Assembly (NCBI GenBank): GCA_030539495.1
Contig: JAUNRX010000016.1
Location: 7,406 to 41,907 of the forward strand
Length of the DNA: 34,502 bases
Reading direction: 5' to 3'
From: a bacterium
Lineage (GTDB): Bacteria > Bacillota > Clostridia > Lachnospirales > Lachnospiraceae
The notes below the pieces were generated by a model. It was not told the DNA's origin. It searched no databases and worked only from the letters and a program-made list of their open reading frames with translations. The position numbers and the translations under genes were made by a program. Positions 1 through 34,502 of this stretch are shown here, one piece after another; position 1 is the first letter of the stretch; every line of letters starts with the position of its first letter.

Positions 1-25
1 CCAACTGCATAATTTAGGTAGTAGT

Positions 26-73
26 AAGCCATCCAAACAGTTATTAGGGAGTAACTGTTTGGATGGCTTTTTT
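26..73 (+). terminator. Strong intrinsic terminator
   Basis: A perfect 18-bp stem (26-43 with 52-69, core GCCATCCAAACAG) with an 8-nt loop is followed by a T run at 68-73. It should end transcription of a plus-strand gene lying left of the window. Confidence 0.93.
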
Positions 74-75
74 GA

Positions 76-204
76 TTTACGCGAACAACGAGCCAAAGTG
101 ATGCTACCATTACCTTGGCGACTGCCGCGATAGCGAGAGAAACTTGCAGAGCGTGTTTCTTCTCGTTTACGCGAACAACTCGCAGAGCGTGTTTCTTCTC
201 GTTT
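76..204. repeat. Short direct repeats next to a terminator
   Basis: The 14-mer TTTACGCGAACAAC occurs at 76-89 and 166-179. A 23-mer beginning GCAGAGCGTGTTTC occurs at 146-168 and 182-204, a 36-bp period. A degenerate version of the 14-mer with two transitions (TTTATGCGAATAAC) lies at 29295-29308, also directly after a terminator T run. The reverse complement contains ACGCTCTGC, a 9-mer also found in the structured element at 34397-34405; that link is tentative. No coding capacity was seen. Confidence 0.7.
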
Positions 205-264
205 CAATTAAGTTTCTCTTGGAGTTCTATTCCCAGGCAAATAGCATTGAATTTCTAGTCTTTG

Positions 265-272
265 CATATAAT
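265..272 (+). promoter_or_regulatory. Possible promoter of the Csp-type protease
   Basis: CATATAAT lies 35 bp before the start codon. TATAAT alone fits a SigA -10, but no good -35 lies 17 bp upstream. The CATATAAT form with GCATT at 244-248 resembles sporulation sigma factor (SigE/SigG) promoters, although the spacing is not ideal. The sporulation reading is an inference. Confidence 0.4.
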
Positions 273-306
273 GTGGTAATTATTAAGACATTTTAGGTGT
301 GAATAT

Positions 307-2019
307 ATGGCAGATGTAAATGATACAAACAGATGTAGGGATGCAATCTATTCTGAGGAGGTGGCAGACTACATCGTTGAGAATCTAGCGAATATATCGA
401 ATTTGGAAAATAGTCAGAATTTTATTTGTACACAAGGGATTACAGGAAAGTTTGACATGGTATATATACCAATTACCGAGCCCATTACAACTCAAATCAT
501 TACCAATGCATATCGTAATCTGCCAAAGCTATATGGCCTTATGGATACTGCCAGTCTTGAAGATATGGGGGTATACCGACTGCGTCGTTTACCATATTTA
601 GAGCTTTATGGGACGGGAACATTGATTGGCGTAATTGATACAGGAATTGATTATACTAATCCATTATTTATAAATACGGATAACACTTCAAGAATCGCAG
701 CAATTTGGGATCAGACCGTTCGAGAAGGGCCGGCGCCTTCAGACCTTTCCTATGGCACGGAATATCTAAAGGCTGATTTAAATCGCGCATTGGCAAGCGA
801 GACTCCATTGGAAGTAGTACCATCGATTGATGAAGATGGGCATGGTACCTACATTTCTGCTATTATTGGTGGAAACATTGATGAGAAAAATGATTTTTCG
901 GGTGTTGCACCAAGAGCAGAATTCGTAGTTGTAAAATTAAAGCCTGCAAAACAGTATTTACGTGAGTTTTATAAAGTATCGGATGGTCCGATTGCTTATC
1001 AGGATAATGATATTATGTTAGGAGTGGAGTATCTACGTAGAAAGGCACTGGAATTAGGACGTCCAATTTCCATTTGTCTCGGCTTAGGCACTAGTTCCGG
1101 TGATCATGATGGAGATTCCAATATATCCAACTACTTAAATTCCATTAGCAATCAGACAGGAGTCTGTATTTCTACGGCTGCTGGAAATGAGGGGAATACA
1201 GGACACCATAACAGTGGCAATGTAGATATTGGAGCATATAAGGATATCGAGCTAAAGGCAGGCGATAAACAGAAGGGGCTGACGCTGGAACTTTGGTCCA
1301 TAACGCCTACATTTTTCTCGGTTGCACTAATATCACCTAGTGGAGAGATCGCAGAGAGGGTGCCTGCAAGGCAGGGGATTGATGCAGAGGTAACCTTTGT
1401 ATTAGAGCCTACCACAATCCATGTTACATATGCTCTTAGTGATACTGCCACTGGCAATGAGCTGATTTTTATTCAGTTTGATAACCTATCGCCTGGGATT
1501 TGGAAGATCCGTGTGTATAATGACAGTAATATTGGTACCCGTTATGATATGTGGCTTCCGATTTCTCAGTTTGTAGATACGGATACCTTCTTCTTGGAAC
1601 CAGATCCATTTACCACGTTAGTGGAGACGGGGACGACTGCCAGAGTACTCAGTGTGGGTGCATATGATAACAAAGGAAACAGTATTTATATTGCGTCCAG
1701 TAGAGGATATACGTTATCCAATCAGATTAAGCCGGATTTAGCTGCACCGGGGGTAAATATCTTTGGTCCGGTGTCAAAAATTGCATTTGGAGAAAAATCA
1801 GGTTCTAGTATTGCAGCAGCCAATGCAGCTGGGATAGGATCACTATTTTTACAATGGGGAATCGTTGAGAAGAAGCGACCAGTCATGAATACCAGTGAAA
1901 TCAAGTCTCTTCTTATTAGTGGAGCAGACCGAAGGGCGAGAGAATATCCAAATCAAGAATGGGGATATGGTGCATTGAATGCCTATAATGCATTTGAAGG
2001 TGCAAGAAAATCAATATAA
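307..2019 (+). CDS. Csp-family subtilisin-like serine protease (S8)
   Basis: This is a 570-residue subtilase with no signal peptide, so it is probably cytoplasmic or packed in the spore. Seen in the sequence: catalytic Asp111 in GVIDTGID, His179 in DEDGHGT, oxyanion Asn294 in AAGNEG and Ser501 in SGSSIAAA, so the triad is complete. About 90 residues precede the catalytic domain and could be an intramolecular prodomain. A beta-rich insertion lies between Asn294 and Ser501 (about 312-425); a jelly-roll domain at this place is characteristic of clostridial Csp proteases, which process the cortex lytic enzyme SleC during spore germination. Many Lachnospiraceae carry several Csp-like paralogues, so a germination role here is inferred. 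The ATG at 307 is preceded by a modest SD (TTAGGTG). The gene appears to stand alone. Confidence 0.9.
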   Translation: MADVNDTNRCRDAIYSEEVADYIVENLANISNLENSQNFICTQGITGKFDMVYIPITEPITTQIITNAYRNLPKLYGLMDTASLEDMGVYRLRRLPYLELYGTGTLIGVIDTGIDYTNPLFINTDNTSRIAAIWDQTVREGPAPSDLSYGTEYLKADLNRALASETPLEVVPSIDEDGHGTYISAIIGGNIDEKNDFSGVAPRAEFVVVKLKPAKQYLREFYKVSDGPIAYQDNDIMLGVEYLRRKALELGRPISICLGLGTSSGDHDGDSNISNYLNSISNQTGVCISTAAGNEGNTGHHNSGNVDIGAYKDIELKAGDKQKGLTLELWSITPTFFSVALISPSGEIAERVPARQGIDAEVTFVLEPTTIHVTYALSDTATGNELIFIQFDNLSPGIWKIRVYNDSNIGTRYDMWLPISQFVDTDTFFLEPDPFTTLVETGTTARVLSVGAYDNKGNSIYIASSRGYTLSNQIKPDLAAPGVNIFGPVSKIAFGEKSGSSIAAANAAGIGSLFLQWGIVEKKRPVMNTSEIKSLLISGADRRAREYPNQEWGYGALNAYNAFEGARKSI

Positions 2020-2103
2020 ATTACTTAAAACTTGTTTTAAATTAATAATTTGGATATAATGAAAAAGAGTAAGTTATGAACGTACTTGAACGATAAGTAG
2101 AAA

Positions 2104-2793
2104 GTGAGTGAAAAGATGGGAGAAAAATTTGTGCCGGAGATTCAAGGTAATCTTCGTAGGCATATGATCCGAGTACCGAAGGTAATTGATCAGGTAAGTG
2201 GGATACGCATTTTTGGAAAGCTCATTAAGTCTTTAGTATTTACAACAGATGTAGCGATTATTCGTAACTGTAATGCTAACGCAGTAATTGCAGTATATCC
2301 TTTCACACCACAGCCTATTATTACCCATTCCTTAATTCACTGCGCTGATATTCCAATTTTTTGTGGAGTCGGCGGTGGAAGAACAACAGGTAAGCGTGTC
2401 AGCAACTTGGCAGAAGATGCAGAGTATCAAGGCGCTATGGGGGTTGTGGTAAATGCACCAACGCCAAATGAAACAATAGAATATTTAAATCAGAAGATAG
2501 ATATTCCGATTGTAGTTACGGTAGTATCTAAGGACACTGATATTGATGCAAGATTAGCAGCTGGAGCATCTATCATCAATGTTTCAGGTGGAGCCAATAC
2601 AGCAGAAATTGTACGACACATCAGACAGAATCATCCAAACATTCCGATTATTGCAACGGGTGGACCAACAGATGAATCGATTCTAAAGACAATTGAAGCA
2701 GGAGCAAATGCAATTACATTTACTCCACCAACTACAGCAGATATTTTTGGTGAAATTATGACTGAGTATCGTAGTTCCAAACATATTCTATGA
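2104..2793 (+). CDS. TIM-barrel family protein of unknown function
   Basis: This is a cytoplasmic protein of about 229 residues. It has alternating beta/alpha segments with glycine-rich strand ends: GVGGGRTTG near 88-96, NVSGGANTAE near 159-168, and IATGGPTDESILKTIEAGA near 183-201. The last resembles the phosphate-binding end of a (beta/alpha)8 barrel, as in HisA/TrpF or nitronate monooxygenase-like folds. Close relatives in Clostridia are usually annotated only as hydrolase or hypothetical, and I cannot name a substrate. The GTG start at 2104 has a weak SD; ATG 2116 (225 residues) is an alternative. The stop codon forms the first three bases of the downstream hairpin. It may be co-transcribed with the following zinc-ribbon gene if that hairpin reads through. 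Confidence 0.75.
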   Translation: MSEKMGEKFVPEIQGNLRRHMIRVPKVIDQVSGIRIFGKLIKSLVFTTDVAIIRNCNANAVIAVYPFTPQPIITHSLIHCADIPIFCGVGGGRTTGKRVSNLAEDAEYQGAMGVVVNAPTPNETIEYLNQKIDIPIVVTVVSKDTDIDARLAAGASIINVSGGANTAEIVRHIRQNHPNIPIIATGGPTDESILKTIEAGANAITFTPPTTADIFGEIMTEYRSSKHIL

Positions 2794-2823
2794 TCAAAAA
2801 CTTGCTTAGCAAGTTTTTGATCA
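2791..2823 (+). terminator. Hairpin overlapping a stop codon
   Basis: A perfect 15-bp stem (2791-2805 with 2809-2823, TGATCAAAAACTTGC) encloses a TTA loop. The T-rich right arm makes it terminator-like, and the A-rich left arm would give a T-rich arm on the minus strand too. There is no T run beyond the stem, so read-through into the next gene is possible. Confidence 0.6.
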
Positions 2824-2859
2824 TATTTGATAGTATAGAGTAGTTAGCAGGTGAAGGTT

Positions 2860-3114
2860 ATGAAAAGAAGTCTACATAAAAAAGTACCGTTCGAATTTAA
2901 AAAGATCACACTTGAAGATATTGAGAAGCAGGCAACTGTATTTGTGGATCCGGATGAGAAAAGCAAAGAAACAGTTGACGATGTGAAATATGAAGTAGTA
3001 GAATGTGAGATAAGACCTGCAAAGATTATTTGTCCGGATTGCGGGGGCATCACATTAGAAGGCTTAGATTATTGTGATAAGTGTGGTGGCGAGTTAAAGG
3101 AAAATGATACATAA
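2860..3114 (+). CDS. Small zinc-ribbon protein
   Basis: This 84-residue protein has a lysine-rich N-terminus and a C-terminal pair of CxxC motifs (ICPDCGG then YCDKCGGEL). The pairs are about 13 residues apart, as expected for a treble-clef or rubredoxin-type zinc ribbon. The ATG at 2860 has an AGGTGAAGG SD at a good distance; GTG 2851 lies inside that SD and is less likely. The family is not recognised and no function is proposed. A strong terminator follows. Confidence 0.75.
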   Translation: MKRSLHKKVPFEFKKITLEDIEKQATVFVDPDEKSKETVDDVKYEVVECEIRPAKIICPDCGGITLEGLDYCDKCGGELKENDT

Positions 3115-3143
3115 CGCTTAAAAACACTATAAATAGGCATAAC

Positions 3144-3201
3144 AAAACGACAAGGGAGTCGGAGAAGTCCAATAGGGCTGCTTGACTCCCTTGTCGTTTT
3201 T
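3144..3201 (+). terminator. Intrinsic terminator after the zinc-ribbon gene
   Basis: A 17-bp stem (3144-3160 with 3184-3200, core ACGACAAGGGAGTC) ends in a T run at 3197-3201. Confidence 0.92.
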
Positions 3202-3254
3202 AATATTATTTTGCTTTTTATATACTAAAAATGCCGTATAAAGGAGGAATATAT

Positions 3255-3278
3255 ATGGATTATTTTGAAAAATGCTGA
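3255..3278 (+). other. Seven-codon mini-ORF with a perfect SD
   Basis: AAAGGAGG at 3240-3246 is followed after a normal gap by ATG 3255 and the codons for MDYFEKC, then TGA. A second frame starting at 3272 reads 13 residues (MLTIIMDKCSLLS). The mini-ORF lies upstream of the livJ promoter, so it is not an obvious livJ leader peptide. It may be a gene remnant with a frameshift or a tiny expressed peptide. The rest of 3279-3400 shows nothing. Confidence 0.35.
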
Positions 3279-3408
3279 CGATTATTATGGATAAGTGCAG
3301 TTTATTAAGTTAAAGTGTTAAAATACCACAGAATATACAGAAATTAACTTAGTAAAGTTAAGTGTACTGAACCAAATATTACTGAAAACAAAATAAATTG
3401 GTAAAATA

Positions 3409-3438
3409 TTGATATATTAACTTTGGATATGTTATTAT
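3409..3438 (+). promoter_or_regulatory. SigA promoter of livJ
   Basis: TTGATA (3409-3414) is followed by an 18-bp spacer and an extended -10, TGT TATTAT (-10 hexamer 3433-3438). Transcription from about 3445 would give a leader of about 170 nt before livJ. Confidence 0.75.
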
Positions 3439-3444
3439 TGTACA

Positions 3445-3615
3445 CATAATTTCATATATATAGTTTATGGCCGAGCTTAGTTAATTTTTGAAAGTAACAG
3501 GCAACAGTTTTACAACAGAAACTTATCGGAAAGTAAATAATCTTACTAATTAAACTATATTACCGTACATAGCAAGAGGATATGAAGAAAAAGGAATGAA
3601 AAAGGAGGAGTTAGT
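3445..3615 (+). promoter_or_regulatory. Long livJ 5' leader with long-range pairing
   Basis: The leader contains a perfect 10-bp long-range pair, ATATAGTTTA (3458-3467) with TAAACTATAT (3551-3560), closing a loop of 83 nt. A shorter inner pair CCGA/TCGG (3471-3474 with 3526-3529) is possible. It matches no riboswitch class I recognise, and AT-rich sequence can pair by chance. A strong SD (AAAGGAGGAG) precedes the ATG. Confidence 0.35.
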
Positions 3616-4758
3616 ATGAAATTCAAGAAAGTATTAAGTGTTGCAATGATCGCAGCTATGACTGCAGTTTCATTTGCAGGATGTGGCGCAAAGAGTAGTA
3701 GTGATGAGTTTGTAATTGGTGGTATTGGACCAACAACAGGTGATGCAGCAAGTTATGGTACCAGTGTAAAAAATGGTGCACAGATTGCAGTAGATGAAAT
3801 TAATAAAGCAGGCGGAGTTAAGATTGGCGATGAAACAAAGAAATTAAAACTTAATTTCCAGGATGATGCCAATGATGCAGAAACAGCAAAAAATGCATTT
3901 AATAAGTTAATGGATGATAAGATGGGTGCATTGGTTGGATGTGTAACTTCTACGCCATGTATTGCAGTAACCTCTTTATCAAAGGATGCTAAAATTCTTC
4001 AGATTACACCATCTGGTTCTCAAAAGGAATGTGCACAGTATGACAACTGTTTCAGAGTTTGTTTTACAGATCCTCAACAAGGTGATGCAATGGCAGACTA
4101 TATTGTAAACAAGTTAGGAAAGAAAAAAGTTGCCGTATTATATGCTAATTCAAGCAGCTACAGTGAAGGTGTCAAAGATGCATTTGATGCAAAAGTGAAA
4201 GAATTAGGCGGAACAGTAGTTGTAGAAGAAGCATTTGCAGAAAAGGATGTTGATTACAATACACAATTATCAAAAGTAAAAGCATCTGATGCAGAAGCAA
4301 TCTTTGTTCCGGCATATTATCAAGAAGTATCTTACATAGTAAAACAAGCAAGTGAAAAAGGAATTACGATTCCATTCTTTGGTTCTGACGGATGGGATGG
4401 TATCATTGACCAGGTAAGTGATAAGAAGGTTGTAGAAGGTGCTACTTTCTTAAGCCCATTCTTAAGTACTGATACAGACCAAAAAGTTCAGGAATTTACA
4501 AAAGCATATAAAGCAGCAAATGGTGATGCTAATCCAGACCAATTCGCAGCAGATGGTTATGACACTGTTTATACAATCAAAGCAGCTTTAGAAAAAGCAG
4601 GCAGCACTGACATTGATAAATTACAAGAAGCTATGACTCAAATCAAGGTAGAAGGCGTTACTGGCGATATGACATTTGATAAAGGCGGAGATGCTACAAA
4701 ATCTACTAAATTAATTCAGATTAAAGATGGAAAGTATACAGCAATCACAGTAAAATAA
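3616..4758 (+). CDS. livJ: Branched-chain amino acid ABC transporter, substrate-binding lipoprotein
   Basis: This 380-residue protein has a lipoprotein signal: a positive N-terminus, a hydrophobic stretch and a lipobox-like FAGC with the lipidated cysteine at position 23, followed by a Ser-rich linker. The mature part is a periplasmic-binding-protein type I fold (Leu/Ile/Val-binding family). It begins near FVIGGIGPTTGDAASYG and carries the YANSSSYSEGVKDAF and SDGWDG segments typical of the family. It should capture branched-chain amino acids at the cell surface for LivHMGF encoded downstream. Its own terminator and a structured repeat separate it from livH; a separate terminator after the binding protein gene would give it higher expression. 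Substrate specificity within the family is inferred. Confidence 0.93.
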   Translation: MKFKKVLSVAMIAAMTAVSFAGCGAKSSSDEFVIGGIGPTTGDAASYGTSVKNGAQIAVDEINKAGGVKIGDETKKLKLNFQDDANDAETAKNAFNKLMDDKMGALVGCVTSTPCIAVTSLSKDAKILQITPSGSQKECAQYDNCFRVCFTDPQQGDAMADYIVNKLGKKKVAVLYANSSSYSEGVKDAFDAKVKELGGTVVVEEAFAEKDVDYNTQLSKVKASDAEAIFVPAYYQEVSYIVKQASEKGITIPFFGSDGWDGIIDQVSDKKVVEGATFLSPFLSTDTDQKVQEFTKAYKAANGDANPDQFAADGYDTVYTIKAALEKAGSTDIDKLQEAMTQIKVEGVTGDMTFDKGGDATKSTKLIQIKDGKYTAITVK

Positions 4759-4783
4759 TCAGTAGAATAGTATAAATGATAAG

Positions 4784-4831
4784 AGCAGCCGTAGGACCAT
4801 AGTGAAATAGCAGTCTTACGGTTTGCTTTTT
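4784..4831 (+). terminator. Intrinsic terminator after livJ
   Basis: An imperfect stem (AGCAGCCGTAGGAC with GTCTTACGGTTTGCT) ends in a T run at 4827-4831. That T run also forms the left arm of the next hairpin. Confidence 0.8.
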
Positions 4832-4947
4832 ATCTGATAGTTGAGACTATCAGATAAAAACGCTCCACTAAGGAAGTGCACTCACCTGAAAGGAAGATGT
4901 CGCTGGTGCGACCAGGTTCGGCACAAGGAGTTTTACAAGTAAAACTC
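4827..4947 (+). repeat. Structured repeat element, copy A
   Basis: Hairpin H1 is TTTTATCTGATAGT (4828-4841) paired with 4846-4859. The conserved linker AAAAACGCTCCACTAAGG follows, then CACTC. The nested part has outer stem ACCTG (4884-4888)/CAGGT (4913-4917), conserved AAAGGAAGAT, and inner stem GTCGC-TGGT-GCGAC (4899-4912). After TTCGGCAC comes hairpin H4, GAGTTTTAC (4928-4936)/GTAAAACTC (4939-4947). The same architecture with different stem sequences recurs at 19101-19294 and 34345-34502. No ORF fits it. Confidence 0.75.
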
Positions 4948-4965
4948 TATCTAAAAGGTATGTAG

Positions 4966-5020
4966 TCTTACGGAACGGCTTGTTATAAAGATAAAAACGC
5001 TCCGCTAAGGATGCACATTA
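4966..5020 (+). repeat. Partial repeat element, copy B (duplication)
   Basis: AGTCTTACGG plus the AAAAACGCTCCGCTAAGGATGC block repeats 4812-4821 and 4856-4877, but without the H1 hairpin and without the nested stems. It looks like a local duplication followed by deletion. It ends about 25 bp before the livH start and contains the out-of-place ATG at 5011. Confidence 0.65.
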
Positions 5021-5046
5021 TAAGAAAGCATAAGAGGTGTTGGATT

Positions 5047-5925
5047 ATGAATGGATTCATTGAACAGTTTCTAAATGGGCTAATCCCGGGTAGTATCTAT
5101 GCTTTAATTGCACTAGGATATACGATGGTATACGGGATTGCCAAAATGATCAACTTTGCACACGGTGATATTATCATGGTAGGTGCGTACATATTGTTAC
5201 TAGGATTAAATGCCGCTGGAGTTCCAACATGGCTTGCGATTTTATTATCTATAGTTGGATGTGGTATTTTAGGTGTGGTAATTGAAAAAGTAGCCTATAA
5301 GCCATTACGTAATGCTCCAAGTCTGGCAGTACTCATTACAGCCATTGGTGTTTCTTATTTCTTGCAAAATTTATTTCTAGTTATTTTTTCATCCCAAGGA
5401 AAGAGTGTTCCAAAATTTATTCATGTAAGCGATTTTACAGTCGGCGGAGTAACCGTATCCGGCAATATGATCGTAATCTTAGTGGTTACCATTATTGTAA
5501 TGATTGCGCTTACTTATTTTATCAATAAGACAAAACTAGGATCTGCCTTACGTGCGGTATCTGAGGATAAAGGTGCAGCCAGTCTGATGGGAATTAACGC
5601 TAATCGCATGATTTCTATGACATTTGCAATTGGTTCTGCACTTGCCGGTGTTGCAGGTATTCTTTGGGTAAGTATGTATGACAAAGCCTATCCGACACTT
5701 GGCGCCATTCCTGGTATCAAAGCATTTGTTGCAGCCGTTATCGGTGGTATCGGAAGTGTACCTGGAGCAATGATTGGCGGTATTGCACTTGGTATCGTAG
5801 AAAGTTTTACAAAAGCGTATATCAGTGGAGAATTAGTGGATGCCTTTGTATTTGGTCTTCTTATTATCGTATTAATCTTTAAGCCAACCGGAATTCTTGG
5901 CCGTAAGAGAATAGAGAAAGTGTAG
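5047..5925 (+). CDS. livH: Branched-chain amino acid ABC transporter permease LivH
   Basis: This 292-residue membrane protein is the first permease of the Leu/Ile/Val ABC transporter. Its N-terminal LIPGSIYALIALGYTMVYG and INFAHGD motifs are typical of LivH, and about eight hydrophobic segments follow. The cytoplasmic loop SALRAVSEDKGAASLMGIN corresponds to the coupling region that contacts the ATPases. The ATG at 5047 is chosen because AAGAGGTG lies at a good distance. An in-frame ATG at 5011 would add 12 residues, but it falls inside the repeat and has no SD. It heads the livHMGF run; the gap to livM is 10 bp. Confidence 0.93.
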   Translation: MNGFIEQFLNGLIPGSIYALIALGYTMVYGIAKMINFAHGDIIMVGAYILLLGLNAAGVPTWLAILLSIVGCGILGVVIEKVAYKPLRNAPSLAVLITAIGVSYFLQNLFLVIFSSQGKSVPKFIHVSDFTVGGVTVSGNMIVILVVTIIVMIALTYFINKTKLGSALRAVSEDKGAASLMGINANRMISMTFAIGSALAGVAGILWVSMYDKAYPTLGAIPGIKAFVAAVIGGIGSVPGAMIGGIALGIVESFTKAYISGELVDAFVFGLLIIVLIFKPTGILGRKRIEKV

Positions 5926-5935
5926 GTGAAGTACA

Positions 5936-6934
5936 ATGGCAAATGAATTTGTAAAGAAAAAGAGTGGAGAGGTTAAAAAAGCCAGCATTAAGAAATTAAT
6001 TGTAATTGCACTTGTCTATGTTGGTGTAATCGTATTAGTGAATTCAGGGATCTTAGGTTACCAATATCGTAATCTTTTAGTTTCGGTTTCTGTAAATATC
6101 ATTATGGCAGTATCATTAAACCTTGTTACCGGGTTTCTAGGGGAGCTTTCCTTAGGACATGCAGGCTTTATGGCAATTGGTGCCTATACGGGATCTTTAA
6201 TTACTTTGCATTTAGAACTTCCAATGTGGCTCGAAATTATTGCGGGACTTGCAGGAGCAGGTGTGATGGCAGCAATCTTTGGCTTAATTATTGGTATCCC
6301 CGTACTTCGTCTTCACGGAGATTATCTAGCAATCGTTACCTTGGCATTTGGCCAGATTATCGCTTCTATCTTAAATTATGCAAAGAGTATTACAGGGGGA
6401 GCGAGTGGTCTTAGTAATATTCCAGAGTATACCACAAGTAAGCATTATATCCTTGTTATTACGCTTGTTATTTTATCAGTAGTCATAATAAGCAACATAA
6501 TGAAATCCCGATATGGACGTGCAATTACAGCAGTTCGAGATAACTATATTGCAGCAGAAGCAACCGGCGTCAGCATTCGTAACTATAAGATTTTTGCTTT
6601 TGTTGTAGGTGCCTTTTTTGCAGGCATTGCAGGATTTATATTTGCCCATAACGTTGGTATTATCAAGCCAAATAAATTCGATTTCAATATGTCGATTAAC
6701 ATCTTGGTAATCGTTGTACTTGGCGGTATGGGAAGTATTAGAGGTTCGATTATTGCAGCAATTATCCTCACAGTACTTCCTGAAATGTTACGTGATATTC
6801 AGGATTATCGTATGTTAATGTATGCTGTATTATTAATTGCCGCAATGTTATTTAACAACTCCAAGCTTCGTAAGCATCTAGTGGATGATGGAGCATTAAA
6901 GAAGCTATTTACCAGAAAGAAAAAGGAGGCGTAG
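5936..6934 (+). CDS. livM: Branched-chain amino acid ABC transporter permease LivM
   Basis: This 332-residue membrane protein is the second permease. A Lys-rich cytoplasmic N-terminus of about 20 residues precedes roughly nine hydrophobic segments. Family motifs seen are SLNLVTGFLGELSLGHAGFM and the coupling-loop sequence GRAITAVRDNYIAAEATG, with GGMGSIRGS near the end. Its SD (TAGGTGAAG) lies in the short gap after livH, and livG begins 3 bp after its stop, so co-translation is expected. It would pair with LivH to form the channel. Confidence 0.93.
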   Translation: MANEFVKKKSGEVKKASIKKLIVIALVYVGVIVLVNSGILGYQYRNLLVSVSVNIIMAVSLNLVTGFLGELSLGHAGFMAIGAYTGSLITLHLELPMWLEIIAGLAGAGVMAAIFGLIIGIPVLRLHGDYLAIVTLAFGQIIASILNYAKSITGGASGLSNIPEYTTSKHYILVITLVILSVVIISNIMKSRYGRAITAVRDNYIAAEATGVSIRNYKIFAFVVGAFFAGIAGFIFAHNVGIIKPNKFDFNMSINILVIVVLGGMGSIRGSIIAAIILTVLPEMLRDIQDYRMLMYAVLLIAAMLFNNSKLRKHLVDDGALKKLFTRKKKEA

Positions 6935-6937
6935 GTT

Positions 6938-7693
6938 ATGGCATTATTAGAAGTAAAAAACTTAGGGATCTCCTTTGGTGGACTTAGAGCCGTAGATAAC
7001 TTTAATATTAGCATTAAACAAGGCCAGTTATATGGATTGATTGGGCCAAATGGTGCTGGTAAGACTACAATATTTAACTTATTGACTGGTGTTTACCGAC
7101 CAACAGATGGCTCCATTTTATTGGATGGAAAAAGCATTGTTGGACAGTCTATTCATAAGATCAGTCAGGAAGGCATTGCAAGAACATTTCAGAATATCCG
7201 TTTATTCGGAAAAATGACAGTACTGGAAAATGTTAAGGTAGGCTTACATAACGAATACAAATATTCTCTTTTAGCAAGTATTTTGCAGTATCCAACGATT
7301 AAGAAAGAAGCCGAGATGAATGAGAGAGCAATGGAAATTCTCAAAGTATTTGGCTTGGAAGAGGATGCTAAGTTACTTGCAAGCAATCTTCCTTATGGAC
7401 AGCAAAGAAAGCTTGAAATTGCACGTGCCTTGGCAACCAATCCAAAGCTTCTGTTATTGGATGAGCCGGCAGCAGGTATGAATCCAAATGAGACATTGGA
7501 GCTTATGGATACGATTCGTCTTGTAAGAGACCAGTTTAACGTTACCATTCTTCTAATTGAACACGATATGAAGCTAGTATCTGGTATCTGTGAAGAACTT
7601 ACCGTATTAAACTTTGGTACCGTATTGGCACAAGGTAAACCGGAGGTAGTATTAAACGATCCTAAGGTAGTTACCGCATATCTTGGAGAATAG
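6938..7693 (+). CDS. livG: Branched-chain amino acid ABC transporter ATPase LivG
   Basis: This 251-residue ABC ATPase has Walker A GPNGAGKT near position 36, a Q-loop region with GIARTFQNIRLF (a LivG hallmark), a signature region reading LPYGQQRKLEIARAL, Walker B LLLLDEPAAG and the H-loop IEHDM. The signature LPYGQQ replaces the usual LSGGQ, which is normal for LivG. It pairs with LivF to energise LivHM. The SD AAAGGAGGCG overlaps the end of livM. Confidence 0.93.
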   Translation: MALLEVKNLGISFGGLRAVDNFNISIKQGQLYGLIGPNGAGKTTIFNLLTGVYRPTDGSILLDGKSIVGQSIHKISQEGIARTFQNIRLFGKMTVLENVKVGLHNEYKYSLLASILQYPTIKKEAEMNERAMEILKVFGLEEDAKLLASNLPYGQQRKLEIARALATNPKLLLLDEPAAGMNPNETLELMDTIRLVRDQFNVTILLIEHDMKLVSGICEELTVLNFGTVLAQGKPEVVLNDPKVVTAYLGE

Positions 7694-7704
7694 GAGGAAG
7701 CCTT

Positions 7705-8415
7705 ATGAGTTTACTATCAGTAAAAGATTTAAATGTATATTATGGTGTAATCCATGCATTAAAGGATGTTTCTTTTGATGTAGAGGAAGGAGAAGTCATT
7801 GCCTTGATCGGTGCAAATGGTGCAGGAAAGACAACGACTCTTCATACCATTACCGGATTAATTGGTGCAAAGAGTGGTTCCATTGAATTTGAAGGAACGA
7901 ATCTGTTAAAGACGCCTGCACATAAAATTGTAGGGCTTGGAATGGCCCATGTTCCAGAGGGAAGACGTATCTTTCAAGAGCTTACCGTATATGAAAATCT
8001 AAAGCTAGGAGCCTATACAAGAAGCAATAAGGCAGAGATCGCAGAGACCTTGGAAATGGTTTACGAACGTTTTCCAAGATTAAAGGAAAGAAAGAATCAG
8101 GTTGGTGGTACCTTAAGTGGTGGCGAACAGCAGATGCTTGCCATGGGTCGTGCATTAATGAGCAAACCTAAGATTATTTTAATGGATGAGCCATCCATGG
8201 GACTTAGCCCAATCTTTGTATCTGAAATCTTTGATATTATTAAGGAAATCAGTGCACAAGGAACGACTGTTTTACTTGTAGAACAGAATGCAAAGAAAGC
8301 ATTAGAGATAGCAGACAGAGCCTATGTATTAGAAACGGGAAGAGTGTCATTGTCAGGTGATGCAAGCGACTTAATGAATGATGACTCTGTAAAGAAAGCA
8401 TATTTAGGAGAATAG
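7705..8415 (+). CDS. livF: Branched-chain amino acid ABC transporter ATPase LivF
   Basis: This 236-residue ABC ATPase has Walker A GANGAGKTTT, the LivF-typical GMAHVPEGRRIFQELTVYEN after the Q-loop, signature LSGGEQQML, Walker B IILMDEPSMGLSP and H-loop switch VEQN (Gln in place of His, usual for LivF). Eleven bases separate it from livG, with a TAGGAGG SD in the gap. It completes the transporter. Confidence 0.93.
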   Translation: MSLLSVKDLNVYYGVIHALKDVSFDVEEGEVIALIGANGAGKTTTLHTITGLIGAKSGSIEFEGTNLLKTPAHKIVGLGMAHVPEGRRIFQELTVYENLKLGAYTRSNKAEIAETLEMVYERFPRLKERKNQVGGTLSGGEQQMLAMGRALMSKPKIILMDEPSMGLSPIFVSEIFDIIKEISAQGTTVLLVEQNAKKALEIADRAYVLETGRVSLSGDASDLMNDDSVKKAYLGE

Positions 8416-8428
8416 GGGGGCGTTTGGT

Positions 8429-9049
8429 TTGAAAAACTATGTAATTACAATCTCAAGGGGATACGGCAGCGGCGGACGGACCATTGGAAAGATGCTTGCC
8501 AAGGAATTAGGAATTAGTTTTTATGACCGCGAACTACTACGCTTGGCATCTGATGATAGCGGAATTAATGAAGAGTTGTTTGCTAAGGCAGATGAGACAG
8601 TGAAATCCAGCCTATTATACAAAGTAGCAAGAAAGGCATATAAAGGAGAGTTGATTCCACCGGATCAGGAAGATTTTATCAGCAATGATAACTTATTTAA
8701 CTACCAGGCTAAGATTATCAAGGAATTAGCAGCGACGGAGCCATGTGTCATTGTCGGACGCTGTGCAGACTATGTATTGCAGGATGTAGAAAATGTAATC
8801 CGGGTATTTGTCCATGCACCTCTTCTCTCCTGTGTAGACCGTTTAGAGGAGATGTACGGGGAAGACCGTAAGGATCTTGAGAAGAAGATCTTATCCATTG
8901 ATAAGAAACGTGCTGTTTACTATAAGTATTACACAGGGCAGGATTGGAATAATGCTATGAACTATGATTTATGTGTTAACACAAGTACCATGAGTTTTGA
9001 ACAGGGCGTAGAAATGATCAAGGCATTTATGAAGATTAAGCTTGGATGA
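8429..9049 (+). CDS. Cytidylate kinase-like family protein
   Basis: This 206-residue cytoplasmic protein has a P-loop variant near the N-terminus (SRGYGSGGRTIGKML) and then SFYDRELLRLAS, typical of the cytidylate kinase-like family (Pfam cytidylate-kinase-2) found widely in Clostridia. A second conserved block, PCVIVGRCADYVL, matches the core sheet of that fold. It probably binds a nucleotide and phosphorylates an unknown substrate; it is not the canonical Cmk. TTG 8429 is the start, with a G-rich SD (AGGGGGG) 8 bp away. It follows livF by 13 bp and precedes the operon terminator, so it is probably the last gene of the liv transcript. Confidence 0.8.
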   Translation: MKNYVITISRGYGSGGRTIGKMLAKELGISFYDRELLRLASDDSGINEELFAKADETVKSSLLYKVARKAYKGELIPPDQEDFISNDNLFNYQAKIIKELAATEPCVIVGRCADYVLQDVENVIRVFVHAPLLSCVDRLEEMYGEDRKDLEKKILSIDKKRAVYYKYYTGQDWNNAMNYDLCVNTSTMSFEQGVEMIKAFMKIKLG

Positions 9050-9075
9050 GATCCGGATTTCATCCATTCAGTCTG

Positions 9076-9111
9076 AGCATGTTTACATAGAAAATGTAAG
9101 CATGCTTTTTT
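9076..9111 (+). terminator. Terminator of the liv operon
   Basis: AGCATGTTTACA pairs with TGTAAGCATGCT (one bulge) and is followed by TTTTTT. The stretch 9112-9242 holds no recognisable gene. Confidence 0.88.
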
Positions 9112-9242
9112 AATTGATAGGAAAGCCCTCATGAATACGCGGCAGTTCTCTCAGCCTGTTCTTTCATGTTGAAAAAATTTCCAAAAAGACATAAAATAGT
9201 TAAATAGACAAAATAACAGTGACAAGAATAGGAAATGACAAG

Positions 9243-9875
9243 ATGCAACTAAAGATACATAATTATGAACTCGATAACAATGTATACACTTGCAATGCAT
9301 GGGTAAATGGAGAACCGGTAGAAGCAGAGATTAAAGAGTATGATATTTTTATTAGCCATGAAGCCTCAGAAGGTGAGGTCCAGGTAAGGATTGAGCTGAT
9401 CAATGAGAGGATTTCCAAACCACATGGAATTGGATATATTATTTTGTATTGGATTGGAAGCCTAGTTCACATACTGCTAAGTGACAGTGATTGGTTCTCC
9501 CATACGTCAAGGGATTCTGTATTTCAAAGGTTCGGCAAGCCATATAATGCAGTATTGGAATTTACATGTAGGGCAAATCAGAGTATTGGCATGTATACAA
9601 ATCCCATCTGGAATGAGAAGCCATTTGCAGTTGAGTACGGAAGAATAAAGGAAGTTGAGCATGGTTTTACAACACAAAGAGAGTATAAGGTGAGATGGGC
9701 AGCGGGCGTCGGCATGCCACAGATATTGTTAATGACCTTGATCTTTTTACTTTTCTTATTGTGGAGCGTGCTGGATGGTGGTGTTCTTGTAATAAAAGGT
9801 ATGTTTGCATTTTTTGCTTTGTTAGGCGAGATCGGAATTATTGTATATGTGTGGAAGGTTTTAAACAGGCATTAA
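9243..9875 (+). CDS. Membrane protein of unknown function
   Basis: This protein of about 210 residues has a soluble N-terminal beta-rich part (about 1-65), a hydrophobic segment around GYIILYWIGSLVHILL, a second soluble stretch with aromatic residues (about 90-150), and two C-terminal membrane segments (LLMTLIFLLFLLWSVL and the GMFAFFALLGEIGIIVYVW stretch). I do not recognise the family. ATG 9243 is chosen because AGGA sits about 9 bases upstream; GTG 9219 would add eight residues and has no SD. It appears to be a single-gene unit, and the G+C and codon use look like its neighbours. Confidence 0.65.
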   Translation: MQLKIHNYELDNNVYTCNAWVNGEPVEAEIKEYDIFISHEASEGEVQVRIELINERISKPHGIGYIILYWIGSLVHILLSDSDWFSHTSRDSVFQRFGKPYNAVLEFTCRANQSIGMYTNPIWNEKPFAVEYGRIKEVEHGFTTQREYKVRWAAGVGMPQILLMTLIFLLFLLWSVLDGGVLVIKGMFAFFALLGEIGIIVYVWKVLNRH

Positions 9876-9885
9876 GGCGGAATAC

Positions 9886-9921
9886 AGTATCCATGCTTGC
9901 ATTTTAAGGCAGGCATGTGTA
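9886..9921 (+). promoter_or_regulatory. Palindromic hairpin before the aminotransferase gene
   Basis: CATGCTTGC (9892-9900) pairs with GCAGGCATG (9909-9917) with one G-T wobble, and the flanks GTAT/ATAC extend it. There is no T run, so it may be an operator, a leader hairpin or a weak terminator. Confidence 0.4.
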
Positions 9922-9972
9922 TACTGATAACAATAATGATTTAACGAATTAAAGTGAGAAAGGATGAAGAAC

Positions 9973-11160
9973 ATGATCGCAGAAAAGATGAAGGGATATG
10001 TTGCAAACAGCAGTATTATCCGTGCAATGTTTGAAGAAGGAAAGAATTTAGCAGCAAAAATCGGAGCTGAGAATGTATATGATTTTAGTTTGGGTAATCC
10101 AAGCGTAGAGCCACCAAAGCATGTAAAAGAATCGATCATTGAGATTTTAAATGAAGAGAATTCCATGGAAGTCCACGGATATATGAGTAATGCAGGATTC
10201 GAGTCGGTAAGAAAGACCATTGCAGATTCCTTAAATAAAAAGTTTGGTACATATTTTAATGAAAATAATATATTAATGACAGTAGGAGCAGCAGGTGGAT
10301 TGAACGTAATCCTAAAGACTTTGTTAAATCCTGGAGAAGAGGTCTTGACGTTTGCTCCATACTTTGGAGAATACAATAATTACGTAGCTAATTTTGATGG
10401 AAAATTACTTGCAGTGACTCCCAATACGGTAGACTTCCAGCCAAATATAGAAGAATTTGAAACAAAGATTACAGCAAAGACGAAAGCAGTAATCATCAAT
10501 ACTCCAAATAATCCTACCGGCGTTGTTTATTCCGAAGAAACCATTAAAAAGATCGCAGCCGTGTTAGAGAAGAAGCAAAATGAATATAATACTAGTATTT
10601 ATTTGATTGCAGATGAACCATATCGTGAGCTGGCTTATGATGGAGTAGAAGTTCCATACTTAACAAAATACTACAACAATACGATTGTAGGCTATTCTTA
10701 CAGCAAGTCTCTAAGCTTGCCAGGAGAACGTATTGGCTACTTAGTTATTCCAAATGAAGTAGACGACTATGATGATGTATTTCAGGCAGCATGTGTGGCA
10801 AATCGTATCCTAGGCTTTGTAAATGCGCCTTCTTTGATCCAGAAGGTAGTTGCAAAGTGTATTGATGCCGAGGTAGATATTGATGTCTATAACCGCAACC
10901 GTGAGCTTTTATACAATAGCTTAATTAAATATGGCTATAGTTGTGTAAAACCGGAAGGCGCATTTTATTTATTTGTAAAATCCTTAGAGGAAGATGATAA
11001 GGCATTTGCACAAGCAGCGAAAAAATATAATTTATTAATTGTTCCAGGTTCTGCATTTGGATGCCCAGGATATGTGCGTATTGCATATTGTGTAGATTAT
11101 GCCATGATTGAACGTTCATTACCTGCATTTGAAAAATTAGCAAACGATTATAACAAATAA
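9973..11160 (+). CDS. PLP-dependent aminotransferase (class I/II, AspC-like)
   Basis: This fold-type I aminotransferase has about 395 residues. Seen: DFSLGNPSVEPP near the N-terminus, the glycine-rich cofactor pocket TVGAAGGLN, the NTPNNPTG motif, the IADEPYRE segment with the Asp that contacts the pyridine nitrogen, and the Schiff-base lysine in SYSKSLSLPGERIGY (K245 from this start). The substrate is not predictable; aspartate or aromatic amino acids are usual. ATG 9973 has GAGAAAGG at a proper 9-base spacing; ATG 9964, three codons earlier, abuts the SD. It lies just before a HisC-type aminotransferase and after the branched-chain amino acid transporter region, so a role in amino acid metabolism is likely. 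Confidence 0.88.
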   Translation: MIAEKMKGYVANSSIIRAMFEEGKNLAAKIGAENVYDFSLGNPSVEPPKHVKESIIEILNEENSMEVHGYMSNAGFESVRKTIADSLNKKFGTYFNENNILMTVGAAGGLNVILKTLLNPGEEVLTFAPYFGEYNNYVANFDGKLLAVTPNTVDFQPNIEEFETKITAKTKAVIINTPNNPTGVVYSEETIKKIAAVLEKKQNEYNTSIYLIADEPYRELAYDGVEVPYLTKYYNNTIVGYSYSKSLSLPGERIGYLVIPNEVDDYDDVFQAACVANRILGFVNAPSLIQKVVAKCIDAEVDIDVYNRNRELLYNSLIKYGYSCVKPEGAFYLFVKSLEEDDKAFAQAAKKYNLLIVPGSAFGCPGYVRIAYCVDYAMIERSLPAFEKLANDYNK

Positions 11161-11196
11161 GCCGTAGACCATTACGAAGAAGAAGGGAAGGATTGA

Positions 11197-12279
11197 ATGA
11201 AAGCTTGGGAGAAAAATATTAGGACGGTAGATCCTTATGTTCCAGGAGAGCAGCCAGTTCTTGATGATATGATCAAACTAAATACAAATGAAAATCCATA
11301 TCCACCGGCACCAGGGGTAAAGGAAATCATAGAGCAGATGAGTGTAAAAGACATACGCCTATATCCAGATGCCAACTGCAGCTCGCTTGTAAATGTACTA
11401 TCAGCATATTATCAGTTAGAGAAGGATCAGGTATTTGTAGGCGTGGGATCCGATGATGTATTGGCAACGGCCTTTCTTACATTTTTCAATTCCAAGAAAC
11501 CAATCTTATTTCCGGATATCACCTATGCATTTTATGATGTATGGGCAAAGCTTTATCATATTCCATATGAACGCCCTGCTCTAGATGAGAATTTTAGAAT
11601 TAGGAGAGAAGATTATTATAAAGAGAATGGTGGAGTCGTAATCGCTAATCCAAATGCACCAACTTCTATTTGTGAAGGTCTTGAATTTATTGAGGATATA
11701 TTGATACATAATCAGGATGTAATTGTAATTGTAGATGAAGCGTATGTTGATTTTGGTGGGGTAAGTGCCAGACCATTGCTTAGGAAATATGATAATCTCT
11801 TGATTACTCAGACATTTTCCAAATCCCGTTCCATGGCAGGGGCAAGAATTGGTTACTGCATGGGAAATAAGCGCTTAATTCAGGCAATGAATGAGGTGAA
11901 ATACTCCATTAACTCTTATACAATGAATCAATGGGCATTACAGATTGGAGTAGAAGCAGTAAAAGATGATGTGTACTTTAAAGAAGGCCTTGTGAAAATT
12001 ATGAGGACTAGACAGACAACAGCTAATGCTCTTCGTGAGCTAGGCTTTGATGTTATGGATTCTAAGACGAATTTCTTATTTGTAACACATAAGCATCTGG
12101 ATTGTAAGCAATTGTTTGAATATCTTCGTACAAAACATATTTTTGTGCGTCATTGGGATACTGAGCGAATTAGCAATTACTTACGTGTTTCGATTGGAAC
12201 GGAAAATGAGATGAAGGCATTCTTAGATGAGACGAGACAGTTTGTACAAATGTCGCAACAGGCTGTCAGTGTGCAGTAG
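11197..12279 (+). CDS. hisC: Histidinol-phosphate aminotransferase-type enzyme
   Basis: This 360-residue PLP enzyme of the HisC family starts with LNTNENPYPPAPG, the hallmark of histidinol-phosphate aminotransferase. It has the NPNAPTSI motif (N-P-N-A-P-T in place of NPTG), VDEAYVDFGG, and the Schiff-base Lys209 in FSKSRSMAGARIGYC. HisC interconverts histidinol phosphate and imidazole acetol phosphate in histidine synthesis; some homologues act on aromatic amino acids. No other his genes are in the window, so the specificity is uncertain. The gene is 36 bp after the AspC-like gene and 24 bp before a response regulator. Confidence 0.85.
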   Translation: MKAWEKNIRTVDPYVPGEQPVLDDMIKLNTNENPYPPAPGVKEIIEQMSVKDIRLYPDANCSSLVNVLSAYYQLEKDQVFVGVGSDDVLATAFLTFFNSKKPILFPDITYAFYDVWAKLYHIPYERPALDENFRIRREDYYKENGGVVIANPNAPTSICEGLEFIEDILIHNQDVIVIVDEAYVDFGGVSARPLLRKYDNLLITQTFSKSRSMAGARIGYCMGNKRLIQAMNEVKYSINSYTMNQWALQIGVEAVKDDVYFKEGLVKIMRTRQTTANALRELGFDVMDSKTNFLFVTHKHLDCKQLFEYLRTKHIFVRHWDTERISNYLRVSIGTENEMKAFLDETRQFVQMSQQAVSVQ

Positions 12280-12303
12280 AGACTCTTAAGGGGAGGAAAA
12301 CAA

Positions 12304-12696
12304 ATGAAAGTATTAATTGCTGAAGATGATTTTGCAAGCCGTAAATTTATGCTGCGTCTATTACAGCAGTATGGGGAGTGCGATGTAACAGTAGATGGGG
12401 ATGAGGCCATAGAAGCATTTAAGATGGCATTAGAGGACGAGGAGCCTTATGACTTAGTCTGTCTTGATATTATGATGCCGGGCGTGGATGGATATGAGGC
12501 GCTAAAGCAAATGAGACAGATTGAGGCAGAGGAGAATATTCCAAGTCAGAAACAGGCAAAAATCATTATGACGACTGCTTTAAATGATGGAAGAAATGTA
12601 ATGAAGGCATTTAATCTGGGGTGTGTAGCCTATGCCGGAAAACCAATCGATAAAGAGAAGTTTGAAAATGAGCTTAAGAAATTGGACCTTTTGTAG
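12304..12696 (+). CDS. Single-domain CheY-like response regulator
   Basis: This 130-residue receiver domain has no output domain. It has the acidic pair E7-D8-D9 (AEDD), the phosphoacceptor Asp55 in VCLDIMMPG, the conserved Thr in IIMTTALND and the Lys in YAGKPID, so it looks functional. Such proteins act through protein contacts or phosphorelays (CheY/Spo0F type). No histidine kinase is nearby. It has a strong SD (GGGGAGG) and probably shares a transcript with the two aminotransferases; a bidirectional terminator follows. Confidence 0.88.
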   Translation: MKVLIAEDDFASRKFMLRLLQQYGECDVTVDGDEAIEAFKMALEDEEPYDLVCLDIMMPGVDGYEALKQMRQIEAEENIPSQKQAKIIMTTALNDGRNVMKAFNLGCVAYAGKPIDKEKFENELKKLDLL

Positions 12697-12760
12697 GGCT
12701 GCCGCAATTGGAGGGGGCAAAAGGTTTCATATCAAAATAGCTGTAGGGTTTTGAGCAATA

Positions 12761-12806
12761 AAAAGAGGAGTTCCCGTAACAATCTATTGTTAGGGACTCC
12801 TTTTTT
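12761..12806. terminator. Bidirectional terminator between convergent genes
   Basis: AGGAGTTCCC pairs with GGGACTCC, extended by TAACA/TTGTTA pairing. TTTTTT follows on the plus strand and an A-rich stretch (AATAAAAAG) precedes it, giving a T run on the minus strand. It serves the response regulator and the convergent ECF gene. Confidence 0.88.
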
Positions 12807-12827
12807 ATTAATGTAGGCTGTATGTTA

Positions 12828-13364
12828 TTAGATTTTTTGTTGGGTGAGGTGTTTTAGGTCGGGGATCTTTGTTAGGACTGGGTAGAGGATGGTGCTTAGA
12901 ATTACTCCGGAGATTCCTTGGATGATGTTTCCGGGAATAGAGGAGAGGGCACCGGCACCTAGATGAAGAAAATAGGATTCGTAAACAAGGTAACCGAAAA
13001 CAACGATTATTCCACTACAAATTCCGCAAAATATGGTAATCACCATATGCGAAGAAGTTGATTTAAAATAGCGACAGAGGGAACGGAAGAGCAGTGCAGC
13101 AGTGGCTGCAGCAAGCGCTTTAATCACAAAGGTTCCAGGAACAAAGGCAACATATCCACCAAGAAGATCCGAAAGCATAGAGCCGACTCCGGCTGCTAAG
13201 GCTCCATAGATTGGGCCTAGGATAATACCTGTTAGTATGACCATACAGTCGCCAAGATGGATATAGCCATTAAATGTAGGTATTTTTACAATAAAGGTAC
13301 CTAGAAAGCATAAGGCCGCAAACATGGCACCGATTACAAGTTTTTGTAGTTTTTCTGATTTCAT
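12828..13364 (-). CDS. ECF transporter substrate-binding (S) component
   Basis: This 178-residue, very hydrophobic protein has about six membrane segments. The N-terminal pattern (LVIGAMFAALCFLGT) and the motif FNGYIHLGDCMV are typical of S components of energy-coupling-factor vitamin transporters (ECF_trnsprt family). The S component binds a vitamin or metal and borrows the shared EcfA/A'/T module, encoded elsewhere. The substrate cannot be told: no vitamin riboswitch that I recognise lies upstream. The start ATG at 13364 has a GGGAG SD on the minus strand. It is a single gene between a shared terminator and a divergent Rrf2 gene. Confidence 0.85.
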   Translation of the reverse strand: MKSEKLQKLVIGAMFAALCFLGTFIVKIPTFNGYIHLGDCMVILTGIILGPIYGALAAGVGSMLSDLLGGYVAFVPGTFVIKALAAATAALLFRSLCRYFKSTSSHMVITIFCGICSGIIVVFGYLVYESYFLHLGAGALSSIPGNIIQGISGVILSTILYPVLTKIPDLKHLTQQKI

Positions 13365-13410
13365 ATTAACACTCCCTTTTATAGATTATGTACATTGTAT
13401 TTATCATAAG

Positions 13411-13444
13411 TTCAAACTGACCATTTGAATAGTGCCAGTTTGAA
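13411..13444. promoter_or_regulatory. Inverted repeat upstream of the ECF gene
   Basis: TTCAAACTG (13411-13419) and CAGTTTGAA (13436-13444) form a perfect 9-bp inverted repeat with a 16-bp centre. On the minus strand TTGAAC at its inner edge could be a -35 with TACATA 17 bp further on. An operator overlapping that promoter, or a leader hairpin, is possible. Confidence 0.45.
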
Positions 13445-13542
13445 TGTTTTTGACCAGTCCAGTGTGGCGAAAAGGCTACTTTAATGCGTTATTTGAATAA
13501 ATAAAATATAGAAACAATCTAGCATTTTCCTTTATTACGTAT

Positions 13543-13582
13543 TATAATGAAAATAATATGCAATAGGATTGTAACGCTATTG
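13543..13582 (+). promoter_or_regulatory. Promoter and palindrome before the Rrf2 gene
   Basis: TATAAT at 13543-13548 is a good -10; the -35 is poor. Downstream, CAATAG (13561-13566) and CTATTG (13577-13582) form an inverted repeat with a 10-bp centre, a possible autoregulatory Rrf2 site at the start of the transcript. Confidence 0.45.
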
Positions 13583-13620
13583 TGATAACAGTGAGCAGTT
13601 AAAAGATAGGAGTCTAATAG

Positions 13621-14067
13621 ATGAAAATATCGACAAAAGGTATCTATGCTATTGAGATGATGACAGACCTCGCAATTCATTCTGTTGATAGCGTAGAGAG
13701 TATAAAAAATATAGCGGGAAGACGTAATCTTTCTGAAAAATATTTAGAACAGATTGTAAGTGCATTAAAAAAGGCACACCTGATTGAGAGTACAAGAGGG
13801 GCAACTGGTGGATATCGTTTGGCAAAGCCAGCAGGTGAGATTAAGATTTATGATATTTTAGATGCAACCGAGCGCAATTTAATTCCACTAGAATGCTTGC
13901 AAACAAAGACAGAGTGTGGTATAAATTGTGAGAAATGTGCTACACGAGGTATGTGGGGCAAACTTTGGCTTGAAATGAAGCAGGTCATGGACGATGTGAC
14001 ATTAGAGCAGATCGTGATTGAAAGTGAAAGAAACGAAAAAGAAGATTCAATTGAATACTATATTTAA
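13621..14067 (+). CDS. Rrf2-family transcriptional regulator, IscR-like
   Basis: This 148-residue protein has an N-terminal winged helix starting MKISTKGIYAIEMM, with the recognition region NLSEKYLEQIVSALKKA and the family motif STRGATGGYRLAKP. Cysteines at 92, 99, 103 and 106 lie where IscR-type regulators bind an iron-sulfur cluster (three Cys plus a further ligand), so it may sense Fe-S status, oxygen or nitric oxide. It may instead be a CymR-type sulfur regulator, although CymR lacks this Cys set. It lies 12 bp upstream of popT and is probably co-transcribed with it. Confidence 0.87.
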   Translation: MKISTKGIYAIEMMTDLAIHSVDSVESIKNIAGRRNLSEKYLEQIVSALKKAHLIESTRGATGGYRLAKPAGEIKIYDILDATERNLIPLECLQTKTECGINCEKCATRGMWGKLWLEMKQVMDDVTLEQIVIESERNEKEDSIEYYI

Positions 14068-14079
14068 AGGAGATTACCA

Positions 14080-14931
14080 ATGAAATTTATTATGAGCATA
14101 CTGAAAGGTATGGTAATGGGTGCAGCCAATATCATTCCTGGTGTAAGTGGTGGAACCTTGGCAGTATCTATGGGTATCTACGATGAGATTATTAGTTCTA
14201 TTAATAATCTATTTAAGCAGTTTAAGAAAAGTGCATTAACGTTATTACCATACTTTATTGGTATGGGAGCAAGCTTAGTAGGATTATCATTTATTATTAA
14301 GTACTGTTTGACAAATCACAGTTTACAGACCAATGTTTTATTTGTCGGCTTAATCTTAGGCGGTTTACCAGTAATCTTAGGAAGATTTAAAGGTAAGAAA
14401 ATTGGAGCTGGAGCAGGTATTGCATTTGTAATTGCATTTGCAGCAATTATCGGATTACAATTAGTTGGAAGTGGTGGCGGAGATGTCGCACTGAAAGCAG
14501 ATGTATTTGGCATTGTAGGATTATTCTTCGTAGGAGTAATTGCATCCGCAACAATGGTTGTTCCAGGTGTAAGTGGTTCCATGATTCTTATGATCTTAGG
14601 ATACTATGATCCAGTACTTGGTGAAGTTACTGACTTCTTTAGAGCATTAAAAGCATTTGATATGGCAGGGATGATGGACGGAGCAAAATTCTTAGTACCA
14701 TTTGGCCTTGGTGTTGTAATCGGTATCTTTGCAATTGCTAAGATGATTGAGTTCTTATTAAATAAATTCGAAGTAATTACATTTGCAGCAATCCTTGGTT
14801 TGATTATTGCATCTCCATTTGCAATCTTTATGGCAGCAGAAAACTTAGTATTCAGCTTTGGTACTATTTCTGTAAGTGTTGTTACATTTATCGTTGGTTT
14901 TGTAATCGCATTCTTCTTGGGAAGAGAATAA
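14080..14931 (+). CDS. popT: DUF368 family polyprenyl-phosphate transporter
   Basis: This 283-residue polytopic membrane protein has two inverted copies of the DUF368 motif: GAANIIPGVSGGTLAVSMG near the N-terminus and VVPGVSGSMILMILG near residue 165. DUF368 proteins (PopT) were shown in other bacteria to recycle undecaprenyl phosphate across the membrane for cell wall synthesis, alongside DedA/UptA proteins. The assignment follows the family; no experiment supports it here. It has an AAAGGAGA SD and sits in a two-gene unit with the Rrf2 regulator, followed by a strong terminator. Confidence 0.85.
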   Translation: MKFIMSILKGMVMGAANIIPGVSGGTLAVSMGIYDEIISSINNLFKQFKKSALTLLPYFIGMGASLVGLSFIIKYCLTNHSLQTNVLFVGLILGGLPVILGRFKGKKIGAGAGIAFVIAFAAIIGLQLVGSGGGDVALKADVFGIVGLFFVGVIASATMVVPGVSGSMILMILGYYDPVLGEVTDFFRALKAFDMAGMMDGAKFLVPFGLGVVIGIFAIAKMIEFLLNKFEVITFAAILGLIIASPFAIFMAAENLVFSFGTISVSVVTFIVGFVIAFFLGRE

Positions 14932-14943
14932 AAATAACTATAG

Positions 14944-14989
14944 ACACAGGTGAAACGGAAGAAAAGTTCCGAAACACCTGTGTTTTTTT
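14944..14989 (+). terminator. Terminator of the rrf2-popT unit
   Basis: ACACAGGTG pairs with CACCTGTGT, with an inner CGGAA/TTCCG hairpin, followed by seven T residues. Confidence 0.93.
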
Positions 14990-15000
14990 ATTATCTTTAG

Positions 15001-15053
15001 TTGACAATACATAAAGAACTATACTATAATTCTTAATGCAAATGAATTGCAAT
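15001..15053 (+). promoter_or_regulatory. Zinc operon promoter with Fur/Zur-like operator
   Basis: Perfect TTGACA (15001-15006), an 18-bp spacer and perfect TATAAT (15025-15030). The 19-mer AATGCAAATGAATTGCAAT (15035-15053) starts 5 bp after the -10. It is a 9-1-9 inverted repeat matching at 7 of 9 positions, the layout of Fur-family operators. Next to a zinc uptake operon it is best read as a Zur (or AdcR-like) repressor site covering the transcription start. Confidence 0.75.
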
Positions 15054-15097
15054 AAGTAAAATACTTATAAATTTAGCAAGTGGGAGAGGAAGATTTT

Positions 15098-16084
15098 ATG
15101 AAAAATCAAAAAATGAAAAAGTTATCACTACTTGCAGTAATAATAATTGTAATCTCTGTAGCAAGTTATGGGCTTACTGCAATGTTAAACAACGATAAAA
15201 CGTCTGAAAAGGACGATACAATTACGATTGCTACAAGTTTTTATCCAATTTATATAGCTGCACTAAATGTAACGGCAGGAATGGAGAATGTTAAGGTAGA
15301 AAACCTTATGCAAAACCAACAAGGCTGTTTACATGATTATCAGTTAACAACGGAAAATATGCGTACCTTAGAGGGGGCAGATGCATTAATCATTAATGGT
15401 GCGGGAATGGAAGCATTTCTTGACGATATTAAGACAAATTATAAATCCTTGGATATTATTGATTCCAGTGAAGATATTAGTCTATTAACGATTACCGGTG
15501 AAGAACATGACCATGATCATGAAGAAGAAGCTGACCACGACCATGAAGAAGAACATGATCATGATCATGGCGACTACAATGCTCACCTTTGGTTAGACCC
15601 AGCACGTTATGAAAAACAAATTCAAAATATTGCAGATGGATTAGCAAAGTTAGATCCAGAGCATAGTGAAACTTATAAAAATAATGCCAAAGACTATATT
15701 ACAAAAGTAGCTGCATTAGAAGAAGAAATGAAAGCCGAAATAAAGGAATTTGACTATAATAATGTAATCATCTTCCACAATTCTATGGAATACTTATGCA
15801 AAGCATTAGGAATCAATGTTGCATATTCCTTAAATGTAGATGGCGATGCTTCGTTAAGTGCAGGAGATGTTGCGACTGTAATTGAAGAAGTGAAAGAAAA
15901 CGATGTGAAAGTATTATTCTCTGAAAAACAATATGAGGCATCTATTGCAGACCGTATTGCATCAGAAACTGGTGCAAAGGTATATGTATTTGACAGCCTT
16001 GTAACAGGAGAAAACGATAAAAATGCATATCTTGATGGAATGAGAAAGAATATGGAATTATTAAAGACTGCATTATATAAATAA
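15098..16084 (+). CDS. znuA: Zinc ABC transporter substrate-binding protein
   Basis: This 328-residue cluster A-I metal-binding protein has an N-terminal hydrophobic signal or anchor (about residues 8-28) with no lipobox cysteine. The fold begins at ITIATSFYPIYIAAL. Likely zinc ligands are the His in QQGCLHDYQLT, in YNAHLWLDP and in IIFHNSMEYL, plus an acidic residue in VYVFDSLV. Just before AHLWLDP lies a long His/Asp/Glu-rich loop (HDHDHEEE-type, about residues 136-161) characteristic of zinc-specific members. ATG 15098 has GGGAGAGGAAG upstream; GTG 15080 lies before that SD and is rejected. It heads znuA-znuC-znuB. Confidence 0.9.
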   Translation: MKNQKMKKLSLLAVIIIVISVASYGLTAMLNNDKTSEKDDTITIATSFYPIYIAALNVTAGMENVKVENLMQNQQGCLHDYQLTTENMRTLEGADALIINGAGMEAFLDDIKTNYKSLDIIDSSEDISLLTITGEEHDHDHEEEADHDHEEEHDHDHGDYNAHLWLDPARYEKQIQNIADGLAKLDPEHSETYKNNAKDYITKVAALEEEMKAEIKEFDYNNVIIFHNSMEYLCKALGINVAYSLNVDGDASLSAGDVATVIEEVKENDVKVLFSEKQYEASIADRIASETGAKVYVFDSLVTGENDKNAYLDGMRKNMELLKTALYK

Positions 16085-16107
16085 TAGAGTATAAAGGAGA
16101 AGGGCAT

Positions 16108-16929
16108 ATGAGCGAAGAGTTAAAGGCAGCAGAGCTTGCTTCTGAATTGGCAAAAGGTCATGAGAAGAAGAGAAAAGCTTGTGGGGCGCATTGTATCAAG
16201 GTAAATAATATCGGTGTCAAATATGGCGAAGATGTTATTTTGGAAAACGTAAATCTTCACATTCATTGTGGAAAGCTGACAGCTATTATCGGAAGAAACG
16301 GTGCTGGTAAGTCCACATTGATGAAAGCGATTTTAGGTGAAATTCCACATGAAGGCAGCGTAAAATTTACGTATAATCATAATCATGTTTGTGGAGCAAA
16401 TGAGAAGGAAACACCAAAGCTAAAGATTGGTTATGTGCCTCAGTCCTTGAATATTCCTAAGAATACGCCAACCAGCGTATATGATTTATTCGCAAGCTAT
16501 ATCAGCCGTCGTCCGGTATTCTTATTTAAGAGTAAGAAAGTATATAATGTAATCTTAGATCAGTTGAAATTTTTTGAAGCAGAGTCTTTGATTGATAAAG
16601 CAGTTTGCGATTTGTCAGGTGGAGAGCTTCAGCGTGTTCTATTATCGATTGCTACATTCCCAATTCCAAATCTATTATTGCTTGATGAACCGGTATCCGG
16701 TATCGATAAAAATGGTATGGACTTATTCTTTAAAAATATCATTGAATTAAAAGAGAATTATGATTTGGCGGCAATCCTTGTTTCCCATGATTTAGAGTAT
16801 GTTGCAAAATATGCAGATCATGTGGTGTTACTAGATAAGAAGATTATTAAAGAGGGTACGGCCGAAGAAGTCTTTGCCAGTGATGAGTTCAAAGAAGTCT
16901 TTGGCAATATATCATATTTAGGGAGATAG
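16108..16929 (+). CDS. znuC: Zinc ABC transporter ATP-binding protein
   Basis: This 273-residue ABC ATPase has Walker A GRNGAGKST (about 62-70), Q-loop YVPQSL, signature DLSGGELQRVL, Walker B LLLLDEPVSGID and H-loop VSHDL. It energises the ZnuB permease. A 30-residue N-terminal extension and loops around the ATPase core are rich in Cys and His: C25, H28, C29; H51, H53, C54; H81; H91, H93, C95. That is more than usual for this family and could bind metal. AAAGGAG precedes the ATG, and the gap to znuB is only 8 bp. Confidence 0.9.
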   Translation: MSEELKAAELASELAKGHEKKRKACGAHCIKVNNIGVKYGEDVILENVNLHIHCGKLTAIIGRNGAGKSTLMKAILGEIPHEGSVKFTYNHNHVCGANEKETPKLKIGYVPQSLNIPKNTPTSVYDLFASYISRRPVFLFKSKKVYNVILDQLKFFEAESLIDKAVCDLSGGELQRVLLSIATFPIPNLLLLDEPVSGIDKNGMDLFFKNIIELKENYDLAAILVSHDLEYVAKYADHVVLLDKKIIKEGTAEEVFASDEFKEVFGNISYLGR

Positions 16930-16937
16930 GTGAAATC

Positions 16938-17780
16938 ATGAGCGTTATTTATCATATATTAGAAACCGTGCTGCCATTTGAGTGGATGCAGTACGACTTT
17001 ATGAAGAATGCATTTATTGCAATTCTAATCATCACTCCGTTATTTGGAATCTTAGGTACCATGATCGTGAATAATCGAATGGCATTTTTCTCTGAAGCAT
17101 TAGGGCATAGTGCATTTACAGGAATTGCAGTGGGAGTCTTATTCGGACTAACAAACACGACGCTTTCCATGGTGATTTTTGCAATCGTATTTGCATTATT
17201 CTTAAATCGAATTAAGCGTTTAAATACAGTTTCTACCGATACGATTATATCTGTATTTGCATCCTTGGCGACTTCCATTGGTCTTGTAATCTTAAGTAAG
17301 GGCGGGAACTTCTCCAAATACTCCAATCTCTTAGTAGGAGATATTTTAAGTATTACAACGAAGGAAATCTTAATGCTGCTTGGCATTTTTGTAGTAACCA
17401 TCCTATTTTGGTTATTTGCATTTAATAAGCTTCATGCATTAAGCGTAAATCAGTCCTTAGCAAAGAGCCGTGGTATCAGAGTGGTATTGATTGATAATCT
17501 ATTTGTTGTATTAATCGCATTAATCGTTATGCTATCTATTAAATGGGTTGGTATCCTGATTATTAATGCGTTATTGATTTTACCGGCAGCAGCAAGCCGT
17601 AATATTTCTGATGATATGAGAGAATATCATCTATATTCTATTCTCATAGCTATATTTTCAGGGGTATTGGGATTGGTATTATCCTACTATAACAGTACGG
17701 CAACCGGCCCAACCATTGTAATTATTTCTTCTATTATTTTCTTTGCGACATTAATTTGTCGTCCAATCTTTAAGAAATAA
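16938..17780 (+). CDS. znuB: Zinc ABC transporter permease
   Basis: This 280-residue membrane protein of the ABC-3 family has about eight hydrophobic segments. Family features are FMKNAFIAILIITPLFGILGTMIV, FFSEALGHSAFTGIAVG in the first third and MLSIKWVGILIINALLILPAA later. It forms the channel for zinc delivered by ZnuA. It ends the operon; no clear terminator is seen in 17781-17840. Confidence 0.9.
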   Translation: MSVIYHILETVLPFEWMQYDFMKNAFIAILIITPLFGILGTMIVNNRMAFFSEALGHSAFTGIAVGVLFGLTNTTLSMVIFAIVFALFLNRIKRLNTVSTDTIISVFASLATSIGLVILSKGGNFSKYSNLLVGDILSITTKEILMLLGIFVVTILFWLFAFNKLHALSVNQSLAKSRGIRVVLIDNLFVVLIALIVMLSIKWVGILIINALLILPAAASRNISDDMREYHLYSILIAIFSGVLGLVLSYYNSTATGPTIVIISSIIFFATLICRPIFKK

Positions 17781-17841
17781 TTAAGAGTTTCTTATAAAAT
17801 ATAGAATAATTAGAGAAATACTGGTTTTTAATAGAGTCATT

Positions 17842-17850
17842 TGCTATAAT
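17842..17850 (+). promoter_or_regulatory. Extended -10 promoter of the AI-2E family gene
   Basis: TGC TATAAT is an extended -10 with perfect hexamer (17845-17850). The -35 region (17822-17827, TGGTTT) is weak, as is usual with extended -10 promoters. Confidence 0.65.
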
Positions 17851-17866
17851 GCATTTATGTTTTTAG

Positions 17867-17910
17867 AGCCGTTATATATTCCACGAAATTGGAGAGAATA
17901 TATAACGGCT
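17867..17910 (+). promoter_or_regulatory. 5' leader hairpin of the AI-2E family gene
   Basis: A perfect 14-bp stem, AGCCGTTATATATT (17867-17880) with 17897-17910, encloses a 16-nt loop. It would lie about 10 nt from the mRNA 5' end and 32 nt before the start codon. No T run follows, so it is not a terminator; an mRNA-stabilising or protein-binding hairpin is possible. Confidence 0.6.
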
Positions 17911-17942
17911 TGTTAAAAATACATAAGTTGAGAGGTAGTAGA

Positions 17943-19064
17943 ATGAGTAAAAGAACGTTATATGGGAAAATAGCAGTGAATTTGTTATTTGCTGTCCTTT
18001 TAATCATGGGATGTATCTTCTTAGTACCAAGATTAATCGGATTTTTCTTTCCATTTGTAATTGGATGGTTAATCGCATTGATTTGTAATCCACTTGTAAA
18101 ATTATTAGAAGATAAGTTGAAGTTCATGCGTAAGTTTAGTTCTGCAATTATCATAATTGCCGTATTGGCTGCAGTGGTACTTGTGATTTATCTAGTTGGT
18201 TATAAGTTAATCGAGCAAGGAGTTGCTTTTGTTAAGAACATCGATGTGATGTATGCGAATTTTGATCGTACACTTCAAAATACAGCGGACAGGCTAGGTG
18301 AGAGATATCAGCTGTTCCCGGAAAAGATTACAACTGGAATTCAGAACTTTTTACTTCATTTAGATGATTATGTAAAAGAGTTAATTACCAATACAAAGCT
18401 TCCAAGCCTTAGTGGCGCAGGAGATGTGGTGAAAGCAGTAGGAAATGGTTTCTTTATGTTTATCATAGCCTTATTGTCTTCCTATTTCTTTATTGCGGAC
18501 AAGGATATTATCGTGGAACGGTTTAAAGCGAGAATACCGAAATCAGCATTAAAGAACTATAATCTGATTACAAGTAATTTTAAACGTGCAATCGGTGGTT
18601 ATTTTAAGGCACAGTTTAAGATTATGTTAATTATAGTAGTAATCCTTTATGTTGGATTTTTATTTGTTCATGTGGATTATGCAATTCTATTGGCGTTTAT
18701 CATTGCCTTTTTAGATTTCCTTCCTGTGTTTGGGACAGGAACCGTAATCTGGCCTTGGGCAGTATTTGATGTAATCAATGGAAACTATATTCAGGCAGGT
18801 GTCTTATTATTGCTTTATGTAGTCTGCCAAGTGGTAAAACAATTGTTACAGCCAAAAATGGTTGGTGATAGTATAGGAATGAGTCCATTGACGACATTGT
18901 TTGTTTTATATATTGGATATAAGTTTGCAGGAATCGTAGGTATTATTGTTGCAATTCCAATTGGAATGATCTTAATCAGTCTTTATCGTGCAGGTGCATT
19001 TGATAGTTGGATTCGTGATATCCGGACTTTAGTAACAGATTTAAATGAATATCGTAAATATTAA
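17943..19064 (+). CDS. AI-2E family transporter
   Basis: This 373-residue membrane protein of the AI-2E (TqsA/YdiK/PerM) family has hydrophobic pairs near the N-terminus, a soluble middle region (about 85-155) and a C-terminal set of segments. These include the family hallmark FLDFLPVFGTGTVIWPWAV and the LQPKMVGDSIGMSPL motif. Members export small molecules or ions and are proposed Na+/H+ antiporters; the substrate is unknown here. ATG 17943 has AGAGGTAG upstream. A TTG 54 bp earlier would place the start inside the leader hairpin and is rejected. It is a single-gene unit. Confidence 0.87.
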   Translation: MSKRTLYGKIAVNLLFAVLLIMGCIFLVPRLIGFFFPFVIGWLIALICNPLVKLLEDKLKFMRKFSSAIIIIAVLAAVVLVIYLVGYKLIEQGVAFVKNIDVMYANFDRTLQNTADRLGERYQLFPEKITTGIQNFLLHLDDYVKELITNTKLPSLSGAGDVVKAVGNGFFMFIIALLSSYFFIADKDIIVERFKARIPKSALKNYNLITSNFKRAIGGYFKAQFKIMLIIVVILYVGFLFVHVDYAILLAFIIAFLDFLPVFGTGTVIWPWAVFDVINGNYIQAGVLLLLYVVCQVVKQLLQPKMVGDSIGMSPLTTLFVLYIGYKFAGIVGIIVAIPIGMILISLYRAGAFDSWIRDIRTLVTDLNEYRKY

Positions 19065-19067
19065 TAG

Positions 19068-19099
19068 AAAAAGAGACTACATTTTAGTGGTCTCTTTTT
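19068..19099 (+). terminator. Terminator after the AI-2E family gene
   Basis: AAAAAGAGACTAC pairs with GTGGTCTCTTTTT (one G-T wobble), ending in a T run that leads straight into the next hairpin. Confidence 0.85.
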
Positions 19100-19100
19100 A

Positions 19101-19294
19101 AATTAATAGGCAATCTCTCTCGAAATCTCCTATTAATTAAAAAACACCCTAAAAAGAAGGGCGTAGAATGCGCACTCAGCTGCAAAGAGTATGTAGTTAA
19201 TACGACCAGCTTCGGCACGAGCAAAGTGTCTTTGACTTGAAGCGCTTGAACCTCTCATGAATGAGGGGGAGCCTAAGAGTGTCGAAGACACTTT
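19101..19294 (+). repeat. Structured repeat element, copy D (diverged)
   Basis: H1 is AATTAATAGG (19101-19110) paired with 19129-19138. The linker block is degraded (AAAAAACACCC), followed by ATGCGCACTC. The outer stem is AGCTG (19178-19182)/CAGCT (19207-19211); the inner stem GTAGT-TAAT-ACGAC has one mismatch. TTCGGCACGAGCAAAGTGTC follows. H4 is a 14-bp stem with one G-T wobble (19223-19236 with 19281-19294). Stem sequences differ from copies A and C, but pairing is kept. Confidence 0.7.
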
Positions 19295-19340
19295 AGTCTG
19301 TATAGAATTGGGGGATCAAAAGGCTATTTGTTTGTGAACG

Positions 19341-19577
19341 TTTGGGCATATATCAAATTACTAGCTTCAAAATACCCAAAATCATAAGTAAAAAGTAAAG
19401 GAATAAGGCAGTTTTGGCATATACAAGAATTAGTAGTTGAAAATGCCCACGTAATTTGTCGAAGCCCGGGCATATAAAAGTGGAAAATTCTATATATGCC
19501 CAAAACCTCACAAATTCTTTTGAAATAGTCAGGAAATTGGGCAAAAACAGCGAACAAATTTTATATATGCCCAAAGA
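19341..19577. repeat. Cluster of four palindromic repeat units
   Basis: Four units of about 40 bp, each bounded by inverted TTGGGCA/TGCCCAA ends, lie at about 19341-19381, 19411-19450, 19465-19507 and 19533-19577. The third has a perfect GGGCATATA/TATATGCCC stem. Units one and two also align along their length. Open frames on the minus strand here simply follow the repeat. A sequence resembling the right end of copy D (ACACTTTGGTCTAAATATA) follows at about 19617-19637. Confidence 0.65.
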
Positions 19578-19802
19578 CCTGCGCCCCTAGTTGGACATGG
19601 CAAAGTATGCAAAGCACACTTTGGTCTAAATATAAAAGATTTTGAAGAATTTTTTGAATTAATTCTTGAAAATATGGAATACTAATAAAAAAAGTAGGAA
19701 GTTCAATTGTCTAGAAAGCGCCTATTTTAGCGGTTTTTAGGGGGGAAATGTAACGAATTGTAGATATTTTTTGAAAAAAATAAAAAAATATAAGAAAAAG
19801 TG
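19578..19802. other. Gene-free AT-rich stretch before the tRNA operon
   Basis: No coding signal. A small hairpin (CAAAGTATGCAAAGCACACTTTGG near 19602) and G-rich AGGGGGGAAATG at about 19739 are the only visible features. Confidence 0.5.
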
Positions 19803-19831
19803 TTGACATTTGTTTTTGTGTCGTATATAAT
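19803..19831 (+). promoter_or_regulatory. Consensus SigA promoter of the tRNA operon
   Basis: Perfect TTGACA (19803-19808), 17-bp spacer, perfect TATAAT (19826-19831). A short CTCGC/GCGAG hairpin follows at 19842-19856, before the first tRNA. Confidence 0.93.
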
Positions 19832-19866
19832 TACTAATGTACTCGCGAGTTGCGAGAAACATCCCA

Positions 19867-19939
19867 GGGATCATAGCTCAGCTGGGAGAGCACCTGCCTT
19901 ACAAGCAGGGGGTCACAGGTTCGAGCCCTGTTGGTCCCA
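19867..19939 (+). tRNA. tRNA-Val (UAC)
   Basis: Full cloverleaf: acceptor GGGATCA/TGGTCCC, D-arm GCTC/GAGC, anticodon stem CCTGC/GCAGG with loop CTTACAA (anticodon TAC), T-arm ACAGG-TTCGAGC-CCTGT. Discriminator A; no encoded CCA. Confidence 0.95.
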
Positions 19940-19978
19940 TTCAAGAGAAATCTTGACAATTTAATAATTTATTATTAT

Positions 19979-20052
19979 GGCGGAATAGCTCAGTTGGCTA
20001 GAGCACACGGTTCATACCCGTGGTGTCGCTGGTTCGAATCCAGTTTCCGCTA
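19979..20052 (+). tRNA. tRNA-Met (CAU), elongator type
   Basis: Acceptor GGCGGAA with TTCCGCT (G1-U72, as in Bacillus elongator tRNA-Met), D-stem GCTC/GAGC, anticodon stem CACGG/CCGTG with loop TTCATAC (anticodon CAT), T-arm GCTGG-TTCGAAT-CCAGT. The paired acceptor end argues against initiator tRNA. Discriminator A; no encoded CCA. Confidence 0.93.
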
Positions 20053-20058
20053 TTAACT

Positions 20059-20092
20059 AAAAGTCATTACAGTTTACTGTAGTGGCTTTTTT
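20059..20092 (+). terminator. Terminator of the tRNA operon
   Basis: AAAGTCATTACAGT pairs with ACTGTAGTGGCTTT (one wobble), followed by six T residues. Confidence 0.9.
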
Positions 20093-20222
20093 CGTTATAT
20101 ATAAATATGTATTTTATCATTGGTGTTCAAGATTTCTCATAAAGAAGAAAAAACTTGATAATACTGAAAAAATAAGAAATAATAGGACATAGGAATAACC
20201 AAGGAAAAGCGAGGTAGTGCAA

Positions 20223-20780
20223 ATGAGAGTTGGAATGGGCTATGATGTTCATAAATTAGTTGAAAATCGTGATTTAATTTTAGGTGGAGTAAAAATTCCA
20301 TATGAGAAAGGATTACTGGGCCATTCAGATGCAGATGTATTAGTACATGCCATCATGGATGCATTATTAGGTGCAGCAGCACTTGGCGATATCGGAAAAC
20401 ATTTCCCGGATACAGACGAACGTTTTAAAGGCGCAGACAGTATTGAATTATTAAAGCATGTAAAAGAATTATTGGATGATAATTTATTTATTATAGAGAA
20501 TATTGATGCAACGATCATTGCGCAACGCCCAAAGATGGCTCCACATATCCCTCAGATGATTGAGAATATTGCAGGGGCGCTTGGTCTTGAGCATAACCGC
20601 ATCAATGTAAAGGCAACGACGGAAGAAGGCCTTGGATTTACAGGAGAAGGCGCAGGAATCAGCTCACAGGCAATCTGTATGCTCAATACCATTACGAATT
20701 ATGCATATGATGATATTATGGCAGAGCAAACTGGATGTGGCGGCTGTAGTGGCTGTAGCGGATGCTCTAAGAAAAGCTAA
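20223..20780 (+). CDS. ispF: 2-C-methyl-D-erythritol 2,4-cyclodiphosphate synthase with Cys-rich tail
   Basis: This 185-residue protein is IspF of the MEP isoprenoid pathway; it makes the cyclic diphosphate with release of CMP. The N-terminal [10 protein letters not shown] (zinc ligands D8 and H10), [20 protein letters not shown] (third zinc His), [11 protein letters not shown] and [18 protein letters not shown] are all present. The family usually ends near residue 157-160. Here about 25 extra residues follow, ending in [14 protein letters not shown], four cysteines each two residues apart. ATG 20223 has GAGGTAG upstream; GTG 20217 adds two residues. The tail has no known role in IspF and could bind metal. 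The order ispF then cysE, cysS is conserved in Firmicutes, here with two genes inserted. Confidence 0.93.
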
Positions 20781-20804
20781 AAAGGAAGAGCAAAGGAATA
20801 AGAA

Positions 20805-22025
20805 ATGAAGTTACAAAAACAAATTAATCTTCAAAAAATAAATAATCAGACGGACGAGGAGCAAGTGCTTCAATGTTATAGCCTTTGGAAAGACTGTTTT
20901 GGCGATTCCAATGAGTATATGGAGTACTATTTTAAAAATAAGCTGAAGGATAATCAGGTGTATGTCATTGAGGAAGAGGAACAGGTAATTTCTATGCTGC
21001 ATCTAAATCCATTTCGTATGTCATTAAAGGGCAAGGAAAATGTATATCACTATATCGTTGGTGTAGCAACACAAGAGGAGAAACGTGGCAAGGGATGCAT
21101 GCGTAATGTCCTTACCAAGGCGCTTAGAGAGCAAAGGGAAGCAGGGGAAATCTTTACGTACCTTATGCCGGCAGCCAAAGAAATCTATCTTCCTTATGAT
21201 TTCCGCTATATATATACCCAGGATAGAGTGAGCGGCGTATTAAGCGAGGATGTAGCAACACAGACAGAACTAGAAGTTCGACCATATGCTGAACTTTCTA
21301 ATCAGGAAAAACAGGATGTCGTATCGTTTGCAATGGACCATTTAGAAGGAATATTTGAACTATATACAATTCGTGACCAGGCGTATTATGACCGACTTAG
21401 CTTAGAAATGCAGGCAGCAGGCGGAGACGTGGTAACAATCTATAAAGGCAATGCGTTAAAAGGAATCTCTAGCTTTATGTTGGAGAATGGGCATATGGAG
21501 ATTGTAGAGACAATTACAAGCCCTGAAGAGACAAAGCAGATGGTAAATGCCTTATTCTCCTATGTATTTAGCCAAGGAAAGGATCAATCCTTACAGGTAG
21601 CATGGCTTGAGACACATTTCTTAGATGTAAATGTACTTCAACAGTCTGTAAAAGACAGTGAATATAAGAAACAGCCAATTATTATGGCAAGAGTATTAGA
21701 TGTGAAACAGGCACTTTCTCTTCTTGAATTAAAGGAAGGTGAAACAGAGGCTGCCACAATAAAGCTTGCCGTAAGAGATGAATTACTTTCTGAAAATGAG
21801 AAGACGTACAAGATTATGGTTTCTGCAAATCAAACGGTAATTGAACAGACAGAAGAAGAGTATGAGGTCTGCATGGATATTGCAAGTCTGACTGAATTCT
21901 TCTTTGAAAGTGTACCGACAGATACATTATGCTTTGAAACTAAAGGACTTAACAGAGCAGAAGCAGTGGCTCGTTTAAATAAATTGTCTGGATGTCGAAG
22001 TAGTTATATTAATGAGATTGTATAA
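20805..22025 (+). CDS. Eis-like GNAT family N-acetyltransferase
   Basis: This 406-residue protein has an N-terminal GNAT domain with the acetyl-CoA loop in VGVATQEEKRGKGCMRNVL (about 85-103). A second half continues with RVSGVLSEDV, and the C-terminal part resembles the sterol-carrier-like domain of Eis proteins. Eis enzymes acetylate amines of aminoglycosides or peptides; the natural substrate here is unknown. It lies 24 bp after ispF with an AGGAAGAG-type SD, so it may be co-transcribed. Confidence 0.82.
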   Translation: MKLQKQINLQKINNQTDEEQVLQCYSLWKDCFGDSNEYMEYYFKNKLKDNQVYVIEEEEQVISMLHLNPFRMSLKGKENVYHYIVGVATQEEKRGKGCMRNVLTKALREQREAGEIFTYLMPAAKEIYLPYDFRYIYTQDRVSGVLSEDVATQTELEVRPYAELSNQEKQDVVSFAMDHLEGIFELYTIRDQAYYDRLSLEMQAAGGDVVTIYKGNALKGISSFMLENGHMEIVETITSPEETKQMVNALFSYVFSQGKDQSLQVAWLETHFLDVNVLQQSVKDSEYKKQPIIMARVLDVKQALSLLELKEGETEAATIKLAVRDELLSENEKTYKIMVSANQTVIEQTEEEYEVCMDIASLTEFFFESVPTDTLCFETKGLNRAEAVARLNKLSGCRSSYINEIV

Positions 22026-22034
22026 GAAAGACGA

Positions 22035-22063
22035 TTGTAATAATATGTAAAATATGCTATCAT
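22035..22063 (+). promoter_or_regulatory. Promoter of the GH5-like gene
   Basis: TTGTAA (22035-22040), 17-bp spacer ending in TGC, then TATCAT (22058-22063): an extended -10 promoter 59 bp before the ATG. Confidence 0.65.
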
Positions 22064-22121
22064 ACCATGTAAAATAGGTACTTGCGTTATGGAGTTATCT
22101 AGCAGAATCGGGGGATGAGCA

Positions 22122-24107
22122 ATGTCAAAAAAAGTGAGACGAATGCTACTAGGCTTCGCACTTGGTATGATAGCAATTTTCTTTTTGGGAACTTCAGAAA
22201 GGAAAGTGCATGCATCAACAGCAACCTATATGAAATCATTAAAGGATGGCATCAATTTAGGAAATACATATGAGACTGGAGTAGAAGAAACGAAGATTAA
22301 GGATCCTGCAGTCGCTAAAAAAATAGTCGATAATTTAAAGAAGCAAGGATATAGTACGATTAGGCTTCCAATTACGTTAAATAAGCATTTTGATAAAAAG
22401 ACCGGTGTGGTTGAGGATAGTTATTATAAGGAGATTGAAGTCATGCTTAAGGCTGCCATTGATGGCAAGCTTCAGGTTATCCTTACGATGTACGGTGACT
22501 CCTACCAGTGGTTAAATGATATGAGCAATCAGAAGGCAACCATTGACCTGTACAAGAAGGTTTGGAAGCAGATTGCATTGCATTATAAGTCTTATTCCGA
22601 TTATTTGAGTTTTGAGGGGGCGAATGCGCCTTACTATAACAAAAAAAATCAAAGTGAACAGTTGATGATTTTAAATAAGATGAATCAAGAGTTTGTTAAG
22701 ACCGTTCGAAAGACTGGCGGAAAAAATAGCAAGCGGACATTATTTATTTCCACGTTAAATGGTGCCGTAACAGAAGAGGCTTGTAATAGCATGGCAGCAG
22801 CCTATAAAAAGCTGAAGGATGATAATGTTGCGGTCAGCGTGCATTACTATGGGCTTTGGTCATTTAGTGTAAATGCCTGCGGAAAGACGACCTTTGATCA
22901 GATGGTAAAAAAGGATATTTCCACCTTTGTAGCACTGGTAAAGAAGAAGTTTATTTCCAAGAAAATTCCTGTCGTATGTACGGAATATGGCCTCTATGGA
23001 CAGGAGACAGAAAATCAGTCGATTAATGTTGGAGAGCAGCAAAAGTACTATGAGGAGTTTCTGTATCAGGTGAAGAAGGCAAAGCTTCCGGTGCTTTTGT
23101 GGGATAATGGAAAGCTGTATAATAGGGAACAAGGAATGTGGACCAATCCAGCACTTAGAAAACTATTTGTAGCAGCAAAGAAGTCTAGATCTTCTTATGT
23201 AAATACAGATTCTATTTATCTAAAAAAAGGAAGCCAGATGAAAGACAAGAGCCTTATGCTAACCTTGCATGAGGGAAACCTTAAAAGTATTCAAGTAGAT
23301 GGAAAAGCACTTGTCCTGAATCAGGATTATGAGGTAAAAGGAAATAAAGTTACCATAAAGGCAGAGTACCTAAAGAAAGTGGTAGATCAGCATGCAGCAG
23401 ATCTTGGTCAGTACCAGACAATGCTGTTTCAATTTACCAAGGGAGCGCCATTTGGTGTACATATTTATGGATATAATAGTGCGATTTTATCAACCAATGC
23501 AGGCACGGTGAATGGATTTACGATTCCTACTTCATTTAATGGGGACAGGCTAATTACAATGGAATCCTTTAATACCTCTCACCAGACAAGAGGGCCAATT
23601 ACATACAGCACCTTTCAGGAGTATGGCAATTCTTTTGAGCCGGACTATGAAAATGGAGCCATCGAGCTGAAGAAAGCATTTCTATCAACTTTAAAGGAAG
23701 AACAGACCATACTTGTATTTCATTTTGCAAGTGGTGAGGTAAAGACTTATACGATTAAGCGTTCTAAAGATGTGATACAAGAAGTAAATTATAAGAAAAC
23801 AACGGCACTTCCATCACCGGTAGTGACGAAGGTTCCGACGCAGGATGCTACCCAAGCAGTAACAGAAACTCCGGTAGCAAGTATAGTTCCATCGCCAACA
23901 GCTACGGATCAGAGTATTGCGGCAATGAGTCCTGTAGATGGTCAGAAGAAGCATAATAATGGAATTATGTACAGTATTTTTCTGGGCATTATTATCTTGC
24001 TCCTACTGGTCTATAGCCTATACTTTTTAAGGAAGCGCAGCATGCAGAGGAGACTGCTTGAACATGAGAGCACTGAAAAAAGTGCAGATAGTTCTATTGA
24101 CAAATAA
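22122..24107 (+). CDS. Membrane-anchored GH5-like protein, probably inactive as a glycosidase
   Basis: A 661-residue surface protein: signal peptide (about 1-31, ending VHAS), a GH5-type barrel (about 36-355), an X2-like beta domain (about 362-450, KGNKVTIKAEYL), a further region (about 450-570), a Pro/Thr-rich linker, a membrane segment (about 620-640) and a basic tail. GH5 landmarks kept: GINLGNTYE, R81 (TIRLP), N168, H241/Y243 (VHYYG), nucleophile E288 (VCTEYG), Trp in LLWDNG. Two are lost: the acid/base Glu of the NEP motif is Ala169 (codon GCG, 22626-22628), and the usual HH of the LHHE-type motif reads MYGD (123-126). So it is probably a carbohydrate-binding pseudoenzyme; a chemically altered enzyme is possible. 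The frame is intact. Confidence 0.85.
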   Translation: MSKKVRRMLLGFALGMIAIFFLGTSERKVHASTATYMKSLKDGINLGNTYETGVEETKIKDPAVAKKIVDNLKKQGYSTIRLPITLNKHFDKKTGVVEDSYYKEIEVMLKAAIDGKLQVILTMYGDSYQWLNDMSNQKATIDLYKKVWKQIALHYKSYSDYLSFEGANAPYYNKKNQSEQLMILNKMNQEFVKTVRKTGGKNSKRTLFISTLNGAVTEEACNSMAAAYKKLKDDNVAVSVHYYGLWSFSVNACGKTTFDQMVKKDISTFVALVKKKFISKKIPVVCTEYGLYGQETENQSINVGEQQKYYEEFLYQVKKAKLPVLLWDNGKLYNREQGMWTNPALRKLFVAAKKSRSSYVNTDSIYLKKGSQMKDKSLMLTLHEGNLKSIQVDGKALVLNQDYEVKGNKVTIKAEYLKKVVDQHAADLGQYQTMLFQFTKGAPFGVHIYGYNSAILSTNAGTVNGFTIPTSFNGDRLITMESFNTSHQTRGPITYSTFQEYGNSFEPDYENGAIELKKAFLSTLKEEQTILVFHFASGEVKTYTIKRSKDVIQEVNYKKTTALPSPVVTKVPTQDATQAVTETPVASIVPSPTATDQSIAAMSPVDGQKKHNNGIMYSIFLGIIILLLLVYSLYFLRKRSMQRRLLEHESTEKSADSSIDK

Positions 24108-24125
24108 CACCTAGATGCATAGAAT
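24097..24125 (+). promoter_or_regulatory. Promoter of the cysE-cysS T-box transcript
   Basis: TTGACA (24097-24102), 17-bp spacer, TAGAAT (24120-24125). The -35 overlaps the last codons of the GH5-like gene, whose TAA is 24105-24107. Confidence 0.8.
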
Positions 24126-24164
24126 AAAATAGTGTTAGATTAACAACAAATATCATATTAGAAA

Positions 24165-24428
24165 AGCGATGAATAGAAAAGTAGTTGATCGACGAAGTTA
24201 CAGAGAGGGAGTGTCACCGGCTGAAAACATTCCTAATGGACCGATAAACGAAGTGCATCTAGGAGCTGACTGGCTGAAGCAGAATCTGTTAGGCGAGTAC
24301 GGTAGCAGCCGTTATTGTAATAAGATTGTATTATACTGTATATTCCAGCAATAGTCTTGGAATAATAATATAAATTAGAGTGGAACCGCGAATACCTCGT
24401 CTCTATGAATGTAGAGACGGGGTTTTTT
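24165..24428 (+). promoter_or_regulatory. T-box riboswitch, cysteine specific
   Basis: Conserved T-box parts in order: the stem I 5' side with AGAGAGGGAG (about 24201) and GGCTGAAAACA, the specifier loop with codon TGC (24254-24256, Cys) in GAAGTGCATCTAGGAGC, and the T-box sequence TGGAACCGCG (24381-24390) in the antiterminator. The intrinsic terminator CTCGTCTCTA/TAGAGACGGGG follows, with T run 24422-24428. The antiterminator bulge TGGA can pair with UCCA, matching the U73 discriminator of tRNA-Cys, which agrees with the specifier. Low charged tRNA-Cys should allow read-through into cysE and cysS. Confidence 0.93.
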
Positions 24429-24488
24429 TAGTTATCCTAGGCATGACAACGGTAAAAAAGTCGTAAGTAATAGAAAGCGAGGATTATC

Positions 24489-25154
24489 ATGGGATATATA
24501 AGATTTGTAAAAGAGGAAATTGCGCTTATTAAGGAACGAGATCCGGCAATCAAATCTGCAAAAGAGGTATTTTTATATCCTAGCTTTAAGGCAATTATGA
24601 AATATAGAATTGCTCATAAGTTATATCTTAGAAAACATTATTTCTTAGCAAGATGGATTTCGCAGAGAGCTGCAAGAAAGACGGGAATAGAGATTCATCC
24701 AGGAGCAACTATTGGAAAAGGATTATTTATTGATCATGGCCATGGCGTAATCATTGGAGAAACCGCTATCTTAGGCGATAATATTACACTTTATCAAGGG
24801 GTTACCCTTGGAGGTACTGGTAAGGAAAAAGGAAAACGACATCCGACGGTTGGAGACAATGTCATGATTAGTGCTGGAGCCAAAGTATTAGGTTCCTTTA
24901 CAGTCGGAGCAAATTCAAAAATCGGTGCAGGAAGCGTTGTTTTATCCGAAGTACCACCAAACTCTACTGTAGTTGGCGTGCCAGGACGTGTGGTGAAACG
25001 AGATAATAAAAAGGTGCCAAGTGAAGATTTGGATCAAGTACATTTACCAGATCCAGTCCGTACGGACCTTTTAAGACTTCAGAGAGAAAATGAAGTTTTA
25101 AAAGAGGAAATGGGTCGTATCTTAGACCGCATTTCAGAGTTAGAGAACAAGTAA
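24489..25154 (+). CDS. cysE: Serine O-acetyltransferase
   Basis: This 221-residue enzyme acetylates L-serine with acetyl-CoA, the step before cysteine synthase. An N-terminal helical part ends around [15 protein letters not shown] left-handed beta-helix follows with hexapeptide repeats: [20 protein letters not shown] (catalytic Asp/His), [27 protein letters not shown]-terminal tail [11 protein letters not shown] and a charged helix end the protein. It is the first gene behind the Cys T-box, which fits cysteine supply control. SD GCGAGG precedes the ATG. Length is typical of the Gram-positive type. Confidence 0.94.
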
Positions 25155-25218
25155 ACTTAACACAGTATAGATATATCTGTTTTTGTGAAAAATAGTAAGT
25201 ATACCAGGAGGAAAGAAA

Positions 25219-26616
25219 ATGAAAATTTATAATACGTTATCAAAAAGTAAAGAAGAATTTGTACCAATTGAACCAGGCAAAGTTCGTATGTACGTGTGCG
25301 GACCAACCGTTTATAACTACATCCATATCGGAAATGCAAGACCAATGATCGTATTCGATACAGTACGCCGTTATTTTGAATATAAAGGTTTTGAAGTAAA
25401 CTATGTTTCCAACTTCACTGACGTTGATGATAAAATCATTAAAAAGGCAAACGAAGAGGGTGTTTCTACAGAAGAAATTTCAGAACGTTACATCGAAGAG
25501 TGTAAGAAAGATATGGCTTCCATGAACATTAAGCCAGCAACTTGCAATCCTAAGGCAACAGAGGAAATCGAAGGAATGGTTGCAATGATTGAGAACTTAA
25601 TCGAAAAAGGATATGCATACGAAAAGAATGGTACTGTTTACTTCAGCACTCGTAAATTCGAAGGTTACGGTAAATTATCTAAGAAAAACTTAGACGATCT
25701 TGAAGCAGGTAGCCGTGTTGCAGTTGCAGATGAGAAAAATGATCCAATGGACTTCGTATTATGGAAACCGAAAAAAGAAGGGGAACCATCATGGCCATCA
25801 CCATGGAGCGACGGTAGACCAGGCTGGCATATCGAATGTTCTGAAATGAGTAAGAAATACCTTGGAGATCAAATCGATATCCATGCAGGCGGAGAAGATT
25901 TAGTATTCCCTCACCACGAAAATGAAATTGCTCAATCCGAAGCGGCAAATGGTAAAGAATTCTCGAAATACTGGATGCACAATGCATTCTTAAATATCGA
26001 TAACAAGAAGATGTCAAAATCCGAAGGAAACTTCTTCACAGTTCGTGAAATCGGTGAAAAATTCGATCTTCAAGTACTTCGTTTCTTCATGTTAAGCTCT
26101 CACTACAGAAGTCCACTTAACTTCTCAAAAGATTTAATGGACGCAGCTAAGAGTGGTTTAGATCGTATTAAGACTGCAGCATACCATTTAGAACAATTAG
26201 AAGCATTAGCTTCCGAACGTGAATTAAATGAACAAGAAAAACAAGTATTAGCAGATGCTGAAAGCTTAAACAATAAGTTCAATGCAGCTATGGAAGATGA
26301 TTTTAACACTGCAGATGCAATCAGTGCCATCTTCGAAATCGTTAAACTTGCAAATACAAATGCAAGCCAAGACAGTGCAAAAGAACTTATCCAAATTTTA
26401 TTAAAGAAAATTGTAGTATTATGTGATATACTTGGTGTAGAAGTAAAACACGTAGAAGAATTACTTGATGAAGATATCGAACGCTTAATCGAAGAACGTC
26501 AAGCGGCAAGAAAGAACAGAGACTTTGCACGCGCTGATGAAATTCGTGATGAATTATTAGAAAAGGGTATTATCCTTGAAGATTCTAGAGAAGGCGTTAG
26601 ATGGAAAAGAGCGTAA
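25219..26616 (+). CDS. cysS: Cysteinyl-tRNA synthetase
   Basis: This 465-residue class I aminoacyl-tRNA synthetase has the zinc and HIGH regions VCGPTVYNYIHIGNARP, FTDVDDKII, the GWHIECSEMS and GGEDLVFPHHENE zinc-ligand segments, and the KMSKS loop KKMSKSEGNF. A C-terminal helical anticodon-binding region ends in a segment rich in Arg/Glu. It charges tRNA-Cys, the signal read by the upstream T-box. The SD is AGGAGG at 25207-25212. Its 3' end overlaps the first possible start of mrnC by 16 bp. Confidence 0.95.
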   Translation: MKIYNTLSKSKEEFVPIEPGKVRMYVCGPTVYNYIHIGNARPMIVFDTVRRYFEYKGFEVNYVSNFTDVDDKIIKKANEEGVSTEEISERYIEECKKDMASMNIKPATCNPKATEEIEGMVAMIENLIEKGYAYEKNGTVYFSTRKFEGYGKLSKKNLDDLEAGSRVAVADEKNDPMDFVLWKPKKEGEPSWPSPWSDGRPGWHIECSEMSKKYLGDQIDIHAGGEDLVFPHHENEIAQSEAANGKEFSKYWMHNAFLNIDNKKMSKSEGNFFTVREIGEKFDLQVLRFFMLSSHYRSPLNFSKDLMDAAKSGLDRIKTAAYHLEQLEALASERELNEQEKQVLADAESLNNKFNAAMEDDFNTADAISAIFEIVKLANTNASQDSAKELIQILLKKIVVLCDILGVEVKHVEELLDEDIERLIEERQAARKNRDFARADEIRDELLEKGIILEDSREGVRWKRA

Positions 26617-27095
26617 GAATGACAAATAACACGGATAACAACGAAAACAATTTAACTTTAGATGGCAATCATTTTCATGAATATTTATTGGAAACAATGA
26701 ATTTACAAAAACATGATCCACGTCAATATTCACCATTAACACTTGCGTATATTGGAGATGGAATTTATGATATCGTCATCCGAACAATTGTCTTATCCCA
26801 TGGCAATGCACCGGTAAACAAGCTGCACAAGATTTCAAGCAGTTTCGTTAAGGCGCAGGCGCAAATGAATATGTTCCATGCAATTGAAGAATTATTGACA
26901 GAAGAAGAGATTGGAGTTTATAAAAGAGGACGTAATGCGAAGTCTTATACTTCCGCTAAAAATGCGACAATCACAGAATATCGTTCTGCAACAGGCTTTG
27001 AAGCATTATTAGGTTACCTTTACCTAATGGACCGTTTCGACCGAATTCTTGAATTAATCAAGCATGGCTTTGAAAAATTAGACTTTAAAATGTAG
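26601..27095 (+). CDS. mrnC: Mini-ribonuclease III
   Basis: This 164-residue protein has only the RNase III catalytic domain, with no dsRNA-binding domain. The signature LTLAYIGDGIYDIVIR (catalytic Asp) and the second catalytic motif ATGFEALLGYLYL (Glu) are present. Mini-III processes 23S rRNA precursors in Firmicutes. The ATG at 26601 overlaps cysS; ATG 26619 (158 residues) is equally possible and has AAAAGAG upstream. The cysS-mrnC-rlmB order is conserved in Firmicutes. Confidence 0.92.
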   Translation: MEKSVRMTNNTDNNENNLTLDGNHFHEYLLETMNLQKHDPRQYSPLTLAYIGDGIYDIVIRTIVLSHGNAPVNKLHKISSSFVKAQAQMNMFHAIEELLTEEEIGVYKRGRNAKSYTSAKNATITEYRSATGFEALLGYLYLMDRFDRILELIKHGFEKLDFKM

Positions 27096-27126
27096 TACAA
27101 ATAGTAATGATAAATAGGAGTAGAAC

Positions 27127-27873
27127 ATGAGATACGAAGAATTTACAATTGAAGGACGTAATGCGGTACTTGAAGCATTTCGTGCAAAAAAACCAATCGA
27201 CCGTTTATTCGTTTTAGACGGATGCCAAGATGGACCAGTAAAATCCATTTTAAGAGAGGCAAAAAAGACTGATACAATCATTACTTTTGTAAAAAAAGAA
27301 CGTTTAGATCAAATGTCTGAAACAGGCAAACACCAAGGTGTTATGGCTTACGCAGCAGCATACGAATATGCTGAAATCGAGGATATGTTCAAGTTAGCAG
27401 AAGAAAAAGGCGAAGCACCTTTCATCATCTTACTTGATAATATCGAAGATCCACACAACTTAGGAGCAATGATCCGTACAGCTAACCAAGCTGGTGCTCA
27501 TGGTATCATCATCCCTAAACGTCGTGCAGTAGGTTTAACAGCAACTGTTGCTAAAGTAAGTGCTGGTGCAATCAACTACGTTCCAGTAGCAAAAGTAACA
27601 AACCTTGCTAACACAATCGAAGAGTTAAAAGAACGTGGTATGTGGTTCGCATGTGCAGACATGGATGGCGAAGTAATGTACAACTGTAACTTAACTGGTT
27701 CTATCGGTTTAGTAATCGGTAGTGAAGGTGAAGGCGTAGGTCGTCTTGTGAAAGAAAAATGTGATTACATCACTAAAATCCCTATGAAGGGTGATATCGA
27801 TTCTTTAAACGCTTCCGTAGCAATGGGTATCTTATCTTACGAAATCGTTCGTCAAAGAATGACGGCAAAATAA
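27127..27873 (+). CDS. rlmB: 23S rRNA 2'-O-ribose methyltransferase (RlmB/TrmH family)
   Basis: This 248-residue SPOUT methyltransferase has an N-terminal substrate-binding part (about 1-85) beginning with EEFTIEGRNAVLEAF. The three SpoU motifs are present: DNIEDPHNLGAMIRTANQ, LVIGSEGEGVGRLV, and PMKGDIDSLNASVAMGIL, which form the SAM-binding knot. RlmB methylates a guanosine in the 23S rRNA peptidyl-transferase region. It is the fourth gene of the cysE run, 31 bp after mrnC. Confidence 0.93.
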   Translation: MRYEEFTIEGRNAVLEAFRAKKPIDRLFVLDGCQDGPVKSILREAKKTDTIITFVKKERLDQMSETGKHQGVMAYAAAYEYAEIEDMFKLAEEKGEAPFIILLDNIEDPHNLGAMIRTANQAGAHGIIIPKRRAVGLTATVAKVSAGAINYVPVAKVTNLANTIEELKERGMWFACADMDGEVMYNCNLTGSIGLVIGSEGEGVGRLVKEKCDYITKIPMKGDIDSLNASVAMGILSYEIVRQRMTAK

Positions 27874-27895
27874 TTTTATTTAGAATAAATTCTTA

Positions 27896-27967
27896 AGTTT
27901 CTAAGGGGCGGAGCTTTTTATATGGGCAGCTAGCATGTCCATATAAGCGGTCCTTTCCCTGGAAACT
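27896..27967 (+). promoter_or_regulatory. Long structured RNA hairpin upstream of sigH
   Basis: AGTTTCTAAGGG (27896-27907) pairs with CCCTGGAAACT (27957-27967) with one bulge. An inner stem TATATGG (27919-27925)/CCATATA (27939-27945) is capped by a loop containing the self-complementary GCTAGC. There is no T run, so it is not a standard terminator. It could be a processing site, an attenuator or an unrecognised regulatory RNA between rlmB and sigH. Confidence 0.5.
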
Positions 27968-28049
27968 GTACATATAACTTACGACAGCATGTATTTACTA
28001 TTCCTATTTATGTCATTACTATAATTATTGATGTGGGAGGTGAAGTTTG

Positions 28050-28688
28050 ATGCCATATGAAAGATACGCGGACTGTTCCGATGAAGAAATACTTATGTTA
28101 ATCCGAGAAGAAGATAAGCTTGCCATGGAATGCCTGTTAGAACGATATAAGCATTTGGTAAGAAAGAAGGCAAAGGCCTTATTTATTATTGGTGCTGACC
28201 GCGATGACTTGATTCAGGAAGGCATGATTGGCCTTTATAAAGCAGTCCGTGATTTTAGAGAAGACAAGAATAGCAGCTTTGCAACGTTTGCTGAGCTTTG
28301 TATTTCGAGACAGATTTACAGTGCCATTAAGACTTCCAACCGCAAAAAGAACAACCCACTAAATACCTACATATCATTCTATGAACCAGTCAGTGCACAA
28401 ATAAGTAGCAATAATGACCAGGTTTCCTCAATCATGGATTTTATTGGCTCAGAGCGTACAAATCCTGAGGAGATGGTTATTGACAAAGAAAGTGCTAATA
28501 TGATAGAATATGAACTGAAAAGGCGACTTAGTTTATTCGAGCGCAAGGTGCTCAGACTCTATGTTTCCGGTATGAAATATACGGAGATCGCAGAGGTACT
28601 TAATAAGGAAGCAAAGTCCATTGACAATGCATTGCAACGGACGAAATCCAAGTTAAATACGATCATGGAAGAAGTAAGAAGCCGATAA
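28050..28688 (+). CDS. sigH: RNA polymerase sigma factor SigH (Spo0H type)
   Basis: This 212-residue sigma-70 family factor has region 2 near 30-100 (LLERYKHLVRKKAKAL, DLIQEGMIGLYKAVRDF, FATFAELCISRQI) and a region 4 helix-turn-helix near the end (MKYTEIAEVLNKEAKSIDNALQRTKSKL). The location after cysS-mrnC-rlmB matches sigH of Bacillus and Clostridia, which directs early sporulation and competence-type genes. ATG 28050 has GGGAGGTG at good spacing; TTG 28047 is less likely. YacP, usually next to rlmB in Bacillus, is absent here. Confidence 0.92.
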   Translation: MPYERYADCSDEEILMLIREEDKLAMECLLERYKHLVRKKAKALFIIGADRDDLIQEGMIGLYKAVRDFREDKNSSFATFAELCISRQIYSAIKTSNRKKNNPLNTYISFYEPVSAQISSNNDQVSSIMDFIGSERTNPEEMVIDKESANMIEYELKRRLSLFERKVLRLYVSGMKYTEIAEVLNKEAKSIDNALQRTKSKLNTIMEEVRSR

Positions 28689-28704
28689 CAATTACATAAT
28701 ATTT

Positions 28705-28777
28705 GCTGCTATAGCTCAGTCGGTAGAGCGTCACATTGGTAATGTGGAGGTCACGGGTTCGATTCCCGTTAGTAGCT
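28705..28777 (+). tRNA. tRNA-Thr (GGU)
   Basis: Acceptor GCTGCTA/TAGTAGC (one G-T wobble), D-stem GCTC/GAGC, anticodon stem TCACA/TGTGG with loop TTGGTAA (anticodon GGT), T-arm ACGGG-TTCGATT-CCCGT. Discriminator T; CCA not encoded. It lies 16 bp after sigH and may share its transcript. Confidence 0.95.
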
Positions 28778-28787
28778 TATTAGATAA

Positions 28788-28829
28788 ACATCGGAAATCC
28801 AGTAAAGATAAGGATTTCCGGTGTTTTTT
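28788..28829 (+). terminator. Terminator after tRNA-Thr
   Basis: ACATCGGAAATCC pairs with GGATTTCCGGTGT (one wobble), followed by a T run. Confidence 0.92.
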
Positions 28830-29059
28830 GTTTGAATTATTTTATTAGCATGGAATAAGTAAGGAACATAAAATAGGCAGCAGTCTCAATAACTTTCTCG
28901 GATGCAGCCAATGATACACTATAAAATTATATTTTAATTATACAAAAAATCATCTTTGGTTTTAAACTGTTTAATTACATCGTTATTCCTATCACTTTTG
29001 TTCGATCTATCAAAATCAGTGATTACTCTTTTTTTGCTTTTTTTATAAGAAACTCCTTT
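28830..29059. other. Gene-free stretch after tRNA-Thr
   Basis: AT-rich with poly-T runs. No intact gene is visible. Its right side borders a hydrolase remnant. The rpmG-secE-nusG genes often found near here in Firmicutes are not present. Confidence 0.5.
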
Positions 29060-29215
29060 ATCTTGCCAAAACACTTTGAGATGCTTTATGCAGTGGCTGA
29101 GAATCGAAAAGAGATCCAGTATTTCGAACATGCGGAACATGCATCATCTTACGCAAGTGATCCAAAGCGGTATAAGGAGATTGTGAAGGAGTTTGTTGAA
29201 AAAGAGGTTATATAG
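29060..29215 (+). pseudogene. C-terminal remnant of an alpha/beta hydrolase
   Basis: An open frame without a start reads about 50 residues ending at TAG 29213-29215: LPKHFEMLYAVAENRKEIQ, then YFEHAEHASSYASDPKRYKE and a Lys/Glu-rich end. The pattern EHAxS-DPxRY with the catalytic His, and the terminal helix, resemble the C-terminus of alpha/beta hydrolases. Sequence upstream of about 29060 does not continue it, so the 5' part has been deleted. A terminator follows. Confidence 0.65.
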
Positions 29216-29256
29216 ATTTATTGAGAATATATTGTGGAGAGTTTAGAAAAGAGATA

Positions 29257-29293
29257 AAAAAGTGTGCAACTAACTAATTGTTGCGCACTTTTT
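29257..29293 (+). terminator. Terminator after the hydrolase remnant
   Basis: AAAAAGTGTGCAAC pairs with GTTGCGCACTTTTT (one wobble). It probably belonged to the deleted hydrolase. The degenerate TTTATGCGAATAAC repeat follows at 29295-29308. Confidence 0.88.
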
Positions 29294-29425
29294 ATTTATG
29301 CGAATAACAAGTTAAAGTACTGTTTGCGTTAGGTTTTAGACTATACAGATAATGATAAAAACTCGCAATGTACGCTTCTTGTATTAGAAACTGTACAATT
29401 TAACCATAAAAAGGAAGAAAAATTA

Positions 29426-33052
<3,627 letters not shown>

Positions 33053-33053
<1 letters not shown>

Positions 33054-33101
33054 AAAAGAGGCACTGCAAGAATGAGTAAATTCATTTTTGGAGTGCCTTT
33101 A
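33053..33101 (+). terminator. Terminator after the GH53 gene
   Basis: AAAGAGGCACT pairs with AGTGCCTTT, with AATGA/TCATT pairing inside. The right-hand TTT is short, so efficiency is uncertain. Confidence 0.7.
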
Positions 33102-33292
33102 ATACATCTCTTAAGCAGCTCGTTCATATATTTATTTATATCGTAATTACCGTCTTTACTGCTCCAGTCAAAGAATACGCCTTTGATAATGGTACATAGG
33201 TCATTTACAACTTCATTGGAAGTTCTGCCATTTGAAATGATAAATCCATTTGCTGTGGCACATTCTAAGTAGGAAGTAATAGTTTTTATCAT
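33093..33292 (-). pseudogene. C-terminal remnant of a TetR-family regulator
   Basis: The minus strand reads about 66 residues, from IKTITSYLECATANGF to VNDLCTIIKGVFFDWSSKDG, NYDINKYMNELLKRCI, ending near KGTPK. This fits the C-terminal ligand domain of TetR regulators (GVFFDW and the closing helix). The N-terminal helix-turn-helix is missing and the frame runs on through the GH53 terminator without its own stop. It is therefore a fragment with both ends lost. Confidence 0.6.
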
Positions 33293-33299
33293 TTTATGA

Positions 33300-33392
33300 T
33301 CAAAAACAGCAGAAGTCTCTTTTAAGAGATCATCAAAGGATTTAGCTGCGGCTTATGAAATCGGACGCCGACTTGCAAGTAAAAAGAAATAG
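33300..33392 (+). pseudogene. C-terminal remnant, possibly of a flavodoxin-like protein
   Basis: A frame without a start ends SSKDLAAAYEIGRRLASKKK then TAG (33390-33392). The AAYEIGRRLA helix resembles the C-terminus of flavodoxin-type or NAD(P)H oxidoreductases. It abuts the TetR remnant on the other strand near 33290-33300, as if a deletion had fused a TetR-oxidoreductase pair. The family call is tentative. Confidence 0.45.
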
Positions 33393-33395
33393 TAG

Positions 33396-33470
33396 AAATG
33401 GTTAGGCTCTATGTCAGTTGTTATCTGAAGTGTTTTCTTCATTGACAACATGGACATAGAGCCATTTTTT
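33396..33470 (+). terminator. Terminator after the fragment
   Basis: GGCTCTATGTC (33405-33415) pairs with GACATAGAGCC (33453-33463), followed by TTTTTT at 33465-33470. Confidence 0.9.
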
Positions 33471-33490
33471 ATTAGATAGAGAGTACATAT

Positions 33491-33518
33491 AAAAAAACTA
33501 TCCTATTAGATAGGATAG
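33491..33518 (-). terminator. Minus-strand terminator, distal
   Basis: CTATCCTA (33498-33505)/TAGGATAG (33511-33518) with a 5-nt loop; on the minus strand seven T residues follow. It serves the minus-strand gene at 33638-34243. Confidence 0.8.
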
Positions 33519-33550
33519 AAGTCGGGCATATGTCGTATTGGTTTTAGGGA

Positions 33551-33592
33551 TAAAACTCCCATAGAAATTTGTTGGGAGACAATATGGGAGTT
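33551..33592 (-). terminator. Minus-strand terminator, proximal
   Basis: AACTCCCATA (33554-33563) pairs with TATGGGAGTT (33583-33592); on the minus strand it is followed by a short T-rich stretch. It is weaker than the next hairpin. Confidence 0.6.
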
Positions 33593-33637
33593 AGAAGAAA
33601 TTTAAATTAATCATAGAAACAATAGGAAAAACAGAAA

Positions 33638-34243
33638 TTAGGCCTTAATCCACCATGGTGTTTTCATAAAGCCAAAGAAGGAGCGGCCACGTCCCATGCG
33701 AAAGGGATGTCGTGTATTGATCCAGTTTTCCGTATAGGTCAGTAGTTCTTGGCATTTTTCATGTTGCAGCTGTTCAATCAGGCTACTATGATCACATTGC
33801 CCCATTAGCTGTCCTTCTTTAAAAGTTAGTTCAAGTACGTTTCTGTATGCCCATGCATGTTGAAATCCTGTATGTATGTAATATTTGCTAAGAAATCCAT
33901 TGCCAATAATAAGGGAGTTGGTATAGGCAACTGGTAATTGTAAGTCTTTATATACATGGTATCCTGTATATCCCGGAGCGTCATTTGGAGCTAAAGGGAG
34001 CACGCCGTTGATTGCAGGATACGTATTATCTTTTGAATTTATTTGTAATGTCTGTAATACTAGTTTGTCATTGATTACTTCGAATTCACAAAAGTAACCG
34101 GAGGAACAGTTAGAGCAGATGGATGCGGGGGTGATTCCATAGCTGTTTGGATGAAAAGAAGTTGCTTTGCGTTTGTCCTTTTCAGTAATGTAAGAATAGT
34201 GTTGTCCTTTGTAGATATATATGTCTGGTTGCTGAGCGGTCAT
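33638..34243 (-). CDS. Hypothetical protein, 201 residues
   Basis: I do not recognise this protein. It is soluble, without signal peptide or membrane segment, and rich in Tyr, His and Asn. A CSNCSSGYFC cluster lies near residue 42, a proline/glycine-rich part (INGVLPLAPNDAPGYTGYHVY) near 80-100, and a basic aromatic C-terminus (FRMGRGRSFFGFMKTPWW). The CxxC could bind metal or be incidental. ATG 34243 has a strong AAAGGAGA SD on the minus strand. TATAAT on the minus strand (34299-34294) is a likely -10. It stands alone, between gene remnants and copy C of the structured repeat, in what looks like an accessory locus. Confidence 0.75.
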   Translation of the reverse strand: MTAQQPDIYIYKGQHYSYITEKDKRKATSFHPNSYGITPASICSNCSSGYFCEFEVINDKLVLQTLQINSKDNTYPAINGVLPLAPNDAPGYTGYHVYKDLQLPVAYTNSLIIGNGFLSKYYIHTGFQHAWAYRNVLELTFKEGQLMGQCDHSSLIEQLQHEKCQELLTYTENWINTRHPFRMGRGRSFFGFMKTPWWIKA

Positions 34244-34326
34244 GATATAGTCTCCTTTCTAGATAAGTAAACAATAATTCTATTCATATCATCATTATAT
34301 GTATCGTCCCAAATGCTCTTTAACAT

Positions 34327-34350
34327 CACCTGATTTTGCAGGTGTTTTTT
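34327..34350 (+). terminator. Terminator-like hairpin before element copy C
   Basis: CACCTG (34327-34332) pairs with CAGGTG (34339-34344), followed by TTTTTT. No plus-strand gene lies just upstream, so the hairpin may belong to the element itself. Confidence 0.75.
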
Positions 34351-34502
34351 AATACATAGGAAACTTCTCTTCAAGAAGCCTCCTATGTATTAAAAAACGC
34401 TCTGCTAAGGATGCGCACTCAGGGGAAAGGAAGATGTCGCAAAAAATAGCGACATTCCCCTTCGGCGCGGCAAAGTTTCTTCGACTTGAAGGTTTTGCAC
34501 CC
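34345..34502 (+). repeat. Structured repeat element, copy C (cut by window end)
   Basis: H1: AATACATAGGA (34351-34361) paired with TCCTATGTATT, with an inner CTTCT/AGAAG. Linker AAAAAACGCTCTGCTAAGG then ATGCGCACTC. Outer stem AGGGGA (34421-34426)/TCCCCT (34456-34461); conserved AAAGGAAGATGTCGC; inner stem ATGTCGC (34434-34440)/GCGACAT (34449-34455). Then TTCGGCGCGGCAAAGTTTC and GACTTGAAGG. The right end runs out of the window. Confidence 0.75.

Follow-up and report, generated by a model that had tools for sequence, protein, structure and literature searches.

The window analyzed here is a 34,502-nucleotide stretch of a Lachnospiraceae contig (JAUNRX010000016.1, positions 7,406 to 41,907 of the forward strand; assembly GCA_030539495.1), and the repeat copies described below all lie on its plus strand. 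A gene assigned by Pfam to the substrate-binding proteins is followed by an intrinsic terminator, visible in the sequence as a hairpin (4785–4826) and a T-tract (4827–4831), which is the likely insertion target of the repeat that we call copy A. In the predicted fold, the first hairpin of this copy, H1, occupies positions 4827–4860, and within it the target T-tract pairs with the A-tract of the element itself (4856–4860). Next come a conserved block, CGCTCCACTAAGGAA (4861–4875), predicted to form a small hairpin termed P0 (TCC, loop, GGA), and a core (4876–4924) that is delimited by both covariation and folding. The core is composed of three stems, P1 (4876–4879/4921–4924), P2 (4884–4888/4913–4917), and P3 (4899–4903/4908–4912), with a conserved internal loop, AAAGGAAGAT, at 4889–4898. 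Copy A closes with a right-hand hairpin, H3 (4928–4947; GAGTTTTAC-AA-GTAAAACTC), which is indicated by folding and by comparison with its ortholog in a congener (G001). A partial second copy, with the left block AAAAACGCTCCGCTAAGGATGC, is recognized by a core-model match at 4993–5041. The mechanically called start of the adjacent permease ORF (BPD_transp_2; 5011–5925) falls inside this partial copy, and the ATG at 5047 is the likelier start.

Copy C begins directly 3′ of the terminator (about 19072–19099) of a gene for an AI-2E-type transporter. It is composed of H1 (19095–19144), a P0 variant with a longer stem (CACCCT/AGGGCG, with one mismatch; 19145–19163), a decayed core-model match (19150–19219), and H3 (AAAGTGTCTTTGAC..GTCGAAGACACTTT; 19223–19294). 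Copy D is preceded by a hairpin (CACCTG/CAGGTG) and T-tract, evident from the sequence at 34327–34350. Its H1 (34345–34397, by sequence and fold) is followed by a core variant matched by the model, with an AGGGG/CCCCT stem and a longer inner loop (34393–34469), and by the start of H3 (34470–34502, by sequence). The right end of the window is also the contig end, and copy D is cut there. When folded as DNA, copies A and D are far better than shuffled sequences (z −6.8 and −7.3, respectively), whereas copy C is not better (z −1.2). A second repeat with inverted motifs TTTGGGCATATA and TATATGCCCAAA lies 3′ of several own-genome copies of the element, at 19300–19580 and also at four other loci (L001, L003, L015, and L026); it may have inserted between two H3-like hairpins, or may belong to a longer form of the element. 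Elsewhere, the window holds an ordinary T-box leader (RF00230; 24160–24407), ordinary tRNA genes at 19867, 19979, and 28705, and a gene (29439–33053) whose large product carries Big and fn3 domains as well as one of glycosyl hydrolase family 53. Tandem tRNA-Gly genes about 117 bp apart were seen in another congener (G003:C1:179066–179491).

The first-pass annotation described three larger copies and one partial copy in the window. A covariance model of the core (70 positions), built from 11 copies of the same genome of which copy A is one, matches all four (4856–4925, 19150–19219, 34393–34469, and 4993–5041). Further copies are indeed present in this genome: the left-block motif AAAAACGCTCYGCTAAGG, with at most two mismatches, has 52 matches compared to none for the same pattern read backward as a control, and at E ≤ 0.1, with 150 of 916 candidates scored, the core model matches 91 times. 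The copy number of the repeat in its own genome is about 50 to 90. Several contigs start or stop inside copies, as is expected of repeats in a draft assembly.

Some details of the initial description must be revised. Two copy labels of the outer stems were out of coordinate order, such that AGGGG/CCCCT belongs to the copy at 34345 and AGCTG/CAGCT to the copy at 19101. The inner stem GTAGT/ACGAC of the 19101 copy has the one compensated pair that was reported, but it also has one A/G mismatch. Leading hairpins that were said to differ completely in all three copies are related in two of them, given that those at 19101 and 34345 both read ATAGG..CTCCTAT. The list of shared conserved blocks holds only in part, because GCAAAGTNTCTT and GACTTGAAG are missing from the copy at 4827, whose third hairpin is another one.

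Across copies, the unit consists in order of the target T-tract, H1, an A-tract, P0, the core hairpin (P1/P2/P3), and H3, and spans roughly 120–200 bp. In most copies the 5′ foot of H1 is the T-tract of an intrinsic terminator, which pairs with the A-tract of the element. The A-tract is followed by CGCTCCGC..GGATGCGCAC with the small hairpin P0. Within the core, P1 encloses P2, which in turn encloses P3, and the conserved unpaired strand (carrying the loop sequence noted above in most own-genome copies) is located on the 5′ side only. H1 is a perfect Watson–Crick stem of at least 10 bp in 151 of 202 copies, and 96 distinct arm sequences are represented. The right end in some genera reads TTTGTTC after H3. 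At the foot of H3, TTTGTT recurs in 36 of 207 copies, 25 of which have TTTGTTC, versus 13 of 1250 background windows (3 with TTTGTTC), and this end is clearest in G000 (the genome of the window), G419, G322, and G130 and part of G336, representing a minority of copies overall.

The proposal that these elements are under structural selection is supported by covariation in the core, although template switching in DNA palindromes may contribute part of this signal. Among the 11 own-genome copies, 92.1% of cells are paired and 5 of 15 pairs exhibit double changes, a result reached by 3 of 500 shuffles, while the covariation score was reached by none of 500. With 104 homologues, 95.7% of cells are paired, 13 of 15 pairs are doubly changed, which no shuffle of 500 reaches, and there are 173 double-change cells. 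Another 53 matches, all from genomes other than its own, give 92.8% paired, 9 of 15 pairs (reached by 1 of 500 shuffles), and 96 cells. The shuffles ignore relatedness, whereas a control in which pairing partners are slid by one to three columns preserves it, and this control scored far lower every time. Alignments A4, A5, A6, and A7 were made by fitting to the model, which biases them toward it; A3 was aligned without the model. The core fold also forms in five of six copies folded singly (L044 being the one without it). In the G001 ortholog of copy A (91% column identity), pairing is kept via double changes in H3 (A:T to G:C) and P1 (T:A to C:G), and in the same ortholog one G:C pair of P1 has become G:T, one P2 pair is broken, and the H1 loop is altered.

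A scan of the window at the Rfam gathering threshold returned only the T-box and tRNAs, and relaxed scans of seven loci and copy A produced only sub-gathering-score matches in the element region. The suggestion that the element could be a described family repeat therefore found no counterpart in Rfam, and we recognized no published description in the literature searched. One report on structured RNAs of human microbiomes shows no occurrence of the word Lachnospiraceae in its indexed text, and its supplementary motif tables may hold the motif (PMC8040213).

The repeat is patchy within Lachnospiraceae and rare elsewhere in the phylum. Model R1 (E ≤ 0.001) matches 17 of 61 genomes; every one of these belongs to the 37 from Lachnospiraceae, and the 24 from other families of the order have none. 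A stricter cut-off, with scoring limited to 12 candidates in each genome, gives matches in 93 of 397 Lachnospiraceae genomes. Phylum-wide, model R2 matches 3 of 398 genomes, namely its own genome, a member of the same family (G234), and a member of another family (G572); because 12 candidates were scored per genome, weak or diverged copies may be missed. Among 80 titled pattern matches listed (from at least 117 stretches), the labels of 67 are Lachnospiraceae itself or its genera, which we take to include Butyrivibrio, Herbinix, Eisenbergiella, Acetatifactor, Fusicatenibacter, Hungatella, and Lachnoclostridium. The others are 12 labeled Eubacterium, Clostridiales, Eubacteriales, or “bacterium,” and one Anaerolineaceae MAG, possibly a binning error. 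Copy number ranges from 7 to 112 across 18 chosen bearers and from one to about a hundred across bearers generally, with tandem arrays of copies in G001. No match was found by blastn in phages with copy A or in plasmids with copy D, and a pattern scan of viral contigs matched 4 stretches.

A diverged sister element with the same layout is present in another family of the phylum, where G572 carries three copies and G816 carries one (L277, L278, L281, and L282). Its parts are H1, AAAACGCTC, P1, P2, a one-sided loop (CAATGTA), and P3, and the H1 region differs among the three copies of G572 and looks broken in L282. One of these copies adjoins the start of a gene that, named by eye, we presume to be ispE-like. 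Two relatives of G572 (G466 and G821) gave weak matches (E 0.03–0.04) in which the sister layout is absent by eye.

An RNA helix tolerates G·U but not A·C, whereas both are mismatches in a DNA hairpin. We counted such 1×1 mismatches where two Watson–Crick pairs flank them on each side, with the neighboring terminators serving as the only RNA control. In 156 copies, the terminators exhibit 45 G·U and 6 A·C, compared to 15 G·U and 32 A·C for H1, core, and H3 together. For 56 near-unique copies, the corresponding counts are 17 and 2 versus 6 and 10 (Fisher p 0.003). When wobble pairing is allowed, G·U makes up 10.1% of terminator pairs but only 1.5% of H1, 3.8% of core, and 5.9% of H3 pairs. Among aligned core pairs other than the outermost, there are 17 G·U and 42 A·C in alignments A4 and A5 and 29 and 28, respectively, in A6. 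Thus, the written strand is without an RNA signature. The first-pass interpretation of the element as a folded RNA is not favored, because its helices lack the excess of G·U over A·C seen in the adjoining terminators, and the pairing looks to be at the DNA level.

Since an A·C on the written strand is a G·U on the other, these counts also bear on a structured RNA made from the reverse strand. There the conserved block reads CGCATCCTTAGCGGAGCG-TTTTT, a hairpin resembling an intrinsic terminator that would end a transcript running through H3, core, and P0. The predominance of A·C in A4 and A5 and in the hairpins before deduplication (32 versus 15, p 0.019) is consistent with such an RNA, as are the P0 variants in L072–L075, L077, and copy C, which when read on that strand form longer hairpins with T-runs behind them. 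The opposite strand might therefore carry a weak RNA signature in intact copies. However, once near-duplicates are removed the excess is not significant (10 versus 6, p 0.45), and A6 exhibits none. Moreover, if the mobile unit ends at H3, a transcript of this strand would need an outside promoter, and the gene on that side, downstream on the written strand, is directed away from the element in 86 of 113 cases (simple ORF calls). On balance, we consider a reverse-strand RNA to be unlikely.

The reading that we prefer, a mobile DNA element directed to terminators, draws on where the copies are found. An H1 was found in 142 of the 156 full-length copies examined, each with 110 or more bases of upstream sequence (the other 14 gave none), and a hairpin is located directly 5′ of H1 in 136 of these 142, with a T-run of at least four there in 118. 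A strict terminator test is passed by 106 of 153 upstream windows, and by 32 of 54 when near-duplicates are removed, versus 23 of 444 random and 32 of 153 reversed windows. The homologues from the contig database were picked by an exact pattern, so this sample favors intact left blocks. The element is mostly in the orientation of the terminator, and the upstream gene is directed toward it in 95 of 113 contexts (simple ORF calls). A T-run of at least four follows H3 in 48 of 145 cases, and at two loci a new copy sits immediately 3′ of the H3 belonging to an earlier one (L406, where CACTTT precedes the new H1, and L020).

This placement could also be expected of a host 3′-UTR or insulator element, meaning an auxiliary terminator or a stabilizer of mRNA 3′ ends that was spread by insertion and then kept for blocking read-through or exonucleases. 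The direction of the upstream genes, the T-runs after H3, and the double changes by which the G001 ortholog of copy A keeps its pairing in H3 and P1 all agree with such a role. However, a terminator is mostly there already, some copies are truncated, and the hairpins do not have the G·U tolerance of the adjoining terminators. In addition, only 93 of 397 Lachnospiraceae genomes carry the repeat, with anywhere from one to about a hundred copies in each. It is therefore quite improbable that a host function of this type explains the family.

Comparisons between genomes argue for a mobile DNA element. In the relative G419, the nine copies examined (L325–L333) are almost alike in H1, core, and H3, including six with an identical core, and their flanks differ by eye. 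Nine joined flank pairs from G000 were searched in three congeners (G001–G003), and one site, L002, is cleanly empty in G001. The match there is contiguous across the joint (..GAGCCTTTTTT^ATGCG..), which falls somewhere in the T-run, and no target duplication is visible at this one clean site, where a short one would be masked by the T-runs. L004 is compatible with an empty site, but its right flank aligns only further on. For L018 and L062 the element is in both genomes compared, L074 is a remnant in G001, and the remaining four pairs are uninformative. By eye, the two ends of the element are not inverted copies of each other. The T-tract position, the near-identical copies in unrelated flanks of the relative, the clean empty site, and the patchy, high-copy distribution uphold the first-pass proposal of a non-autonomous mobile element.

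Away from contig ends, seven truncated copies are without all or part of H3 and four are without the left part (40 of 181 candidates scored), and these few cases exhibit no clear polarity of the kind expected from target-primed reverse transcription. A miniature retroelement, whose reverse-strand RNA would use an A-tract end to prime on the terminator T-tract by analogy with group IIC introns, would match the orientation, the A-tract opposite a target T-tract, the terminator targeting, and the lack of visible target duplication at one site, but given these truncations and no group II match in the Rfam scans, we regard it as very improbable.

A RAYT/REP or IS200/IS605 partner for the mobile DNA element was considered and rejected, since no element is found near seven RAYT-like genes and nine bearers have no Y1 match. 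Specifically, Y1_Tnp (PF01797; E ≤ 0.001) is without a match in 10 of the 31 Lachnospiraceae genomes tested first, four of which bear elements (G003, 42 copies; G004, 1; G005, 7; G014, 24), and in 5 of 18 bearers of a second set (G336, G114, G394, G239, and G142). These nine include a one-contig genome with 42 copies, and G004 and G014 are only 74% and 86% complete, respectively. For the genome of the window, the sole Y1_Tnp match is short and contains a stop. Other bearers do have Y1_Tnp, and thus Y1 may have been lost after the element spread. The 2.4–4 kb surrounding the seven RAYT-like genes (235–283 aa; L260–L266) contain no element at E ≤ 1. An inverted-repeat search at four of these genes revealed other long palindromes at two, one short repeated palindrome at another, and none at the last. 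Long palindromes flank the RAYT-like gene of G007 (L261; 1311–1385 and 2471–2543), and this arrangement is possibly a REP/RAYT pair of Lachnospiraceae. No transposase-like family recurs beside the copies when 709 ORFs of at least 100 aa (simple calls) from 117 stretches are clustered; one ABC-transporter cluster appears in 12 loci and no other cluster in more than 3. A transposase-bearing full-length relative was likewise not found.

Several known systems resemble this element in part. IS200/IS605 derivatives such as PATEs have hairpins near their ends, a single orientation, no visible target duplication, and a short T-rich target. The element shares the hairpins, the single orientation, and a T-tract target, and no duplication is visible at the one clean empty site, but Y1_Tnp is missing from nine element-bearing genomes, and the T-tract targeted here is behind a hairpin. 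Group IIC introns target intrinsic terminators and insert directly 3′ of them in one orientation. Terminator-directed insertion in one orientation is also evident for our element, which, unlike these introns, is only 120–200 bp and shows no group II family in Rfam scans. It may differ from a classical MITE, in that its ends are not inverted copies (by eye) and no duplication is seen at one site, where T-runs would mask a short duplication. BOX, RUP, and SPRITE of Streptococcus pneumoniae are short noncoding intergenic repeats with predicted stem-loops, of which SPRITE is terminator-like and found near gene 3′ ends, and terminal inverted repeats are reported for BOX and RUP (PMC3049150). Compared by that description, the element is likewise a short noncoding intergenic repeat predicted to fold into stem-loops, but it occupies other hosts, resides behind an existing terminator, and has helices that covary across genera. 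REP and REPIN sequences with RAYT transposases are small, palindromic, high-copy, intergenic mobile DNAs (PMC3733652, PMC8266576, PMC3116915), and the palindromes of REP/RAYT systems carry a GTAG or CGTC tag at the foot (PMC3733652). Our element is also small, palindromic, high-copy, intergenic, and probably mobile, but it is longer, has several hairpins, and is not found near the seven RAYT-like genes.

We conclude, with a probability of roughly 60%, that the copies represent a non-autonomous, hairpin-ended, terminator-targeted mobile DNA element. Its hairpins are probably recognized as single-stranded DNA. In the mechanism we envision, an enzyme acting in trans would recognize H1, core, and H3 in this form, and the unit would be inserted at a T-tract 3′ of a hairpin, where the A-tract of the element would pair with the T-tract of the target. 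H3 and the T nucleotides after it could then serve as the next target, with further copies inserting behind the first. Insertion behind its own H3, as at L406 and L020, would explain tandem arrays of the kind found in G001. A standing Y1 transposase (IS200/IS605 or RAYT) is probably not what mobilizes the element in every host.

Several observations count against this mobile-DNA reading. In the copy common to G000 and G001, most of the pairing survived two double changes, something not required of a dead selfish copy. No mobilizer was found, and only one empty site is clean. The strict terminator test is failed by 47 of 153 windows, and the upstream gene is directed away from the element in 18 of 113 contexts. 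The A4 and A5 mismatch counts (17 G·U and 42 A·C) are also compatible with an RNA made from the other strand, and only 36 of 207 copies show the TTTGTT right end. We more tentatively raise the possibility, which we hold to be the less probable outcome, that the element represents a new class of terminator-homing mobile DNA. Such a class would have as its substrate a single-stranded DNA fold made up of H1, the core with its one-sided conserved loop, and H3, a terminator hairpin and T-tract as its target, an A-tract as its guide, and an enzyme outside the families tied to small palindromic repeats.

The mismatch test carries the warning that strong covariation alone is not proof of RNA. Counting G·U against A·C, with neighboring terminators as an internal RNA control, provides a cheap RNA-or-DNA probe for covarying elements. 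The repeat is abundant in some members of a major bacterial family of the gut and rumen, and Rfam is without a family for it. It provides a naturally occurring system of low-harm insertion directed to terminators.
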